DNA of 64,000 nt from Cytophagaceae bacterium (GTDB taxonomy: Bacteria > Bacteroidota > Bacteroidia > Cytophagales > JAIYAX01). This document shows, piece by piece, positions 1-64,000 of this stretch (positions within the stretch are counted from its first letter, which is position 1; every line of letters starts with the position of its first letter). A model generated the notes under the pieces. It ran no database searches and was not told where the DNA came from. It saw only the letters and a program-made list of their open reading frames with translations. Made by a program: the position numbers and the translations under genes. The stretch covers positions 1-64,000 of the forward strand of contig JAIYAX010000007.1 in assembly GCA_027488815.1 (NCBI GenBank), in the 5' to 3' direction.

Positions 1-110
<110 letters not shown>

Positions 111-142
111 TTATCATCAAGACCAGTCGGATGGTCATACAC

Positions 143-172
143 AAAACCCAATCCACACGATTGGGTTTTTTT
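143..172 (+). terminator. Rho-independent terminator of the rRNA operon
   Basis: A perfect 10-bp stem (AAAACCCAAT at 143-152, ATTGGGTTTT at 160-169) with a 7-nt loop runs straight into a T tract ending at 172. It lies 33 bp after the 5S 3' end. Confidence 0.9.
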
Positions 173-216
173 GTTTCAGCTAATTAAAATCAAATTACGA
201 TATTTGAAAATCAGCT

Positions 217-2217
217 ATGATCTTCCTAAATCCCCTATTGCTTTTTGGTCTGTCTGCATTAAGTATTCCAATAATCATCCACTTTCTTAATTTGAGCAGG
301 TATAAGGTAATTCCATTTGCAAATGTTTATTTATTAAAAAAGAGTGAAAGCAATGCTAAGAGAAAACTTAAAAGGAAAAACCTGCTACTTCTGATCAACC
401 GATGTTTACTTTTTATCTTTATTGTGCTACTATTTGCTGGATTGACCTTAAAGATGAATGATCAATTGTCCGCAGAGGCAAAGATAGAAACCATTTTTCT
501 GGACCAAAGTCCAAGTATGGAAGTGAAACTGGATGGCGAGTCAGGTACAAAATTTCAAAAGTCAAAAGAAATTGTTAAGCATATCCTAAATAACAATCAA
601 TCTAGTGATGGATTAACTGTTATTTCAAACGTTGCTAACTCAACCTTGATCGATAAGAGACACTCAAAAAGTTATGCAATAAGCAGAATAGAAAAATTAA
701 AGACTTCTAATCAGCAAGTAGAAATTCTACCTGAAAAAAATAGCTACAAAAAAGTGCTTCTTCTTTCAGACTTTCAAAGCAACTCAGATATCATCAATCA
801 AGTACTCAACGACACAACAAGAAATTACTCACTCGCCCCATTAACAAATACACGAAATGGTAATCTATACATTGACAGCGTATTTATTTCAGACTACAGT
901 TCTTTGGTAGAGGGTTTTTTAATGATCAATTTAAAAATTGTCTGGAGCGGCAGTTCTGACCTTAATTCATTCCCAATCTCAATTACATCGAATCAGAAGA
1001 TTGTTCAGACAAGTACTATTGATTTGATTGCCGGACAAATGAAGACTTTGTCCCTTAAACTTCCGCTTGAATTGGAGAATTCAAAGGAGTATATTGTTTC
1101 ATTTCATGACTTAGTGAATCAGTATGATGATGAATTTTACTTTACTATTCCGCCATTTTCGACTATTTCAGTTGTTAATCTTGCTAAGAAAACGGAGGTG
1201 TTTGACAATCTTTTTACTAATTCATCTTTATTTAAGTACTCTTCCTTCAACAGAAATAACCTGAACTATTCCTTGATCAAAGAAAATGAAGTCTTTATCA
1301 TTGATCAGTATGTAAATTCTAATCCTGGTTTAGTTCAGCTGCTTAAGGAAAAGCTAGAAAACGGAGCCATGCTTATATTTTGCCCTGGTTCAGAGTTGGT
1401 TGATCAAGATTTTAAGCAGATCATGAATCAATTTAATTTAGTTTCTTCAGATTTGATTGAGAGTACAAAAAAAGAGCTCATTGAAAGTCAATTTGGAAGT
1501 GAGGCTTCTAACTTTTATTCAGATGTGTTTGAAAGCTCAAAAAACCCAATCGGGTTTCCATTTATAAAATCGTTTTCGACTTATACCAGTAAGAAGTCAT
1601 TGATCAAATCAAGAAGTGGCATATCCATAATTTCCATAAAAAATCAAGGTAAAGGAAAAATCCTTTTTATCAATGCCAACCTTGAATCTAACCCTGAGCT
1701 ATACAAGAGCTCCATTTTTTTACCCACCATTTATAGATTCTGCTTATCAAAAAACAAAGTCTTTTCAGATCCCATTTACTACCGAGTAGATAATGAAATA
1801 GTTTTTTCAAATAGTAGGTTTGCATCAAAGTCTCAAACTTACATTTTAAAAAGTCCCGACAACGAGGGTGTTCTAATTCCGACGGAGTATGAGTCCAGAC
1901 GATTTATGATGAGCGATTTGTTTCAGGCTGATGCCAGCGTAGGGTTCTATCATTTGATGCGAAATGACACTTTAATACAATCAATTGCTGTAAATGGTAC
2001 CTTGAATGAGTCTAGCTCTGGGTTTCCCAGTATGGCAGAATTGAAGCAGAAAGTGGAGGGTTACCCTCATGTTCAAGTGCTTGATTCACCTGATTTGCTT
2101 ATAAAATCAGGTATGAGTAACTCTGCTCATGATTGGCTTAATCCATGGATTTTGACATTAATAATTGTTTTTTTACTGATAATGGAAGTTTATTTGCTAA
2201 ACAGATTCTTTGCATGA
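217..2217 (+). CDS. BatA N-terminal-domain membrane protein
   Basis: A 666-aa inner-membrane protein of the BatA / aerotolerance-regulator N-terminal family. The N-terminus (MIFLNPLLLFGLSALSIPII, then IHFLNLSRYKVIPFANV) is the characteristic double-transmembrane start, with a second hydrophobic segment near residues 58-77. A degenerate von Willebrand A-like region follows (DQSPSMEV near residue 94, where a true MIDAS would read DxSxS), and a last membrane helix lies near the C-terminus (residues 643-662). The first five genes to 5450 follow each other with overlaps or tiny gaps, so they are probably one operon. The biochemical role of this family is not established. A near-consensus -7 box (GATATTTG, 199-206) lies 10 nt before the ATG. 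Confidence 0.8.
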   Translation: MIFLNPLLLFGLSALSIPIIIHFLNLSRYKVIPFANVYLLKKSESNAKRKLKRKNLLLLINRCLLFIFIVLLFAGLTLKMNDQLSAEAKIETIFLDQSPSMEVKLDGESGTKFQKSKEIVKHILNNNQSSDGLTVISNVANSTLIDKRHSKSYAISRIEKLKTSNQQVEILPEKNSYKKVLLLSDFQSNSDIINQVLNDTTRNYSLAPLTNTRNGNLYIDSVFISDYSSLVEGFLMINLKIVWSGSSDLNSFPISITSNQKIVQTSTIDLIAGQMKTLSLKLPLELENSKEYIVSFHDLVNQYDDEFYFTIPPFSTISVVNLAKKTEVFDNLFTNSSLFKYSSFNRNNLNYSLIKENEVFIIDQYVNSNPGLVQLLKEKLENGAMLIFCPGSELVDQDFKQIMNQFNLVSSDLIESTKKELIESQFGSEASNFYSDVFESSKNPIGFPFIKSFSTYTSKKSLIKSRSGISIISIKNQGKGKILFINANLESNPELYKSSIFLPTIYRFCLSKNKVFSDPIYYRVDNEIVFSNSRFASKSQTYILKSPDNEGVLIPTEYESRRFMMSDLFQADASVGFYHLMRNDTLIQSIAVNGTLNESSSGFPSMAELKQKVEGYPHVQVLDSPDLLIKSGMSNSAHDWLNPWILTLIIVFLLIMEVYLLNRFFA

Positions 2218-3485
2218 AAACACTTTTATCCGGGGTTAGAGTTTATCAAAATAATCAGTTCTCATCTGAGCTTAACTTGCTAATTGACAATGGAATTATT
2301 GCTTATATCGGGTTGGAAAGTCCTGAAGCCGAACAACAGTTTTCTTTAAAAGGAAAACTAGTTTGTCCGGGGTGGCTTGACTTGCATTGCAACACAAATG
2401 ACCCTGGTAGCAATTTAAAAGATACTCTTTCCACAGTAAGTTCAGCAGGATCATTCGGTGGATTTACCGGAATAGCCGTTAGACCCACCCTCGAACCTGC
2501 AGGCCAATCCAGAGAATGGTGCCAGTATTTGAGGGCATTGAACAATGAAAATCAGATTTCCTTTTACCCCATTGCACTAGCAACAAATCAGGCTAATGGA
2601 CTTGAATTGAATGAGCTTCATGAGCTTGCAAGGAGTGGAGCTGTTGCTTTTTCTGATGGTGACAAATCAATCTCCAACGCTGATACACTTGGAAGATTGA
2701 TGCAATATTGTCAACACCTTTCGTTAAGATTATTTCAATTTCCCAATGATTACAGTCTAAGTAAAAATGGACAGATTAACGAAGGCATGGCCTCCTTGAA
2801 CACTGGCTTAAAAGGTATTCCTTCTTTAGCTGAGCATCTTGTGATTCAACGTGATCTGGAAGTCATAAAATATTATGGTGGTTCTATACATTTTAGTCAT
2901 GTAACCACGTCAAAATCTTTAGAATTAATAAGAGAGGCAAAGAAAATCGGATTGGATGTAACCTGCGACGTTCCATCCTATTATATGTGGTTTACTGATG
3001 AAGACCTGCTGGAGTTTAATACCTATTTAAAAGTCCTTCCTCCTTTGCGATCTGTGTCAGATCAGAAAGCTATTTTTGATGGAATCATTGACGGTACAAT
3101 AGATGCGGTCGTTTCAGGCCACTTGGGTTGTGATGAAGAGTCTAAGCAGTTGGAATTTGATCAGGCCGAGTTTGGTATGGAGAATTTAGAGACTACTTTT
3201 GCTGTACTTAACACCAAGACTAAGGGGAAAATTCAGATGAGCAGGTTGGTTGAGTTACTTAGTATAAATCCAAGAAAAACACTGAATCTGGAGATTCCAA
3301 GAATTGAAGTATCTCAAAAAGCTGAATTAACTATTTTTGATACAGACACTACATATCAATTTAAACTAGAGCATATAAAAAGTAAGTCCAAGAATAATCC
3401 ATTCATTGGATCCATTCTTCAAGGTAAGGTATGGGGAACTATTCATAATGGGCAGGTAAGTATAGCTGATTATGGTGCAGAATAA
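2214..3485 (+). CDS. Dihydroorotase-like amidohydrolase, metal ligands lost
   Basis: A 423-aa protein with the dihydroorotase (PyrC/PyrX) layout, starting at the ATG that overlaps the preceding stop (ATGA). Family motifs can be placed but are altered. The metal-binding DxHxHxR motif reads DLHCNTNDPG. The histidine pair expected after the VT.D segment is replaced (LDVTCDVPSYYMW). The DHAPH motif with the catalytic Asp reads SGHLGCDEESK. It is therefore probably not a working dihydroorotase. In aspartate transcarbamoylase complexes such proteins can be structural (known for PyrX-type proteins). No pyrimidine gene is adjacent; neighbours are membrane proteins and glycosyltransferases. Confidence 0.8.
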   Translation: MKTLLSGVRVYQNNQFSSELNLLIDNGIIAYIGLESPEAEQQFSLKGKLVCPGWLDLHCNTNDPGSNLKDTLSTVSSAGSFGGFTGIAVRPTLEPAGQSREWCQYLRALNNENQISFYPIALATNQANGLELNELHELARSGAVAFSDGDKSISNADTLGRLMQYCQHLSLRLFQFPNDYSLSKNGQINEGMASLNTGLKGIPSLAEHLVIQRDLEVIKYYGGSIHFSHVTTSKSLELIREAKKIGLDVTCDVPSYYMWFTDEDLLEFNTYLKVLPPLRSVSDQKAIFDGIIDGTIDAVVSGHLGCDEESKQLEFDQAEFGMENLETTFAVLNTKTKGKIQMSRLVELLSINPRKTLNLEIPRIEVSQKAELTIFDTDTTYQFKLEHIKSKSKNNPFIGSILQGKVWGTIHNGQVSIADYGAE

Positions 3486-3960
3486 TTTTTTTTTACTCAT
3501 CATTCAGTTTGTTTTTTTACTATTTGGTTTTGTAATTGATGCGTATCCTTTCGGAAATATTTCATTTTTTAGTTATACAGTAAATGCATTTGTTCTATTG
3601 TACTTTATCTACTATGACAAAAAGTACAATGTAAATAGTAGTCATACATTTGTCTCTTTGCTAAAAAAGTCTTCCCTGTATTCTTTTCCTGCATTAGCTT
3701 TGTTCTTTCTTTTTTTGATGGTGTATGAAATCATCATTGGTTTACCCATTTTGACCTCATTATATCAGGATTTTGCTATGCTAAAATTGCAGGTGGAGAA
3801 AAGTGTGATCATAACCAACCTGGGTCAGACGGGCTATGATGCTCTGATCGCTGATATACAGAATACTACCGTATTTCAGCTAATTTGGCACGAAGTCATA
3901 TTTCGAACTTTGTTTAATGCTTTGTTTTGTATAATTGCATCAGTGTATTTCAGAACCTAA
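3472..3960 (+). CDS. DUF4199-like membrane protein
   Basis: A 162-aa protein whose start overlaps the dihydroorotase-like gene by 14 bp. It has about four hydrophobic segments (near residues 5-22, 30-45, 64-84 and 138-158) and an amphipathic stretch between the third and fourth. Its layout matches the following DUF4199 protein, although similarity is low, so the pair may be an old tandem duplication. No function is known. It lacks any catalytic motif. Confidence 0.65.
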   Translation: MVQNNFFLLIIQFVFLLFGFVIDAYPFGNISFFSYTVNAFVLLYFIYYDKKYNVNSSHTFVSLLKKSSLYSFPALALFFLFLMVYEIIIGLPILTSLYQDFAMLKLQVEKSVIITNLGQTGYDALIADIQNTTVFQLIWHEVIFRTLFNALFCIIASVYFRT

Positions 3961-3971
3961 ATGTTAATCAT

Positions 3972-4475
3972 ATGAACGCATCAACCGGAGTAGCAAGAGC
4001 TTCTTTGTATTATGGATTAATTTATGGATTAGCCAATGCTGTTTTCTTTTTTATCGGAGTACTTTCAGGAGTTGGCCAAAATGATTTGTTTAGCTATTTA
4101 AGCTATGCATTAGTTGTTGGTTTACTGATTTATATCTTGTGGGATTATCGAAAGTCTCAAGATGTCTTTACATTAAAATCAGCAATTGGATTAGGCACTC
4201 TATCTGCTACTGTAGGTGGGTTCATTTCTGGAATGGTTTCATTTATCTATTTTTCTTTCGATAATTCTTTTCTAAAGGAAATAAAGGATAAGGCAATTGC
4301 AGAGATGTATGAAAAGAATCCAGAAATTGCTGACGAAGCAGTTGAAATGGCCAGTAAAATGATGGATATGACCATTTCTCCAACCGGCTTTTTGGTGATG
4401 GCCATATTAGGGTCGCTTTTTATGGGATTAATCGGCTCTTTAATAATTGGTTTGTTTCTCCGAAAGGGCGAGTAA
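3972..4475 (+). CDS. DUF4199 domain membrane protein
   Basis: A 167-aa protein starting at the ATG after a near-consensus spacing (MNASTGVARASLYYG); upstream in-frame codons would lie inside the previous gene. It has four predicted helices and a central charged loop (KDKAIAEMYEKNPEIADEAVE) typical of DUF4199, a Bacteroidota family of unknown function. Its stop TAA is directly followed by the ATG of the glycosyltransferase gene, which implies translational coupling. DUF4199 next to a GT2 enzyme suggests a shared task in envelope or lipid-linked sugar metabolism, but this is inference. Confidence 0.8.
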   Translation: MNASTGVARASLYYGLIYGLANAVFFFIGVLSGVGQNDLFSYLSYALVVGLLIYILWDYRKSQDVFTLKSAIGLGTLSATVGGFISGMVSFIYFSFDNSFLKEIKDKAIAEMYEKNPEIADEAVEMASKMMDMTISPTGFLVMAILGSLFMGLIGSLIIGLFLRKGE

Positions 4476-5450
4476 ATGGTAGTTGAGTCGGATCTTGATC
4501 TTTCATTAGTTATTCCTTTATACAACGAGGAAGAATCTCTCACCGAACTTAGTGAATGGATATTAAGAGTTGTACCCGCTTTAGGGCTCAAGTTTGAGAT
4601 TCTTTTTGTCGATGATGGAAGTACCGATCAAAGCTGGGAGGTAATACAAAAGCTTAGTTCCAAATACCCCGGCATCGTAAAAGGCATCAGTTTCAAAAGA
4701 AATTATGGTAAGTCTGCTGCTTTAAATACCGGATTTAAGGCCTGTAAAGGTAGAGTAGTTATCACCATGGATGCTGATTTGCAGGACAGCCCTGATGAAA
4801 TTCCAGAGTTGTTTCGGATGATTGATTCTGGTGAATTTGAGCTTGTCTCAGGTTGGAAAAAGAAAAGGTATGATCCGATAAGCAAAACAATACCAACGAA
4901 GCTGTTCAATGCGGTAACTCGCTATATTTCAGAGCTTCAACTTCATGATTTTAATTGTGGTGTGAAAGCTTACCATATATCAGTGGTAAAGTCGATCGAA
5001 ATATATGGTGAGATGCATCGCTATATTCCGGTTATAGCCAAATGGACTGGATTTAGAAAAATAGGTGAGAAAGTGGTGGAGCATCGGGCACGAAAATATG
5101 GCTATACCAAGTTTGGACTAGAGCGATTTATCTATGGATTTTTGGATCTGCTTTCGATCACTTTTGTTTCAAAATTCAGGAGACGTCCTATGCACTTTTT
5201 TGGAGCCATGGGAATCTTTTCATTTTTGATCGGTACGATCATAACCTTATGGGTTGTAGCTGAGAAGATTTACCTGGTGTTTAGTAAGGAACCTGTCGAG
5301 CGTCAAATCACAGATCAACCCTTATTCTTTCTGGCACTAGTGGCGGTGGTAGTTGGGGTGCAACTCTTCATGGCAGGATTTATTGGCGAAATGCTTGCTA
5401 GAAGCAGCCATCGAAACGACTACCTTATCAAAGCCACTACTTCCGAGTAA
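4476..5450 (+). CDS. Family 2 glycosyltransferase, DPM1/GtrB type
   Basis: A 324-aa GT-A fold enzyme. The N-terminal nucleotide-sugar domain shows VIPLYNEEESL, FVDDGSTDQSW and the metal-binding TMDADLQDSPDEIP. Two transmembrane helices near residues 240-262 and 283-310 place it with polyprenyl-phosphate glycosyltransferases (DPM1, GtrB, ArnC), which transfer a sugar from a nucleotide donor to undecaprenyl phosphate at the inner membrane. The sugar cannot be told from sequence. The stop overlaps the next start by one base (TAATG). Confidence 0.9.
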   Translation: MVVESDLDLSLVIPLYNEEESLTELSEWILRVVPALGLKFEILFVDDGSTDQSWEVIQKLSSKYPGIVKGISFKRNYGKSAALNTGFKACKGRVVITMDADLQDSPDEIPELFRMIDSGEFELVSGWKKKRYDPISKTIPTKLFNAVTRYISELQLHDFNCGVKAYHISVVKSIEIYGEMHRYIPVIAKWTGFRKIGEKVVEHRARKYGYTKFGLERFIYGFLDLLSITFVSKFRRRPMHFFGAMGIFSFLIGTIITLWVVAEKIYLVFSKEPVERQITDQPLFFLALVAVVVGVQLFMAGFIGEMLARSSHRNDYLIKATTSE

Positions 5451-6454
5451 TGTATTTTTCAATTGTTGTCGCTGTATTCAAGCGCAAGGATGAGCTCGAA
5501 GAGCTTTTAAAGAGTCTAGTTTCCCAGAAGTTTAAAGACTTTGAAGTGATTGTGTCTGATGGCAGTCCTGATGATGCATTGAGAAAAGATGTGCTCGCCT
5601 GGGAAAAAGATATTCAGGTCCGCTATGTTTATCGAAAAGGATTTAAAGCCAGCGAGTCAAGAAATGTAGGTGCTGAAGAGGCCAGAGGTAAATACCTGCT
5701 TTTTTTGGACTCAGATGTAATAGCCCCATCTCAGTATTTAGAACAGCTGCATCGCTATATCGAGGAACACCAACCTCAGGCATTTGGAGGTCCTGATGCT
5801 GCATCAGATGATTTCACCCCTATAATGAAAGCAATTAACCATGCGATGACCTCTTTTTTGACAACAGGGGGTATCCGTGGAAGAAAGGGAAAAATCAGTT
5901 CGTATCAGTTGCGTGGTTTTAACATGGGCTTATCACGGGAGTTGTTCTTAAAGCTCAATGGGTTTAGCAACCTGCAGGTCGCTGAAGATATTGAGCTAAG
6001 TGTAAGAGTAAGTCAGCAAGGGATTAAGCCTCATTTAATTACAGAGGCTTTCGTTTATCATAAGCGAAAATCCACCTTAAGGAAGTTTGCCAAACAAATG
6101 CTCATGCATGGGAAAGGTCGTGTTGATCTAAATCTCAGGCACCCCGGCCAGATCAAATGGGCTCATTTAATCCCTAGTTTGTTTCTGATTTACACCCTTG
6201 TGCTGCTTCCTTTGACAAGCTTAGTTAGTAGCACATTATTTACACTAGCATTAACCGCATTGCTTGGCTATTTCTTTTTGATTTTTCTAGAAGCAAGCAT
6301 GGTATATAAAAGCTTGTCGCTAGCCATTGTTTCAACCTATGCCTCTATGATTATGCTATATAGTTATGGCTTGGGTCTGCTGATTCAACTGATCAAGAGA
6401 TACTTTCGGCTTAGCACTTCTGATACAAACAAATCCGAAGAGCTAAAACTCTAG
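5450..6454 (+). CDS. Family 2 glycosyltransferase with C-terminal membrane helices
   Basis: A 334-aa GT2 enzyme: SIVVAVFKRKDEL at the start, VIVSDGSPDD, then FLDSDVIAP as the DxD equivalent, and an acceptor-side AEDIELSVRVSQQG motif (the ED acid). Two or three hydrophobic helices follow near residues 240-315. It is translationally coupled to the upstream glycosyltransferase. Its stop codon and that of the convergent epimerase gene are one base apart, so no terminator fits between them. Acceptor and donor are unknown. Confidence 0.88.
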   Translation: MYFSIVVAVFKRKDELEELLKSLVSQKFKDFEVIVSDGSPDDALRKDVLAWEKDIQVRYVYRKGFKASESRNVGAEEARGKYLLFLDSDVIAPSQYLEQLHRYIEEHQPQAFGGPDAASDDFTPIMKAINHAMTSFLTTGGIRGRKGKISSYQLRGFNMGLSRELFLKLNGFSNLQVAEDIELSVRVSQQGIKPHLITEAFVYHKRKSTLRKFAKQMLMHGKGRVDLNLRHPGQIKWAHLIPSLFLIYTLVLLPLTSLVSSTLFTLALTALLGYFFLIFLEASMVYKSLSLAIVSTYASMIMLYSYGLGLLIQLIKRYFRLSTSDTNKSEELKL

Positions 6455-6455
6455 T

Positions 6456-7409
6456 CTATCTGTTTGTAAGCAAATAGCTGTTCTCTTTTAGGAAATCTAC
6501 AGTTCGTAATACTCCTTCTTTGATGGAAAAAGAAGGTGCCCAACCTAGGGAACGAATTCTGCTGATGTCTAAATGGACAAAAGGAGAGTCTCCTAACCAA
6601 CCTCTTTCTCCTCCGGAATACACAAATTCGACATCCTTCATGTCCAAATGAGTGGTCATAATTTGAGCGAGTTCGTTTACTGTTAAGTATTCTTTATTTC
6701 CCAAATTAAAAATATTCACCTGATCATTCGCTTTCTCCACTGCCAACAGAATGGCAGAAACGCCATCGATCACATCGAGATATGATTTTCGTTGCTGACC
6801 GTTCCCAAGTATATCAAGGCGACCGGGGGTGGCCAAAAGCTTTTTCATGAAGTCAAAGATCACTCCATGGGTGTATCTGGGACCTACGAAAGAAACAAAC
6901 CTGAAAATATAGCCCTGCATGCCATAATACTCACAAAAAGCTTCAATCAGATCTTCTGCAGCTGCTTTGGATGCACCATAAAGTGAAGTTTGCCTGGAGT
7001 AATAATCTTCCGGAGTTGGAAAAACAGTTGGTTCACCATAAACCGTCGCAGAACTGGCAAAAGCGATCTTTTTGATCCCCAACTGACGCATGCATTCCAG
7101 TACCTGATAAGTGCCTGTGGTGTTTTGCTGCAGATCAATTGAGGTATTTGTGATTCCTCCCCGTACATCAGCATTTGCCTGAAAATGAAATACCATTTCG
7201 CAGCCATCCATTGCTTCCAGCAAAGCATCCCTATTTAAAACATCATACCTTACTAAGGTGTAGTTAGGATTTTGCAACTGATGAGCGACAAATAGCTCTT
7301 GTCCTGTTGAAAAATTATCATAAACCACCACCTGATCGCCCTGAGCAAGTAACCTGTCGGCGATATGACTTCCTATAAATCCTGCCCCACCTGTAATAAA
7401 GTACCTCAT
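6456..7409 (-). CDS. NAD-dependent sugar epimerase/dehydratase (extended SDR)
   Basis: A 317-aa Rossmann enzyme. It has TGGAGFIGSH as the dinucleotide-binding glycine motif, VYDNFSTG after beta-2 (an acidic D favouring NAD), SSATVYGEP, and the catalytic YGASK (Y-x3-K). It resembles UDP-glucose 4-epimerase and ADP-heptose/GDP-sugar epimerases. It is last in a reverse three-gene operon behind a SIS isomerase and a heptose-type kinase (gaps of 10 and 1 bp), so a heptose or deoxyheptose product is the best guess. Confidence 0.88.
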   Translation of the reverse strand: MRYFITGGAGFIGSHIADRLLAQGDQVVVYDNFSTGQELFVAHQLQNPNYTLVRYDVLNRDALLEAMDGCEMVFHFQANADVRGGITNTSIDLQQNTTGTYQVLECMRQLGIKKIAFASSATVYGEPTVFPTPEDYYSRQTSLYGASKAAAEDLIEAFCEYYGMQGYIFRFVSFVGPRYTHGVIFDFMKKLLATPGRLDILGNGQQRKSYLDVIDGVSAILLAVEKANDQVNIFNLGNKEYLTVNELAQIMTTHLDMKDVEFVYSGGERGWLGDSPFVHLDISRIRSLGWAPSFSIKEGVLRTVDFLKENSYLLTNR

Positions 7410-7419
7410 GTGTCTAAGC

Positions 7420-8031
7420 CTACTGCTTTACCCTTTGGTCGTAAACTGAACCCATGCTTTGATCCTGCGTTCCGGTCAATCGTTTAATAAGGCATTGTTT
7501 AATGGTATGAAAAATTGCCAGGTGTGCATCCTCAGTTACTTCCATGTCCATCACCGGTACATGAACTGAAAGCCGGGCCAATTCTTTAATCTTCCCGCCT
7601 TTAAATCCAGAAAGAGCCACTGTAGGATTTGAATTCGCTTTGGCATACTCCAGAGCCTTCACCACATTTGAGGAGTTTCCGCTACCTGAGATGCCGATAA
7701 CCAGGTCTCCAGAGTTGAGAAAGTTTTTTAAAGGCTCAACGAAGACATCCTCATAGCTTGAGTCATTGGCAATTGCCATCAATGCAGTCATGTTGTCATT
7801 TAGACAGATGAACCTGAATTTTTTGGTAAGACCCCAGGAAGCGCCTTTGACAAAATCCCCTGCCACATGAGAAGCTGTAGCCGCTGATCCACCATTGCCA
7901 AAAATGAATATTTGCCTGTTGCGCTGATACGCTTCAAAAAGGAGTTCCTCAAACTGCTCAAGATCATGAGGATTGACTTGGGCCAGGCTGTTGGACAATA
8001 GTTCGAAATAGTTTTTGTATTCAGTTCTCAT
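7420..8031 (-). CDS. SIS-domain phosphosugar isomerase, GmhA-like
   Basis: A 203-aa protein with one SIS domain. FGNGGSAATASHVAGDFVKGA matches the phosphate-binding region of sedoheptulose-7-phosphate isomerase (GmhA), and IGISGSGNSSNVVKA is the second sugar-phosphate loop. The late EDAHLAIFHTIKQCL segment holds the conserved E/H pair of GmhA. The role is probably conversion of sedoheptulose 7-phosphate to D-glycero-D-manno-heptose 7-phosphate. The gene upstream encodes a matching heptose-phosphate kinase, which supports this. Confidence 0.85.
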   Translation of the reverse strand: MRTEYKNYFELLSNSLAQVNPHDLEQFEELLFEAYQRNRQIFIFGNGGSAATASHVAGDFVKGASWGLTKKFRFICLNDNMTALMAIANDSSYEDVFVEPLKNFLNSGDLVIGISGSGNSSNVVKALEYAKANSNPTVALSGFKGGKIKELARLSVHVPVMDMEVTEDAHLAIFHTIKQCLIKRLTGTQDQSMGSVYDQRVKQ

Positions 8032-8032
8032 T

Positions 8033-9016
8033 TTATTCTTCTTCTACATGGATGACTTTTGATCCTTCCTGCTCAAACTTAAAATCAAATAGCCTAAGCT
8101 TTGAAAGCTCTTTTTTCAGGCCATTTTGTTTTTCCGGGGGGCACATAAACAGCATAAAACCACCGCCCCCGGCGCCTAAAAGTTTGCCGCCCCAAGCACC
8201 TGCCTTTATTCCGGTGATGTAAATCTGATCGATCATCGGGTTTGTAATCCCTGAAGCAAGTTGTTGCTTTAGTTGCCAGTTGTGGTGCAACAATTTCCCC
8301 ACGCTTTCCAGATTTCCCTGGTACAGGTTTTTATGAAATTCAAAAACCATGTCCACCATTTCTGACAGGGTCCGGTGTTTGTCTGCCTCAGAAGTATTTT
8401 TTTTCTGCTCGGAAAGTATGCTCGATGCACTCCTCTGGCTGCCGATGTAAAACAAAAGCAAGTGAGATTGGAAAGCCTGATAAAGGCTTTTTTCAATATG
8501 AAGGGGTTCTACCAACACATTTCCCTCTTTCAAAAACCTGATCACATTGAGCCCACCAAATGAAGCTGCATATTGATCTTGCTTCCCTATGGGTTCGCTA
8601 AGTTTAACTATTTCGATTTCACAAGCCTCTTCTGCAAGTTGCTCCTTGGTGACAAAGCGGTTTTGACGAACATACAAATTGTGCAAAAGCCCAACGGTAA
8701 ATGTGGATGAGGAGCCCATGCCTGTACCTGCTGCAATATCTGCTACTGAAGTGGCTTCAAGTCCTCCTGCAATTCCAAACTTTTTAAACACCTCCCGGAA
8801 AATGGGGTGCTGGATCTCACCTATGGTATTCAGTGTCTCGGTCTTTGAATACTTGAGTTGAATTTTGTCAGGATCAAAAAAACGATGAGTAGTGATGTAC
8901 ATGTATTTGTTGATACTGGTACTGATCACCGCCCCTTCTGCCTGGGAGTAAAAGGCTTCAAGGTCTGAACCCCCTCCGACAAAGCTAATTCTGAATGGTG
9001 TTTTGGTTATGATCAC
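8033..9016 (-). CDS. GHMP kinase, HddA-like (heptose 7-phosphate kinase)
   Basis: A 327-aa GHMP kinase starting at GTG. It opens with TPFRISFVGGGSDLEAFY, the substrate-binding start of the D-glycero-D-manno-heptose 7-phosphate kinase (HddA) group. The ATP loop is DIAAGTGMGSSSTFTVGLL, and the C-terminal GHMP motif is GAWGGKLLGAGGGGFMLF. With the SIS isomerase 1 bp downstream it makes the first two steps of GDP-heptose synthesis. GmhB-type phosphatase and HddC nucleotidyltransferase genes are not in the window. Fucose-type kinases share this fold, so the substrate is inferred. Confidence 0.85.
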   Translation of the reverse strand: MIITKTPFRISFVGGGSDLEAFYSQAEGAVISTSINKYMYITTHRFFDPDKIQLKYSKTETLNTIGEIQHPIFREVFKKFGIAGGLEATSVADIAAGTGMGSSSTFTVGLLHNLYVRQNRFVTKEQLAEEACEIEIVKLSEPIGKQDQYAASFGGLNVIRFLKEGNVLVEPLHIEKSLYQAFQSHLLLFYIGSQRSASSILSEQKKNTSEADKHRTLSEMVDMVFEFHKNLYQGNLESVGKLLHHNWQLKQQLASGITNPMIDQIYITGIKAGAWGGKLLGAGGGGFMLFMCPPEKQNGLKKELSKLRLFDFKFEQEGSKVIHVEEE

Positions 9017-9083
9017 GGGTAAAATTAAGGATTAGTGACCTTTTGTAAGGCATTCAACGATATTTGTGACTTGCTATTTTCCA

Positions 9084-9488
9084 ATGGAACTACAAATTAC
9101 TACTCCTGCACTTCTTTTTTCGACGATTTCATTGCTGCTGCTTGCCTTCAGTAATCGTTTCCTGGGCATCGCCGGGGTCATCCGTAACTTGCATGAAAAA
9201 TACCAACATCAGCCTGGTGATGAGATACTTAGTCAAATCAAAAACCTCCGGCTGAGATTGAGGCTAATCAGAGATATGCAGGTTTTGGCGGTACTAAGTT
9301 TGTTACTCAGTGTACTTTGCATGTTTCTCCTTTTTGCAAATGAGCATCTCTTGGCCAAATACATCTTTGCGCTCTCCTTACTGCTTCAAGTGAGCGCATT
9401 GGGGATATCTGTTTGGGAAATCTCCATCAGCACTCAGGCACTCAACATTCAACTGAAAGATATTGAAGGTAAGAGTGAACAGAAATAA
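9084..9488 (+). CDS. DUF2721 family membrane protein
   Basis: A 134-aa protein with a helix near residues 8-25 (PALLFSTISLLLLAFSNRFL) and two more near residues 68-88 and 94-112. Between them is a basic cytoplasmic stretch (LRLRLRLIRDM). The size and layout fit DUF2721, of unknown function. ATG 9084 is preferred; a GTG at 9066 in frame is possible, and a near-consensus -7 sequence (GATATTTG) lies just before that GTG. Confidence 0.7.
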   Translation: MELQITTPALLFSTISLLLLAFSNRFLGIAGVIRNLHEKYQHQPGDEILSQIKNLRLRLRLIRDMQVLAVLSLLLSVLCMFLLFANEHLLAKYIFALSLLLQVSALGISVWEISISTQALNIQLKDIEGKSEQK

Positions 9489-9515
9489 TCAAATCAGTTC
9501 GATAAAACTGCCCAT

Positions 9516-10742
9516 TTATTTGAATGCTGCCAGACCTGTGATTTCCGCACCAAGTATCAAAAGGTGGATGTCATGAGTACCTTCATAGGTGACGACAGAC
9601 TCAAGGTTCATCATATGCCTCATGATGGGGTATTCGCCGGTAATGCCCATTCCGCCATGAATTTGCCTTGCTTCACGGGCTATTTCCAGAGCGATGGCTA
9701 CACTGTTTCTTTTGGCAAGTGATATTTGGGCGGTACTTGCTTTTCCCTCGTTCATCATCACTCCAAGTCTCCAGCAAACCAATTGGGCTTTAGTGATTTC
9801 CGTGAGCATCTCTGACAGTTTCTTCTGAATCAATTGAAATGATCCAATCGGCTTGTCAAATTGAATACGCTCCATAGCATATCTGCGGGCTGAGTCATAG
9901 CAATCCATAGCTGCACCCAAAGCTCCCCAAGCGATACCATATCGGGCAGAGTCCAAACACATCATAGGAGCCCCAAGCCCTGACTTACCAGGTAGTAAGT
10001 TTGATTTTGGTACTTTCACATTGTCGAATACCAACTCACCTGTGGCAGAAGCCCTGAGCGACCATTTGCCATGTGTTTCCGGGGTCGTAAAGCCGGGCAT
10101 TCCCCTTTCGACTATTAACCCGTGTATGCGTCCTGCTTCACTTTTGGCCCAAACAACTGCAATATCGGCCTTGGGAGAATTGGAAATCCACATTTTAGAA
10201 CCATTGAGCAGGTAATGATCGCCCATGTCTTTGAAATTGGTAACCATTCCACTTGGGTTAGAACCAAAATCAGGTTCAGTCAGACCAAAACAGCCCAGGT
10301 ATTCACCTGATGCCAGTTTTGGCAAATATTTCTTTTTCTGCTCCTCCGACCCAAACTTGAAGATAGGGTACATCACAAGGGATCCTTGAACTGAAGCAGT
10401 TGACCTCATTCCACTATCACCCCGCTCAATCTCCTGCATGATGATGCCATAAGAGATATAATCCAATCCACCACCTCCATATTCAACCGGTATGGTAGGC
10501 CCAAATGCTCCGATCTCGCCAAACTTAGGCACGATGGACTCCGGGAAGTAAGCCTTTTCGCAGCAATCCTCGATGATTGGGCTGATCTCACGTTTAACAA
10601 AGTCTCTGATAGAGGACCTGATCAGTTTGTGCTCTTCAGTTAAAAGGTCATCAATCTGATAAAAGTCGGGCATTTCATAGCGGTCTGGAGCTGTTTTCCG
10701 TTTGATTTCAAGCCCATTTTGCTGAGTTGAGGTTACCTGCAT
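9516..10742 (-). CDS. gcdH: Glutaryl-CoA dehydrogenase (acyl-CoA dehydrogenase family)
   Basis: A 408-aa flavoprotein. FGLTEPDFGSNPSGM and KMWISNSPKADIAVVWAK are the FAD-contacting central domain. QIHGGMGITGEYPIMRHMMN and the C-terminal YEGTHDIHLLILGAEITG are diagnostic; the Glu of YEGTHD is the catalytic base, and this tail is typical of glutaryl-CoA dehydrogenase, which makes crotonyl-CoA from glutaryl-CoA in lysine and tryptophan breakdown. The gene is divergent from a tryptophan dioxygenase-family gene, which fits that pathway. A -7 match (TAAATTTG on this strand) lies at 10769-10776. Confidence 0.87.
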   Translation of the reverse strand: MQVTSTQQNGLEIKRKTAPDRYEMPDFYQIDDLLTEEHKLIRSSIRDFVKREISPIIEDCCEKAYFPESIVPKFGEIGAFGPTIPVEYGGGGLDYISYGIIMQEIERGDSGMRSTASVQGSLVMYPIFKFGSEEQKKKYLPKLASGEYLGCFGLTEPDFGSNPSGMVTNFKDMGDHYLLNGSKMWISNSPKADIAVVWAKSEAGRIHGLIVERGMPGFTTPETHGKWSLRASATGELVFDNVKVPKSNLLPGKSGLGAPMMCLDSARYGIAWGALGAAMDCYDSARRYAMERIQFDKPIGSFQLIQKKLSEMLTEITKAQLVCWRLGVMMNEGKASTAQISLAKRNSVAIALEIAREARQIHGGMGITGEYPIMRHMMNLESVVTYEGTHDIHLLILGAEITGLAAFK

Positions 10743-10768
10743 GATTTTTATTTAGCGTTTTAAATGCT

Positions 10769-10776
10769 CAAATTTA
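10769..10776 (-). promoter_or_regulatory. Candidate -7 promoter element of gcdH
   Basis: The complement reads TAAATTTG, a full match to TAnnTTTG, 26 bp before the gcdH ATG. No TTG was found at the usual distance upstream, so this rests on the -7 box alone. Confidence 0.4.
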
Positions 10777-10802
10777 CAACAATATACCAATTTTTTAGTT
10801 CG

Positions 10803-11774
10803 ATGAACCCCTACAGGCAAGGCAACCATTCACTCGATGAGCTTTTAGAAAAACTATCACTTAAGTTCGCAGCTTCAGGTCAAGACTTGAATTCTTACCT
10901 CGAGGGACTGCTGCACGAAAAGTACCTTACCTATTGGGATTATATTCAACTGGACACACTTCTTAGTCTGCAAAAGCCGAAAACAGCTATCCCTGACGAG
11001 CAGATTTTTATCATCTATCACCAGATTACCGAGCTTTATTTCAGGCTGATTTTAGTAGAGATGGACCAGATCCATTTAGTGACCGGAGACGAAGAGTTTT
11101 TAACCCGACTGGAGCGCATCAACCGGTATTTTAAAAACCTGGTTCAATCGTTCGATGTGATGGTGGATGGTATGGATCAGCAGCAATTTTTACAGTTCAG
11201 GATGAGTTTGTTGCCGGCAAGCGGATTTCAGAGCGCCCAATACCGAATGATTGAGATCAAGGCTACTCCATTTATCAATCTCGTCGATAAAGAAGTTAGA
11301 TCCACTATCAGTCCAGATGCCGAGATAGAAGTGATGTTCGAGCACATTTATTGGAAAAAAGGAGCAACCGAGTTAGCCACCGGAAAAAAGACCCTTACAT
11401 TGGAAAGTTTTGAGGAGAAGTATGCACATGAACTGATCGATCTGGCCAGGGCAATGAATGGCAAGACCATTGGTGATCGCTTTCAACAGGGAGTTTCTGA
11501 GCCTTTACTTCCTCAAGTGATCAAGGCCTTACGCCGCTTTGACTCCTTTGTGAATGTGAACTGGCCACTAGCCCATTACAAATCAGCGGTAAGATACCTG
11601 GAGCGAAATCCAGAGGATATACCAGCTACCGGTGGAACCAACTGGCAGAAGTATCTCCCACCCAGATTTCAAAAACGTATTTTTTTCAAAAACCTATTTA
11701 CTGAGCACGAGTTAGCTGAATGGGGAAAATCCTGGGTTGAAAAAGAAGTATTTGGAATTACGATTTCTGACTAA
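10803..11774 (+). CDS. Tryptophan 2,3-dioxygenase family protein
   Basis: A 323-aa all-helical heme dioxygenase-family protein. IIYHQITELYFRLILVEMD matches the active-site HQxxELxFxxxL helix, RMSLLPASGFQSAQYRMIE matches the PSSGFQSxQYR heme-pocket motif, and WPLAHYKSAVRYL carries the probable proximal His. The C-terminal GGTNW occupies the place of the substrate-binding GTGGSS loop and is altered. It would open the kynurenine route by converting tryptophan to N-formylkynurenine. ATG 10803 is chosen; an in-frame ATG at 10764 would add 13 hydrophobic residues and lie on the divergent promoter. No other kynurenine gene is adjacent, so the substrate is inferred. Confidence 0.8.
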   Translation: MNPYRQGNHSLDELLEKLSLKFAASGQDLNSYLEGLLHEKYLTYWDYIQLDTLLSLQKPKTAIPDEQIFIIYHQITELYFRLILVEMDQIHLVTGDEEFLTRLERINRYFKNLVQSFDVMVDGMDQQQFLQFRMSLLPASGFQSAQYRMIEIKATPFINLVDKEVRSTISPDAEIEVMFEHIYWKKGATELATGKKTLTLESFEEKYAHELIDLARAMNGKTIGDRFQQGVSEPLLPQVIKALRRFDSFVNVNWPLAHYKSAVRYLERNPEDIPATGGTNWQKYLPPRFQKRIFFKNLFTEHELAEWGKSWVEKEVFGITISD

Positions 11775-13629
11775 TTCATTCAAATTGAAGTTTTACGGGC
11801 TTATCTGGATGCTTTGGTGTTTGTTACCTTTCTCAGCAAAGGCCCAAAAGTCAGGTGCAAATCTTCGTGTGCTTAGAATATACTACCAGGACCAACCCAA
11901 GCTGAAAGAAGAGATTGAAGTTAGTCCCAACGATACCACTATTTACAATGGCCGATACCTTGAGTATTTTGAAAACGGACTAATCAAAACCAAGGGCAAA
12001 TACGAACAAAATGAAGCCGTTGGTCTTTGGGAATATTATTATGAAAGTGGACAATTGAAGTCCAGCGGTTACTGGTCAGAAGATGTATCGGACGGCCTTT
12101 GGCAACATTTTTATGAGAACGGGACTGCGAGTTCATCAGGAATGATGAGTAAAGGCCTTAAGCAAGGAGAGTGGCAATATTTTTATGAAAGTGGCAAGAT
12201 CAAGCAGAAAGGTGAGTTCAACAAAGGAATAAGGTCAGGGCCCTGGAGTTACTTTTTTGAAGATGGGAAACTCAAAGCTGAAGTAAGCTATAAATTAGAC
12301 ACAGGCTTGTATACCTCTTTCTATGCTGAAGGAGGGAAGTTTTCCTCCGGATGGCTGTCCGGAAATAAATCATTTGGACTCTGGTCGTATTACTATCAAA
12401 ATGGAAATCTCAAAGCGACAGGGGAGGAGAGAAATGGAAAAAGAGAAGGAGTTTGGAAGGAGTATTATGAAGATGGCTCATTGGCAAGCGAGGGAGCCTA
12501 TAAAGAAGGAACTGCTGACGGGCCTTGGCGGTATTATTATCAAGGCGGAGCATTAATGGCAGAAGGTCAGGAACGACAGGGGCTTAAGGAAGGAACATGG
12601 AAACTTTACCATGAAAGTGGAGTGGTGAAAAGCACAGTGAACTATGTAAATGGAAGCGGTGCTTATGAAGAGTACTATGAGTCAGGAAAGATGAAAGTTA
12701 AAGGTGCTGTTATCAAAGGATTGTATAGTGGCTGGTGGGAGTTTTTATATGAGAGCGGTGAAGTTGAAGGCAGGTGCCACTATCAGGAAGGCAAAGGCGA
12801 GTTTGTGGGCTATTATGAGGGCGGTCAGTTGCGCATGGAAGGCCGGCTAAAAAATGCAGAAAAGGAGGGAGTCTGGAAACTGTATGACAAAGAAGGTTCT
12901 CTCTCTGGATATTATGTCGCTTCCCAAGACAAAGACAACAGTCGAAATCCCGGATTGAACGTAGATTTTTCAGCTGAGCCCATTCGACAGGTACAGCCCA
13001 AAACCCCTGCTGGTAGTCGGGTAAAGAAAAAAGGGACTCCCCTAAGGTTTTTTTACTCATCCCCCAATGAGTTCCGGGCGATCGTTGTGTTGACTAACCC
13101 ATTGTCCATTTTTCTAAATACAGCTCCTGTATCGGTGGAGTACTACATGGAGCAAAGGCTGGGCTATGAAATAGGGTATGCATTTATACGAAATCCCTTT
13201 TTTGAACGGTTTTCAAGCAGAGCTCTTGAGCTGCCCTATGGGAATGGTTTTTGGGCGGATATTAAGCAAAAGTTCTATTTACCCAGGAGGCAATATGGTA
13301 TGCTGTATTTTGCCCATGAAGCCAGATATACTCAGGTCGGCTACAAAGCCAAGTTCCTGATTGACCCATTGGATCCACAATCGATTAGTCTGACGAGGGC
13401 AAACGTTCAGCGATACGAATACACCCTTATGCTTGGGAATAGGGTGATGAAAAAGTCAGATGTTCAAGGCTTTGTGATTGACCTTTTTCTTGGCATTGGT
13501 CTGGGATATCGGGTTGTTACTGTACCGTCGTTTGATAATGGCCGGATCCAAACGATCTTTGCAGAATTGGATGAAACCCGTCTTTTCCCCTCTTACAGGC
13601 TAGGTTTCAATATTGGTTATGCATTCTGA
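11737..13629 (+). CDS. YwqK/MORN-like repeat protein with possible beta-barrel tail
   Basis: A 630-aa exported protein. A TTG start at 11737 gives a basic N-terminus and signal peptide ending in FSAKAQ (about residue 37); it overlaps the dioxygenase gene by 38 bp, and a later start (TTG 11785 or ATG 11809) is possible. Residues about 65-390 are some 14 repeats of about 23 residues with the core W.YYYESGxLKxxG...G...G, the YwqK/MORN-variant repeat. After a Pro/Lys linker, residues about 430-630 alternate hydrophobic and polar residues and end in the aromatic run IGYAF, as outer-membrane beta-barrel strands do. The function is unknown. A surface scaffold anchored by a barrel is inference. Confidence 0.72.
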   Translation: MKKKYLELRFLTNSFKLKFYGLIWMLWCLLPFSAKAQKSGANLRVLRIYYQDQPKLKEEIEVSPNDTTIYNGRYLEYFENGLIKTKGKYEQNEAVGLWEYYYESGQLKSSGYWSEDVSDGLWQHFYENGTASSSGMMSKGLKQGEWQYFYESGKIKQKGEFNKGIRSGPWSYFFEDGKLKAEVSYKLDTGLYTSFYAEGGKFSSGWLSGNKSFGLWSYYYQNGNLKATGEERNGKREGVWKEYYEDGSLASEGAYKEGTADGPWRYYYQGGALMAEGQERQGLKEGTWKLYHESGVVKSTVNYVNGSGAYEEYYESGKMKVKGAVIKGLYSGWWEFLYESGEVEGRCHYQEGKGEFVGYYEGGQLRMEGRLKNAEKEGVWKLYDKEGSLSGYYVASQDKDNSRNPGLNVDFSAEPIRQVQPKTPAGSRVKKKGTPLRFFYSSPNEFRAIVVLTNPLSIFLNTAPVSVEYYMEQRLGYEIGYAFIRNPFFERFSSRALELPYGNGFWADIKQKFYLPRRQYGMLYFAHEARYTQVGYKAKFLIDPLDPQSISLTRANVQRYEYTLMLGNRVMKKSDVQGFVIDLFLGIGLGYRVVTVPSFDNGRIQTIFAELDETRLFPSYRLGFNIGYAF

Positions 13630-15223
13630 TCGGCAGCCCCAGGATTTCAGTATTGAAGTAAGCCCCGAAGTGGGTTTCATCCCGGAGGCATTGGAACAAT
13701 TTTTGGCTGAAAAGTACCAGTTCAAACAAGATGAAGGGACGATCAGACTAAAAAAGAGATCGATTGACGCTCGTGGAAAGCAAATGAAAGTGCTTCTTCA
13801 GGGTTCATTCTATCCAAAAAAGGCCACACCTCCTTTAATCAGCTTTGACAAACATCTTTTGCCGGATGTCCGCAATGCTCCCCGTGTTTTAATCGTAGGC
13901 TCAGGACCGGCAGGCATGTTTTGCGCCATAAAATTGATAGAGCTGGGTCTTAAGCCAATCCTGATTGAGCGAGGCAAAGACGTGCGGGCCCGAAGGAGAG
14001 ATTTAGCCGCAATCAATAAGGATCAGGTTGTAAACCCGGAAAGCAACTACTGTTTTGGGGAAGGAGGAGCCGGCACCTATTCGGATGGAAAATTGTACAC
14101 CAGATCGGTCAAAAGGGGCAACCTTCAGCGTGTACTTGATATTTTCGTGGATCACGGCGCCAAAGAAGATATTCTGTTTGAAGCTCACCCACATATAGGT
14201 ACAAACAAGCTTCCCGGAATTGTAGCAGCTTTGAGGGAGACGATCATAGCGCATGGAGGAGAAGTGCATTTCAATACCCGAATGGTCAACTTGTTAAACC
14301 AAAGCCAGCAGGCAACAGGAATTGAAACCGAAAATGGGGACTTGATAGAAGCTGAGGCAATTGTGCTTGCTACGGGGCACTCGGCAAGAGATGTGTTTGA
14401 GCTGCTTTTTCACCAGGGTATTTTAATTGAAGCCAAGCCTTTTGCCTTAGGACTTAGAATTGAACATCCACAGCCATTAATCGACCGGATGCAATATCAT
14501 TGCGATATGCGACCCTTGTATATTCCGGCAGCCAGTTATTCTTTCGTTGAGCAAGTTCCGCTTCATGGTCAACAGCGGGGTGTTTTCTCTTTTTGTATGT
14601 GCCCGGGCGGATTTATTGTGCCTGCTGCCACAGCTCCGGGGGAGATTGTGGTCAATGGTATGTCTCCTTCAAGAAGGGATGGGAAATTTGCGAACTCAGG
14701 CATGGTAGTCGCTATAGAGGCAGATGATGTAAAAGAGTTTCAAAAACTTGGCCCCCTGGCGTTTTTAGACTTTCAAAGAAAGGTAGAACAGCAAGCATAC
14801 AAATTCGGTGGGGGAGGCCAGGTAGCTCCTGCGCAACGTTTGATGGACTTTTTGCAACATCGGTATTCTTCTGAGCTCAATCCAAGCTCTTACCAGCCAG
14901 GGCTGCGTTCGGCTGACCTGCATGAGGTATTACCGCAGAGCGTCGCAGTCAGGTTGGTGAAAGCCCTGGAAATGATAGGCAAAAAACGCAAAGGATACCT
15001 GAGCAATGAGGCTAATCTGGTAGGGGTTGAAAGCAGGACTTCATCACCTGTTCGTATTCCTCGTGACCCAACACGCCTGATGCATCCTGAACTTGAGGGG
15101 CTGTTTCCATGCGGCGAAGGAGCAGGATATGCCGGAGGAATCATTTCAGCCGCTATGGATGGGGAAAGAGTGGCTGAAGCTGTTTCAGTTTTTATTTCAA
15201 GCAGAGTTAAGAAAACGATATGA
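13619..15223 (+). CDS. FAD-dependent oxidoreductase, COG2509-type
   Basis: A 534-aa protein. A small N-terminal domain (about 85 residues) precedes the FAD Rossmann motif VLIVGSGPAGMFCAIKLIE with ERG at the end of beta-2. CFGEGGAGTYSDGKLYTR is the hallmark of this uncharacterised dehydrogenase family, and the C-terminal GLFPCGEGAGYAGGI closes the FAD site. The reaction is unknown. ATG 13619 overlaps the YwqK gene stop by 11 bp, and the stop overlaps the next ATG (ATGA), so the three genes are probably co-transcribed. Confidence 0.83.
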   Translation: MHSDRQPQDFSIEVSPEVGFIPEALEQFLAEKYQFKQDEGTIRLKKRSIDARGKQMKVLLQGSFYPKKATPPLISFDKHLLPDVRNAPRVLIVGSGPAGMFCAIKLIELGLKPILIERGKDVRARRRDLAAINKDQVVNPESNYCFGEGGAGTYSDGKLYTRSVKRGNLQRVLDIFVDHGAKEDILFEAHPHIGTNKLPGIVAALRETIIAHGGEVHFNTRMVNLLNQSQQATGIETENGDLIEAEAIVLATGHSARDVFELLFHQGILIEAKPFALGLRIEHPQPLIDRMQYHCDMRPLYIPAASYSFVEQVPLHGQQRGVFSFCMCPGGFIVPAATAPGEIVVNGMSPSRRDGKFANSGMVVAIEADDVKEFQKLGPLAFLDFQRKVEQQAYKFGGGGQVAPAQRLMDFLQHRYSSELNPSSYQPGLRSADLHEVLPQSVAVRLVKALEMIGKKRKGYLSNEANLVGVESRTSSPVRIPRDPTRLMHPELEGLFPCGEGAGYAGGIISAAMDGERVAEAVSVFISSRVKKTI

Positions 15224-15588
15224 ATAAGATAAAAAAGACGGTGATCATCGGTGCGAGTACTGACCCCGCCCGGTATTCCTATAAGGCAGCTGCGATGCTG
15301 AATGCCCATGATGTTCCCTTCGTGCCTGTGGGAATTAAAAAGGGCGAGTTGTTCGGGCAGGATATTTTAAACGGACAACCGACCATCGATGAAGTAGACA
15401 CCGTGACCTTGTATGTGGGCCCGCAAAACCAGGGAGCCTGGGCTGACTACATTGTTTCGTTAAAACCCCGCAGGGTCATATTCAATCCTGGGACAGAAAA
15501 TCCTGATTTGAAAAACAAGGTGGAGCAATCAGGTGCCGAAGCTGTGGAAGCCTGCACATTGGTCTTGCTCAGCACTGGACAGTACTAA
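15220..15588 (+). CDS. CoA-binding domain protein
   Basis: A 122-aa single-domain Rossmann protein. TVIIGASTDPARYSYKAA is the nucleotide-binding start, VPVGIKKGELFG follows, and IFNPGTENPDL and EACTLVLLSTGQY complete the CoA_binding_2 fold. Proteins of this family bind CoA. The metabolic role is unknown. It is coupled to the FAD oxidoreductase by an ATGA overlap and ends just before a strong terminator. Confidence 0.85.
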   Translation: MNKIKKTVIIGASTDPARYSYKAAAMLNAHDVPFVPVGIKKGELFGQDILNGQPTIDEVDTVTLYVGPQNQGAWADYIVSLKPRRVIFNPGTENPDLKNKVEQSGAEAVEACTLVLLSTGQY

Positions 15589-15589
15589 T

Positions 15590-15618
15590 AAAAAAAAGGG
15601 GCCGAAGCCCCTTTTTTT
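15590..15618. terminator. Bidirectional intrinsic terminator
   Basis: GGGGC (15598-15602) pairs with GCCCC (15607-15611) around a CGAA loop, and the stem is extended by A7 on the left and T7 on the right. It can end the forward FAD/CoA-binding operon and the reverse receptor-esterase operon. Confidence 0.9.
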
Positions 15619-15631
15619 GTCTTGTGGATTG

Positions 15632-17098
15632 TTAATCCAACATGACTTTTTTCTTGATCATGCCACGGTCAGTTTCTACCTGTACGAAGTATAAACCTTT
15701 GCCTAAGCCATCACGGGAAAGAGAGATAAGTTTTTCTCTTTGGTTTAATTTTCTTGCTACTTCTCTGCCGGTAGCATCAAACATACGATAGCCAGTGATC
15801 ATCAGATCCGTTCCTTCAACAGAAACGTTCACATAATCCGTTGCAGGATTTGGGAACACAGATACATAGCTAGCAAGTGTTTGCTCGTCAGCTACTCCCA
15901 AAACAGATGAAGTATCAAGATTGAGGACTCTCACTGCACGAGGGATGAAGTACCTCATCATTGTGTCGATATAAAGCAAAGCTCTTGACTTGCTGGCAGC
16001 CGGGTTCAAAGCGAAAGCGCCATTGTACCAATTGAAAGGCTCAAATCCATTGGCAGCACCCAAGAAGCGCTTAAGTGCAGGAAGGGTATCAGCTAAAGGA
16101 TTATCATTCACACCGGTAATGCTTGAAGGGATGTTACCAACTGCAAGTGACTTAACAGTCACATCACGACCTCCGCTTACTTCTACAATAGCGTTACCTG
16201 TTCCAGCTACGTTAACAACTGCTGTTACAAAAGGAGTAGTAGGGTCAGCAGGACCATGCATGGAAATGATAGGTTGCTCGCCTGCTTCGATCCATGAGGT
16301 ATCTCCGACAGCACCACCAATACTCCATACCAGCTGGTAATTTGAACCAGGGCCTTGGTTAGATCCGGCTGTAAAGCCATCTAAGAACGGTGCCAATCCA
16401 CCCCATGAAGCAGGAGGGGTTGCGTTTGTTTGATTGATCATTGGAGTACCAATGGGAGGATAGTTGGTAGGCTCACCTGCCAAAAATCTAAACTTTGGAA
16501 GTGAAGTCACTTCAGAAGCTTTGTTCAATGCACTACCATGGATCGCAACGTAAGCACCTGATGATGATCCACCAACAGTGATACGGTTCGTGTCTACTTT
16601 GTAGAGGTTTGCTCCTGCGGCATCAAGTTTCAAAAAACGAATTCCTGCTCTTAAATCCTGACTGGCACGATAAACAGCCTGAATGATACCGGCCGCTCTT
16701 CTTTCCTGAGTGGTTGCTGCTGGGTTCCATCCCAGACGATGGGTCATGGAGATTGCTGTAAAACCTCTTCTGGCCAGTTGGGTACAAATTTCTACCATGG
16801 CTGAATCTCTGCGATTGCCCCAGCTCGTAGGTGCAGTCGGACTAGAACCTGATGGCAGGAAGCTTCCAGAGTGGATCATGATGATTGTTGCTCTTCTGGT
16901 TGCCAGATCACCCGCAGGGCGATATACATCCATTACTAAAGGTTGTGTCTGACCAAGAAAATTAACAGCAGAACCATAGACTATGGATGTATCAATGGCC
17001 ACATTTGCAAATGCATTTGGGCTTACATAACGGTTTTGTGCATGTACCTGGCACAATGTACCCAAGGCTGCAACAAACACAAGTAGACTTTTCTTCAT
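15632..17098 (-). CDS. Secreted alpha/beta-hydrolase (esterase) with T9SS sorting domain
   Basis: A 488-aa secreted protein. The signal peptide ends in CQVHAQ. LVMDVYRPAGD and the HSGSF oxyanion region precede the nucleophile elbow VGGSSSGAY (G-x-S-x-G type), and GEQPIISMHGPADPTTPF gives the region of the acid residue. The last 80 residues (SVFPNPATDYVNVSVEG to GLYFVQVETDRGMIKKKVML) are a type A T9SS C-terminal domain, so the enzyme is exported through the outer membrane. The ATG at 17098 starts the signal peptide. It follows the TonB receptor by 70 bp in the same direction, so uptake of a product released by this esterase is plausible. Confidence 0.87.
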   Translation of the reverse strand: MKKSLLVFVAALGTLCQVHAQNRYVSPNAFANVAIDTSIVYGSAVNFLGQTQPLVMDVYRPAGDLATRRATIIMIHSGSFLPSGSSPTAPTSWGNRRDSAMVEICTQLARRGFTAISMTHRLGWNPAATTQERRAAGIIQAVYRASQDLRAGIRFLKLDAAGANLYKVDTNRITVGGSSSGAYVAIHGSALNKASEVTSLPKFRFLAGEPTNYPPIGTPMINQTNATPPASWGGLAPFLDGFTAGSNQGPGSNYQLVWSIGGAVGDTSWIEAGEQPIISMHGPADPTTPFVTAVVNVAGTGNAIVEVSGGRDVTVKSLAVGNIPSSITGVNDNPLADTLPALKRFLGAANGFEPFNWYNGAFALNPAASKSRALLYIDTMMRYFIPRAVRVLNLDTSSVLGVADEQTLASYVSVFPNPATDYVNVSVEGTDLMITGYRMFDATGREVARKLNQREKLISLSRDGLGKGLYFVQVETDRGMIKKKVMLD

Positions 17099-17168
17099 AC
17101 GAAATAAGGTTTGGTGTAAAATGCAAATATAGTCGACATGCATATGATTTTCTTTAAAAATCAAAATA

Positions 17169-19967
17169 TTATTTGATGTCGACCAATACTGAAAAATAGG
17201 TCATTCTTCCGATCCTTGGCCCTCCATACACTTGAAAACGTTGGTTGTCAAGAAGATTTGATGCACCCAACTTAAAGGTGGTGTAGATTTTTTTAACCGT
17301 ATAATTGATTTGTGCATCAACCATATCATACTCGGGCACAAAACCGGTAAACTGAGGAGAGCCTTCAAACAGGTAGCCTTGAACGTATTTATAGTTCACA
17401 TTAAAGCCGATATTTCTGATAGTTGCACCAAATACATTCACAACCATATCTCTGCCATTAAAGCCAATATTAAACTTATTTGCAGGCGTATTAAATGCTG
17501 GGATAATCGGATCTGTTGAGCCTCTTCTATCCAGCTCATTATAGGTGTAATTGCCTGTTAAAGCATAATACTTTCCAACAAAATACGTGAGCCCAACAGA
17601 GGCTCCTTTGGTATGAACCTGATCTCTGGCATTGGAGGAAATACGATACACATTGGTAAACTGACCCTGAAATGCGGGCTGATCAGCTACTATACGGAAG
17701 CCAATAAAGTCAGTATACCAACTGTAAAAGGCACTGGCATCGACAAAAACCTTGTTCCATAGAGTGCCTTTGTACCCAATTTCAAGTGAACGCACTTTTT
17801 CCGGACGAATGGGGTCTATATCAAATGGCTTTAAGAGGGTAGTGTCAAAATTTTGAGAGGTGGCGTATTCCAGATAATTATCAATGGTTAGCACATTTTT
17901 ACGTCCGTCCAGATTCCCAAGAAGTAATGCTCTTCCGACATTATAATACAGGAATTGGTCTTGCAGGGTTGGATTTCGAATAGCACTTGAAAATGAAAAC
18001 CTGTAAGTGTGATTCTTCTTCACCACATACACAGCTGAAAGTGCCGGGGAGGCTATGAAATCGAAATTCTCATTTTTGTCTACTCTTCCTGCTGCTGTCA
18101 CTTTCAGTCTTTTCGCTAGAAATTTCTTTTCCAATTGAGAGTAAAATCCGAATTCCTGATTGGTGATAACCCGACCGTTGGTATCACTAAAAATGGTGCC
18201 TGCAGAATTGGGGCGATACTGACGATAGTTTCCACCGACTTTAATATCCATGAACTCAGGTTTGAAATTGTACTCTCCATGAATGTGGCTTAGGGCTGAC
18301 CGGTCAAAGAAGCGGGATCCACCTTCAAGAAAAGAACGACTGCTGGTTATTCGATCAAACTCGGTCTGAAAAGCCTCTGTTCCTGGGTTTAGCCTGCCTG
18401 GGAAACCCAGCCCGGGTCTGTCGGCAGCATCTCTTGCCAACAAATGCCATAGTCGGAACTGATCCTGGTTTTGATTGATGACGGAATTTGCCTGGTTAAA
18501 GTACCTAGGATTGATGTCAAAATTAGGAGGGATAAACAATGAATCATTTGGAGGAAAACCTGGTAACCCCCTTACAAGAGGAGTTATGTTGTTCCTCCAA
18601 TAAGTGTCATAGGCATCCCTCCAGTTAACATCCGGTTTGCCTGCTCTGTTGAGCAGCAAAGCTGTAAAAACGGCGTCATAGCTCTCTCCTGCATCTTCGG
18701 CGGTATTGTATGCCCTCACAAAAAAGTTCTCACCTCTAAGCTCTACTTTATGCTGGGTAAACATGATGTTTCTCAGGCTGTACCTGTTATCACCCTGGTA
18801 GACAGTAGTACCTGTTCCGAAGTTATAGCCATATTTAAGCTGAATATTGGGCTTTACCTTGAAGTGCACAGCCCCAGATGCTTTTAGGTTGTTTGTGTTA
18901 TAATCCACCAGATCTTTTTCTTCATAGCCTGTTCGGTAGAAGTCCCTCATCCCCGGGCTTGTAAGTAGACCTGAATTGGAATTAAAATCATTGAAATACC
19001 TTTCGTCAGCATACCGATTGATAGCGTCGTATCCACCGGGGTGGTCTTTTGGTGTTATTGACTGCAGTGTCGGATCATAATTATTCGCTTCCCAGTCATT
19101 TGCCTGCATGTAAAATAAGTTCAGTTTGATGGCCAGGTTTTCATAATCGACCTTGCCGATTTTAACGGCTTTGGCATATCTGACCGCCGTTTCACGAAGA
19201 TTTCGCTCACCTACTTTAGCCATTGCTGAAACCCCTTGGAATATAAATGGGTCTTTGGTGGTCATGCTTACCACACCGTTGAAAGCGTTTGGGCCATACT
19301 GTGCTGAGCTGGCTCCTACGATGATTTCCACATTTTCCACATCCAACTCAGAGGCTCCCAGGAAATTTCCCAGAGAGAAGTTCAATCCCGGAGCCTGATT
19401 GTCCACTCCATCGATGATTTGCAGGGAGCGAACAGGGCTGGTACTGTTAAATCCCCGGGTATTGATGATTCTAAAACCTAGGCTTGCAGCGGTTACATCC
19501 ACGCCTTTGAGTGCCCCAAGGCCCTCATAAAAGTTGGCTGCCGGTGTTTCCTTGATGGCAATCACATCCAGCGACTCCACCGTCAAAGGACTTTCCTTTT
19601 GTTTTTCAGAAATTCTGCTCCCCAGTACAGTTACTTCGTTTAGTTCAACATTGGTGGTGCTAAGCTTAACATTCAACCTTTTGGAAACGTCCGTTACTTT
19701 AAATTCCTGACTTTGATATCCCAAGCTGCTAATGACAATCGTTACCGGTAAGTCTGCTGAAATCTTTAGTTCGAAATCACCGTCAAAATCAGTTGTTGCT
19801 CCCGTTGTAGTTCCTTTGATGATAATATTGGCCCCTATCACACCTGAGCCATCGGAAGCATCTGTTATCCTGCCTTTAAGTACATTTTGGGCATGGCTTA
19901 AGTGACAAATGAAAACAGCGGAGATACCGAATAAAATTCTGCAAAAAAGTTTTTTCTCAACATTCAT
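17169..19967 (-). CDS. TonB-dependent receptor with carboxypeptidase-regulatory-like domain
   Basis: A 932-aa outer-membrane receptor. After the signal peptide (to about residue 26, SHAQ), residues about 28-105 form the CarboxypepD_reg-like domain (KGRITDASDGSGVIGANI, GTTTGATTDFDGDFEL). The plug starts near residue 120 (SPLTVESLDVIAIKETPAANFYE) and is followed by a long beta-barrel ending in MTYFSVLVDIK. It lacks SusC-specific features and no SusD is next to it. The partner is the T9SS esterase. ATG 19967 is used; the in-frame codon at 19979 is TTG. Confidence 0.88.
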   Translation of the reverse strand: MNVEKKLFCRILFGISAVFICHLSHAQNVLKGRITDASDGSGVIGANIIIKGTTTGATTDFDGDFELKISADLPVTIVISSLGYQSQEFKVTDVSKRLNVKLSTTNVELNEVTVLGSRISEKQKESPLTVESLDVIAIKETPAANFYEGLGALKGVDVTAASLGFRIINTRGFNSTSPVRSLQIIDGVDNQAPGLNFSLGNFLGASELDVENVEIIVGASSAQYGPNAFNGVVSMTTKDPFIFQGVSAMAKVGERNLRETAVRYAKAVKIGKVDYENLAIKLNLFYMQANDWEANNYDPTLQSITPKDHPGGYDAINRYADERYFNDFNSNSGLLTSPGMRDFYRTGYEEKDLVDYNTNNLKASGAVHFKVKPNIQLKYGYNFGTGTTVYQGDNRYSLRNIMFTQHKVELRGENFFVRAYNTAEDAGESYDAVFTALLLNRAGKPDVNWRDAYDTYWRNNITPLVRGLPGFPPNDSLFIPPNFDINPRYFNQANSVINQNQDQFRLWHLLARDAADRPGLGFPGRLNPGTEAFQTEFDRITSSRSFLEGGSRFFDRSALSHIHGEYNFKPEFMDIKVGGNYRQYRPNSAGTIFSDTNGRVITNQEFGFYSQLEKKFLAKRLKVTAAGRVDKNENFDFIASPALSAVYVVKKNHTYRFSFSSAIRNPTLQDQFLYYNVGRALLLGNLDGRKNVLTIDNYLEYATSQNFDTTLLKPFDIDPIRPEKVRSLEIGYKGTLWNKVFVDASAFYSWYTDFIGFRIVADQPAFQGQFTNVYRISSNARDQVHTKGASVGLTYFVGKYYALTGNYTYNELDRRGSTDPIIPAFNTPANKFNIGFNGRDMVVNVFGATIRNIGFNVNYKYVQGYLFEGSPQFTGFVPEYDMVDAQINYTVKKIYTTFKLGASNLLDNQRFQVYGGPRIGRMTYFSVLVDIK

Positions 19968-19981
19968 TTTGTTATCCAACT

Positions 19982-20013
19982 AAAAATGGGACACAATGTT
20001 TGGCAAAGTCCCA
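19982..20013 (-). other. Leader hairpin followed by T tract before the TonB receptor gene
   Basis: In the predicted leader, TGGGAC and GTCCCA (6-bp perfect stem, arms 20008-20013 and 19987-19992) are followed by five T residues (19982-19986), 14 nt before the ATG. It resembles a weak intrinsic terminator placed as an attenuator; the stem is short. Confidence 0.35.
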
Positions 20014-20026
20014 CGCAAGATAAGCG

Positions 20027-20060
20027 CAAAAATATACCTTCTGACGGTTCAGGCAACAAA
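20027..20060 (-). promoter_or_regulatory. Promoter of the TonB receptor-esterase operon
   Basis: On the reverse strand TTTGTTG (20054-20060) is followed 19 bp later by TATTTTTG (20027-20034), a full match to the Bacteroidota -33/-7 pattern. The predicted start of transcription is near 20020, giving a leader of about 50 nt. Confidence 0.65.
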
Positions 20061-20062
20061 AT

Positions 20063-20091
20063 AAAAAAAGCCACTCCTTTTAGAAGTGGCT
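20063..20091 (-). terminator. Intrinsic terminator of the suf operon
   Basis: On the reverse strand AGCCACT (20085-20091) pairs with AGTGGCT (20069-20075), followed by a T tract (20063-20069). It lies 19 bp after the bacilliredoxin stop. Confidence 0.85.
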
Positions 20092-20109
20092 CTCTGACCC
20101 TTTCAGGGA

Positions 20110-20529
20110 TCAGTCACAAAACTCTTCGAAGACCTGTTTTAGGTGCTGAGCGATCATTTGGGCATTTCGTCCTTCGATGTGGTGACGTTCAACAAAATGA
20201 ACCAACTCACCATTTTTAAACAAAGCTATAGACGGAGAGGAGGGAGGATAAGGCATGAAATATTCCCTTGCTTTGCTGACAGCCTCTTTATCTACACCTG
20301 CGAAAACCGTATAGATTTCATCTGGAGTTACTTCACTTTCTTTTAAGGCCATTTTCACACCGGGTCTTGCCGAACCGGCTGCGCAACCACACACCGAGTT
20401 TACAACGACCAGCTTTGTTCCGCTGGAGGTACTCAGTGCTTTCTCAACGTCTTCAGGTGTTTTTAGTTCTTTTACTCCGGCAGAAGTCAAATCTGCGATC
20501 ATGGGAGCTACTAAATGTTCAGGATACAT
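20110..20529 (-). CDS. Bacilliredoxin, BrxA/BrxB family
   Basis: A 139-aa thioredoxin-fold protein with the signature NSVCGCAAGSARPG (CGC motif) and MPYPPSSPSIALFKNGELV, matching the YphP/YqiW (BrxA/BrxB) family. In Firmicutes that use bacillithiol these proteins remove bacillithiol from oxidised proteins; the same role here is inferred. It is the last gene of the suf operon, 22 bp after the SufT-like gene, which suggests thiol repair tied to Fe-S assembly. ATG 20529 gives the family start MYPEHLV. Confidence 0.88.
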   Translation of the reverse strand: MYPEHLVAPMIADLTSAGVKELKTPEDVEKALSTSSGTKLVVVNSVCGCAAGSARPGVKMALKESEVTPDEIYTVFAGVDKEAVSKAREYFMPYPPSSPSIALFKNGELVHFVERHHIEGRNAQMIAQHLKQVFEEFCD

Positions 20530-20551
20530 GTGGATCGAATTTATTACAGTG

Positions 20552-20863
20552 TTACATAAAACCAAGTTCGAGACGAGCCACTTCTGACATCATCTCTTGT
20601 GTGTAAGGCGGGTCAAAAGTGAGTTCAACGGTCACTTCATTGACTCCCTCTATTTCTTTTACCCTCTGCTCTACCTCGCCAGGTATTGTTCCGGCGGATG
20701 GGCAGGAAGGGCTGGTGAGAGTCATCAGGATAAATACATTGTTTAGCGGAAAAATCTTGATCTCATAAATTAAGCCAAGTTCAAACACATCAACGGGTAT
20801 CTCAGGGTCATAGACCGTTTTGATGGCTGCAATTGCTTTTTCTTTCAATTCGGCTTCAGTCAT
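20552..20863 (-). CDS. sufT: SufT-like Fe-S assembly protein (DUF59/MIP18 family)
   Basis: A 103-aa DUF59 protein. YDPEIPVDVFELGLIYEI is the family signature, and TLTSPSCPSAGTIPGEVE carries the conserved Cys (PxCP). SufT-like proteins help mature Fe-S proteins. It follows sufE by 8 bp. Confidence 0.88.
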   Translation of the reverse strand: MTEAELKEKAIAAIKTVYDPEIPVDVFELGLIYEIKIFPLNNVFILMTLTSPSCPSAGTIPGEVEQRVKEIEGVNEVTVELTFDPPYTQEMMSEVARLELGFM

Positions 20864-20871
20864 CTCTTTGC

Positions 20872-21297
20872 TTAAGATTTGTTGGCCTGAAAGGCGAGTG
20901 CATACATTTTGATTTGTTTGACCATAGAGGCCAGTCCATTTGACCGGGTAGGGGACAGGTGCTGTTGCAACCCGATCTGATTCATAAACGAGAGGTCAGC
21001 ATGAACAATTTCCGCCGGAGGCTGTCCGGAAAAAATCCTGACCAGCAAGCCGATTAATCCCTTTACAATGATCGCATCGCTATCAGCATAATAGTACACC
21101 AGGCCTTCTTTCAGTTCAGCATGTAGCCATACATTGGATTGACAGCCTTTGATCAGATGTTCCGGTGTTTTCCAGTGATCTTCCAGAGGGGGCATGTTTT
21201 TGCCCAAATCAATGATGTGGGCATATTTATCTGCCCAATCCTCAAAAAAGGAGAATTCATCTACCAGCTCTTCCGATTTGTTCACAATGCTTTCCAT
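20872..21297 (-). CDS. sufE: SufE, sulfur acceptor for SufS
   Basis: A 141-aa protein with the SufE active-site loop LIKGCQSNVWLHAEL; the Cys takes persulfide sulfur from SufS and passes it to SufB. LVRIFSGQPPAEI and GLQQHLSPTRSNGLASM are family segments. It overlaps nothing but lies 1 bp after sufS, in full operon order. Confidence 0.92.
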   Translation of the reverse strand: MESIVNKSEELVDEFSFFEDWADKYAHIIDLGKNMPPLEDHWKTPEHLIKGCQSNVWLHAELKEGLVYYYADSDAIIVKGLIGLLVRIFSGQPPAEIVHADLSFMNQIGLQQHLSPTRSNGLASMVKQIKMYALAFQANKS

Positions 21298-21298
21298 C

Positions 21299-22534
21299 TC
21301 ATCTCAACATGCTGATTGCTTTGCGCAACGAGTGAATGAAAAATTCAATCTCTTCGAGGGTGTTGTAAAAGGCAAAAGAAGCCCTGCAAGTCCCCTTCAA
21401 ACCCAATTGAGACATAATAGGCTGTGCACAATGATGGCCTGTGCGGATAGCGATCCCATCCTGATCGAGGAGGATGCCCAGATCCTGATGATGAACTCCT
21501 TCTACAACAAAGGAAGCGACACTTGCTTTCTTCTCAGCTGTGCCGATCAATCTCAAACCATCAATAGCGGTTAACTGCCGGGTTGCATAGCTTAGCAATT
21601 CGTTCTCGTGCTGAGCGATGGCATCAAAACCAATGGTTTGCATGTACTCAATGGCGGCCTTCAGGGCGATAGTATCCGCTATGTTGGGCGTACCAGCTTC
21701 AAACTTGTAAGGAAGCACATTGTACGTGGTATGCTCAAAACTCACTTCTGCGATCATTTCACCTCCTCCTTGATAAGGGGGTAAGTGGTTCAACTCAGCT
21801 TCTTTTCCATACAGAATGCCTATTCCAGTAGGTCCCAGAATTTTGTGTCCTGAAAAAACAAGGAAATCGCAATCGAGATCTCGTACATCCAGGTCGAAAT
21901 GAGGTGCTGCCTGTGCGGCATCCAAAAGCACTTTGGCACCGACTTTATGTGCCTTTTCTGTGATATCTTTCACCGGATTAATGGTTCCCAATGCGTTGGA
22001 AACATAAATTAAGGCTACCATTTTGGTTCGTTCTGAAATAAGTTCCTCCAGTCCGGACAAATCAAGTTCTCCTTTGGTGTTGATGGGAATCACCTTTAGA
22101 TGGGCACCATGCCTTTCGCAAGCCATTTGCCAGGGAACAATATTGCTATGGTGCTCTAAGCCTGAAATCAGAATTTCATCGCCTTTTGCCAGGTTAATCT
22201 GAGAAAAAGAGTAAGCAATCAGGTTGATGCCTTCTGTAGTGCCTCTGGTAAAGATGATTTCTTCGGGCTTTTCCGCATTTATCCAGGTTTGTATGGCCCG
22301 TCTTGTGCTTTCATAAGCAGAGGTGGCTTCATCAGCAAGGCTATGGATACCCCGGTGGATATTGGCGTTGTAATTTTGGTAGTAGTTAGTCAGTGCATCG
22401 ATAACCACTTGTGGTTTTTGAGAAGTTGCTGCATTATCAAGGTACACCAAAGGTTTTTGGTGAACTTTCCTGGATAGGATCGGAAAATCCTTCCGGATTT
22501 GAACAACGTCTAATGTGCCTGCGATGCTTGCCAT
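21299..22534 (-). CDS. sufS: Cysteine desulfurase SufS
   Basis: A 411-aa PLP enzyme. YLDNAATSQKP starts the fold, FTRGTTEGINLIAYS and SGLEHHSNIVPW bind PLP, SGHKILGPTGIGILYG carries the Schiff-base Lys, and RTGHHCAQPIM carries the active-site Cys. It releases sulfur from cysteine for cluster assembly. ATG 22534 matches the family start; the open frame runs further upstream inside sufD but is not the start. Confidence 0.95.
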   Translation of the reverse strand: MASIAGTLDVVQIRKDFPILSRKVHQKPLVYLDNAATSQKPQVVIDALTNYYQNYNANIHRGIHSLADEATSAYESTRRAIQTWINAEKPEEIIFTRGTTEGINLIAYSFSQINLAKGDEILISGLEHHSNIVPWQMACERHGAHLKVIPINTKGELDLSGLEELISERTKMVALIYVSNALGTINPVKDITEKAHKVGAKVLLDAAQAAPHFDLDVRDLDCDFLVFSGHKILGPTGIGILYGKEAELNHLPPYQGGGEMIAEVSFEHTTYNVLPYKFEAGTPNIADTIALKAAIEYMQTIGFDAIAQHENELLSYATRQLTAIDGLRLIGTAEKKASVASFVVEGVHHQDLGILLDQDGIAIRTGHHCAQPIMSQLGLKGTCRASFAFYNTLEEIEFFIHSLRKAISMLR

Positions 22535-22536
22535 GT

Positions 22537-23838
22537 TCAAAATCGTTGATCGATTTGTTGTTCGATGTAGGCACGTAGCTCCGGTTGAGGAATTCGTTCT
22601 ACTATTTCTCCTGCAAATGCCTTGGTCAAAAGGGCTTTGGCCTGTGCATGAGACAAGCCTCTTGAGCGCAGGTAAAAGATGCTTTCTTCGTCCAGTTGGC
22701 CTGAAGTAGCTCCGTGGGAACATTTCACATCATCGGCAAATATCTCTAGTTGAGGTTTCGTGTACACACTTGCATCCGGACTGAGGACAATATTCCTGTT
22801 GGACTGAAAAGCGTTGGTCTTCTGTGCGGCTTGCCTCACGAAAATTTTCCCATTGAACACCCCGCATGATTTTCCGTCCATGATTCCTTTATAGAACTCA
22901 TTGCTGTTACTGTGTGGCCGTTGATGGTCTACAAGAGTATGGTTATCAACAAGTGTATCATTGGTAAGCATGTAGAGGCCATTCATATGGCTTTCGATAT
23001 GGCTGCCGTCAAGGATCAGGTCAAGATTGTTCCGGATAAGTCGTCCACCAGTAGAAATCGTATGGTGGCTGAGTTGGCTTGAGTCTGACTGGCGTAGGTA
23101 GCTAAGCCCGGTAAAAAAGCCAACATCAGACTGGGTTTGAATCAGGCAGTATTCCAGACGGGCATGGGCATCGATTTGAATTTCGGTAGTGGGGTTAAAC
23201 CAATGGCTCTTGTTGCCAAAAGCAGCAAAATGCTCTACGACCTTGCATTCAGCATTCTCGGCAAGATGAATGAGGTTTCTTGAATGGACAGCGAAAGGCT
23301 GCTCAGAGTCAATGAGTTGATACACATAAACTTGAGTAGCTGTTTGTCCTTTGGGTAGCTGAATGCTGAGCCCATCGTGAAGCACCAGGTTATTCAACTT
23401 CCTAAGCTCGTCACGCTCGGCTGGGCAGCTGATCCCGATCACTTTTGCCAATTGCTCCGGAATGAGGGAGGCATGAACATAGGTTGAAGAGACCGTTTTT
23501 TCCTCACTGGGTATAAGGCGACTTAACTCCGAATGGAAAAGCCCGTTAACAAAAACCAAATGATGAGCTTCGGTATGGTAAAATGGCAAGCTTTCAAGGT
23601 AGGATTTAAGCTTTTTTGAGTCTGATGAGGCTTCCAGAGAAAACTCAATCTGTGAGAGTGCTTTCAGTGAAGTGTATTTCCATTCCTCATGACGAGTAGT
23701 TGGCCACTTGGAAACATCAAAATCTTTGTTCAACTGATCGCTCAGGCCATGGAGTGGGTGAGTCATCATGGAATGATGCTCCAAAAGCGCAGCATGGTAG
23801 TGGTGCAAAAGGTCGGTGGTTGGAGTTGCCAGATTCAT
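22537..23838 (-). CDS. sufD: Fe-S scaffold subunit SufD
   Basis: A 433-aa SufB/SufD-family beta-helix protein. LDLILDGSHIESHMNGLY, HQRPHSNSNEFYKGIMDG and CSHGATSGQLDEESIFYLRSRG are the conserved core, ending in the helical AFAGEIVERI. It forms the SufBCD scaffold with its neighbours. Start and stop interlock with sufC (1-bp overlap) and sufS (2-bp gap). Confidence 0.94.
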   Translation of the reverse strand: MNLATPTTDLLHHYHAALLEHHSMMTHPLHGLSDQLNKDFDVSKWPTTRHEEWKYTSLKALSQIEFSLEASSDSKKLKSYLESLPFYHTEAHHLVFVNGLFHSELSRLIPSEEKTVSSTYVHASLIPEQLAKVIGISCPAERDELRKLNNLVLHDGLSIQLPKGQTATQVYVYQLIDSEQPFAVHSRNLIHLAENAECKVVEHFAAFGNKSHWFNPTTEIQIDAHARLEYCLIQTQSDVGFFTGLSYLRQSDSSQLSHHTISTGGRLIRNNLDLILDGSHIESHMNGLYMLTNDTLVDNHTLVDHQRPHSNSNEFYKGIMDGKSCGVFNGKIFVRQAAQKTNAFQSNRNIVLSPDASVYTKPQLEIFADDVKCSHGATSGQLDEESIFYLRSRGLSHAQAKALLTKAFAGEIVERIPQPELRAYIEQQIDQRF

Positions 23839-24596
23839 TAAGCGATCTCTGCTTGTTCAGTTTTGATCCAATCGTATCCTTTTTCTTCCAACTCGAGGGC
23901 AAGTTCTTTGCCTCCCGACTTTACAATTCTGCCTTTGTAAAGAACATGCACATGATCCGGAACGATGTAGTCAAGCAATCTCTGATAATGGGTTACCAGA
24001 ATGATGGCATTATCCGGGTTTTTAAGCTTGTTGACCCCATTGGCCACGATACGTAGTGCATCGATGTCAAGCCCAGAGTCGGTTTCATCCAAAATAGCAA
24101 GCCTAGGCTCAAGCATAGCCATCTGAAAGATCTCGTTTCGTTTTTTCTCCCCTCCTGAAAAGCCTTCGTTCAACGATCGGTTGAGAAGGGATTGATCGAT
24201 CTCAACGAGCTTCATTTTTTCTTTCATGGTTTTGAGAAAAGTGCCAGCATCAAGTGGCTTCTCGCCTTTGTATTCTCTGATCTGATTGATGGCCGTTTTG
24301 AGGAAATTGATGGTGCTTACGCCCGGTATTTCCACAGGATATTGAAAAGCAAGAAAAACCCCTTCTCTGGCCCTATCTTCAGGGGACAATTCAAGCAGGT
24401 CTTTTCCGGTGAAATCAACGCTGCCTTCAGTCACTTCAAACTCCTCTCTACCGGCAAGTATGGAGGCAAGGGTGCTTTTGCCGGAGCCATTGGGCCCCAT
24501 AATGGCATGCACTTCCCCGGCTTTTACTTCCAGGTTTATTCCGTTGAGTATTTTTTTTCCTTCTATGGAGGCGTGCAGGTTATGAATGGATAACAT
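23838..24596 (-). CDS. sufC: SufC ATPase
   Basis: A 252-aa ABC ATPase. Walker A is GPNGSGKSTL, the signature is GFSGGEKKRNEIFQ, Walker B is LAILDETDSGLDID, and the switch is VTHYQRLL. It powers the SufBCD scaffold. It follows sufB by 62 bp, the widest gap in this operon. Confidence 0.95.
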   Translation of the reverse strand: MLSIHNLHASIEGKKILNGINLEVKAGEVHAIMGPNGSGKSTLASILAGREEFEVTEGSVDFTGKDLLELSPEDRAREGVFLAFQYPVEIPGVSTINFLKTAINQIREYKGEKPLDAGTFLKTMKEKMKLVEIDQSLLNRSLNEGFSGGEKKRNEIFQMAMLEPRLAILDETDSGLDIDALRIVANGVNKLKNPDNAIILVTHYQRLLDYIVPDHVHVLYKGRIVKSGGKELALELEEKGYDWIKTEQAEIA

Positions 24597-24658
24597 GAAT
24601 GAATTAAAATGAAACAGTGAACATATTGTGATAACTTAAACTGCGAACCAAGAGGGCA

Positions 24659-26107
24659 TCAGCCAACGCTGCCTTCCAGACTTACAGCCAGCAATTTCTG
24701 GGCTTCAACAGCAAACTCCATGGGTAGCTGATTAAGCACTTCTTTAGCATAGCCGTTGACAATCAAAGCAACAGCACTTTCTGTGTCAATACCACGCTGA
24801 TTGCAATAAAACAGTTGGTCTTCACCAATTTTTGAGGTAGTTGCCTCATGCTCGATTTGTGCAGAAGGGTTATTGACTTCGATGTAGGGAAAGGTATGAG
24901 CCCCGCATTGGTCACCCATTAATAAAGAGTCGCACTGAGAGAAGTTTCTCGCTTGCTCAGCTCTTTTAAACACCTGCACCAGTCCACGGTATGAATTCTG
25001 GCTTTTGCCTGCGGAAATACCTTTGGAGACGATTCGGCTTCGGGTATGCTTACCGATGTGGATCATTTTGGTGCCGGTATCGGCTTGTTGTCTGTTGTTG
25101 GTCACTGCAACAGAATAAAATTCACCTACGCTGTGATCTCCCTTCAGAATTACGCTTGGGTACTTCCAGGTAATGGCTGATCCTGTTTCTACCTGTGTCC
25201 AGCTTATTTTGGAATAAGCTCCTGAACAAATACCTCTTTTGGTAACGAAGTTGTAGATACCACCTTTACCTTCCTTGTCTCCGGGATACCAGTTCTGAAC
25301 AGTTGAGTATTTTACTTCAGCATGGTCATGGGCTACAATTTCTACCACAGCGGCATGAAGTTGATTTTCATCTCTCATGGGAGCGGTACAACCTTCCAGG
25401 TAGCTGACATAACTACCTTCGTCAGCCACGATCAAGGTGCGTTCAAATTGTCCGGTACCGGCGGTGTTGATTCTGAAATAAGTCGATAACTCCATCGGAC
25501 AGCGAACACCTTTAGGTATATAGCAAAAAGAACCATCGGAAAAGACAGCTGAGTTTAAAGCTGCGAAATAGTTGTCGTTGACAGGGACGACAGAGCCCAT
25601 GTACTTTCGAACCAACTCAGGGTGCTCATGAACAGCTTCACTCATGGAACAAAAGATGATACCCAGTTCAGCGAGTTTGGTTTTAAAAGTGGTTACAACG
25701 GAGACACTGTCAATGACCGCATCAACCGCCACACCGCTTAGGCGTTTTTGCTCATCCAGTGAAATTCCAAGCTTTTCAAATGTTTTGCGCAGCTCAGGAT
25801 CTATTTCATCCAGACTGTTTACTTTTTTCTTTTGCTTTGGGGCCGAGTAGTAGATAATGTCTTGAAAATCAATCTGGGGATACGAGACATTGGCCCAAAG
25901 TGGATTTTTCATGGTGAGCCATTGCCTGTAGGCCTTGAGCCTCCATTCAAGCATCCATTCAGGTTCGTTCTTTTTGTTTGAAATGAAACGAATGGTATCC
26001 TCACTGAGACCTTTGGGGGCGTTATCCGTCTCAATAATGGTTTCAAACCCATATTTATATTCAGAAGAAGTGATCTCTTCTAAAATGCTGTTATCATTTT
26101 TTGACAT
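24659..26107 (-). CDS. sufB: Fe-S scaffold subunit SufB
   Basis: A 482-aa protein starting [13 protein letters not shown] at ATG 26107. [54 protein letters not shown] and [20 protein letters not shown] are conserved SufB blocks; the Cys residues in GICSG and CDSLL sit where cluster ligands are found. It is the first gene of the suf operon. Confidence 0.95.
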
Positions 26108-26126
26108 GTGAACACAAGTAGTTGAA

Positions 26127-26216
26127 AGTGCCCGAAAACACTCAAGGTACAAAAATAACGTAAAACGACTTTACTTGTTTAGAATTGTTAAAAATAAGCT
26201 ATGGCTTTCGGGCACT
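26127..26216 (-). promoter_or_regulatory. suf promoter region with flanking 11-bp inverted repeat
   Basis: On the reverse strand a full -7 match TATTTTTG lies at 26150-26157, 43 bp before sufB. It is flanked by a perfect 11-bp inverted repeat: AGTGCCCGAAA (26127-26137) and TTTCGGGCACT (26206-26216), 68 bp apart. No TTG is present at -33. The repeat may be a split operator. Confidence 0.45.
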
Positions 26217-26261
26217 ATCTATTAGGAGTAGCGGAATTAAACCTGAAGGCTTTGCAAGGGT

Positions 26262-26684
26262 TTAAATCCTTTTCAGATTCATTACCTGAGCAACGCCTTG
26301 AATGGTGATGTCTCCTGTTTCTTTGTGCTTCACAAGGGTAGTGATGGTGGCTTTATGCTTTTCAGGGTCTGTTTCACTTACTTCAAAGGATGCAAGATAG
26401 ACCTGATCTACGTACATAGGGCGTTTGAACTGTAGCTGTTGGCTAAGGTAGATGGTACCTTCTCCTGGGAATTCAGTTCCAAAAACCTTTGAAAACACAC
26501 TTGCGCTTAGCATTCCATGTATGATTGGCTTTTTGAACATGGTGGTGGCAGCGTATGCAGCATCATGATGGATGGGGTTGTGGTCACCACTCACTTTACT
26601 AAAGAGATCAACTTCAGTTTGTGAATAGCTAAATTCATTGTGGTAGGTGTCACCGGTCTTGATGAGTTCTTCGTTTTTGTACAT
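26262..26684 (-). CDS. MaoC-like (R)-specific enoyl-CoA hydratase, PhaJ type
   Basis: A 140-aa single hot-dog-fold protein. VSGDHNPIHHD holds the Asp/His catalytic pair (D34, H39) and KPIIHGMLSASVFSKVFG the dimer helix of PhaJ-type hydratases. They turn trans-2-enoyl-CoA from beta-oxidation into (R)-3-hydroxyacyl-CoA, the monomer of PHA. It faces away from phaE-phaC across a 141-bp shared promoter region, which supports the role. ATG 26684 is used; the upstream in-frame codon at 26690 is TTG. Confidence 0.85.
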   Translation of the reverse strand: MYKNEELIKTGDTYHNEFSYSQTEVDLFSKVSGDHNPIHHDAAYAATTMFKKPIIHGMLSASVFSKVFGTEFPGEGTIYLSQQLQFKRPMYVDQVYLASFEVSETDPEKHKATITTLVKHKETGDITIQGVAQVMNLKRI

Positions 26685-26725
26685 TTCCAAGATTGTAAAA
26701 ATTGAGGTTCAAAAAAAATTCGTTC

Positions 26726-26733
26726 CAAAAGTA
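26726..26733 (-). promoter_or_regulatory. Candidate -7 promoter element of the PhaJ-like gene
   Basis: The complement reads TACTTTTG, a full TAnnTTTG match, 42 bp before the ATG. No TTG was found at the usual spacing upstream; the pha palindrome covers that position. Confidence 0.45.
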
Positions 26734-26740
26734 AAATTAT

Positions 26741-26759
26741 TTACCTAATTATTTGGTAA
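26741..26759. promoter_or_regulatory. Palindrome over the divergent pha promoters
   Basis: TTACCTAATTATTTGGTAA is a 19-bp near-perfect palindrome (8 of 9 pairs; arms TTACC/GGTAA). It contains the -33 TTTG of the phaE promoter and covers the expected -33 position of the PhaJ-like gene, so it fits an operator for both. Confidence 0.4.
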
Positions 26760-26784
26760 TGTGGGCAAAGTATCCTTATATTTG
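26752..26784 (+). promoter_or_regulatory. Promoter of phaE-phaC
   Basis: TTTG (26752-26755) and TATATTTG (26777-26784) are 21 bp apart and match the Bacteroidota -33/-7 pattern. Transcription would start near 26790, 36 nt before the phaE ATG. Confidence 0.7.
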
Positions 26785-26825
26785 AATACAAAAAAGTATA
26801 ACAAAAAAAAGAAAATTCTGCTGTT

Positions 26826-28169
26826 ATGGAAAATGCCAACACCTTCTTTAACTCTTGGTTGGAAAACCAAAACAAAGTAATGCAAAACTGGTTCGAGACT
26901 TCTAAAAAGTTTCAAGAGACCGTGGCTCAGGCCGGAAACGCTGAGAAATCTTCTGACCTCTATAAGGAGTGGATTGAGAATCAGAAGCATGTGTTCAACC
27001 AGTTTGTTGCTACAAGCGCCATCGCTAATGGTAACGGAAAGTTTCAGGCAAACAACGCCGACCTTTTGAAGCAGTGGCAAGACATGCAATCGGACTTTAT
27101 GAAGCAATGGGGAGAGTATGCTGAAAAGTATACTGGCCGTAGCCTTCCATCAAGTCCTGAAGATTTCCTGAAAGAAACCAGGAAAGTGTATGACAAATGG
27201 AATGAAGTGTATACCAACTGGTACAGCACTTTTGGAAAGTCTTTCGAAGAGTTTCGTAAGAACATTCCTGTCAATCTCGGTAAAGATGTATTCACCAATA
27301 TTTTCGATACCAACAAGACGTATCTGAAAATGCAGGAATTTTATGCTCCTGTTTACCAATTGATGAAAGATGGTAAGCTTGATCATGAGACCATCCGCAA
27401 GGCTGTTGATCCTGCCCGTTATCGTGAAGTCGTTGAAACGATGTTTGAATTTTTGTCACCAGACAAAGCCCGTGAGATGTACACTCAAATGAACAAGTAC
27501 ATCCAGATGTTTTATGAAATGGGTCGTAAGACAACTGACCAATACAAAGCTCAATTGGAGCAAATGCAAACCAATATTCCTTCTTTCTTTAAAATTGAGC
27601 CCAATTCTGTGGCAGAAATGAGTTTGGAGTTTTCTCGTCAGTTTGAGAAGTATTACTCTCCTTTCCACAAAATGATGCCTCCATCAAAGGAGAAAGAAAT
27701 GCTTGAGGAAGCTCTTGCCTTACAAGAGAAGTATGCTCAATACTGGTCAAAGTCATCTCAAATGCAGCAGTTCATCCTTAAAAATGCTGAGTTAGCTCTT
27801 ACAGAGGCTCTTGATGCAGTAGTAAAAGAGGCTACCGCCGGAAAAGAGGTTGAGTTTGCTAAGTTTTTCCCTAAGTGGGTTGGAATTCTGGAAGAGAAAA
27901 TGATCAAATCTTTCTCAACTGATGAGTTCTCAAAAACACAAGGCGATATGTTGTCACTAGGATTGGATATTAAAAAATCCATCTCTTCTCAGATGGAATT
28001 TGCACTTAGCCCATATCCGGTAGTGCCAAAGTCTGAGTTTGACGAATTGCTTGAAACTGTACATGAACTTAAAAGGAAAGTAAGGGCTTTAGAAAAACAA
28101 CTTGGTGAAACTTCGGCAGAGGCTGAAGATAAAACTGCCAAAAAAGTTGTTTCAAAAGTTAAAGCCTAA
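26826..28169 (+). CDS. phaE: Class III PHA synthase subunit PhaE
   Basis: A 447-aa soluble helical protein rich in aromatic and charged residues (NSWLENQNKVMQNWFETSKK; QWGEYAEKYTG), with a C-terminal coiled-coil (LLETVHELKRKVRALEKQL). This is the pattern of PhaE, which activates PhaC of class III synthases. It is somewhat long for PhaE and carries a Lys/Ala tail. phaC starts 8 bp downstream, which makes the call firm despite the weak conservation of this family. Confidence 0.85.
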   Translation: MENANTFFNSWLENQNKVMQNWFETSKKFQETVAQAGNAEKSSDLYKEWIENQKHVFNQFVATSAIANGNGKFQANNADLLKQWQDMQSDFMKQWGEYAEKYTGRSLPSSPEDFLKETRKVYDKWNEVYTNWYSTFGKSFEEFRKNIPVNLGKDVFTNIFDTNKTYLKMQEFYAPVYQLMKDGKLDHETIRKAVDPARYREVVETMFEFLSPDKAREMYTQMNKYIQMFYEMGRKTTDQYKAQLEQMQTNIPSFFKIEPNSVAEMSLEFSRQFEKYYSPFHKMMPPSKEKEMLEEALALQEKYAQYWSKSSQMQQFILKNAELALTEALDAVVKEATAGKEVEFAKFFPKWVGILEEKMIKSFSTDEFSKTQGDMLSLGLDIKKSISSQMEFALSPYPVVPKSEFDELLETVHELKRKVRALEKQLGETSAEAEDKTAKKVVSKVKA

Positions 28170-28177
28170 GCTCAAAC

Positions 28178-29248
28178 ATGATTTATCCTCCAGATCAATT
28201 AATGGACAGCTTTACAAAAGAGCTGACCGATATATCCAATAAATTGATGAAAAGCTACACCAGCCTCCTCGACGTTGAGGAGGTTGAGGTGGCTACCTCA
28301 CCAAAAGAGCTGGTTTGGCAAAGCGGTAAAGTGAAGCTTTACCACTATGAGAACAAGTCAGCTATCAAGTGCAATATTCCTTTACTTACGGTTTATGCCT
28401 TGGTAAATCGTCAGGACATGCTCGATTTGCAGCCCGATCGCTCGGTTATTCGCAAACTGCTTGAGCTTGGGCTTGACATCTACATCATCGATTGGGGATA
28501 TGCTTCCAAAGTGGACAGATACGACACCATGGAAGACTATATCGAAGGCCATATCGATGATTGTGTGAATTTTATCAGAAAGAAGCATGAGGTGGAGAAA
28601 GTGAATCTCATGGCCATTTGCCAGGGAGGAACTTTAAGCACCATTTATTCTGCTTTGCATCCGAATAGAGTAAATGCCCTTTGTACTTTGGTAACACCTA
28701 TCGATTTTGATACTGAAGACGGCTTGCTGTTCAAGTGGTCAAAAGACATGGATGTCGATACCATTGTTGATGGCTATGGTGGTGTTGTTCCGGGTGAATT
28801 TCTAAATTTTGGATTTGACATGCTGAAACCATTAGGTAAGGTAAAGAAATACCATGCTTTACCGGATACCATGATGGATAAAGACAAGTTGATGAATTTT
28901 CTGAGAATGGAAAAATGGATTGCGGACAGCCCTTCTCAAGCAGGAGAGTGTTACAAGCAGTTCATTAAGGACCTGTATCAACGCAATAAACTTGTCAAAG
29001 GTGAGCTGGAAATAGGAGGCAAAAAGGTGTCCTTGAAAAACATTGACATGCCCTTGCTGAATATCTATGCTGCTGAAGATCATTTGGTTCCACCAAGTGC
29101 TTCAATCCCTTTGAATGACTATGTAGGTTCTAAAGACAAAACCCTTTATGAATTCCCAGGAGGACATATTGGAGTTTTCGTTGGTGGGCGCTCCCAAAAG
29201 GAGTTGGGTCCGACCATCGCAAATTGGTTTATTGAGCGTTCCAAATAA
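28178..29248 (+). CDS. phaC: Class III PHA synthase catalytic subunit PhaC
   Basis: A 356-aa alpha/beta-hydrolase-fold synthase. The lipase-like box is AICQGG with nucleophile Cys148; the usual first Gly is Ala here. LDIYIIDWG and AEDHLVPPSAS (catalytic Asp region) and FPGGHIGVFVGG (catalytic His) complete the triad. It polymerises (R)-3-hydroxyacyl-CoA. The length (about 355 aa) and the PhaE partner mark class III rather than class I. A strong terminator follows. Confidence 0.93.
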   Translation: MIYPPDQLMDSFTKELTDISNKLMKSYTSLLDVEEVEVATSPKELVWQSGKVKLYHYENKSAIKCNIPLLTVYALVNRQDMLDLQPDRSVIRKLLELGLDIYIIDWGYASKVDRYDTMEDYIEGHIDDCVNFIRKKHEVEKVNLMAICQGGTLSTIYSALHPNRVNALCTLVTPIDFDTEDGLLFKWSKDMDVDTIVDGYGGVVPGEFLNFGFDMLKPLGKVKKYHALPDTMMDKDKLMNFLRMEKWIADSPSQAGECYKQFIKDLYQRNKLVKGELEIGGKKVSLKNIDMPLLNIYAAEDHLVPPSASIPLNDYVGSKDKTLYEFPGGHIGVFVGGRSQKELGPTIANWFIERSK

Positions 29249-29280
29249 GGCTCATTACGTTTGATCGTTTTCTGATACCT

Positions 29281-29313
29281 CTTCGCCTGCGGTTTCGCAG
29301 GCGAAGTTTTTTT
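29281..29313 (+). terminator. Intrinsic terminator of phaE-phaC
   Basis: A perfect 10-bp stem, CTTCGCCTGC (29281-29290) with GCAGGCGAAG (29297-29306), a 6-nt loop and a T7 tract (29307-29313). Confidence 0.93.
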
Positions 29314-29323
29314 ACTACTCCAC

Positions 29324-30175
29324 ATGCAAATAATGGAATGGATTGACCCTCAGGGAGCACAGCTCTCCTACACCGATCATGGAGAGGGTAAAGAAGTGCT
29401 CCTTTTCATTCATGGACTTACCGATAGCCTCGAAACATGGTGGGAGAACATTTTATTCTTCTCCAAATATTACCGATGTATTGCAATAAACCTTCCCGGA
29501 CATGGTTCCAGCAAAGCCAATGGGTTTTCTTATGACCTGGAGAGCTATGTTCAAAAAGTCAAAAACCTGATAGATTATCTTCAACTGGATCGGGTCGTAT
29601 TGGTGGGACACTCGATGGGTGGTCAGATTTCTATCCAGTATACCGACAAGTATCCTCAGGAAGTCAGTAGACTTATCTTGAGTGCTCCTGCGGGTTTAGA
29701 AGAGTTTAGCAATGAAGATCGCAAGAAACTACTTTCATTGTTAATGGGAAGTGGGCAAGGATCAGGTGGAGTTAATCCCTTTGCAGGCATAAGAAACTAC
29801 TTTTTTGATGTTGAAAATCCATTGATTGTAAAGGCCAGAAAAACCCTGGAGAAAACAGTCTCGGTTACGCTGGCGAACCCTGCACAAGTAATTGCCAAAT
29901 CCATAAAGGGTATGCTCGAGCATCCGGTTTCGGATGTGTTGCCAAGAATTAAAATTCCGGTATGTATATTTTTTGGAACTGAAGATAACCTGATCCCGAA
30001 TCGTTTTCTACATCCGGAATTAAGCACTGCAAGCGTTGCTAAAGATGCTGCATCTCTGATAAAAGATGTAGAACTTCATTTGTTGGACTCCTGCGGGCAT
30101 ATGCCACACCTTGAAAAGCATACTCAGTTTAATCTACAAGTATATAAATTTCTGAATAGGGAGTTGTACGGCTAG
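29324..30175 (+). CDS. Alpha/beta hydrolase
   Basis: A 283-aa soluble hydrolase. FIHGLTDSLETW is the HG oxyanion motif, INLPGHGSS follows, the nucleophile elbow is VGHSMGG, the Asp region is FFGTEDNLIP and the His is SCGHMPHLEK. No signal peptide is seen. It starts 11 bp after the pha terminator, so a link to PHA turnover is only positional. The substrate is unknown. Confidence 0.88.
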   Translation: MQIMEWIDPQGAQLSYTDHGEGKEVLLFIHGLTDSLETWWENILFFSKYYRCIAINLPGHGSSKANGFSYDLESYVQKVKNLIDYLQLDRVVLVGHSMGGQISIQYTDKYPQEVSRLILSAPAGLEEFSNEDRKKLLSLLMGSGQGSGGVNPFAGIRNYFFDVENPLIVKARKTLEKTVSVTLANPAQVIAKSIKGMLEHPVSDVLPRIKIPVCIFFGTEDNLIPNRFLHPELSTASVAKDAASLIKDVELHLLDSCGHMPHLEKHTQFNLQVYKFLNRELYG

Positions 30176-30176
30176 G

Positions 30177-30887
30177 TTAGAGCAATTGATCAAGTTGATC
30201 AATCAAACTGTAATAAGCCTCTTTCGAATGAACCGGGTAGTTGGCCACGCTGAAATGGCAGCCCTCCCTCTTAATGATGATTTTTCGGCTAGCTAAACTT
30301 TTCTCCAGCACTTCAGATTTGGCTAAATCCTCCAGTTCAAACTGGACCAGGCTTTTTACTTCTGTATGCACCAGCTTCACTTTCTTTTTACTTCCAAGCA
30401 GACCTGTGAGGTAGATAAATTTATGCTCAGTATCCCTGCGGATTAGTGCCAGGGAATAATTTGCGAAATCTGAAAGGACTTGAGCAGCAATTGCGATGCT
30501 AGTTGCATCAGGGGCTCCCTTTGGTGGTATGAGCTCTTTTTTACTCCAGATTAACCATAAGGCCTGTTCTAATCCAGCCCAAGGCTGCAGATTAGTTGCA
30601 GCCAAAGAAAGGCCGGCACATTCATGCTGATGATAGGGGAGGAAGAAAGAAAAATCTAAACCATTCCGTTCTTTTTTAAAGCTTTCAGGTATTGAAATAT
30701 CCGGCACTTTATATCCGGGATTTTCTGTGCTTAAGTAAAGCTGGTGATTACTCATTTCCGGCAACAAACCCGCCAAAGCACTTCGGAGCAGGTATAAGGC
30801 CATGTCCAGTTCGCAGTCAGCGGCTGATCGGGCATAGAGCCTGATGAAAGGGTGAAGTGTTCCGCCTTCGGGCATAAAATTCATCAT
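30177..30887 (-). CDS. Hypothetical protein, no recognised domain
   Basis: A soluble protein of 236 aa from ATG 30887; a TTG at 30932 in the same frame would add 15 residues. It has no signal peptide or membrane segment. Mixed alpha/beta composition, with a helical middle (LEQALWLIWSKKELIPPKG) and a C-terminal strand-helix end (IIIKREGCHFSVANYPVHSKEAYYSLIDQL). No family was recognised. Its stop touches that of the convergent hydrolase (1-bp gap) and it is divergent from the next gene. Confidence 0.6.
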   Translation of the reverse strand: MMNFMPEGGTLHPFIRLYARSAADCELDMALYLLRSALAGLLPEMSNHQLYLSTENPGYKVPDISIPESFKKERNGLDFSFFLPYHQHECAGLSLAATNLQPWAGLEQALWLIWSKKELIPPKGAPDATSIAIAAQVLSDFANYSLALIRRDTEHKFIYLTGLLGSKKKVKLVHTEVKSLVQFELEDLAKSEVLEKSLASRKIIIKREGCHFSVANYPVHSKEAYYSLIDQLDQLL

Positions 30888-30943
30888 AAGATTTGGAACC
30901 GGCACCGGCCAATCTTGGTTAAAGAAAAACAAAGATATTTGTT

Positions 30944-31423
30944 ATGGCTATAGCACATCCTCTGTTAATTGAAGCACTACGCAGTGCCACCCGAAAACTT
31001 GAAACTCATGCCGATTATCAATGGGGTCATATGGGTTCATGCAACTGCGGACACTTGGCTCAGCACTTACTCAAACTTAACAAGGATGAGATTCATGAAG
31101 CCGCAATGGAGCGTTCAGGTGATTGGACTGAACACTTGAATGATTATTGCCCCAGCAGTGGATTGCGTATGGATCAAATGATAGATGAGTTGCTTAAACT
31201 TGGTCTAAGCAGGAAAGACCTTCAGAATCTGGAACGCTTATCCGATCCCCAGGTCTTGAAAAAGGCAGGCAAAGGATATTTGGTGCATAACAAAAGGGAA
31301 GATGTTATTGCCTATTTGAAGGCATGGTCTTCACTAATGGAGGAAGAATGGGCTTCAATCAGAAATACTCCCGCAGAGGTTAATAGAGTACTCGAAACCG
31401 AATGGTACCCTCAATCGCTTTAA
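30944..31423 (+). CDS. Conserved hypothetical protein with a His/Cys cluster
   Basis: A 159-aa soluble helical protein. Near the N-terminus, WGHMGSCNCGHLAQHLL places H29, C33, C35, H37 and H41 in one helix-loop, a pattern (H-x3-C-x-C-x-H-x3-H) that could bind a metal. It also has CPSSG near residue 70. It resembles a family seen in many Bacteroidota but the function is unknown to me. Its last 44 bp overlap the convergent serBA gene. A near-consensus -7 box (GATATTTG, 30934-30941) ends 2 nt before the ATG. Confidence 0.7.
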   Translation: MAIAHPLLIEALRSATRKLETHADYQWGHMGSCNCGHLAQHLLKLNKDEIHEAAMERSGDWTEHLNDYCPSSGLRMDQMIDELLKLGLSRKDLQNLERLSDPQVLKKAGKGYLVHNKREDVIAYLKAWSSLMEEEWASIRNTPAEVNRVLETEWYPQSL

Positions 31424-33269
31424 GTTCTTTCGTGATCCCTTTATCGTAGGCTTTGTTGATATCCGTAATCACATAGCCTATTTGTTCATTTGTCTTCAGG
31501 TATTGCCCCTCAATATTCACCTGATTTTTTGCCAGAATGCCATTGATTTGGGCCATAACTCCTGGGATATTTCGATGAATATGAATAAGTCGGTGAACAT
31601 TTTTTTGCTCCGGTAGGGTAAGATTGGGCATGTTCACACTTCCATAAGTGGTACCTGAGTTAACATAATCTATGATTTTGGCAGGCACAAAACGGGCTAT
31701 GTTTTCTTGAGCTTCTTCAGTGCTTCCTCCTATGTGAGGCGTTAGAATGACATTTGGCAGCCTTTGTAGTTCTGATATGAACTTATCTTTATTGGTGGCT
31801 GGTTCATCGGGAAAAACGTCTACCCCTAGCCCGGCTATTTTTCCGTTTCGCACTGCCTGCGCTAACATCGAAATATCACAAACATGACCCCGGCTGAGGT
31901 TGATCAGGATGGTGCCTTTACGCATCGCACTTAGTTCAGCCTTTCCAAAGAGGTCCGTATTCGAATCCCTGCCATCCACATGTAAGCTTACGATGTCTAC
32001 TGCTTTGAGTAACTCTTTAAGGCTGTTGCATTTGCGGGCATTTCCCAAAGCTAGCCTGTCAACGATGTCGTAAAAATAGACCTCCATGCCCAGTGACTCA
32101 GCCAATACGGAAAGTTGAGAGCCAATATTCCCGTAGCCAACAATTCCAAGTTTTTTTCCTCTGATTTCTCTGCTGTTTGCGGCTGATTTATCCCATTTGC
32201 CCTGATGCATAGCAATGCTTTTGTCAGGTATACGCCGAATCAGCATAATCATCTCAGCGATAGCCAGCTCTACAACGCTCCGGGTATTGGAGTAAGGAGC
32301 ATTAAAAACGGCGATCCCTTGCTGATCGGCACTTTCTAAGTCAATTTGGTTCGTTCCGATGCAGAAGGCTCCGATGGCTAACAGTTTTGGGGCTTGTGAA
32401 ATCACCTTTGCTGTGACGGTGGTCTTGGATCGGATGCCCAGGATGGACACCTCAGGTATTCTTTCAATTAAAGTGGCTTCGTCCCACGCTCCCGTGTAAG
32501 TTTCTACTTCATAGCCTTCTTGTTTGAGAATTTTTACAGCTTCAGAGTGGATGTTTTCAAGCAGAAGGACTTTAATTCGGTTCTTAGGATAGGATACTGA
32601 GGCAGGCAAACGGAATTTGAACAACAGTTCATCCAGAGTTGGCAAAACATGATCAGCATGTTTCACGACATAATCACGGCTTACATTTTCAGTAAAGGCA
32701 TAGAAATGATCTGCAAGGCCGGCTTTTTTAAGCTCGTAATCGGTATAACCGTCCCCGATCACATAGACTTCACCTTTTAGCTTTAGCTTTCGAACAACGG
32801 CTACTTTACCACCATTATGAGCCAGAGGGTTTAACTCATCTACCCCTTGTATTTCACCGGTTTCATTGAAGCTAAAGCGGTTTGCATAAATATTTTCTAG
32901 GCTAAGGCCAAAACCGCTTACAATAGGATCAATAAATTCATGGAACCCACTGGACAAGATGATGATATGATCTTTGTTTTCCTGAAAGAACCTTTTGTTG
33001 CGTTGAAAGGAAGGAGTGATTTTCCGCTTTAACGTTTTTACGAGACTTTCAAGGTCATTTCGGTTTGCCTTAAGCAATGAAATTCTTTGTCTTAGGGAGT
33101 CTTCAAAGGACATTTCACCATTCATGGCCATTGAAGTCAACTTCGCTATTTGCTCTATTCGATAGTTGCGGTCGGGCTGCTCTTTGGAAGCAATAACGGA
33201 CAACTCCTCGAGACTTTCGGTTTGAATAAAGGTACTATCGAAATCGATGATAAAGTAAATCCCTTCCAC
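31380..33269 (-). CDS. Fused phosphoserine phosphatase (SerB-like) and phosphoglycerate dehydrogenase (SerA)
   Basis: A 629-aa fusion starting at GTG. Residues 1-225 are a HAD phosphatase of SerB type: DFDSTF (D9, D11), ILSSGFHEF and VIGDGYTDYELKKAG. Residues about 232-560 are SerA: LGIVGYGNIGSQ (NAD), RGHVCDISM and ILTPHIGGSTEEAQENI (the E. coli-type segment with catalytic His). The C-terminal ACT domain (NIPGVMAQINGILAKNQVNIEGQYL) should bind serine. It joins steps 1 and 3 of serine synthesis. Step 2 (SerC) is absent from the window. The 3' end overlaps a convergent gene by 44 bp. Confidence 0.88.
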   Translation of the reverse strand: MEGIYFIIDFDSTFIQTESLEELSVIASKEQPDRNYRIEQIAKLTSMAMNGEMSFEDSLRQRISLLKANRNDLESLVKTLKRKITPSFQRNKRFFQENKDHIIILSSGFHEFIDPIVSGFGLSLENIYANRFSFNETGEIQGVDELNPLAHNGGKVAVVRKLKLKGEVYVIGDGYTDYELKKAGLADHFYAFTENVSRDYVVKHADHVLPTLDELLFKFRLPASVSYPKNRIKVLLLENIHSEAVKILKQEGYEVETYTGAWDEATLIERIPEVSILGIRSKTTVTAKVISQAPKLLAIGAFCIGTNQIDLESADQQGIAVFNAPYSNTRSVVELAIAEMIMLIRRIPDKSIAMHQGKWDKSAANSREIRGKKLGIVGYGNIGSQLSVLAESLGMEVYFYDIVDRLALGNARKCNSLKELLKAVDIVSLHVDGRDSNTDLFGKAELSAMRKGTILINLSRGHVCDISMLAQAVRNGKIAGLGVDVFPDEPATNKDKFISELQRLPNVILTPHIGGSTEEAQENIARFVPAKIIDYVNSGTTYGSVNMPNLTLPEQKNVHRLIHIHRNIPGVMAQINGILAKNQVNIEGQYLKTNEQIGYVITDINKAYDKGITKELKAIEGTIRFRVLY

Positions 33270-33355
33270 TTTGAGTTGGTTAAGGACTAAAGATACTTAG
33301 CAATGGCTGAATCTGAAATCATTGAACAAAAATCTGTGATTTCAGAGTGGCTAAT

Positions 33356-33383
33356 AAAAAAGCAGCACCTTTCGGTAGCTGCT
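33356..33383 (-). terminator. Intrinsic terminator of the small lipoprotein gene
   Basis: On the reverse strand AGCAGC/GCTGCT (arms 33378-33383 and 33361-33366), extended by ACC/GGT with one bulged base, is followed by a T tract (33356-33361). It lies 31 bp after the stop at 33414. Confidence 0.7.
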
Positions 33384-33413
33384 CGTTACTTCATTAAGTA
33401 AATTATTTTCAGA

Positions 33414-33842
33414 TCAAATCTTAATCAACATCAAGGTGCCTGACTGGCTTGAAGAGTTGAAATTGACAAATTGCCAAGCGCTTTGAGAAATTTTCGGATG
33501 CCAGGCTTTTACAAAATAATCGCCTGTTGCGTTGCCAACTTTAAGGCTAATCTCACCTTTACTATTGGTTGTGCCTGTCAAGACAGCGTTGGTATTGTTG
33601 TCCATATTGGTTTGACTGCGAAATACCTTTACAGATGCTCCTGCTAATAAACTATCACGAAGGGTTTGTTGACCAGTTTGAGGGTTTGTATAAACATAGC
33701 TATCTCTTACCGTCAGATTAATGGAAAATCCTGAAGATCCTGATCCGGTGTTAGTTGGCGTCACAGCCGCATCTTCTTTTGAGCCGCAAAAACTTAAGGT
33801 GAGTACAAAAACAAATGAAATAAGTCGGTTAAAAGTTGTCAT
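33414..33842 (-). CDS. Small lipoprotein with transthyretin-like beta fold
   Basis: A 142-aa lipoprotein with a lipobox ending LSFC (Cys about residue 19), then a Thr/Ser/Gly linker. ASVKVFRSQTNMDNNTNAVLTGTTNSKGEISLKVGNATGDYFVKAW reads like a prealbumin-like beta sandwich (seven strands). No enzymatic motif. A short palindrome, CACTA-N3-TAGTG (33856-33868), lies just upstream of the ATG. Confidence 0.7.
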   Translation of the reverse strand: MTTFNRLISFVFVLTLSFCGSKEDAAVTPTNTGSGSSGFSINLTVRDSYVYTNPQTGQQTLRDSLLAGASVKVFRSQTNMDNNTNAVLTGTTNSKGEISLKVGNATGDYFVKAWHPKISQSAWQFVNFNSSSQSGTLMLIKI

Positions 33843-33967
33843 AAGTTTAATTTTCCACTAAAATAGTGATGGAGAACTGAAATAAACTAATCAGATATTT
33901 GAATTCTTAGAAAAATATAAAACTGTCACCAAGAAGTTAAATTTGATACACTTTTTAGGAAAGGAGC

Positions 33968-36007
33968 TTACTTTTTCAGTTTATGCTTATATCTCTTTTT
34001 TTCTTCTTTGGCACTGATCACCTCAGGCAAAAACAAATTAGTAAGGTTGGCTCCAAACGTTTTCGTGTTGTCAGACATATCCGTATCGGCAATAGAAAAA
34101 GTGGGATCGATTACAACTATTCCGTCGCTAAATGGCACCTCGATCTCAGCAAGATAGTACCGGTTAAATCCGCTCCAGCCATACCACTTGGGCAGAATGG
34201 TTCCAACGCTGTCCTTTAAAAACCAGGTGTTGGGGATGTAGAATCTCAAAGGAGCATAGGATGAATTTGCGACAACGAATTCCAAAGGCATTTGCATATC
34301 ACCATGTCTTCTGAAAAGGATCTGAAGCTTACCGTTCTCCGGATTTCTCCCAATTCTGTCGATGCCATAATCAATGCTTTTGGTGGTTTCCATCCATTGG
34401 TCAAAAAACCAACTAAGATCAGTGCGGGTATAATCAGTCATCGAACGGCGAAAATCCTCAGGATAAGGATGGCAGAACTTCCATTGGTTGAAATAGTTTT
34501 TCATGGCTTTGAAAAACATACGGTCTCCAAGCACATATTTTAAATTGTACAACATGGTTGACGTTTTAAAATAGACCTGTCCATATCCACCATCCTGACC
34601 TATAGAAGTGTTAAAGTCTGATGAATGGGTATTCAATGGAGCATCTTGACCTCCTTTGCGCATACTCAGGTAGCCATAATAGCTATCTGTGTATTTGTAA
34701 TTTACGGGGTATCCAAAATCTTTATGTATGAAAAACCCTCGCTTGGGTTGCTGCAATTCATCCATCACCCAACTGGTGAAGAATTGGGTAAATCCTTCAT
34801 CCATAGCCGCACGGTAAGTTTCGTTGCTGCCAATCATTCCATAAAACCACATGTGACCGATTTCATGTGTGAGTAGGCCACGGTTTGCCGGATAGGCACC
34901 CCCTACAAAAGTGATCATCGGGTACTCCATACCATCATTCATATCGGCTATCACGATTTTAGGCCAGGCATATTCACCGAAATAATTGTTTCCGTTTTTG
35001 ATAATGTCTCCCATAAAACCCAGGGTCTCTTTCCAGCTAAACCGTGCCACGGTTCTTGGTAATGCAACGATCTGAACCCCATTGACGATCGTATCCGCTC
35101 TGGTAAATAAAGGACTTGCAGCAAAAGCCATGTTATGAACATTGACGGCCCGCCATTTCCAGGTTCTTTTCGACCCTGTGGCTGGCAGCTTGGGCTTGAG
35201 TTGACTGGTATCCCGATAGGTTCCACTTTGCTTGATTTTAAGCAACTCAATTTCCTCATCAGTAAGGGCTTTATTGGTTGGAAGGCCGGATGCTTCCACA
35301 ATAAAATGAGAGGGGAGTGTAAGACTTAAGTCAAAGCTTCCAAAGTTGTTGTAGAACTCTTTGTCCAGGTGCTGGTCCACATTCCAGCCTCTTTGTGCAT
35401 CATAAACACAGATGCTAGGGTACCAAAAGACAGCTCCGAAAGATTTTTGCCCCATTTCTTCGATGACTTTCATTCTCCTTCGCATGTCTCCCTTGTCGAA
35501 CCAGGATTTGAAATCCATCTCAATGACCGCAGAGTCTCCGGCCAGGATGGGTGACGGGAGGATAACTTTAACAATGGAATTGTCAGGCTGAATCGACGTT
35601 TTTACGCCATTCACCCTAACGTTCCAGATGTGGGTACACTTTCCTTCTATTTCATTGCTGCCATATTTCGCCTTTCTGCCATTGTCCATCCACAAGCGGT
35701 CATAATAAGATCCGGGTTGAAATGCCTGCTGATACAAATGAAAAAAAAGCTCTTTGAGCTGATGTGGTGAATTGTTCCAGTAAGTGAGTTTGAAGGAGTT
35801 GGATTTTATCAGATTCTCCTCTGGAATAAGCTCCACATCCATCTGATAGTGAACATCTTGCTGCCAATAACCAGGGTGAGGGGGCCTGTTCTTCCAGTAA
35901 AACGGGTTTTCTGTACTTCGATACTCGTACGATTGAGCAACTGAGAAAAAACAAACGAAATTAAAAATTAGCGCTAAGCAGACTAGGCCAAGTAAAGGTT
36001 TGATCAT
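33968..36007 (-). CDS. M1-family metallopeptidase (gluzincin)
   Basis: A 679-aa exported peptidase from ATG 36007; a TTG four codons upstream is not needed. The signal peptide ends in CFFSVAQS. The zinc site is HEIGHMWF (H381, E382, H385) with the third ligand E404 in MDEGF, the HExxH-x18-E spacing of M1 aminopeptidases. NDGMEY takes the place of the GxMEN substrate motif. It follows a response regulator by 24 bp. Whether it is periplasmic or surface-bound is unclear. It has no T9SS tail. Confidence 0.9.
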   Translation of the reverse strand: MIKPLLGLVCLALIFNFVCFFSVAQSYEYRSTENPFYWKNRPPHPGYWQQDVHYQMDVELIPEENLIKSNSFKLTYWNNSPHQLKELFFHLYQQAFQPGSYYDRLWMDNGRKAKYGSNEIEGKCTHIWNVRVNGVKTSIQPDNSIVKVILPSPILAGDSAVIEMDFKSWFDKGDMRRRMKVIEEMGQKSFGAVFWYPSICVYDAQRGWNVDQHLDKEFYNNFGSFDLSLTLPSHFIVEASGLPTNKALTDEEIELLKIKQSGTYRDTSQLKPKLPATGSKRTWKWRAVNVHNMAFAASPLFTRADTIVNGVQIVALPRTVARFSWKETLGFMGDIIKNGNNYFGEYAWPKIVIADMNDGMEYPMITFVGGAYPANRGLLTHEIGHMWFYGMIGSNETYRAAMDEGFTQFFTSWVMDELQQPKRGFFIHKDFGYPVNYKYTDSYYGYLSMRKGGQDAPLNTHSSDFNTSIGQDGGYGQVYFKTSTMLYNLKYVLGDRMFFKAMKNYFNQWKFCHPYPEDFRRSMTDYTRTDLSWFFDQWMETTKSIDYGIDRIGRNPENGKLQILFRRHGDMQMPLEFVVANSSYAPLRFYIPNTWFLKDSVGTILPKWYGWSGFNRYYLAEIEVPFSDGIVVIDPTFSIADTDMSDNTKTFGANLTNLFLPEVISAKEEKKRYKHKLKK

Positions 36008-36031
36008 AGTGTCATTCAAATCCTGATAAAC

Positions 36032-36415
36032 TTACACTTTTTCGTTTTGTTCAATTCGATTTTTGTAATCCTTGATCACGGAAATCAATTCTTCAATGTA
36101 GTTTCCCTCTTTTACGATATAATCCCGAATTCCTAATTTGACGAGGTTGTGAACCACATCCCCGCTCTCCTGACCACTTACGATCACTATCTTTTGTTGG
36201 GGATTTAGCTTCATGATTTTGTTGACAATAGTTGCCCCACTGATCTCATTTGAGTCAAACAGATAGTCAAGGAAAATGATGTCAGGTTTAAGTTCTGCAT
36301 TATTTAAAGCATCTCTGTAGCTGCTGAACACAAAAACCTGATCCACATGTGGTTTAAGTCTTTGCTTAGTTACTTGAAGGTACATGGAATTGTCATCAAT
36401 CAGAAAAACAGTCAT
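36032..36415 (-). CDS. Single-domain response regulator
   Basis: A 127-aa receiver domain with no output domain: acidic pair D7-D8, phosphoacceptor D50 (DIIFLDYLFD), S80 (IVIVSGQE) and K102 (YIVKEG). It lies 14 bp after a stand-alone Hpt gene, so it is probably the phosphotransfer partner. It has no membrane or DNA-binding segment. Confidence 0.9.
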   Translation of the reverse strand: MTVFLIDDNSMYLQVTKQRLKPHVDQVFVFSSYRDALNNAELKPDIIFLDYLFDSNEISGATIVNKIMKLNPQQKIVIVSGQESGDVVHNLVKLGIRDYIVKEGNYIEELISVIKDYKNRIEQNEKV

Positions 36416-36429
36416 GTCAGCTTTTTCGA

Positions 36430-36783
36430 TTAGTCAGGATACGTCGTTTCCAAATGATTTTTTACTTCAGGAATCACCTCCTCAACAAAGTTTTCAAGCT
36501 CCTGAAACAACTGGGTGATGGCTTTTTTTTCAGGGTTGCTTCTGGCTTCAAACTCCAGTTTTCGACATAAGTCTTCTCCCTTATGCAGCTTGAGATAGCC
36601 AAAATTCGGTTTCATTTTATGCACTGTTGCAGCAAAGGTGCTCCAATTGGAGGCTTTTAAGGCCAATGAAGACTTCTGCATTTCCTCATCCAAAATCATT
36701 AAAAACATTTCGAAGAGATTTTTAGCCAATTGCTGGTCACCAAAAAGGTCGCTGTCAAGATTTGCTGGTTGAAAATGCTTCAT
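36430..36783 (-). CDS. Stand-alone histidine phosphotransfer (Hpt) protein
   Basis: A 117-aa four-helix Hpt domain. The phosphoryl site is H55 in ATVHKMKPNFGYLKL, followed by the usual Lys and Gly. The helix LCRKLEFEARS follows. No kinase is encoded nearby. It precedes the response regulator in the same operon; a -7 match lies 23 bp upstream. Confidence 0.85.
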   Translation of the reverse strand: MKHFQPANLDSDLFGDQQLAKNLFEMFLMILDEEMQKSSLALKASNWSTFAATVHKMKPNFGYLKLHKGEDLCRKLEFEARSNPEKKAITQLFQELENFVEEVIPEVKNHLETTYPD

Positions 36784-36805
36784 TCGTACAGAAGAGAAAT
36801 GCCTG

Positions 36806-36813
36806 CAAAGGTA
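36806..36813 (-). promoter_or_regulatory. Candidate -7 element of the Hpt-regulator operon
   Basis: The complement reads TACCTTTG, a full TAnnTTTG match, 23 bp before the Hpt ATG. A 16-bp palindrome (GAGAATG-N2-CATTCTC, 36857-36872) lies about 45 bp further upstream. Confidence 0.45.
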
Positions 36814-36894
36814 GCTTAGGGCTTGTGGTTTTACCTCAGGATGTAAGAATTGGGCTGAGAATGAGCATTCTCGCAGGCGAAAACTATTCCCCTG

Positions 36895-38196
36895 CTAAAG
36901 CATCTTTTTATAATAAGCAATTTGGTTTCGATAGGTTTCTTCAGTTGCCGGCCGTAAACTGTCCTTGTATTTGTAGTAGTAAACGTTCAATTTTTGAAGA
37001 ATGCTGGAAGCGATATCCATATCACCCAGTTCAAAGTGGCATTTGAGTAGACAAAGATTAACATCGAAATAGGCTTTGTCCTGCTGATAGAGCGTAACCT
37101 GATTCAAGACCTTAAGTGCCTGAGCGTAATTGCTTTCTCGGGTGAGCAAGACACCTTCTATGATCTTGAGATCATTGGGACTATCTTGATGAGCTTGTGG
37201 GGAAAGGCGTTCAAACTCTTTTCTGGCCAGCTCGGGACGTTCAGCAAGATGTTCCACAACATAGCTATGAAGTACTCCCGGATTTAGCACAGGCTTCAAC
37301 GAAAGCAGCTGTTGGTAGTAGTGGTCTTTTTTTATAGGATCTATTTTGTCGGAGACGATAAGGCATACCATCAGATTGTACTTTTCCTGAGCCGTGGCCT
37401 CTTCCAGATGTTTTGACAATAGTCGCTCTATGGACTCATTGAACTCGCCCTTGTCAAGACCGGCTTGCCCGTCAATGATGTCGAGAATGAGTGTTTTATG
37501 CAAAAGGGGAAGGTCGTCATCATCAAGCATTTGAAAGTACTCTTCAATACCCAAAAACTTGGGCTTGAATGCACCGGGGCCATCTTTTTGCAGGGTGTCA
37601 GCCTCAATTTTATGTGCCGCCTTCAGAGTGAAGTCAAAAAAGATACATTGTTGCTTGTATTGATTTCTGATCAGTTTTTCAGCGGGAACTAGCAAGAGGT
37701 AGTTTTCCTGAATGGCATTGGGCCGGTAGTTTTTTTCCTGATAGTACTTGTAGTAAAAAAACTTACGCAACTCATTGAGGTAGTCAATCGAAAATGACCT
37801 GAGCGTGCCAATGACACTTTGGGAGTCCAATAACTGAAAGAGGTCCTCCAGTTCTTCCCGATAATCATCCATCAGGTTGATTTCACGAAGATACCTTAGC
37901 AATTGAACCTTTTTTATTCGCTCCAGGTGCTGCTCTTCGGGCAAGATTTCATCGAGGATAAACTTCTCCAGAATTTTCCGCAGGTCATACAATTTACGAT
38001 AACCATTAGCATCGTTCAGATGCTCCCATTCATCTGTATTCTGCTCCTGAAATGCGGATTTTCTTAATTGATCACAAAGCTCGGCGATGGAGCTATAGTT
38101 TCTCTCTGACTGGTATTGAAGGTATCGTTTGAACCTGGTGTACTCGTTCTTCTTTAGCCCTTGCAGCAGCTTACTCAGGTACCTTGACTGATTCAT
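36895..38196 (-). CDS. Hypothetical alpha-helical, TPR-like protein
   Basis: A 433-aa soluble protein, helical throughout, with paired amphipathic helices in the C-terminal half (LRDKAYFDVNLCLLKCHFELGDMDIASSIL type units) that look like TPR/SEL1 repeats. No catalytic motif. It starts immediately after the DnaJ/TPR gene stop (TAAATG), so it is translated with it. Role unknown; a chaperone-associated scaffold is a guess. Confidence 0.7.
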   Translation of the reverse strand: MNQSRYLSKLLQGLKKNEYTRFKRYLQYQSERNYSSIAELCDQLRKSAFQEQNTDEWEHLNDANGYRKLYDLRKILEKFILDEILPEEQHLERIKKVQLLRYLREINLMDDYREELEDLFQLLDSQSVIGTLRSFSIDYLNELRKFFYYKYYQEKNYRPNAIQENYLLLVPAEKLIRNQYKQQCIFFDFTLKAAHKIEADTLQKDGPGAFKPKFLGIEEYFQMLDDDDLPLLHKTLILDIIDGQAGLDKGEFNESIERLLSKHLEEATAQEKYNLMVCLIVSDKIDPIKKDHYYQQLLSLKPVLNPGVLHSYVVEHLAERPELARKEFERLSPQAHQDSPNDLKIIEGVLLTRESNYAQALKVLNQVTLYQQDKAYFDVNLCLLKCHFELGDMDIASSILQKLNVYYYKYKDSLRPATEETYRNQIAYYKKML

Positions 38197-39309
38197 TTAG
38201 TTCTCTTCACAATGTTTCCTAATCAGTTGAGCTGCTCTGTCGCTTCCCTGCCTTGATGCCATTGTCCAGGAGTGGCAAGCCGAGTCTTGTAATTGTATGG
38301 CCATGAATGCATCTCCCTGATACAACCAGGCTTCGGTATACGTAGGATTGATGGTCAGCAGGGATTGAAAATGGTGAATGGCGGCTTGTTCTTTTTTCAA
38401 GTGCAAAAGGCTGTATGCTTTTCCAAAAATAGCATTTTCGAAACCAGGTCTGCTGACCAGGGCAGAGTCAAAACAAGCCAGCCCCTTTTGGTAATCATCC
38501 TGAAAGATGGAGTAAAGCTCTCCTAGGGCATACCATGCACTATCATAAGCCGGTCTTTTTTGAAGGCTTAAGCCAAGGAATTCCTTTGCTTTATCCCAAT
38601 TGTTGACCGACAAGTAGCAAAGCCCAAGATAGTAGCAAAGCAAGGCAGAAGTGTCCTCATCAGCTTCCATCGCTTTGTTAAAATCAGAAAGTGCAGCTGC
38701 CCTGTCCCCAATTACTTCGTAGCGTATGATGCCTCGCTCGGTAAAGGCTTCTGCATGTTTAGGATCAAAATAGATGACTTCGGTGTAATGCATCAAGGCC
38801 TGAAGGTAATTTCCATTCCGATTTTCTTTCTGGGCCTCAACCAGCTTTTTAGCAGCCTGGTCTTTGTTCATAAACCAGAAAAAACTCAGTGACAAACCGA
38901 TCACCAGCAGCAGTCCGAGAAATGCGTATAAAAAGTACCTTAGCTGATCCCTACTGCTTTTTTCAGCTGCCTTTTCTCTGCTTTTCGCTTTTTCCGTTTT
39001 GGAAGCTGAACTTGTACCTGCTCCGGAAGTAGAAGTGCCCTGAGGAGTTGATTGAGTTGGTGGGGGTTTAGGTTTTGTTTTAACAACAGAGTTGCCTGTT
39101 GAAAGCCGCAGATCGTACTTTTTCCTTTTCTCAGGGTTGGACAAGACCTGATAGGCCTCGTTGATTTTTTTGAAATGCTCTTCCATCGCCTTGTTGCCAC
39201 CGGTTTTATCAGGGTGGTATTTTACAGCAAGAGCCTTATACGCAGATTTTATCTCGTCCTGACCGGCAGTAGGCTTGACGCCAAGTAATTGGTAATACGT
39301 GAACGACAT
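38197..39309 (-). CDS. DnaJ-domain protein with membrane helix and TPR repeats
   Basis: A 370-aa protein. Residues 1-65 are a J domain with the HPD motif (KYHPDKTGG). A Ser/Thr/Pro linker (about residues 75-115) leads to one membrane helix ([21 protein letters not shown], about 128-149). Residues 150-365 hold about five TPR units ([25 protein letters not shown] and others). It probably recruits a DnaK to the membrane. The stop overlaps the preceding gene by one base (TAATG). Confidence 0.88.
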
Positions 39310-40361
39310 TACTTTAAATCCAGCAGGGCGGATATTTTGTAAAAAAGCTCAGTATTGTCGTACAGTCCAATGAACTGTTTGGCTCCGGGGCCATAAGCAA
39401 AGACGGGCACCATCACTCCCGTATGTTGGCCTGTGGTAAAAGCTCCTTCTACCGTTTTCTTTTCCAAATTTCCATTCTGTAGGGCAAAGCCTCCTGTCTC
39501 ATGATCTGCCGTGATGATCAGCAAGGTTTCTGGATTTTTTTGAGCAAAAGCCAGGGCTTCTCCGATGGCATCGTCAAAGTCAATCATTTCTGAACTGATG
39601 TATTGGGCATCATTGGCATGCCCGCCCCAGTCGATCTGTGAGCCTTCAACCATCAGAAAAAAACCCTTTTTGCCTTTTGAAAGCAGCCCCAGGCTATGTG
39701 CGGTCGCATCCTTTAGCATGGAACCTCTGCCTTCACTAACTTTAAGCAAGCCATTATCTGCCAGAAAACATGCAAGCTTGCCTTGGGAAATGCTGCTGCA
39801 TTCTTCCCAATTGTTTTTTACCTGATAGCCTTTGCTTCCCAATTCCTGAAGCAGGTTTCTCTGATCGCTGCGATTTCTGAAATACTTTCTGCCACCACCT
39901 ATAAACACATCGATATCGGTTTTAAGAAAATCCAATGCAATGGCCTCATGCATCTCCCTGTTGGGAACATGGGCAATAAAGCTTGCAGGGGTAGCATGGG
40001 TGATGCTACTGGTGGCCACCAATCCCGTTGCTTTCCCCTTTTTTTCGCAAAGTTCCAGCAATGTGGGTTGAGGCTTTTCAGCAGCATCTACTCCAATGGC
40101 TCCGTTTTTGGCTTTTTTACCGATGGCAATGGCCGTTGCGCCTGCCCCGCTGTCAGTGATGAAATCATCCGCAGCATGGGTAAAACTAAAACCGATGGCA
40201 GAGCATTTTTCCAAATGAAGCGGAGCTCCTTTGGTAATTCGGCCTGACTGTATTTGGGCAACGCCCATGCCGTCTCCAATCATTAAAATGATGCTTTTGG
40301 GCTTCTGAGCCTGAGAAAAAAGGGACAAGGGCAGGATGAAAAGAAACAAATATCTGTTCAT
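39309..40361 (-). CDS. Secreted alkaline phosphatase (PhoA-type fold)
   Basis: A 350-aa enzyme with a signal peptide (to about residue 19). [11 protein letters not shown] binds a metal, [13 protein letters not shown] carries the nucleophile Ser, [10 protein letters not shown] and [12 protein letters not shown] carry the zinc ligands. The H/D set is intact, so it is likely active as a phosphomonoesterase. It is co-translated with dprA upstream and the DnaJ gene downstream, an unexpected mix of functions. Confidence 0.9.
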
Positions 40362-41473
40362 GAGAGGGTGTATTTTTTACCGGGTAATGATTTTACCCAT
40401 CCATTAAATTCAAGATGGAGCAGAATTGAAGCCAGGCGGCTCATCTCGATCCGGCTAAGAAATCCGAGTTGATCAATGAGCACAGTACCGTGTTTCTCCA
40501 ATAGTTCATACACGGCCTGCTGCTCCGGATCAAGATCATTTGGCTTGGTCTTTTTATGTTTTTGCTGGCTTTTCTTATCGGTCAACCAGCCCATATTGGA
40601 GGCTAACTCGGTAACTGTGGTGAAAACCCTGGCTTCATGGTTACTGATGAGTTGCAGGCATCCGCTGCTGTAGGTTTTACCCAAATCACCCGGCACAGCA
40701 TACACCTCTTTGTTAAAATCATTGGCAAAGCGGGCCGTGATCAGGGCTCCTCCTTTCTCAGCAGCTTCCACCACGATCAACACATCCGAAAGGGCAGCGA
40801 TAATCCGGTTTCTGGCAGGGAATTGAGCTGGCATGGGCTTTGTTCCGGGTGGATACTCACTGATCATGCCTCCGTTTTCTTCCATCTGACGGGCGATGCT
40901 GGTGTGTACGGATGGATATACCCGGTCAGGACCGGCAGCTGACACTCCGATGGTGGATAAACCATGTTGTAAGGCAGATTTATGGGCGGCAATGTCAATC
41001 CCATACGCCAATCCGCTGATGATCTGGGCTTCATGCACTGCCAGTTCAGCTACAATTTGCTCCGTAACTGATTTTCCATACTCTGTGGCACTTCTTGTTC
41101 CTACCACACCCACTGTTTTTTCTGCTTCCCAGGGAATGTTGCCTTTTGCATAAAACAGCATCGGGGCCTCCATAATTGATTTTAAGCGGGAGGGGTATTG
41201 CTCATCGAGGTAGGAGTGAAGCTGTATTCCTTTGGCGGCACATTGCTTCAAAACCAAATCGGCTTTTTCAAAAGCACTGGAGCCAATGATGAGTTGAGCA
41301 ATAGATTCCCCAACCCCCGGTACCTTCAACAATTTTCCTTTGTTGGCTTTCAGCACTGCCCCCGGGCTGCCCAGGTAACTTATCAGGGTTTTGGCTGTCA
41401 CTGGGCCGATTCCCTCGATCAGAGAAAGGCTCAGCACATCTAAAAGTTCTTGCGAAACGGATTTGGGGTTCAC
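40358..41473 (-). CDS. dprA: DNA-processing protein DprA
   Basis: A 371-aa protein from a GTG start that overlaps the MerR gene stop (GTGA). Residues 1-75 form a helix-hairpin-helix/SAM-like part (IGPVTAKTLISYLGSPG). The Rossmann core shows VGTRSATEYGKSV, ISGLAYGIDIAAHKSAL, FPARNRIIAALSD and KGGALITA. The C-terminal winged helix (DQLGFLSRIEMSRLASILLHLE) follows. It loads RecA on incoming single-stranded DNA in natural transformation. The ALP gene starts inside its stop codon. Confidence 0.93.
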   Translation of the reverse strand: MNPKSVSQELLDVLSLSLIEGIGPVTAKTLISYLGSPGAVLKANKGKLLKVPGVGESIAQLIIGSSAFEKADLVLKQCAAKGIQLHSYLDEQYPSRLKSIMEAPMLFYAKGNIPWEAEKTVGVVGTRSATEYGKSVTEQIVAELAVHEAQIISGLAYGIDIAAHKSALQHGLSTIGVSAAGPDRVYPSVHTSIARQMEENGGMISEYPPGTKPMPAQFPARNRIIAALSDVLIVVEAAEKGGALITARFANDFNKEVYAVPGDLGKTYSSGCLQLISNHEARVFTTVTELASNMGWLTDKKSQQKHKKTKPNDLDPEQQAVYELLEKHGTVLIDQLGFLSRIEMSRLASILLHLEFNGWVKSLPGKKYTLS

Positions 41474-41814
41474 GGCAGCTGATCTTTCATTTGTTGAAGA
41501 AAGCCCTTCATCTCTTTGAGCTCTTCCATCAGCTTAACTTTTTCCAGTCCGATTTTGTGCTCCTTTTTCAGGTATTCGTTGGCTCCGGCTATGGTATAGC
41601 CTTTTTCTTTAAGTAAGTGTTTGATCAGACGTAAATGTTCAATGTCCTCCTCGGTAAACTGTCGGCTACCTCTGCTGTTTTTTTTTGGCTTGAGCACCTG
41701 GATCTCTTTCTCCCAAAACCGTATGACCGATGTAGCCAATTGCAGCATTTCTGCTACTTCTCCAATGGAATAGTAAAGTCGCTTGGGTTCTTCCTCCTCC
41801 AATAGGCTGCTCAT
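41470..41814 (-). CDS. MerR-family transcriptional regulator
   Basis: A 114-aa regulator from ATG 41814. YSIGEVAEMLQLATSVIRFWEKEIQVLKPKKNSRGSRQF is a MerR winged helix-turn-helix, and a C-terminal coiled-coil dimerisation helix ends the protein. There is no metal-binding cysteine set. It is first in the dprA operon. The -7 box TATATTTG ends at 41821, seven bases before the ATG, so the mRNA may be leaderless. Confidence 0.9.
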   Translation of the reverse strand: MSSLLEEEEPKRLYYSIGEVAEMLQLATSVIRFWEKEIQVLKPKKNSRGSRQFTEEDIEHLRLIKHLLKEKGYTIAGANEYLKKEHKIGLEKVKLMEELKEMKGFLQQMKDQLP

Positions 41815-41820
41815 GATGCA

Positions 41821-41828
41821 CAAATATA
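41821..41828 (-). promoter_or_regulatory. Candidate -7 promoter element of merR-dprA operon
   Basis: The complement reads TATATTTG. No TTG at -33 was seen. The position predicts transcription starting at or next to the ATG. Confidence 0.5.
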
Positions 41829-41894
41829 ATCACTTGGTACAAGCCTTAAAGCCTTACCTGCATGACGATATATTATGTTGCTGATTGACAGGGA

Positions 41895-42884
41895 CTAATG
41901 TCCTCCACCAAGGGATTGGTTTTCTACTGATGCCAGCTCGAGTATTTTCTCAAACTCCTCTGGGCTCAGGTCATTGTAAAAATGATAAACCGGGTTCACC
42001 TTTACCCCATTTTTAATGATCTCGTAGTGTAAATGCGGCGAGGTTGACAAGCCTGTGCTTCCAACATACCCGATGATTTCGCCACGCTTCACCCTTTGTC
42101 CTTTTCGTACGGCACTTCGCTCCATGTGCGCATAAAGACTTGAATAGCCAAAACCATGATCGATGGTGACGCAGCGTCCGTATCCTGAAAAGGGATTGTT
42201 CTCCACTTCATCCACCACCCCATCGCCTGTCGAGTAGATCGGTGTGCCCTTAGGAGCGGTAAAGTCAATGCCTGAGTGAAACTTTTTCACTTTGTAAATC
42301 GGGTGAATTCTCATGCCAAAACCCGAAGCCAGGCGGGTAAGTTGGTCGTTGCTTACTGGTTGAATGGCAGGAATGCTTGCCCATAGCTTTTCCTTGTTCT
42401 TGGCCATCAGTATCAACTCATCATGACTTTTGGTTTGGATATAGAGTTTACGACGGATTTGATCGACCTTGTTCAAGGACTCCAGAATGATTTCTTCCTG
42501 ACTTAACCCTTTTTGTAGGAGGTCTGCATATCGTTGTGAGCCTCCAGTGCCGGCGTTTCGTATCGATGAGGCGATGGGCTCGGCTTCAAAAATGACCCTG
42601 TAAATATTGTCATCCCGCTTTTGTAAGTGATTGATCATCGCATCGGCTTCAGACATGCGCTGCTCCAACAAGCTGTAGTAAAATTTCATTTCCTCATTCT
42701 CTCGCCTCAGGTTGGCTTCAATGGGAGACTCGAAGTATATGCTGTGAACGTAAAACAGGACAAAAGCAAGCAGTAAAGAAATCACCAAAAAACCCCCGAT
42801 ATTGATCAGGTAATCAGAAAAGCTGCTCCGAATACGCTCATACTTGCACGTATCCGTGTCGTAATAATATCGTATCTTTGCCAT
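41895..42884 (-). CDS. M23-family peptidoglycan endopeptidase
   Basis: A 329-aa protein. One N-terminal membrane helix (about residues 31-48) is followed by a coiled-coil (about 60-160) and an LytM/M23 domain (about 200-295). The zinc ligands are visible as HSGIDFTAP (H-x3-D) and HLHYEI (H-x-H), with SSLYAHM. The layout matches divisome-linked factors such as MepM or EnvC-like cell-wall hydrolases. It is transcribed away from alaS. Confidence 0.92.
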   Translation of the reverse strand: MAKIRYYYDTDTCKYERIRSSFSDYLINIGGFLVISLLLAFVLFYVHSIYFESPIEANLRRENEEMKFYYSLLEQRMSEADAMINHLQKRDDNIYRVIFEAEPIASSIRNAGTGGSQRYADLLQKGLSQEEIILESLNKVDQIRRKLYIQTKSHDELILMAKNKEKLWASIPAIQPVSNDQLTRLASGFGMRIHPIYKVKKFHSGIDFTAPKGTPIYSTGDGVVDEVENNPFSGYGRCVTIDHGFGYSSLYAHMERSAVRKGQRVKRGEIIGYVGSTGLSTSPHLHYEIIKNGVKVNPVYHFYNDLSPEEFEKILELASVENQSLGGGH

Positions 42885-42955
42885 TCTTTAGTTTTGCTCC
42901 CTTTGTTTAAGATGAATTTAGAAGCACCCTTACCCTATTTGGTAAAAGCTGACCG

Positions 42956-42987
42956 CAAATATACCACTAAAGAGCCTCACATTCAAA
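42956..42987 (-). promoter_or_regulatory. Promoter of the M23 peptidase gene
   Basis: On the reverse strand TTTG (42984-42987) and TATATTTG (42956-42963) are 20 bp apart, a full match to the Bacteroidota pattern; transcription would start near 42949, giving a leader of about 65 nt. Confidence 0.75.
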
Positions 42988-43018
42988 TTTTTAGCTAAAA
43001 GGTGTAGTCCAACTCTTC

Positions 43019-45637
43019 ATGGAGCCTTCCGTTATTCGTCAACAATTCCTTGATTTTTTTGCAGCCAGGGGCCACCAGATTGTGCCTTCTGCTCCATTAG
43101 TCATCAAAAATGATCCCACCCTGATGTTCACTAATGCCGGGATGAATCAGTTCAAAGACTACTTTTTGGGAAATGAAATCCCAACGAGTCGTCGTATTGC
43201 CGACACACAGAAATGCCTGCGTGTTTCCGGAAAACATAATGACCTGGAGGAAGTAGGTATCGATACCTACCACCATACCATGTTCGAGATGCTGGGCAAT
43301 TGGTCTTTTGGTGATTATTTCAAGCAGGAAGCCATTGCATGGGCCTGGGAGCTGCTTACGGAAGTATATCAATTGCCGAAAGAGCGGATTTATGTTACTG
43401 TTTTTGCCGGTGATCCGAAAGAAGGTCTTGATCCTGACACTGAGTCTGCCTCCATCTGGGAGCCGCTTGTAGGCAAAGAACGCATATTGTATTGCAGCAA
43501 AAAGGACAATTTCTGGGAAATGGGCGATACCGGCCCCTGTGGCCCTTGTTCAGAATTGCACATCGACCTACGGTCAGAGGCGGAGCGCAATGCAAGCAGT
43601 GGCATTGACCTGGTTAACAATGACCATCCGCAGGTGATTGAGATCTGGAATTTGGTGTTTATCCAGTTCAACCGCAAGGCAGATGGCAGCCTTGAAAACC
43701 TCCCCGATAAACACGTCGATACGGGTATGGGCTTTGAGCGCTTGTGCAGAGCCATTGAGCTGAAAAACTCCAACTACGACACCGGTGTTTTTAGACCCCT
43801 GATCCAAAAGGTATCTGAGCTCTCCGGAGTTCCTTATGGCCATTCAGAGCAAACCGATATTGCCATGAGGGTGGTAGCCGACCATGTGAGGGCTGTCTCT
43901 TTTGCGATTGCAGATGGGCAGTTGCCTTCGAACAATAAGGCAGGATACGTCATCCGCCGGATTTTAAGAAGAGCCATTCGCTACGGGTATCAATTTCTGG
44001 GTCTTCGTGCCCCATTTATGCACCAAATCACCTTGGTACTTTGCAAGCAGTTTGATCCGGTTTTTCCGGAGTTAGGCCAGCAGCAGAGTTTTGTATCCAA
44101 GGTCATTCAGGAAGAGGAGGTTTCGTTTTTGCGCACATTAGATCAGGGCCTCAAGAGACTTGAGCAAACATTGGTTCAAGAAAAAAAGGTGTCTGGAAAG
44201 GCTGCTTTTGAACTGTATGACACCTATGGTTTCCCCTTTGATCTAACCTCCCTCATCGCAAGAGAAAATCATTTACCTGTCGATGAACAGGGGTTTGAAC
44301 AGGAACTGGAGAAACAAAAAGAACGCTCCCGTGCCGCTGCTTCTGTGGATAAAAGCGATTGGCAGATCATCAGGCAGGCAGATAAAACCGATTTTATCGG
44401 ATATGACGAGGAGGAAGCCGAGGTGCAGATTTGCAGGATCAGAATTTCTACGCTTAAAAAAGAAAAGCTTTATGAACTGGTACTTGACCGTACGCCCTTT
44501 TATGCCGAAAGTGGAGGACAGGTAGGAGATACCGGATGGCTGGAAAACATCCACGAGCGTATACAAGTGCTCAATACCGTCAAAGAAAACGACCTCATCA
44601 TTCATCAGGTAGACCGCTTACCAGAGTTTTCAGACAAGAGTTTCCGGGCAGTTATCGACCGGGAACGCAGGCATTGCATCATGGCCAACCATAGTGCTAC
44701 CCATCTGCTCCATGCAGCCTTACGACGGGTGCTGGGTGACCATGTCTCCCAAAAAGGCTCATTGGTAGCTCCGGATGGGCTTAGGTTCGACTTTTCTCAT
44801 TTTTCGAAAATGAGTGATGCGGAATTACTGCAGGTAGAAGACCTGGTGAACGAGCAAATCAGAAGAAATATTTCCAAAGGGGAGGAACGAAAGATGCCTA
44901 TTGAGCAGGCCAAGGCTTTGGGGGCAATGGCACTGTTTGGTGAGAAATACGGAAACGAAGTGCGGGTGATCACATTTGATCCTGCGTATTCCATCGAACT
45001 ATGCGGGGGTACTCACGTGAGTCAAACCGGCATGATCGGATGGTTTAAACTGGTGTCGGAGACGGCTGTAGCAGCAGGTGTACGAAGAGTGGAAGCACTC
45101 ACCGGAGCCCAGGCGATCCGGTACCAAAGAGATCAGGAACAGATGCTGGGCACACTCAAAGAATTGCTTCGCAACCCGGCAGATACGGAGCGTTCACTTC
45201 GGCAGTTAATCGATGAAAATGCCCAGTTGCGCAAAGCCGCTGAACAAGCCCGTGCGGAAGCCCTTTCCGCCGTTAAATCAAAATTGGAAAGCCAGGTAAA
45301 ACTTCAAAACGGCCTGCATACCCTCGTCGCTGAATTGAAAGATACCGGGGCGGATGAGCTCAAGCAGTTGTCCTTTGAGCTGAGGCAAAAGTTTGATAAC
45401 CTGATCCTTATTCTGGGTTCAGCGCTTGATGGTAAGGCTTACCTGAGTGTCATCCTTTCAGACCATTTGGTACAGGACCGAAAGCTTAATGCAGTTGATC
45501 TGGTTCGCCAACTTGGGAAAACCATAGAAGGTGGGGGAGGAGGTCAGGCCTTTTTTGCAACCGCAGGAGGTAAGAAACCTGAAGGCATTCCGGATGCATT
45601 GCGTCAGGCAGAAGCCTATCTTGCACAAATAATCTAG
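43019..45637 (+). CDS. alaS: Alanyl-tRNA synthetase
   Basis: An 872-aa class II synthetase. NDPTLMFTNAGMNQFKDYFLG is motif 1, RVSGKHNDLEEVG motif 2, and GMGFERLC motif 3. The editing domain shows HSATHLLHAAL and CGGTHVSQTG with its metal ligands. The C-terminal part ends in GGGGGQAFFATAGG, the C-Ala region. Complete, and coupled to gatB by 8 bp. Confidence 0.97.
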   Translation: MEPSVIRQQFLDFFAARGHQIVPSAPLVIKNDPTLMFTNAGMNQFKDYFLGNEIPTSRRIADTQKCLRVSGKHNDLEEVGIDTYHHTMFEMLGNWSFGDYFKQEAIAWAWELLTEVYQLPKERIYVTVFAGDPKEGLDPDTESASIWEPLVGKERILYCSKKDNFWEMGDTGPCGPCSELHIDLRSEAERNASSGIDLVNNDHPQVIEIWNLVFIQFNRKADGSLENLPDKHVDTGMGFERLCRAIELKNSNYDTGVFRPLIQKVSELSGVPYGHSEQTDIAMRVVADHVRAVSFAIADGQLPSNNKAGYVIRRILRRAIRYGYQFLGLRAPFMHQITLVLCKQFDPVFPELGQQQSFVSKVIQEEEVSFLRTLDQGLKRLEQTLVQEKKVSGKAAFELYDTYGFPFDLTSLIARENHLPVDEQGFEQELEKQKERSRAAASVDKSDWQIIRQADKTDFIGYDEEEAEVQICRIRISTLKKEKLYELVLDRTPFYAESGGQVGDTGWLENIHERIQVLNTVKENDLIIHQVDRLPEFSDKSFRAVIDRERRHCIMANHSATHLLHAALRRVLGDHVSQKGSLVAPDGLRFDFSHFSKMSDAELLQVEDLVNEQIRRNISKGEERKMPIEQAKALGAMALFGEKYGNEVRVITFDPAYSIELCGGTHVSQTGMIGWFKLVSETAVAAGVRRVEALTGAQAIRYQRDQEQMLGTLKELLRNPADTERSLRQLIDENAQLRKAAEQARAEALSAVKSKLESQVKLQNGLHTLVAELKDTGADELKQLSFELRQKFDNLILILGSALDGKAYLSVILSDHLVQDRKLNAVDLVRQLGKTIEGGGGGQAFFATAGGKKPEGIPDALRQAEAYLAQII

Positions 45638-45645
45638 TTCAACAG

Positions 45646-47109
45646 ATGGAAAACATCTATGACAGTTACCAGCCGGTCATCGGCCTTGAGGTACATGCCC
45701 AGCTCCTTACCCGCAGCAAGGCTTTTGCCCCTGAAGAAACGGAATACGGTGGCATGCCCAACACTCAGTTAAGCCCGGTCACACTGGCCTTACCTGGCAC
45801 CTTGCCTGTACTCAACAAACAAGCCGTGAGCCATGCCCTGCGCATGGGCATCGCCTGTGGAAGCGAGATCACCAGGCATAACCTCTTTGCCCGCAAAAAC
45901 TACTTTTACCCCGATCTACCCAAGGGTTATCAGATTTCTCAGGACAAGACCCCTATATGCCGTGGAGGCCAGATCAAAATCAAGCTGAAAGACGGCAGCA
46001 GCAAAATCATAGGTCTCACCCGCATCCACATGGAAGAAGATGCCGGGAAATCCTTGCACCTCGATGGGATGGAAGACACGTTGGTTGATTTTAACCGTGC
46101 AGGAGTAGCCCTCATTGAGATCGTTTCAGAGCCGGATATCCGAAGTGCAGAAGAAGCCTATGCCTATCTGACAGAGGTCAGGAAACTGGTGCGCTATCTG
46201 GAAATTTGCGATGGCAATATGGAGGAAGGAAGCCTTCGCTGCGATGCCAACATCTCTGTGATGAAAAAAGGAGCACAGAGTTTTGGTAAAAAAGTGGAAG
46301 TGAAAAACATGAACTCCATTCGTAATGTGCAGCGAGCCATTGAGTTTGAAGTAATACGGCAGATTGACCTGATCGAGGCGGGAGGCACGGTGGTCACCGA
46401 AACCCGGAATTTTGACGGTGGCACAGGCAAAACGTATAGCATGAGGGCAAAGGAAGACCTTAACGACTATCGTTATTTTCCTGAGCCTGATTTACCACCT
46501 CTGGTGATCTCCGACAAGGGGCTGGATGAAATCAAACAAAGCCTTCCACCCCTGCCGGAGGAATTGTTTCACAAGTTTCATCAGCAGTATGGACTGCCCG
46601 AATACGATGCCCAGGTGTTGACCGACAGCAAAGAAATTGCTTTGTTCTTTGATCAGATCTGTCAGCATACCAGCCAATACAAGGCGGCCTCCAATTGGGT
46701 GATGGGTCCGGTGAAGAGTTATCTGAATGAACTGACCCTTTCATTGGATCAATTTCCCTTGAAGCCCTCACAGATCGCTGAGATCATCGCACTGATTGAC
46801 AGCGGCAAACTCAACTACAGCATGGCCAGTCAGCAGCTTTTTCCGGCCTTGCTCGAGGCAGGTGGCAAAGAAAGCCCCTCTGACCTGGCTGCAAAACTCA
46901 ACCTCTTGCAGGTGTCGGACACTGGATTTTTACAGGAAATCGTCAGCAAAGTACTTGCTGCCAATCCAGCCAAAGTAGCGGAGTACAAGGCCGGTAAAAA
47001 GTCACTGATTGGGATGTTCATGGGTGATATCATGAAGGAAACCAAAGGCAAAGCGGAGCCTAAAACCGTACAACAGTTTTTACAACAAGCCCTCGATCAA
47101 GATGCGTAA
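45646..47109 (+). CDS. gatB: Asp-tRNA(Asn)/Glu-tRNA(Gln) amidotransferase subunit B
   Basis: A 487-aa kinase-like subunit of GatCAB. VIGLEVHAQLLTRSKAF, the start, and NYFYPDLPKGYQISQ, GIGL-equivalent RIHMEEDAGKSLH, DFNRAGVALIEIVSEPD and EGSLRCDANISV are family blocks. The C-terminal YqeY-like domain ends in IMKETKGKAEPKTVQQFL. It makes Gln-tRNA from Glu-tRNA. The lipoprotein gene starts inside its end. Confidence 0.97.
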   Translation: MENIYDSYQPVIGLEVHAQLLTRSKAFAPEETEYGGMPNTQLSPVTLALPGTLPVLNKQAVSHALRMGIACGSEITRHNLFARKNYFYPDLPKGYQISQDKTPICRGGQIKIKLKDGSSKIIGLTRIHMEEDAGKSLHLDGMEDTLVDFNRAGVALIEIVSEPDIRSAEEAYAYLTEVRKLVRYLEICDGNMEEGSLRCDANISVMKKGAQSFGKKVEVKNMNSIRNVQRAIEFEVIRQIDLIEAGGTVVTETRNFDGGTGKTYSMRAKEDLNDYRYFPEPDLPPLVISDKGLDEIKQSLPPLPEELFHKFHQQYGLPEYDAQVLTDSKEIALFFDQICQHTSQYKAASNWVMGPVKSYLNELTLSLDQFPLKPSQIAEIIALIDSGKLNYSMASQQLFPALLEAGGKESPSDLAAKLNLLQVSDTGFLQEIVSKVLAANPAKVAEYKAGKKSLIGMFMGDIMKETKGKAEPKTVQQFLQQALDQDA

Positions 47110-48220
47110 CATTTGTTTTATAGCCCTGTTGACGGGCTCCCTACTGGCAGCCTGCAGCGTTGAGAAGGAAGAAAAAGCACTGGCACCGGATGAGTACAGC
47201 ATTCTGGTAAAGGTAGAGAACCCCAGAGAGGGTGTGAGTTTGCAACTTTTTCAGATCAATGAACAGGAACGTAAGTTGATTGACTCAGCAGGCTTTAATG
47301 CATCCGACAGTACCTATCGGCTCAGCGGCAAAAGCCCGGCTGCAGACTTTGCCTTACTGAAAATCGGAGACATGCAGGAGATGCTTATTTACCTGGAGCC
47401 CGGCAGGATCAACCTTCAGGCTGAAGGCAATAAGCCCAAAGCCAAATACAGCATCGGCGGTACCCGCAACAATGATTATCTGGATCAGCTGAACACCTAT
47501 CAGTCAGAGTATGCTATGGCGATGGCGGGCTTTGAACAGGAGTATATGATGGTTCAGGGCTCTGGCGCTGATCAGGATATGAGCGTGTTGGAGGCCAAAT
47601 ACAAATCCCTTCAGGCTTCGGAAACGGATAAATTGAAACAACTGATCAGCGCTATGGACAGCAGCCCGGTAGCCATTTATGCTGCGGGTATGTTTTACGA
47701 TAAAGATGCCTCATTTCCTTTTCTGGATAGTCTTTCTGCAAGGTTAAGCTCTCAGTTACCCAAGGACAAGTATGTACTGCTTTTTGCTGAGCAAATGAAC
47801 AAGCTTCGCAAGTTCGCCATCGGGCAACCTGCTCCTGACTTCACGCTTACCGATCTGGAGGGCAAGTCTTTTAACCTGACTTCCTTAAAAGGGAACTATG
47901 TGCTGATCGATTTTTGGGCAAGTTGGTGCAAGCCCTGCCGTCAGGAAAATCCAAATGTGGTGGCCACATATAAAAAATTCAAAGGCAAGCCTTTTAAAAT
48001 CATTGGAGTTTCGCTGGACCGCAGCGAGGAGCCCTGGAGAGAAGCCATAAAAGCTGATGGACTGATCTGGAGCCACGTATGGGACAAAGAGGGTAAGGTG
48101 GCCAATGATTATGCTGTCGAGGGCATTCCAAGCACCTTTTTGCTGGATAAAGAGGGTAAGATTATTGCCAAAAACCTGAGAGGCGGAGCTTTGGAGAATA
48201 AGTTGAAAGAGGTGATGTAG
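47102..48220 (+). CDS. TlpA-type thiol-disulfide reductase lipoprotein (DUF4369 + thioredoxin)
   Basis: A 372-aa lipoprotein: lipobox SLLAAC near residue 17, DUF4369-like N-terminal region (about residues 28-125), a helical middle, and a thioredoxin domain (about 240-372). Active site is WASWCKPCRQENP. FTLTDLEGKSFNLTSLKG is the AhpC/TSA-like entry. It acts in the periplasm on disulfides. It overlaps gatB by 8 bp. Confidence 0.9.
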   Translation: MRNICFIALLTGSLLAACSVEKEEKALAPDEYSILVKVENPREGVSLQLFQINEQERKLIDSAGFNASDSTYRLSGKSPAADFALLKIGDMQEMLIYLEPGRINLQAEGNKPKAKYSIGGTRNNDYLDQLNTYQSEYAMAMAGFEQEYMMVQGSGADQDMSVLEAKYKSLQASETDKLKQLISAMDSSPVAIYAAGMFYDKDASFPFLDSLSARLSSQLPKDKYVLLFAEQMNKLRKFAIGQPAPDFTLTDLEGKSFNLTSLKGNYVLIDFWASWCKPCRQENPNVVATYKKFKGKPFKIIGVSLDRSEEPWREAIKADGLIWSHVWDKEGKVANDYAVEGIPSTFLLDKEGKIIAKNLRGGALENKLKEVM

Positions 48221-48340
48221 AACTGCCCTGGCGGGTGTTTTCATATAACAGATTTGCATTTTATACCCCTAGTCTTGCTTTAAGCGAGTTTCTCATTCGG
48301 CCTAGTTGAAAATGAGGATTATTGGGGTGCTGCCGAAATA

Positions 48341-48437
48341 AAAAAAAGACCCATCATTTCTGACAGGTCTCAATTCTTTAACTTGGTTACGTTGTCTGAC
48401 GTCAAGAGGCTTGACCAAGCATCACGATACAAAAGTA
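48341..48437 (-). ncRNA. Possible small RNA on the reverse strand
   Basis: In the 385-bp stretch between 48221 and 48605 no gene is seen, but the reverse strand carries a -7 match (TACTTTTG, 48430-48437), a foldable body with two hairpins (48384-48408, stem CTTG/CAAG then ACGT/ACGT), and an intrinsic terminator (AGACC 48366-48370 with GGTCT 48348-48352, then T8). The predicted transcript is about 80 nt. It also holds a six-codon open frame (M-L-G-Q-A-S). No TTG at -33 is found. Confidence 0.3.
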
Positions 48438-48570
48438 GCTATAAAGTCCTATTAGATGTTCACACATAACAGTCTTTGGCTCATACCAATTTGTCGAACG
48501 CCTTCGTTGCAAACAAAGATGATTGTGGGGCAAAGGCGATTTAGATGTTAAGCCTGAGTAAAGATATTGC

Positions 48571-48601
48571 TTGTTCCACTATTGGGAACTTCCTATATTT
48601 G
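48571..48601 (+). promoter_or_regulatory. Promoter of higBA with inverted repeat
   Basis: TTG (48571-48573) and TATATTTG (48594-48601) are 20 bp apart, a full match. Between them lies GTTCC-N7-GGAAC (48573-48589), a likely operator for the antitoxin. The GTG start of the toxin is at 48606, so the mRNA would have almost no leader. Confidence 0.6.
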
Positions 48602-48605
48602 CAGA

Positions 48606-48899
48606 GTGAGAGTAATAGCTAAGAAGACATTGAAGGTCTTTTGGCTTAAACACAGCGATTGTGCTGAACAACTGAAATCCTGGTACAAAGAAGCTGAAGA
48701 AGCCCATTGGTCGACACCACAAAATCTAAAAAAGTTGTATCCTACCGCAAGTATTCTTGGAGATAACAGGGTAGTATTTAACATTAAAGGGAACAGTTAT
48801 CGACTAATCGTAAAAATCAACTATGACTATTCAATCGTTTGGATAAGATTTCTTGGAACTCATGCAGAATACGACAAGATCAACGCATTAACCATATGA
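48606..48899 (+). CDS. HigB-type mRNA interferase toxin
   Basis: A 97-aa RelE-fold toxin of the HigB family, GTG start giving MRVIAKKTLKVFWLKH. ASILGDNRVVFNIKGNSYRLIVKINY and FLGTHAEYDKINA are family signatures, including the catalytic basic and His residues. It cleaves mRNA on the ribosome. The antitoxin follows within 5 bp, the usual toxin-first HigBA order. Confidence 0.92.
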   Translation: MRVIAKKTLKVFWLKHSDCAEQLKSWYKEAEEAHWSTPQNLKKLYPTASILGDNRVVFNIKGNSYRLIVKINYDYSIVWIRFLGTHAEYDKINALTI

Positions 48900-48903
48900 A
48901 CTC

Positions 48904-49260
48904 ATGAAATTAAGAGTAATTAAAACAGAGGCCCAATACCAGGAAGCATTAAAGAGGCTTGATGAAATTTTTGATTCTAAAAAAGGATCTGAAAACGCTG
49001 ATGAATTAGAACTTCTTTCTTTTTTAATAGAAAAATATGAAAATGAGACAAGTCCAATAGATTTACCCGACCCAATCGAAGCGATCAAGTTTCGAATGGA
49101 ACAATTAGGTTATAAACAAAAGGACTTAGCGGTAATTATTGGCTTAAAAAGTAGAGTTAGTGAGGTATTGCAGCGCAAGAGGAAGCTGAGTTTAGATATG
49201 ATCAGAAAACTACATGTCTCATTGGGGATTCCGACGGAGGTACTAATAAAAGAGTACTAG
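48904..49260 (+). CDS. HigA-type antitoxin (XRE helix-turn-helix)
   Basis: A 118-aa antitoxin. The N-terminal helical part (about residues 1-55) binds the toxin; IEAIKFRMEQLGYKQKDLAVIIG and RVSEVLQRKRKLSLDMIRKL form the XRE DNA-binding helices. It also represses the operon in typical HigBA systems. Confidence 0.9.
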   Translation: MKLRVIKTEAQYQEALKRLDEIFDSKKGSENADELELLSFLIEKYENETSPIDLPDPIEAIKFRMEQLGYKQKDLAVIIGLKSRVSEVLQRKRKLSLDMIRKLHVSLGIPTEVLIKEY

Positions 49261-49269
49261 TAAAAGTAC

Positions 49270-49291
49270 TGTCAGGTGTTAACACCTGACA
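49270..49291. repeat. Perfect 22-bp palindrome
   Basis: Arms TGTCAGGTGTT/AACACCTGACA with no central spacer, 9 bp after higA. As RNA it would make a loop-less stem with no T tract, so it is either a weak terminator or a protein-binding site. The rest of 49261-49507 is AT-rich with no gene. Confidence 0.7.
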
Positions 49292-49507
49292 ACCTTACTC
49301 TTTTCAACCCTATTTTCATTTGTTTCCCAATCCGCTGTTAGTCATACTTGGTTGGACTGGACAGCTGACACTCAGACTAAAGACTTCTTTAAAATCTATA
49401 ATAAGACATAATTGAATTAATAAAACTGCCTATGCACACAGTAATGTACCTAATAGATAGATTAAAATCTATTTAAAATAGCTATACTTGCAGCATCAAA
49501 TGATTTT

Positions 49508-50950
49508 ATGGGAAGAATAAGCCTTATTCCAACAGAAAAAATAGTAGAGCGCTTACGTTACGAAAATCCCTGGTGGGTGAATAAGCAAATCCCTGAAGTG
49601 TACAGTAAAATGGCCCAAAGACAATACTTCAGGTTGTTTTATCCCTATGTAATGGAGAAAAACATAAGAAGGGCTTTGGTTCTTATGGGACCAAGGCGTG
49701 TTGGGAAAACGGTCATGTTGTTTCACAGTATTCAACAGTTACTTACTGAAAAGGTAAATCCTCAAAAAATATTTTTCATTGGGATAGACAACCCCATTTA
49801 TGTTCATCTAAGTTTAGAAGACATCTTAAATCTTTGTAAACAATCACTCAATCAGGACCATTTAAACGGTTGTTATGTATTTTTCGACGAAATACAATAC
49901 CTGAAGGACTGGGAACGCCACCTTAAAGTGCTGGTTGACTCCTTTCCTGAAACGAAGTTTATCGTATCCGGTTCAGCAGCAGCTGCCTTAAAATGGCACA
50001 GTACGGAAAGCGGAGCAGGCAGATTTACAGATTTTATATTGCCGCCACTTACTTTTCAAGAGTACATTCATCTAAAGGAGATGAACCATCTGATCTACAA
50101 TGGAACAATACGCTATGGAGAAAATCAAATACCCTATTGGCTTACGCACGATATAAAGGCACTGAATCGAGAGTTCGTTCATTACCTCAACTTTGGTGGT
50201 TATCCTGAAGTTGTTTTAAGTGAAAAGATACAAAGCGATATGGGGCGATACGTAAAAAACGATATAGTAGACAAAGTGTTGCTGAGAGATTTGCCAAGTT
50301 TATATGGCATCAAAGATGTTCAGGAGTTAAACCGATTTTTTACTTATATCGCTTATAACACAGGTAATGAGTTTTCCTATGAAGCCATGAGTAAAGAAAG
50401 TGGTATACAAAAAGACACCTTGAAGAAATACCTGGACTATTTAGAAGCTGCTTTCTTAATCAAAGTATTAAACAAAGTGGACACAACAGCTAAACGACTA
50501 AAACGAATAACCAGCTTCAAAGTGTATCTGACCAATCCCTCACTGCGTACGGCCTTGTTTTCACCCATTGGTGAAACGGACAATGAAATGGGGAATATGG
50601 TGGAAACAGCGGTGCTGTCACAATGGATGCATAGCGAAAAATTAGATTTGGCTTACGCCCGTTGGAAAGAAGGTAGAAAGGAAGGAGAAGTAGACGTAGT
50701 GCTGCTGGATGATAAAAAGTATAAACCATTGTGGGGTGTTGAGATCAAGTGGAGTAATCGATACTTTGAAAAACCCCATGAATTGAAAAGCTTGATACAC
50801 TTCTGCAAGAGCAACCAATTTCAGGAGGCTTTGGTGACATCAATAGATCAGCCAGGGATGAAGCAACTACAAGGATTGTTGGTTTCATTTGTTCCCGCCT
50901 CCATTTATTGTTACAATATTGGCGACATGACACTGAAGATAAAGAATTAA
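49508..50950 (+). CDS. AAA_14/DUF4143 P-loop ATPase
   Basis: A 480-aa ATPase. Walker A is MGPRRVGKTVML, Walker B is YVFFDEIQYLKDW, and SGSAAAALK is the sensor-1 region. The C-terminal DUF4143 domain (about residues 350-480) ends with EGEVDVVLLDD...WGVEIKWS, a D-E-x-K restriction-nuclease-like core (D-x-n-E-x-K). This family is common in accessory regions and its role is unknown. A weak -7 box (TATACTTG, 49482-49489) and a 13-bp inverted repeat (CTATTT-A-AAATAG, 49469-49481) lie upstream. Confidence 0.88.
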   Translation: MGRISLIPTEKIVERLRYENPWWVNKQIPEVYSKMAQRQYFRLFYPYVMEKNIRRALVLMGPRRVGKTVMLFHSIQQLLTEKVNPQKIFFIGIDNPIYVHLSLEDILNLCKQSLNQDHLNGCYVFFDEIQYLKDWERHLKVLVDSFPETKFIVSGSAAAALKWHSTESGAGRFTDFILPPLTFQEYIHLKEMNHLIYNGTIRYGENQIPYWLTHDIKALNREFVHYLNFGGYPEVVLSEKIQSDMGRYVKNDIVDKVLLRDLPSLYGIKDVQELNRFFTYIAYNTGNEFSYEAMSKESGIQKDTLKKYLDYLEAAFLIKVLNKVDTTAKRLKRITSFKVYLTNPSLRTALFSPIGETDNEMGNMVETAVLSQWMHSEKLDLAYARWKEGRKEGEVDVVLLDDKKYKPLWGVEIKWSNRYFEKPHELKSLIHFCKSNQFQEALVTSIDQPGMKQLQGLLVSFVPASIYCYNIGDMTLKIKN

Positions 50951-50986
50951 AAGTACTATTTGCAGCAATATGAAAATCACTTGCTC

Positions 50987-51493
50987 ATGAGACACTTCTT
51001 AATTATGCCAATCATTTTATTGCTAATAAGTAGTTGTAAGAATAACAAACCAGAAAGTTCATCACAAATACTACTTGATACAGTTGCTGTAAAGAATTGG
51101 CTGACTAAAGTTATTATTGATTACCGAAACAGTGAGGCTTCGCTGGCCAACGAAAATCAACTCAGCTCATTTTTAACAGATGACTATTACAGGTATAAAT
51201 CAATGGCTATTGGAATAGAGTATGACACTATAACCAGGGAGCAGTTTGATGAAAAATGGAAAGCAAACTTCCAAACAGAATATGTTGGTAAAATGGGATT
51301 TTTTAATTGGTGTCAAGACTGCGGTACGGTAGAAGTTCCTTCATGCAGTTTTTTAAGACCAATTAGTTCGTCCGCTCAAATCTTTCGAGTTGTACTTAAG
51401 GATGTTCGATGGCAGTCAAATAGCGAAATGGACGTTGTAGTAGTTTTCAAAGAAAATCAATTGTTGATTTCAGACGTTCGACATTATGATTAG
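50987..51493 (+). CDS. Hypothetical lipoprotein
   Basis: A 168-aa lipoprotein from ATG 50987: signal MRHFLIMPIILLLISSCKNN with lipobox ISSC. The rest is mixed alpha/beta with a conserved-looking FNWCQDCGTVE (CxxC). No domain recognised. The gene lies between the ATPase and the HEPN-like gene, in the AT-richer patch. A long in-frame extension upstream to 50960 is not preferred. Confidence 0.65.
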   Translation: MRHFLIMPIILLLISSCKNNKPESSSQILLDTVAVKNWLTKVIIDYRNSEASLANENQLSSFLTDDYYRYKSMAIGIEYDTITREQFDEKWKANFQTEYVGKMGFFNWCQDCGTVEVPSCSFLRPISSSAQIFRVVLKDVRWQSNSEMDVVVVFKENQLLISDVRHYD

Positions 51494-51707
51494 GCCTTTT
51501 AGCCATCACCATCTTTATGCCTGTGTCTTGAAGGTGAATGTTGAGCTATTAGAACAATTTAGAGCCAGTAACAGGCTTTTGGCTCAAAAGAGGGCGATAT
51601 TGTATTATAAATTTTACCTTGCTTCAGCTTTATTATTGTGTTGAAAGATTATTGCTCCGAAATTCGCTTCTTCGCAATATCCCAAAATCGTTGCGGTTTA
51701 TTTGCTT

Positions 51708-52289
51708 ATGAAAAATTTAGATTTTCGATTATCTAGGTGGAGAGATAAATTAGTTTCGGAAGTTAAAGTTCCATTAGATTTGTGTGACAAAATAGCAACA
51801 GCTATTGAACTTGAAATTGAGAGAATGACAGATGAGGAAAGGAGGAGTTTAAAGGAGGCCTCTCCAATTGATTTAAAGGTAAGAATCGAGGAGTTGCTAG
51901 CATTTCAGGTAATGATGGACACTTTTAACAAAGTAAAACCTAGACCTGAAATTGTAAGGACACAAGTGATTGCACAAAACTACATTTGCTTTGTTTACTT
52001 AAAGGACACGCTTTTTGAGAGATTGAAGGTAATTTCGCAGCCTGGCACTGTGACGAAAAAGTGTTGCAAATATCTATTGAACAACCCTGTTCGAGCATTT
52101 AGAAATTCTATAGCACATGGTAACTGGGCCTACAAATAAGATTTTTCTGGTTTAGAGTTTTGGGCGCACAAGGGAGAACCTAATGGACAACCTATGGATA
52201 AATGGGAGGTTTCCGGAGACGATTTAGATTTTTGGCAAGCATTATCTCGTACAGTTGCCTACACTACATATTTGACATTAACAAAGTAG
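51708..52289 (+). pseudogene. HEPN-like gene interrupted by one in-frame stop
   Basis: From ATG 51708 a frame runs 143 codons to TAA (52137-52139), then continues in the same frame for 49 codons to TAG 52287. The first part ends RNSIAHGNWAYK, with R132-x4-H137, the HEPN RNase motif. The second part reads DFSGLEFWAHKGEPN ... WEVSGDDLDFWQALSRTVAY, which continues the same domain. The single stop therefore splits a protein of about 192 residues. Possible readings are a recent nonsense mutation, a sequencing error, or programmed readthrough. No antitoxin (MNT-type nucleotidyltransferase) is next to it. Confidence 0.7.
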
Positions 52290-52420
52290 ATTTGTGATGG
52301 CAAACTAGCCCAGTATATATGGTTTTGCATCTAGCAAGTTTTATTTTTAATTGAAGGTTCAGTTATTCCCCTCTGATACCCCCCTCAATTTCTCCCCCCC
52401 CAAATAATCCCTACACCCCC

Positions 52421-52460
52421 TTTGCCACTTATCTGAAACAGTTACATTTGCAACTGTTTC
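52421..52460 (+). promoter_or_regulatory. Promoter and palindromic operator of the marR efflux operon
   Basis: TTTG (52421-52424) and TACATTTG (52443-52450) are 18 bp apart. A 9-8-9 inverted repeat, GAAACAGTT (52435-52443) and AACTGTTTC (52452-52460), brackets the -7 box. The ATG at 52465 is 14 bp after the box. This is where an autorepressing MarR protein would bind. Confidence 0.8.
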
Positions 52461-52464
52461 AATC

Positions 52465-52941
52465 ATGCCATTTCTCTACGACAAAGAAGATTCCATAGGC
52501 TTTTTGCTTCATCGCACTTCCAGAAGCCTGGTGCAGCTCTTCAATGAGCGTTTTGCAGCGCATGGCATCGACTTGCGCACAGAGCACTGGGCCGTCCTTT
52601 ACCATGTTTTTGAAAAGGGCGATGTGCAGCAGCAGGAGCTGATGTCGCTCACCTGCACCGACAAAACTGCCCTCACCCGTGCCATCGATCACCTTGTGGA
52701 GCAGGGCCTCGTGCAGCGCAGAGAAATGGAGAGCGACCGCAGAAAACAAATGATCTCCATCAGCCCCCTTGCACTACAGCATAAAGACCATTTCACAGGC
52801 ATCGTGATGAACGAGATCAGAACAGAGGCCTGCCGGGCACTCAGTCAGGAGGAGCAAATGCAGCTCAAACAACTGCTCAACAAGATTTACTTCAGCATAC
52901 AGTCAGCTCAGGCACAAAAAACGACCCCATCAAATCCATGA
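52465..52941 (+). CDS. MarR-family transcriptional regulator
   Basis: A 158-aa winged-helix regulator. FLLHRTSRSLVQLFNERFAAHGI is the dimer helix, VQQQELMSLTCTDKTALTRAIDHLVEQGLVQRREMESDRRKQMISI is the wHTH with the typical DxRxK wing (SDRRKQ). It heads an efflux operon, with a 9-bp-arm palindrome over its own promoter, so it should act as an autorepressor released by a small ligand. The stop overlaps the next ATG (ATGA). Confidence 0.93.
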   Translation: MPFLYDKEDSIGFLLHRTSRSLVQLFNERFAAHGIDLRTEHWAVLYHVFEKGDVQQQELMSLTCTDKTALTRAIDHLVEQGLVQRREMESDRRKQMISISPLALQHKDHFTGIVMNEIRTEACRALSQEEQMQLKQLLNKIYFSIQSAQAQKTTPSNP

Positions 52942-54065
52942 CACGCAGGCAATTGATCCTATTGGCAGTACCTCTTACCTTACTGGTGGGAGGTTATGGC
53001 CTGAAGACTTTTCTGGCATCGAAGCGTAAAGACCCCGATAAAAAACCAATGGTGAATGCGGTTCGCTACGTACCGGTGAAGCCTATCCGCTACACCAGCA
53101 CCCGTATCACCCTTAAAGGCTACGGTCGCCTACAGTCAGAGCAGGCGATTACCCTATTGGCAGAAGTGAGTGGCAAGCTCATGGCAGGCCAAGTACCCAT
53201 GCGTCGCTCGGTGAGTTTTAGCAAAGGGCAACTCCTGTACCAGATTGATGACCGGGAAGCAAGGTTGGCATTGCAAGCTCAGCGGGCCGATTACATGACG
53301 TTGGTGGCCAATGTGCTTCCTGACCTTAAGCTTGATTTTCCGACAGATGCAGCTCCCTGGGAAGTCTTCCTGAGCCGCATTTCACCTACAAAAAACCTCC
53401 CGGAATTACCCGAACTGAATTCCAAGCCCTCTACCGGTTTGCTCACTGCACGCAGGGTAATTGCTCAGTATTACCAAATCCGTAGTGCGGAAGAGCGTCT
53501 GGCAAAATACCAGTTCTATGCTCCCTTTTCAGGCACGTTCACGCTGGTGAACCAGGAGAGCGGCAGCATTGTCAATGCCAATACCAATCTGGGGCGCATC
53601 ATCAAGACCGAAGCTTACGAGCTCTCCATGCCCATGCCAAGGTCTGAAGCGGCCTTGCTGAAATCGGGTATGACCGTTCAGTTGAGGAGCTCTGATGGAA
53701 GTGTACAGGTGAGCGGTCGGTTGAATCGTATTTCTTCCTTTCTGGATGCCGCCACGCAGTCGCTTACGGTCTTTATCACTGTAAGCCGGTCTGACTCCAA
53801 AGTATATGACGGCATGTACCTTGAAGGCACCATCGACACCGGCAAATCAGCCCCCCTCATGGCTTTGCCAAGAAAAGCAATGCTTCAGGATCAGAACGTC
53901 TACATCGTGAAAGACAGCCTGCTGACCATGAGCCCGGTAAATGTGCTCAAGAGCGACGAAGCCTTTGTTTATTTCAACGGACCTGAAGAAGGCGCTCTGC
54001 TGGTAACTGAAAACCTTGTGGGTGCGATGCCCAACATGAAAGTCAACCCCGCCATTGCCAAATGA
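52938..54065 (+). CDS. RND efflux periplasmic adaptor (membrane fusion protein)
   Basis: A 375-aa adaptor. One N-terminal helix anchors it (about residues 6-23). ITLLAEVSGKLMAGQVPMRRSVSFSKGQLLYQID is the first half of the lipoyl domain, and KYQFYAPFSGTFTLVNQESGSIVNANTNLGRI the second half with the barrel-sandwich. The helical hairpin between them is short. A beta-barrel and membrane-proximal domain follow. It overlaps the RND gene by 4 bp. Confidence 0.92.
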   Translation: MTRRQLILLAVPLTLLVGGYGLKTFLASKRKDPDKKPMVNAVRYVPVKPIRYTSTRITLKGYGRLQSEQAITLLAEVSGKLMAGQVPMRRSVSFSKGQLLYQIDDREARLALQAQRADYMTLVANVLPDLKLDFPTDAAPWEVFLSRISPTKNLPELPELNSKPSTGLLTARRVIAQYYQIRSAEERLAKYQFYAPFSGTFTLVNQESGSIVNANTNLGRIIKTEAYELSMPMPRSEAALLKSGMTVQLRSSDGSVQVSGRLNRISSFLDAATQSLTVFITVSRSDSKVYDGMYLEGTIDTGKSAPLMALPRKAMLQDQNVYIVKDSLLTMSPVNVLKSDEAFVYFNGPEEGALLVTENLVGAMPNMKVNPAIAK

Positions 54066-57000
54066 GACAAGGGGTATCCTTTTTCGTTCGCTACCCAATT
54101 TGGGGTGATGTATTACTGCTCTTGCTTTGCGGCATTGGGTTGCTTGCATTTTTACAACTCAAGGCCAATTTTTTCCCTGAGATAGAGCAAAGAAACGTTC
54201 AGGTTCAGGTCATCTACCCGGGCGCATCTCCCGAAGAGATGGAAAACGGGGTAGTTAACAAAGTGGAAGATGCACTGAAAGGAATCGAGGGCATCGAGCA
54301 GGTGTTTTCAGTATCTTCAGAAAACAGTGCCATCATCACCATAGAGGGCCGCAAGGGCTACGACCCAGAGCTACTCCTTAGCGATGTAAAAAATACGGTA
54401 GATCGCATCAATTCTTTTCCGGCTGATGCCGAAAAGCCCATTGTTTTCAAAGTGAAGCAGATCGAAAGGGTGGTCTCCATGCTGCTCCAAGGTGAGGTTG
54501 ATTTGCTCACCCTAAAGAAAAGGGCCGAACAGATTGAAGATGAGCTCCTTTCCTCCGGCAAAGTAAGTCAGGTGGTTTTGTCCGGCTTTCCAGAGTTGGA
54601 GTTTTCGGTGGAAATCGCTGAAGATAACCTCCGTCGTTATGGACTACGCTTTGATGAGGTAGCTGCAGCTATCCGGGCCAATAATTTTGATCTATCCGGA
54701 GGAGCGTTAAAATCATCAGAAGAAGAGGTGTTGCTGAGGTTCAGAAACAAGAAATACACAGGCTATGAAGTTGGAGCAATCATTCTACGTACCAATTCTG
54801 ATGGTTCTGTTCTGAGAATAGTAGATGTAGCCGAGGTCAAAGAGCAATTTGCCGAAACACCCAACAAAACCACCTTCAACGGATCAAGGGCAGTCACCAT
54901 CACGGTCAACAAAACCATTGACGAAGACATCATAGAGATTTCTGATTATGCCAAGGATTATGTTAAAACCTTCAATGAGCAAAACAATATACTTAAACTC
55001 TCCATTGGCGCCGACCAAAGCAAAATCATCCGCCAAAGAATTGAGCTATTGCTTAAAAATGGAATATCAGGATCTATTCTGGTGCTGATCACTTTGGGGA
55101 TTTTCATGAATTTCAGACTTGCCTTCTGGGTGGCCTCTGCCATTCCGGTTTCCTTTCTGGGCATGTTCATCCTGGCCTATTACACCGGTATCACCATCAA
55201 CGTGGTTTCCTTGTTCGGAATGATTCTGGTGGTGGGTATTCTGGTAGACGATGGGATTGTGGTTGGCGAAAATATCTATGCTCATTTTGAACGGGGCAAA
55301 CCCGCTTTTCAGGCTGCGGTTGATGGTACCAGTGAAGTGATCACCTCCGTATTTGCGTCAGTTTCGACCACCATAGTCATGTTCATACCCTTTTTCTTCC
55401 TGGAGAGTAGAATAGGAGAGGCTTTTTCCAACATGGCCATCGTGGTGATTGGCTGTCTTTCTGTTTCCTTACTTGAAGCAGCATTCATTTTACCAAGCCA
55501 CCTGGCACATTCGAAGGCCTTGAGTCGAAAAGAGAAAAAAGGTTTTCATAAGAATGTAGATAAAGGGTTGGACTGGGTAAGATTTAGAGCTTATGAAGGA
55601 TTCCTAAGGAGGACCCTGTCGCATCGCTACACAATCCTTGCTGCAGGTGTATTTTTTATCATGTTGACCATTGGGCTGATGCAGGGGACCATGATCAAAA
55701 CCACCTTTTTCCCCTTTGTCGATGGAGATAACATCAACATTGACTTAACCATGCCACCGGGCACCCGTGAGTCGCAAACAGAAGCAATCTTAAAGCGCAT
55801 TGAAGAAAATGTATGGAAGGCCAACGAGCAGTTATCTAAAGGACGGACGGATGGATTGAAGGTTGTTCAGAATGTGCGGTTAGAAGTAGGAACCGGAGGT
55901 GCAGAAAAAGGCCTTCTGGATGTAGAACTGCTTGATGGTGAAACCAGAAACCTGGAAAGTTTTAAAATCACCAATGCCGTCCGTGAACTTACCGGACCAG
56001 TGACGGAGGCGGATAAATTGACCTTTGGTTCCAGGCAGATTTTTGGGAAACCTGTGGTAATGAGCCTTGTTTCAAAAGATCTGAACATTCTTGAGCAAGC
56101 CAGAAGGCAGTCCATTGCAGAACTTTCTTCCTTTCCAACCTTACGAGACGTGACGGACAACAACCTGGCTGGTAAAAGAGAAGTAGAGTTTGAATTGAAA
56201 CCATTGGCGTATTTTTTGGGCCTCACGACCAACGACATCGCCCGCCAAATCAGGCAGGGATTTTTCGGAGAAGAGGTACAGCGACTACAAATAGGCAATG
56301 ATGAGGTAAAAGTTTGGGTCAGATACCCGGATTTTGGCCGCAGAACCTTGGGCCAGTTGGAGCAGCTACGAATCAAGACCGCTGACGGAAGAGAGTTCCC
56401 TCTGCCGGAGTTGGCTAATTTCAGTATCGAAAGAGGGATTGTAGCCATCAACCACGTGGATGGTGCCCGTGAAGTCCGTATAGAGGCCGATTTGGCAAAT
56501 CCCAATGAACCCGTACCGCCCTTGATTGAACGTATCAAAAATGAAGTTGTGCCTCGTCTGATGGCTGATTATCCCGGATTGAAGGTTCGGTTTGAGGGGC
56601 AAGACAGGGAAAACCAGAAGTTTCAGCGTTCGGCATTAAGGGCCTTTCCACTTGCACTTGGCATTTTGATTTTGATCATCGTGCTTACCTTCCGCTCCTG
56701 GAGCCAGATGTTTTTGATCGTTTTAATGATCCCCTTGGGCATATTCGGAGCATTGATGGGCCATTGGATTGAAGGTAAACCTGTCTCAATCTTTTCGTAT
56801 TTCGGGATGATCGCACTTGCAGGCATTGTGGTGAACGACTCAGTGGTGTTTCTAGACAAATTCAACGCCTTGCTGAAAGAGGGTTTACCCTTCCCCGAGG
56901 CAGTAATCAAAGCAGGGACTTCGAGATTTAGGGCCATCATGCTGACCTCATTGACTACCGTAGCAGGCTTGTACCCACTTATCCTTGAGAAAAGTCGTCA

Positions 57001-57214
57001 GGCGCAATTCCTGATCCCAATGGCCATTTCAGTGGCCTGGGGTTTAATATTCACGACCATCTTCACCTTGATTATGCTCCCAAGTATGATCTATGTGATG
57101 AATGACCTAAGGGTATGGTGGAACGGAAAAAACAAAGGTGGCGATTGGCCGGACCGCAGGGAAGTGGAACCGGCAGTAGCAGAGCAAAAAGCGATCATAC
57201 ATGAGAATGAATAA
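54062..57214 (+). CDS. RND efflux pump permease
   Basis: A 1050-aa inner-membrane transporter. NFFPEIEQRNVQVQVIYPGASPEEMENGVVNKVEDAL is the conserved first porter-domain segment. Twelve helices are arranged as 1+5, porter loop, 1+5; VVSLFGMILVVGILVDDGIVVGENIYAHFERG is helix 4, the proton-relay helix with an Asp pair. The repeat half has SIFSYFGMIALAGIVVNDSVVFLDKFN. It is closer to the MdtB/AcrB-like HAE group than to metal (HME) pumps. Confidence 0.94.
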   Translation: MRQGVSFFVRYPIWGDVLLLLLCGIGLLAFLQLKANFFPEIEQRNVQVQVIYPGASPEEMENGVVNKVEDALKGIEGIEQVFSVSSENSAIITIEGRKGYDPELLLSDVKNTVDRINSFPADAEKPIVFKVKQIERVVSMLLQGEVDLLTLKKRAEQIEDELLSSGKVSQVVLSGFPELEFSVEIAEDNLRRYGLRFDEVAAAIRANNFDLSGGALKSSEEEVLLRFRNKKYTGYEVGAIILRTNSDGSVLRIVDVAEVKEQFAETPNKTTFNGSRAVTITVNKTIDEDIIEISDYAKDYVKTFNEQNNILKLSIGADQSKIIRQRIELLLKNGISGSILVLITLGIFMNFRLAFWVASAIPVSFLGMFILAYYTGITINVVSLFGMILVVGILVDDGIVVGENIYAHFERGKPAFQAAVDGTSEVITSVFASVSTTIVMFIPFFFLESRIGEAFSNMAIVVIGCLSVSLLEAAFILPSHLAHSKALSRKEKKGFHKNVDKGLDWVRFRAYEGFLRRTLSHRYTILAAGVFFIMLTIGLMQGTMIKTTFFPFVDGDNINIDLTMPPGTRESQTEAILKRIEENVWKANEQLSKGRTDGLKVVQNVRLEVGTGGAEKGLLDVELLDGETRNLESFKITNAVRELTGPVTEADKLTFGSRQIFGKPVVMSLVSKDLNILEQARRQSIAELSSFPTLRDVTDNNLAGKREVEFELKPLAYFLGLTTNDIARQIRQGFFGEEVQRLQIGNDEVKVWVRYPDFGRRTLGQLEQLRIKTADGREFPLPELANFSIERGIVAINHVDGAREVRIEADLANPNEPVPPLIERIKNEVVPRLMADYPGLKVRFEGQDRENQKFQRSALRAFPLALGILILIIVLTFRSWSQMFLIVLMIPLGIFGALMGHWIEGKPVSIFSYFGMIALAGIVVNDSVVFLDKFNALLKEGLPFPEAVIKAGTSRFRAIMLTSLTTVAGLYPLILEKSRQAQFLIPMAISVAWGLIFTTIFTLIMLPSMIYVMNDLRVWWNGKNKGGDWPDRREVEPAVAEQKAIIHENE

Positions 57215-58511
57215 ACTTCTTTGTTTCATTCTTGCCGGGCTTCAGGGCGTTGCCTTAGCACAACCCTCTATGAGTCTTGAAGAGGCCTGGAAAAGGGCGT
57301 TGGAGCAAAATCATACCATTCGCATCAGCAAGATCACTACCGAAATTGCTGCCAACACTGTAACCAAAGGCAATGCCGGCATGCTCCCGACCTTTAACCT
57401 ACAAGGAGGGGCTAGTTTTCAACGCAATAACACCGATCTGGATTTTGCCGGTAGCCTTCCAGATGTATCAAGAAGGGGAGTGCAGAATTATTCCTACAAC
57501 GGATCAGTAGTGGCAAACTACAGGATTTATGGGGGAGGAAATGCCTGGTATAATCTTATGCAACTTGATAACCGATACCAGACTGCGGTCAACCTTGAGG
57601 CTATTGCAATCGAAGGTACCCTGCTTCAGGTAGCCAATGCCTATTTCAATTTGCTCCTGCAGCAGGAAAATGTCCGTATCCTAACGCAAAGTCTGGCCAC
57701 CGGAAGGGACCGAATTACTTTGGCACAAGAAAGACAAAGGCTAGGCACCGGAACACAACTGGAAAAGTTGAATGCTCAGGTCAATCAGGTGACAGATAGC
57801 ATAAGCCTTTTGAATGCAAACCTTGCTTTATCGGCTGCTTCCCGTCAGTTAGCCTTTTTGTTGAAGATGCCGATGGAGAGCCTGCTCGTTGCCGATACCA
57901 GTCTGGAATCCGAGTCGCAAATCAATGAATGGTTGAGCATCAATCCTGAAGGTCAGGCAACAGCGGTGGTTGCCACACTTTTAGCTATGGAGAGTGCGAA
58001 ACTGGTGGAGTCACAGAACAGGGCCATCAGACTTCCAAGCCTTGATGCCACGGCCAGCTATGGTTACAATAAGCAGATCAATGAAGTAGGAGTGGTCTTG
58101 TCCAGTCAGAATTTGGGATTGAATGCCGGCCTCACGCTAAGTTGGAACTTATTTGATGGTGGCAGAAGACGCATCTTGCTCCAAAACTCCATGAAGCAGG
58201 TTGAAGCCAATGCACAATTGATAGATCAGGCAAGAACTCAAGTGAGACGTGAGTGGCTTGATGCTGTTGACAGGCTTAAAACCCAACAATCTGCTCGCAA
58301 CTTGCTTAAAACCCAAATTGCAGCCGTTCAAATGAATTACCAGCGAACGGCTGAGCTTTACAGGCTTGGTCAGGTCGGCTCAACCGTATTTCGTGAGGCA
58401 CAACTTAATCTGATGCAGGTGTTGCAATTGCAAAGGCAGGCACAAGTAGGAGAGAAGCTGGCAGAGATTGAAATCAAGAGGCTGGCAGGCAGACTTCTTC
58501 AAAACGAGTAA
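57201..58511 (+). CDS. TolC-family outer membrane channel
   Basis: A 436-aa outer-membrane efflux protein. The signal peptide ends near residue 21 (GVALAQ). Two OEP repeats are visible (SLEEAWKRALEQNHTIRISKI; YRIYGGGNAWYNL, and the second half with LSWNLFDGGRRRILLQNS). It overlaps the RND gene by 14 bp. An ATG at 57207 is an alternative start. Confidence 0.93.
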   Translation: MRMNKLLCFILAGLQGVALAQPSMSLEEAWKRALEQNHTIRISKITTEIAANTVTKGNAGMLPTFNLQGGASFQRNNTDLDFAGSLPDVSRRGVQNYSYNGSVVANYRIYGGGNAWYNLMQLDNRYQTAVNLEAIAIEGTLLQVANAYFNLLLQQENVRILTQSLATGRDRITLAQERQRLGTGTQLEKLNAQVNQVTDSISLLNANLALSAASRQLAFLLKMPMESLLVADTSLESESQINEWLSINPEGQATAVVATLLAMESAKLVESQNRAIRLPSLDATASYGYNKQINEVGVVLSSQNLGLNAGLTLSWNLFDGGRRRILLQNSMKQVEANAQLIDQARTQVRREWLDAVDRLKTQQSARNLLKTQIAAVQMNYQRTAELYRLGQVGSTVFREAQLNLMQVLQLQRQAQVGEKLAEIEIKRLAGRLLQNE

Positions 58512-58520
58512 TCAGGTACC

Positions 58521-59714
58521 ATGAATCAAGAAAATCGGCTGCTGCTTGTGCTGGCGGCCATACAGTTTACCCATATCATGGACTTTATGATCATGATGCC
58601 TTTGGGTCCACAACTCATGCGGATGTTTGATATCAGCCCACAGGAATTCTCATTTCTGGTCAGTTCCTACACGTTTACGGCAGGAGCAGTGAGCATTTTG
58701 GCTGCATTGGTGATGGACAAATTCGATCGAAGATCTTTGCTGAGCATCGCTTACATCGGTTTCACTGTTGGCACGATCGCATGCGCTTTTGCCGAAAGTT
58801 ATTGGGTTCTCTTATTGACCAGGTCTTTGACGGGAGCATTCGGAGGTATTCTGGGAGCTTTGGTGTTTGCCATTATCGGTGATGCCATTCCTCTTGAGCG
58901 TAGAGCCACAGCGATGGGCAAGCTTATGGCTTCTTTTTCGTTGGCTTCAGTGATTGGTGTGCCTTCGGGCTTGTTCATCGCAACTAAGTTTTCCTGGCAT
59001 GCGCCATTTCTGGCACTTGGGGCAATGGGCGTGATCATCACCGTTTTTATTTTCCTTTGGGTACCGAGAATGCGTTCACATTTAAGTACAGGAATGGGAA
59101 CTGGTAAACAGGTTTTTCAGGTTTTTATCGATATTTCCAAAAACCCCAATCAGCTTTTGGCCTTGTTGCTGATGATTTGCCTGATGCTGGGCCAGTTTAC
59201 CATCATCCCGTTCATCAGTCCCTATATGGTTTCCAATGTTGGGTTTACGGAGGCGCAGCTTACCTATATCTACCTGGTAGGTGGAGCATTGACCATTTTT
59301 ACGTCCCCTTTGGTGGGTAAATTGGCTGACCGCTTCGGAAGGCTCAAGGTGTTTTCAGTTTCTGTCATCCTTTCGCTTATTCCGCTGCTGCTGATTACCC
59401 ATATGCCACCTACTCCCATTTATTTAGTGCTTATGGTCTCAGCTATATTTTTTGTACTCATAGGAGGGCGCATGATCCCGGCCATGACGATGATTACCGC
59501 TGCGGTGCAAAGCAGGCAAAGAGGGGGTTTTATGTCTGTTAACTCAGCCGTGCAGCAAATCGCTTCAGGCTTTGCCTCCTTTCTGGCAGGCCTGATTGTG
59601 ATTAAAACAGCAGACGGACAATTGGCCAACTATCATTATGTGGGGTATATCGCTGTTTTTTTTAGTTTGATTACCCTGTTCATTGCCAGAAAGATTAAGC
59701 CGGCAGAGGATTAA
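58521..59714 (+). CDS. Major facilitator superfamily transporter (DHA1 type)
   Basis: A 397-aa 12-helix transporter. MDKFDRRSLL, between helices 2 and 3, is the MFS motif A equivalent, LTRSLTGAFGGILGALV is in helix 4, and GKLADRFGRLKV is the second motif A. It resembles drug exporters. It lies 9 bp after the TolC gene in the MarR operon, an additional single-component pump. Confidence 0.92.
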   Translation: MNQENRLLLVLAAIQFTHIMDFMIMMPLGPQLMRMFDISPQEFSFLVSSYTFTAGAVSILAALVMDKFDRRSLLSIAYIGFTVGTIACAFAESYWVLLLTRSLTGAFGGILGALVFAIIGDAIPLERRATAMGKLMASFSLASVIGVPSGLFIATKFSWHAPFLALGAMGVIITVFIFLWVPRMRSHLSTGMGTGKQVFQVFIDISKNPNQLLALLLMICLMLGQFTIIPFISPYMVSNVGFTEAQLTYIYLVGGALTIFTSPLVGKLADRFGRLKVFSVSVILSLIPLLLITHMPPTPIYLVLMVSAIFFVLIGGRMIPAMTMITAAVQSRQRGGFMSVNSAVQQIASGFASFLAGLIVIKTADGQLANYHYVGYIAVFFSLITLFIARKIKPAED

Positions 59715-59749
59715 TCGGTCCGGTTCTTTATGGTTTTTGAAAAAAGTTT

Positions 59750-59772
59750 TAGGTTTGTTCGATAGACAAACC
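59750..59772 (+). promoter_or_regulatory. Promoter -7 element within an inverted repeat
   Basis: TAGGTTTG (59750-59757) is a full -7 match. It overlaps the inverted repeat GGTTTGT (59752-59758) and ACAAACC (59766-59772), spacer 7. The lipoprotein ATG is at 59778. No TTG is found at -33. Confidence 0.45.
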
Positions 59773-59777
59773 CTCCC

Positions 59778-60314
59778 ATGAAGAATTCCATTTTGTATTT
59801 TGTTTTTGCCCTTATGGTTTTTGCAACTGCCTGCAGTTCAGAAAAAAAATCCCACGAGGCACACGACGGCCATCAAGCTGCTGCTGATCATCAGAACAAA
59901 GGATTCGATGATGTCCCCCAACTAGCGGCTTCTGTGATTCAAAGCATCGCCAACTACGACTACAATGAGTACTATAGTCATGTGATCACCAAAAGCCAGG
60001 AAAAGGCGGCTGCAGCCACCATTCAAGACAATGCCAACCGCAAGGCTTTCATGAAAGAGTTTGAATTCAGCATCAAAGAAGAGAAAGTCTACTTTGACAA
60101 CATTGAGAAACTCATCAAAGAAGAAAAACTGGACATGGCCAATGCCCGTGTGAACGAAATGGAGATACTTGATTACAAAGCGACAGAATACGCTCCCCAA
60201 GTGTTAAAGCAAGTGATCATACCGGTAATGAAAGGCGAAATGGAAATTGATATTGTTTTTGTGGCCATTCAGTTGGATGGAAAATGGTATCTCACGGCTG
60301 AGTTAGGCGTTTAA
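59778..60314 (+). CDS. Hypothetical His-rich lipoprotein
   Basis: A 178-aa lipoprotein; signal MKNSILYFVFALMVFATACS with lipobox ATAC at about residue 19. A short histidine-rich segment (HEAHDGHQAAADHQ) follows the Cys, then a helical region. The C-terminus (IDIVFVAIQLDGKWYLTAEL) is beta-strand-like, similar to NTF2-like lumazine folds, which is a guess. It starts the run that includes the metalloproteases (4-bp gap to the next gene). Confidence 0.68.
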   Translation: MKNSILYFVFALMVFATACSSEKKSHEAHDGHQAAADHQNKGFDDVPQLAASVIQSIANYDYNEYYSHVITKSQEKAAAATIQDNANRKAFMKEFEFSIKEEKVYFDNIEKLIKEEKLDMANARVNEMEILDYKATEYAPQVLKQVIIPVMKGEMEIDIVFVAIQLDGKWYLTAELGV

Positions 60315-60318
60315 TGCC

Positions 60319-60936
60319 TTGATTTACAGATTATCCATACTTCTTTTCTTTGGGCTTTCGACTTTGGCTTATGTATCTTGTAAGCCGGTAAAAAAGGCAA
60401 CAGAGCTAAAGCCCGAAACTATTGGCACTGCCAATGGGAATCAAGGTAGGGCTTTGCAGGAACCTCAATGGGAAAAGGCACACCCTGATGTTGAGCTTAA
60501 GTTCAGAAAAGGGGCAGCACTTCCCTTGTCTTATACGATTTATCGGATAGATACTCAGGTGCTTGGAGATTGGTTGAGACGAATCCCCAAAATGAAGGAA
60601 CCCCAAAACTGGGAAGAAGCCGGTAAATTGAGTTTGCCCAATCCTGAAGGAGAATTGCTAGGTTTTGATTTGTTGAACAGCCCGGTCATGGCTCCTGAAC
60701 TGGCAGCAAAGTTCCCGGAGATCATGACTTTCAGTGGCAAAGCAAGGAATCAGGCGGTAACCACTTTGCAATGCGAGTTTACCCCACGTGGGTTCACTGC
60801 TCAAATACTCTCAACCAAGGAAACTTACCTGATCGAACCATTAGAGAATCAAGGAATGAACTTGTATATTGTTTTTCGAAAAACAGATCTGGTTCCGGTA
60901 AAAAACAAACAATTCCCAGAAGGAAATTCAAGATAA
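60319..60936 (+). CDS. Lipoprotein version of the metalloprotease propeptide
   Basis: A 205-aa lipoprotein from a TTG start; lipobox LAYVSC (Cys21). Residues about 60-190 align with the propeptide of the next gene: LSLPNPEGELLGFDLLNSPV and FPEIMTFSGKA then FTPRGFTAQILSTKETYLIEP, against LPDPSGHFQQFRLVESPV, YPEIRTYLGQG, ITPHGFHAMVISARESYFIDP. It has no catalytic domain. It may hold or inhibit the secreted proteases, or be the remnant of a third copy; the intact lipobox favours a function. No name was recognised. Confidence 0.75.
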   Translation: MIYRLSILLFFGLSTLAYVSCKPVKKATELKPETIGTANGNQGRALQEPQWEKAHPDVELKFRKGAALPLSYTIYRIDTQVLGDWLRRIPKMKEPQNWEEAGKLSLPNPEGELLGFDLLNSPVMAPELAAKFPEIMTFSGKARNQAVTTLQCEFTPRGFTAQILSTKETYLIEPLENQGMNLYIVFRKTDLVPVKNKQFPEGNSR

Positions 60937-60946
60937 TTTTAAACAC

Positions 60947-63214
60947 ATGAAAAGAAGTTTACTCATCCTCGCCTTCCTATGTATGATCAGCGGGGCAAAA
61001 GCGCAGCAAGGAGCCAACCTTTGGATGTTTTTACCTGAAACCCCTGACGGTCAGGGAGAGCCAAGAATACAGGCTGTTGACAAAAGGCTGTACCAACTCG
61101 GGCTTACAGCTTTGAAACAAACCCTTCTTTCTGTGCCGAATGAAAGCTCAACAGAAGCATTTTCTTCGACATTTATCATCAGTCTGCCGGACCCTTCAGG
61201 GCATTTTCAGCAGTTTAGGTTGGTTGAAAGTCCTGTTATGCAGGAAGGTTTGCAAGCCCGTTATCCTGAGATCAGAACATATCTAGGGCAAGGAGTTACC
61301 GATGGCACCGCCAACCTGAGGATGGACATTACCCCACACGGCTTTCATGCAATGGTGATTTCTGCAAGAGAGAGTTATTTTATTGATCCCTACTACAATG
61401 GTACTACCGGAATTTACATCGTTTATTATCGAAAGGATTTCCGAAGACCGGTTTCAAAAGTGATGACCGAAGGTCGGCCTGAGCCCTCAGCCATCAATCT
61501 CGATAGCCTGGTACAGAGCATGAAAAGCAGTGGAATATTAACGCCTAACGGTGGCACCCGTCGGACCTTCAGACTTGCAGTAGCCACTTCAAAGGAGTAT
61601 ACCAATTTTCATGGAGGAACTGTTCCGTTGGGTTTATCTGCAGTGGTTACGAGTGTGAACAGGGTTGTGGGAGTTTATGAGCGAGAGTTTGCGGTAAGGC
61701 TTACACTGATCGCCAATAATGATCTGGTGATTTATACGGATATTAATCCTGGACCCTGGACCAACCAGAGCAGTGCTCCAACGACCATAACCCAAAACCA
61801 AACCAATATGGATGCGGTTATCGGCTCGGCAAACTACGACATTGGACACGTTTTTACGACCGGAGCAGGTGGTCTAGCATCACTTGGTTCCGTTTGCTCT
61901 GGTTTTGCAAAAGCCAGAGGGGTTACGGGCATTTCTGCTCCAGTAGGGGATCCATTCGATATTGATTATGTAGCACATGAAATTGGGCACCAGTTTGGCG
62001 GCTCCCATACGTTTAATGGTTCAACAGGCAACTGCCTTACTGAAATAAGTACCGCCCATGCCTGGGAGCCCGGTAGCGGAAGCACGATCATGGCTTATGC
62101 CGATTTATGCCCGGGACAAAATATTCAATCGAACTCTGATGATTATTTTCATACCGGCAGTTATGAGCAAATGCTGGCTTTTATTCAGTCCATCAATTTC
62201 TGTGCTGTGCAAACAACCACAGGGAACAACCCTCCCAATGCCTCAGTTCCATTTATCACCTACACTATTCCAAGAGGAACACCGTTTAGTCTGACAGGCA
62301 CAGGGAGTGACCCTAATCCGGATACACTTACCTTCAATTGGGAGCAAATAGATCTTGGGCCACAAGGAGTACCCAATTCTCCAAGCGGACAAGCACCTGT
62401 TTTCCGAAGTGTTAAGCCCGATACCAGCCGTACCCGGTTTTTCCCATCGCTGAGTTTTCTCAGGTCTAATGCAAGTACTGCTGTTCCTTTAGGCGAAGCA
62501 CTTGCGAATTATGGCAGGACTTTAGGATTTCGATTTACGGTGCGTGACAACAGAGCCGGCTCCGGAGGGGTAAATAACTCAAGCACCTATACAGTCACTG
62601 TTGCTTCAGAAGGTCCTGTAAATGTTACTTCACCTTCATCAAGTCTAAATCAGGTTTTTTGGACACCAGCCCAGTCAAGAACAGTATCCTGGACAGTAAA
62701 CAATACCAATCTAGCCCCTGTGGCCGCTACCGATGTGAACATAGAATTTTCTTTGGATGATGGCGTTACCTGGCCCATTACCTTAGTGAGCAATACCCCT
62801 AACGACGGAACTGAAAACGTCATTGTCCCCAATATTACCACCAATAATGGACGTGTTCGGGTTGTTTCGGTACTGCCCAATATTTGGTTTGCATGGGCAA
62901 GAACAAGGGTAAGAATTACCGCTGTAGCTGGTGTCAATGAACAGGTTGACCTGAATAAAATCTTGGAAGTATTCCCCAACCCGGCAAAGGATATCCTGTA
63001 TCTGGTTTTTGACCATGAGTTGATCCAGCCGAATCGGATTGAGCTTTTTGACCTGTTGGGAAAGCAGGTTAAGTTATGGAATAAAATGCCTGATCATGAT
63101 CATGCCGGAGAACTTCGATTGCCTTTGGATGAACTGAACACCGGGCTTTACATGCTCAGTCTTCACACCTCCGATGGGAAGCATGTTTCGAAAAAAATCT
63201 ATATTCAACCCTGA
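60947..63214 (+). CDS. Secreted reprolysin-like zinc metalloprotease with T9SS sorting domain
   Basis: A 755-aa exported protease. Signal peptide to about residue 20; propeptide about 45-165; catalytic domain from about residue 206 with VAHEIGHQFGGSH (H344, E345, H348, H354) and the Met-turn IMAYADLC near residue 388. Ig-like beta modules follow (about 425-660), and the C-terminus (VFPNPAKDILYLVF to GLYMLSLHTSDGKHVSKKIYI) is a type A T9SS domain. It is likely a surface or secreted protease kept latent by the propeptide. Confidence 0.9.
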   Translation: MKRSLLILAFLCMISGAKAQQGANLWMFLPETPDGQGEPRIQAVDKRLYQLGLTALKQTLLSVPNESSTEAFSSTFIISLPDPSGHFQQFRLVESPVMQEGLQARYPEIRTYLGQGVTDGTANLRMDITPHGFHAMVISARESYFIDPYYNGTTGIYIVYYRKDFRRPVSKVMTEGRPEPSAINLDSLVQSMKSSGILTPNGGTRRTFRLAVATSKEYTNFHGGTVPLGLSAVVTSVNRVVGVYEREFAVRLTLIANNDLVIYTDINPGPWTNQSSAPTTITQNQTNMDAVIGSANYDIGHVFTTGAGGLASLGSVCSGFAKARGVTGISAPVGDPFDIDYVAHEIGHQFGGSHTFNGSTGNCLTEISTAHAWEPGSGSTIMAYADLCPGQNIQSNSDDYFHTGSYEQMLAFIQSINFCAVQTTTGNNPPNASVPFITYTIPRGTPFSLTGTGSDPNPDTLTFNWEQIDLGPQGVPNSPSGQAPVFRSVKPDTSRTRFFPSLSFLRSNASTAVPLGEALANYGRTLGFRFTVRDNRAGSGGVNNSSTYTVTVASEGPVNVTSPSSSLNQVFWTPAQSRTVSWTVNNTNLAPVAATDVNIEFSLDDGVTWPITLVSNTPNDGTENVIVPNITTNNGRVRVVSVLPNIWFAWARTRVRITAVAGVNEQVDLNKILEVFPNPAKDILYLVFDHELIQPNRIELFDLLGKQVKLWNKMPDHDHAGELRLPLDELNTGLYMLSLHTSDGKHVSKKIYIQP

Positions 63215-63225
63215 AACCAACACGT

Positions 63226-64000
63226 ATGAGCAATAAGCTATACCAATTCCTGTTTGTTTGCTGCTTTTTGGGGCAAATCCAACTGCTTCAGGCACAAACA
63301 GAAAAACGCCTTTGGAGCTTTCAGAATGAAGGCCCAGCCATCAAGCTTCAAGATGTTTTGATCAAGGCTTCAGAGAAAAAACTCTTTACCCTTGACATTC
63401 AGCAAGCAGAGTTCAAACTAAAGCAAGCCCCAATATGGCGTGAGGCTGACTTGCGTTCATACGGCATGGCTTTTCAGCTACCGGACCCTCAAGGGAATAT
63501 CCGCACCTACCATTTGGCAAACCTTTCCAACTTTGAAGCTCCCCTGGCAGCAAAGTATCCTGAGATCCAAAGCTTCACCGGTATAGGGCCAGATGGCAGT
63601 GTGCTCAAGCTGGATATCAGCCCAAAAGGATTGAGGGCAATGGTATTAGGTCATGAGTATACCTATTTCATTGATCCTTACCTCAAAAGCGGTGTTTTAT
63701 GGTACATGGTCTATGACAAAAAACACTACATAAAGGGTGAAGGAAAACCCGATGGTGAAGAGGCTCCTATTGGAGATGTTTCCGAAGTAGAGGCACTGGT
63801 AAAAAAATACAGAGAAAATCAAGGGGGTAAAATTTTCACTCCCAATGGAGCGACCAAGAGAACCTACAGAATTGCGATTGCTGCTTCAAAGGAATATACC
63901 AATTTCCATGGAGGAACGGTTCCTCTCGCATTAGCGGCTCAGAACACTACTATGAACAGGGTCAATGGCGTTTATGAGCGGGATTTTGCGGTAAGGATGA
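63226..64000 (+). CDS. Second tandem metalloprotease, cut by the window end
   Basis: From ATG 63226 the frame stays open to the end of the window (258 codons seen). The signal peptide ends LLQAQ, the propeptide shows LPDPQGNIRTYHLANLSNF, YPEIQSFTGIGPDGS and ISPKGLRAMVLGHEYTYFIDP, and the catalytic start reads RTYRIAIAASKEYTNFHGGTVPL, matching the preceding protease (RTFRLAVATSKEYTNFHGGTVPL). The zinc site would lie beyond the window. Clearly a tandem duplicate. Confidence 0.88.
   Translation, partial: MSNKLYQFLFVCCFLGQIQLLQAQTEKRLWSFQNEGPAIKLQDVLIKASEKKLFTLDIQQAEFKLKQAPIWREADLRSYGMAFQLPDPQGNIRTYHLANLSNFEAPLAAKYPEIQSFTGIGPDGSVLKLDISPKGLRAMVLGHEYTYFIDPYLKSGVLWYMVYDKKHYIKGEGKPDGEEAPIGDVSEVEALVKKYRENQGGKIFTPNGATKRTYRIAIAASKEYTNFHGGTVPLALAAQNTTMNRVNGVYERDFAVRM

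What the first reader, a model, noticed from the sequence alone, without database searches (positions are those of the whole stretch)
51708..52289. HEPN-like gene split by a single in-frame TAA
The protein stops right after the RNSIAHGNW (R-x4-H) motif, but the frame goes on for 49 codons that look like the rest of the domain, with no shift of frame. Options are a fresh inactivation of a toxic RNase, a sequencing error, or a regulated readthrough (next base G, context TAAG).
Basis: seen in the sequence. Interest (0 to 1): 0.55.

Follow-up and report, generated by a model that had tools for sequence, protein, structure and literature searches.

The report
Recently broken HEPN-like nuclease gene
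A bacterial gene that probably encodes an RNA-cutting protein of the HEPN kind has been cut short by one stop codon, and intact relatives in other bacteria suggest that this is most likely a fresh, ordinary loss of the gene.

Summary
In detail: ATG at 51708, 143 codons, TAA at 52137-52139, then 49 more codons in frame to TAG at 52287-52289. The 49 codons match the C-terminus of intact relatives (single-comparison E 8e-15 and 5e-17). Of eight relatives found, six are intact and end near the window's second stop; 7 of 7 that cover the stop column have a sense codon there. The other two are broken differently: a frameshift on an Emticicia plasmid and an internal deletion in L065. So 3 of 9 copies are broken. 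The downstream codons show no decay. Best reading: recent nonsense inactivation of a standalone HEPN-like gene. A sequencing error remains possible. Readthrough is not supported: no relative has the stop, 20 of 36 long ORFs here end in TAA, and none of 33 tRNA genes found reads TAA. HEPN membership is probable, not proven. attC sites flank the gene on both sides in L002 and downstream in L003; the window's own flank is not a convincing attC.

The parts
51708..52139 (+). 5' part of the HEPN-like gene: ATG to in-frame TAA, 143 aa, holds the R-x4-H motif (RNSIAH)
   Evidence: over this part 38-62% identical to seven of the eight relatives; L065, the eighth, was linked through other members
52137..52139 (+). 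premature TAA stop; a sense codon in 7 of 7 relatives that cover the column
52140..52289 (+). remnant of the C-terminus, 49 codons to TAG; corresponds to most of a beta hairpin and the last helix in models of intact relatives; keeps 10 of 10 downstream residues invariant in six intact relatives
51566..51696 (+). weak attC-like inverted repeat just before the ATG; not significant, listed only as a possible relic
   Evidence: score 8.8; 174 of 1500 shuffles and 480 of 3000 real window stretches reach it; bottom-strand fold z 0.73

Best explanation
This is a recently inactivated copy of a rare, mobile, standalone gene of 193-211 aa whose C-terminal ~140 residues are most likely a HEPN ribonuclease domain. 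Shown: one in-frame stop splits a gene that is intact in six of eight relatives found. Inferred: the intact protein works like other HEPN proteins (Arg and His of R-x4-H cutting RNA in a dimer; recalled), probably as a cell-arresting defence or stress nuclease without a dedicated partner gene. Inferred: the stop removes most of the beta hairpin and the last helix of the bundle, so the 143-aa product is probably unfolded and inactive, and the gene is being lost because it is costly or no longer useful. The confidence below is for recent inactivation of the gene; that the domain is a HEPN I put separately at about 0.85.
For: Six intact relatives end near the window's second stop, and 7 of 7 relatives covering the stop column have a sense codon. 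The downstream 49 codons keep 10 of 10 residues invariant in the six intact relatives; mean amino-acid difference from those six is 0.517 downstream and 0.576 upstream. In a simple neutral simulation, 0.1 substitutions per site would leave a stop-free frame with all ten residues in only 5.8% of runs, so the stop is young. Two other copies of nine are broken by unrelated lesions: an 11-nt gap with frameshift in Emticicia and an internal deletion that removes the motif in L065. HEPN: R and H invariant in 8 of 8 rows; PF18736 (HEPN) hit weakly by 5 of 8 members, the only Pfam entry hit by more than one; the domain model has the order helix, helix, broken helix with R-x4-H at its end, hairpin, helix; HEPN toxin 7ae9_D is second of 995 chains aligned, Z 5.4, 114 residues. 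No gene other than the family itself is shared between the nine loci at E 1e-4 within 1.5 to 4 kb.
Against: No reads are available, so the base may be wrong. The absence of decay fits an error or readthrough equally well. HEPN is not clinched: no Foldseek hit under E 0.001, a de novo design scores above the HEPN toxin (Z 6.1), and the tool warns that Z under about 13 for helical bundles may mean only a common arrangement. The full-length model gave no HEPN among the rows shown. The window protein scores 14 bits for PF18736 against a cut-off of 26.6. Upstream, the window has changed 4 of 29 residues invariant in the six intact relatives, which may mean drift or only a divergent clade. Three broken of nine is a small sample, none checked against reads.
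Confidence: 0.74

Rival explanations
1. Sequencing or assembly error: the gene is intact in the real organism and the stop exists only in the record.
For: No decay downstream of the stop, and 7 of 7 relatives covering the column have a sense codon there.
Against: A single substitution-type error in a genome held at 99.6% completeness in 30 contigs is less common than real pseudogenes (general knowledge, not a call). Two other copies are also broken, so loss in this family is plausible by itself.
Confidence: 0.13
2. The 143-aa product is a working shorter protein: the C-terminal helix is dispensable or truncation changes its activity.
For: The R-x4-H motif lies before the stop; the Emticicia copy is also shortened after the motif, to 167 aa.
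Against: 10 of the 35 invariant domain columns lie in the lost part, nine of them in the last helix of the model. The L065 copy loses the motif itself, so the lesions do not converge on one shorter product.
Confidence: 0.08
3. Regulated readthrough: the TAA is read through under some condition to make a 192- or 193-residue HEPN protein.
For: The downstream frame is open and looks selected until recently.
Against: 0 of 7 relatives covering the column have a stop there. None of the 33 tRNA genes found has an anticodon for TAA (the search scored 150 of 215 candidates, so it may be incomplete). TAA is the commonest terminator in the window, 20 of 36 long ORFs. Known bacterial recoding uses UGA or UAG (recalled).
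Confidence: 0.03
4. The downstream frame is chance and the family normally ends at 52139.
For: Only that open frames behind a stop are not rare here (4 of 36).
Against: Six intact relatives continue across the column, with clear homology to the downstream piece.
Confidence: 0.01

Closest known systems
HEPN superfamily (Anantharaman et al. 2013, PMC3710099; passages seen)
   Same: Invariant R-x4-H at the end of helix 3, an acidic residue in helix 2, four main helices, standalone gene in mobile settings.
   Different: Only weak matches to curated family models; a beta hairpin sits between helix 3 and the last helix in the model; an extra helical N-terminal region of about 50 residues.
pEK499_p136 HEPN family (Pfam PF18736)
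   Same: Most frequent weak Pfam match (5 of 8 members, best E 0.0046); in the window protein it covers the motif region.
   Different: 14 bits for the window protein against a cut-off of 26.6: not a member by Pfam's rule.
'Integron cassette HEPN' family, PDB 3JRT (named in PMC3710099, passages seen)
   Same: HEPN-type protein carried by integron cassettes; L002 and L003 of this family have attC sites next to the gene.
   Different: Profile searches of solved structures listed no HEPN entry; no attC shown at the window itself.
HEPN-MNT toxin-antitoxin (PDB 7AE9)
   Same: Moderate structural match to the HEPN toxin, Z 5.4 over 114 residues.
   Different: No partner gene shared next to the nine copies; an MNT partner was not searched for by profile.

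Membership tests
HEPN superfamily | R-x4-6-H motif, conserved | tested here: met
   R132, N133 and H137 invariant in 8 of 8 rows; the ninth copy, L065, has lost the stretch
HEPN superfamily | motif at the end of helix 3, before the loop to helix 4 | tested here: met
   domain model of L063, mean pLDDT 87.1: helices 5-24, 29-58, 64-73, 77-85, 119-139; R81 in helix 77-85 and H86 just behind its end. Predicted, not solved
HEPN superfamily | acidic residue in helix 2 near the motif | tested here: met
   D or E at window position 100 in 8 of 8 rows, inside helix 29-58 of the domain model; its distance to the motif was not measured
HEPN superfamily | four-helix HEPN fold | tested here: inconclusive
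   7ae9_D Z 5.4, rmsd 4.0, 114 aligned; 4nqf_A Z 3.0, 111 aligned; a de novo design Z 6.1 above both; full-length model without HEPN among its rows; Foldseek nothing under E 0.001
HEPN superfamily | RNase activity | not testable with these tools
   needs a biochemical assay
PF18736 pEK499_p136 | score over the curated cut-off | tested here: not met
   window protein 14 bits against 26.6; bits of the other four matching members were not printed, best E 0.0046
integron gene cassette (window copy) | attC site directly flanking the gene | tested here: not met
   upstream candidate 51566-51696 reached by 174 of 1500 shuffles, fold z 0.73, though 0 of 60 in a first small run; downstream reached by 17 of 60
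integron gene cassette (family elsewhere) | attC flanking the gene | tested here: met
   L002 both sides (scores 16.0 and 14.7) and L003 downstream (18.7), 0 of 60 shuffles each; folds z -3.63 for L002 upstream and -4.42 for L003 downstream. Not shown for L005, L006, L007, L063, L064, L065 (lowest there L063 upstream, 2 of 60)
integron gene cassette (window genome) | integron integrase in the genome | tested here: not met
   no TIGR02249 match over the cut-off in G000; over it in the genomes of L002 and L003, on other contigs
pseudogene by nonsense mutation | in-frame stop inside the homologous span of intact relatives | tested here: met
pseudogene by nonsense mutation | the stop is present in the organism, not only in the assembly | not testable with these tools
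   no reads held
programmed stop-codon readthrough | stop kept in relatives | tested here: not met
   0 of 7 relatives covering the column have a stop there
suppressor-tRNA decoding of TAA | a tRNA with anticodon TTA | tested here: inconclusive
   33 tRNA genes found in G000, none with anticodon TTA; the first look scored 150 of 215 candidates and some usual tRNAs were not among the 33, so the set is not complete

The most novel reading that the evidence does not exclude
The stop is a reversible or regulated switch: the cell carries a silent full-length HEPN nuclease whose downstream half stays under selection because it is made by rare readthrough or regained by reversion, for instance during phage attack; the other two broken copies would be parallel silencings of the same costly gene.
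Probability: 0.03. Interest if true: 0.65.

Novelty: new member of a known kind. Interest (0 to 1): 0.2.

Why it matters
It adds a small HEPN-like family with only weak matches in Pfam and NCBIfam (8 members) and none in PADLOC (6 members). It travels partly as integron cassettes and is broken in 3 of the 9 copies found. If that breakage rate held in a larger sample, it would be a handle on the cost of carrying such nucleases. The single stop itself is ordinary.

Tried and rejected
Regulated readthrough: rejected because 0 of 7 relatives share the stop and none of 33 tRNA genes found reads TAA (set not complete). Alternative code: 20 of 36 long ORFs end in TAA.

The window as an integron cassette: I first thought the flank 51566-51696 was an attC; a first run gave 0 of 60 shuffles at or above the score, but a larger run gave 174 of 1500 shuffles and 480 of 3000 real window stretches, and twelve further runs of 120 gave 6 to 21 each, so the first run was luck. 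This also shows that 60 shuffles is a weak test; the L002 and L003 sites stand on their scores (14.7 to 18.7 against 8.8) and folds. Fold z of the window flank was 0.73. One local alignment of this flank to an Emticicia attC-like site was reached by 1 of 500 shuffles, the three others by 50, 127 and 51 of 500: suggestive at most. The two Emticicia sites that flank the gene itself also fail (fold z 0.57 and 0.50; 5 and 32 of 60 shuffles), although two other sites in that array fold well (z -6.38 and -2.32). The L005 site I picked by eye does not fold (z 0.11), and L003's upstream side is not supported (4 of 60).

HEPN by fold: the full-length model showed no HEPN, the viral library nothing under E 0.001, and solved-structure sequence searches only weak hits to non-HEPN entries. 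3JRT, the integron-cassette HEPN named in PMC3710099, was in no list shown; this does not exclude it. PF18736 was searched in 247 genomes to obtain true members for a profile comparison; it rang nowhere, controls included, so it says nothing. PADLOC: 0 of 6 members matched.

More copies, known ones counted: 1 of 59 relatives, the window's own; 2 of 395 of the phylum; 1 of 98 of the class of G142, itself; 1 of 398 of the phylum of L003's genome, itself; 4 of 396 of the phylum of L002's genome, three of them new; 1 of 395 of the window's class, itself; phages none; plasmids one; viral contigs one. These sets overlap and are samples, so they show rarity, not a frequency.

Papers: six full-text searches listed no paper that I recognised as treating stop-split genes of this family. 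Of PMC3710099 I saw passages only; of the rest only the search listings.

Full report
Observation. The window has an ATG at 51708, 143 sense codons, a TAA at 52137-52139 followed by G, 49 further sense codons in the same frame and a TAG at 52287-52289. An open frame behind a stop is not by itself remarkable: 4 of 36 ORFs of 250 aa or more have 49 or more open codons behind the stop, and these run into neighbouring ORFs with starts of their own. What makes this case real is that the downstream piece alone is homologous to the C-terminus of relatives.

Relatives. Six are intact (L002, L003, L005, L006, L063, L064). They continue without interruption over the window's stop column and end near the window's second stop; L064 has a tail of about a dozen residues more. 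With the Emticicia copy, which is still in frame there, 7 of 7 copies covering the column have a sense codon, for three different residues, so the column is not a conserved one.

Age of the stop. Against the six intact relatives the window differs at a mean 0.576 of residues upstream and 0.517 downstream; among the 15 pairs of intact relatives the downstream part is the more variable in 11. All 10 downstream residues invariant among the six are kept; upstream 25 of 29 are kept. In a simple neutral simulation the frame would survive with all ten residues in 58% of runs at 0.02 substitutions per site, 5.8% at 0.1 and 0.5% at 0.2. The stop is therefore young, or is not in the organism.

Other broken copies. 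The Emticicia gene is annotated as a hypothetical protein of 504 bp, 167 aa; aligned with the window it has an 11-nt gap near its end, and the lost C-terminus can be read in another frame. L065 keeps the first 66 or so residues, then lacks about 100 codons including the motif, with the last helix readable in another frame. So 3 of 9 copies are broken, by three unrelated lesions. Nine is a small sample and none was checked against reads.

What the protein is. Pfam and NCBIfam gave only weak hits, PADLOC none and PHROGs two isolated weak ones. PF18736, a HEPN family, is the only Pfam entry hit by more than one member: 5 of 8, best E 0.0046, the window protein 14 bits against a cut-off of 26.6. 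The R and H of R-x4-H are invariant in 8 of 8 rows. The full-length model of L003 (mean pLDDT 86.2) shows no HEPN among its matches. The domain model of L063 (mean pLDDT 87.1) has two long helices, a broken third helix ending in R-x4-H, a beta hairpin and a last helix. In the structural comparison of 995 chains picked by Foldseek, a de novo design is first (Z 6.1, 92 aligned) and the HEPN toxin 7ae9_D second (Z 5.4, 114 aligned), with another HEPN protein tenth (Z 3.0, 111 aligned); the tool warns that such Z values can mean only a common helical arrangement. [quoted passage not shown] I put HEPN at about 0.85 (my estimate). The stop falls a few residues behind helix 3, so the product lacks 10 of 35 invariant domain columns, most of the hairpin and the last helix.

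Setting. L002 has attC-like sites on both sides of the gene and L003 one directly downstream, above all 60 shuffles (folds); L002 has further high-scoring sites in its 10 kb. Their genomes have integron integrases over the curated cut-off, on other contigs. The Emticicia array has attC-like sites, but the two next to the gene are not supported. The window has no site of the score class of L002 and L003 on either strand, its own flank is not convincing, and its genome has no integron integrase over the cut-off. No gene besides the family itself is shared among the nine neighbourhoods (1.5 to 4 kb of flank, E 1e-4). PMC3710099 already names a HEPN family in integron cassettes (PDB 3JRT), so this setting is not new.

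Readthrough. 0 of 7 relatives have the stop; TAA ends 20 of 36 long ORFs in the window; of 33 tRNA genes found in the genome none has anticodon TTA, though that search scored 150 of 215 candidates and is not complete. The organism is probably of the Bacteroidota, from a type IX sorting tail on the protein at 60947-63211; this is an inference.

Verdict. A recently broken copy of a small HEPN-like gene family. Ordinary as a mutation; mildly interesting as a family that is rare, mobile and, in this small sample, often broken.

Noticed in passing
window 48567-49260: HigB-type toxin (PF09907, 113.9 bits) followed by a helix-turn-helix gene (PF01381, 27.6 bits): a plain toxin-antitoxin pair.
   Followed up: partly
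window 49508-51493: AAA_14/DUF4143 ATPase gene to 50950, followed in the same frame by a small lipoprotein-like ORF at 50960-51493 without Pfam or NCBIfam match.
   Followed up: partly
window 52434-52461: 13-nt inverted repeat, 92% complementary, 2-nt spacer, directly before the MarR-type regulator gene at 52465 and RND efflux genes; may be the regulator's operator.
   Followed up: no
L007 3734-4282: A second HEPN-like gene (PF18735, 20.5 bits against a cut-off of 28.4) in the same Emticicia plasmid array, near RloB-type and Kwa defence genes.
   Followed up: partly
L007 4795-4888: Strongly folding attC-like site (z -6.38); similar sequence on Empedobacter, Riemerella and Myroides plasmids, in two Empedobacter records at an annotated lnu(H) gene.
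   Followed up: partly
L065 1501-1776: Copy with an internal deletion of about 100 codons; the junction looks like a short direct repeat (read by eye).
   Followed up: partly

Follow-up and report, generated by a model that had tools for sequence, protein, structure and literature searches.

Little is understood about how T9SS cargo proteases remain folded and inactive while in the periplasm. Spi, the SpeB inhibitor, is a stand-alone propeptide-like inhibitor. CpaB is membrane-anchored and encoded beside the secreted metzincin CpaA; CpaA depends on it for secretion and has its catalytic site blocked by the C-terminal tail of CpaB (PMC7542363, PMC4713064). As a separate protein, the ADAM17 prodomain binds mature ADAM17 in trans and inhibits it, with the C-terminal loop of the prodomain occupying the substrate groove (PMC11248996). 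The potempins of Tannerella forsythia are encoded by lipoprotein genes located directly before T9SS KLIKK protease genes and are reported inhibitors of these proteases (PMC7296668), and SUB1-ProM is a stand-alone propeptide inhibitor encoded beside its protease genes (PMC6993865). A literature search, with most subscription journals outside its reach, found no description of the stand-alone propeptide/protease gene pair reported here.

The window, i.e. the whole 64,000-nt stretch that was analysed, covers positions 1-64000 of contig C29 of a 3.37-Mb genome (C29 and window coordinates are the same). This genome is rich in T9SS tails, with 101 matches genome-wide. The stand-alone propeptide gene (60319-60936, + strand) encodes a 205-aa protein with a signal peptide, a putative lipidated Cys21, a propeptide-fold domain at approximately residues 73-187 and an acidic tail, without a catalytic domain or a T9SS tail. 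Its signal peptide and lipobox (MIYRLSILLFFGLSTLAYVS^C; 60319-60381, + strand) were assigned by reading the sequence, and relatives have canonical lipoboxes in the same place. The tail comprises F-P-E-G (residues 199-202; 60913-60924, + strand), an aromatic-acidic stretch at the site of F-x-C in most partner proteases. The ORF begins with TTG, 4 nt past the stop of the upstream gene, and no in-frame ATG precedes the signal peptide.

Two T9SS reprolysin-like proteases are encoded directly downstream. Protease 1 (60947-63214, + strand, 755 aa) has its own propeptide at approximately residues 20-200, the zinc site HEIGHQFGGSH (61976-62008, + strand), an IMAY motif and a Por_Secre_tail (62969-63205, + strand). 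Protease 2 (63226-64000, + strand, 1262 aa), also with its own propeptide, runs on past the window to C29:67014, with a Por_Secre_tail at C29:66775-66993. Its zinc motif is HEIGHQFDCTH, with Asp for the usual Gly of HExxHxxGxxH (locus L009:5227-9015, corresponding to C29:63226-67014). Upstream of the stand-alone gene, a small lipoprotein gene (59778-60314, + strand, 178 aa) with a His-rich start and no family match is possibly a member of the same operon. By-eye reading of the translations at 52465-59714 gave an ordinary MarR regulator, membrane-fusion protein, RND pump, TolC-like protein and MFS transporter. Elsewhere in the same genome (C15:66-74 kb), two more tandem reprolysins carry divergent forms of the same propeptide; no stand-alone copy was detected beside them, and a search of the genome with the stand-alone protein returned no second short copy.

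The preliminary description of this locus had proposed that the 60319 product shares the propeptide of both downstream proteases and lacks a catalytic domain, and both points hold: gap-free alignments connect the product with the propeptides of protease 1 (41/129 identical residues, 32%, E-value 3e-22) and protease 2 (31% identity, E-value 2e-16), and neither HExxH nor HExxHxxGxxH is present in it. Failure to align to the propeptide profile had been set beforehand as one of three refuting outcomes; the stand-alone does align. The motif pattern was said to be complete in all three proteins, which is true of the homology and not of the pattern taken literally, as protease 2 reads SPKGL...YTYFIDP. 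The lipid anchor is probable in the 60319 product, where the lipobox reads AYVSC, with a Tyr at -3 that is looser than the textbook form, but it is not universal in the family (28/40). Sequence searches of Pfam, NCBIfam and the PDB with the 60319 product gave no meaningful match, and an initial scan of genome contigs with this protein as single query found no relative.

We compared predicted structures with solved ones. For the stand-alone, an AlphaFold2 model (mean pLDDT 85.7) had as its top solved-structure match chain G of 6O38 (6o38_G; Z 10.2, 3.0 Å, 119 residues), which from its size we infer to be CpaB, followed by the ADAM17 prodomain (Z 9.7-10.0) and, more weakly, the profragilysin propeptide (Z of about 6.5), with unrelated folds at Z 5.0 and below. 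Foldseek alone was weak for this model (best E-value 0.009). Homology and a predicted ADAM-prodomain-like fold place the 60319 product in the propeptide domain family of T9SS reprolysins. When aligned with 8snm_A, the ADAM17 prodomain in isolation, it matches up to model residue 205 and chain residue 189, i.e. past Cys184, so that, by alignment ranges and not by coordinates, the tail motif lies close to the zinc-binding cysteine. In a model of protease 1 (residues 1-428, window positions 60947-62230, pLDDT 82.7), propeptide and catalytic domain both align to the ADAM17 zymogen (Z 24.5, 3.6 Å over 301 residues), which predicts that the cis propeptide packs against its enzyme in the manner of ADAM17. 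The linker at the tail-equivalent place of this model has low confidence (pLDDT of about 40), and a zinc-contact role of the tail is suggested by its position and composition. The same two-domain unit, with its ADAM17-zymogen match, has relatives in many bacterial phyla, which bears on the idea that fragilysin derives from an animal ADAM.

To survey stand-alone genes, we performed whole-genome searches covering the order, the class, a neighbouring family, a Hymenobacter-like genus, the phylum and three further families. The intact set comprised 30 stand-alones once frameshifted or contig-end proteases had been removed, and 10 more were examined later. Among the rejected candidates, L049 (G320) and L070 (G411) were frameshifted proteases, and L101, G604:C59, the second frame of L190 and L191 were contig-end pieces of proteases; L135, from a cyanobacterial MAG, was excluded since its frame of 301 aa extends past the propeptide. 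L100 (G862 C1:2270500-2278500), from the Hymenobacter-like genus, was rejected as an intact stand-alone: both it and its partner protease are broken by frame changes, and the pair seems to decay together.

All 30 stand-alones of the first set lie directly upstream of a protease gene and are co-directional with it, with gaps mostly below 130 nt and some overlaps. One of the later ten (L182) was examined just before, and nine after, three predictions had been fixed; adjacency to a protease, the tail motif and a lipobox were each found in 10/10, a set that is not independent because eight come from one genus. Over the whole survey, 40/40 intact stand-alones, all from Bacteroidota genomes, are located directly upstream of, and share their strand with, a long reprolysin that has retained a propeptide itself. 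The preliminary description had named homologues without a linked protease as a refuting outcome, and none was found among these 40. Stand-alones were present in 12/107 protease-family-bearing genomes of the Hymenobacter-like genus, 7/15 of family f19, 13/14 of family f26 and 10/110 of the class sample, and most relatives of the protease have no stand-alone partner. In the set of named genomes, stand-alones occur only in Bacteroidota, and the propeptide-bearing protease family in many phyla.

All stand-alones end shortly past the propeptide domain. We found the tail motif [FYW].?[DE] in 25/30 of them, against a mean of 7.8 and a maximum of 16 in 2000 shuffles, and in 15/16 of a thinned set, against 5.4 expected. 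None of the 30 tails contains a Cys, and an aromatic-acidic, Cys-free tail is present in 35 of the 40 stand-alones overall. At this position most partner proteases have F-x-C, a cysteine-switch-like site, and proteases without that Cys are mostly acidic there, including both window proteases (MTEG and PDGEE).

We hold with moderate confidence that the stand-alone is a propeptide-derived, envelope-held inhibitor/chaperone that acts on the protease in trans, ahead of its export by the T9SS. The basis of this explanation is homology, gene pairing, constraint, predicted fold and conserved tail, and the role in trans would fit both the fold (ADAM17 prodomain, CpaB) and the tail; in the simplest reading, the family would unite what the ADAM17 prodomain in trans, CpaB and the potempins each show in part. 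The 60319 product would be a dedicated partner of the T9SS reprolysin or reprolysins encoded just downstream. After export by Sec and putative lipid anchoring, it would probably face the periplasm and could dock on the catalytic domain in trans, as the enzyme's own prodomain does, with its C-terminal carboxylate tail placed at the zinc site or in the substrate groove. Such docking may keep the enzyme folded and silent within the envelope, and at T9SS export the protease would leave and the anchored partner remain. More generally, Bacteroidota stand-alones probably keep the protease folded and silent until it exits the cell. Against this account, the need for a second copy is not obvious when the proteases already have a cis propeptide; most protease relatives are partnerless; 12/40 stand-alones have no lipobox; and the linker at the place where the tail would meet the zinc is modelled at low confidence.

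The stand-alone could instead be a pure inhibitor or immunity protein that shields the cell's own envelope from surface-active or returning mature protease and gives no help in folding or export. A Cys-free tail with a conserved acidic residue fits a stable plug, the potempins share this gene layout and act as inhibitors (PMC7296668), and so does SUB1-ProM act, a stand-alone propeptide near its protease genes (PMC6993865). We nevertheless regard inhibition alone as unlikely. The closest fold among solved structures is that of CpaB, which secretion requires and which does not act by inhibition only. Acidic residues right after the lipobox Cys, which form the Bacteroidota surface-lipoprotein export signal, are found in few stand-alones, and the family would therefore lie mostly on the periplasmic side; as no surface-export signal is evident in most copies, contact with a mature surface enzyme is uncertain.

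A lipobox Cys follows a hydrophobic leader in 28/40 stand-alones, and most relatives of the 60319 product have the textbook form. This would agree with a docking or retention factor, in which the anchored propeptide keeps the protease membrane-bound or passes it to the T9SS without inhibiting it. In the other 12 copies, found mainly in one Hymenobacter group, the signal peptide is of the ordinary kind and lacks a lipobox, so that anchoring is not constant, and the conserved tail points to the active site and not to tethering; we therefore consider docking without inhibition quite improbable.

Stand-alones are under protein constraint. Between the closest Hymenobacter stand-alones (56-72% identity), dN was 0.19-0.38 against a dS of 0.7-2.4, and for one other pair 0.08 against 0.87. 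When 87 propeptide domains were placed in a maximum-likelihood tree, the stand-alone label changed 4 times, against a shuffled mean of 25, and most stand-alones are closer to one another than to the propeptide of the adjacent protease. A test of stand-alone monophyly gave an AU p of 0.18 (0.37 without L073), so that a single ancient origin is neither established nor rejected. On this tree the window copy sits on a long branch and its placement is unsure. L073 (G786), whose gene position is the same and whose tail (PFEQQ) is similar, groups as sister of the propeptide of the protease next to it with support 99/85, and the same layout therefore arose a second time there. Distances between stand-alones and between partner propeptides co-vary (r 0.92), which we do not take as evidence of binding because shared species history yields the same. 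That the stand-alone is a relic, i.e. a decayed protease duplicate retaining just signal and propeptide, is very hard to credit: the recent re-creation in L073 and the broken pair in L100 speak for it, but 40 intact copies under purifying selection already contradict it, as do the deep clustering of stand-alones apart from their neighbours and a conserved C-terminal end that differs from the protease linker. Instead of the decayed copy that had been named as a refuting outcome, we thus find a constrained and old gene family.

The envelope-held inhibitor/chaperone reading can be extended. The cysteine switch is redox-sensitive, and stand-alones are possibly, although we say so tentatively, widespread substrate-dedicated T9SS export chaperone-inhibitors, built from a freed, lipid-anchored propeptide in which the cysteine switch became a carboxylate switch, and formed at least two times independently. 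As a recurrent two-gene unit, the pair offers a direct test bed for the mechanism that holds T9SS cargo proteases folded and inactive, and one fold joins bacterial secretion chaperones (CpaB) with ADAM-type prodomains. If the tail is a carboxylate switch, it would provide a natural selective inhibitor scaffold for ADAM-like enzymes.

Among known systems, the profragilysin propeptide is of the same fold class and belongs to a Bacteroidota metzincin, but it acts as a cis propeptide only, and we know of no stand-alone copy of it. The ADAM17 prodomain resembles the stand-alones in fold and, through the related cis propeptide, in docking geometry; unlike them, it is normally part of the protease and relies on Cys184 as its cysteine switch, in contrast to the acidic, Cys-free tail of stand-alones. 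SUB1-ProM, MEROPS I9 proteins such as Pleurotus peptidase A inhibitor 1, and Spi are likewise encoded as separate propeptide-like trans inhibitors, but for serine or cysteine protease families, with other folds and no lipid anchor. CpaB (Acinetobacter, type II secretion) shares the predicted fold and a gene beside that of a secreted metzincin (40/40 here), at approximately 11% identity, so that the likeness is one of fold and not of established common descent. It is encoded downstream of its protease, whereas stand-alones are upstream, and it has a transmembrane helix and a type II route, whereas stand-alones have a lipobox or ordinary signal peptide and a T9SS-tailed partner; because of this difference in anchor and route we do not file them under the CpaB family. 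With potempins, the window and most relatives share a lipoprotein gene directly ahead of a T9SS protease gene. That likeness is one of gene layout; potempins are not described as propeptide relatives in PMC7296668. The PDB gave no sequence relative of the 60319 product, and no potempin was among the fold matches listed, which does not exclude one; we do not file the stand-alones under potempins. The earlier statement that no named system has this layout was too strong, because potempins and CpaB work from the same layout (PMC7296668, PMC4713064). The working principle is thus already known from separate examples, and what is new is that T9SS systems use a propeptide of the enzyme family itself, encoded by a gene of its own and usually lipid-anchored, together with the breadth of stand-alone propeptides and the Cys-to-acid change in their tail.
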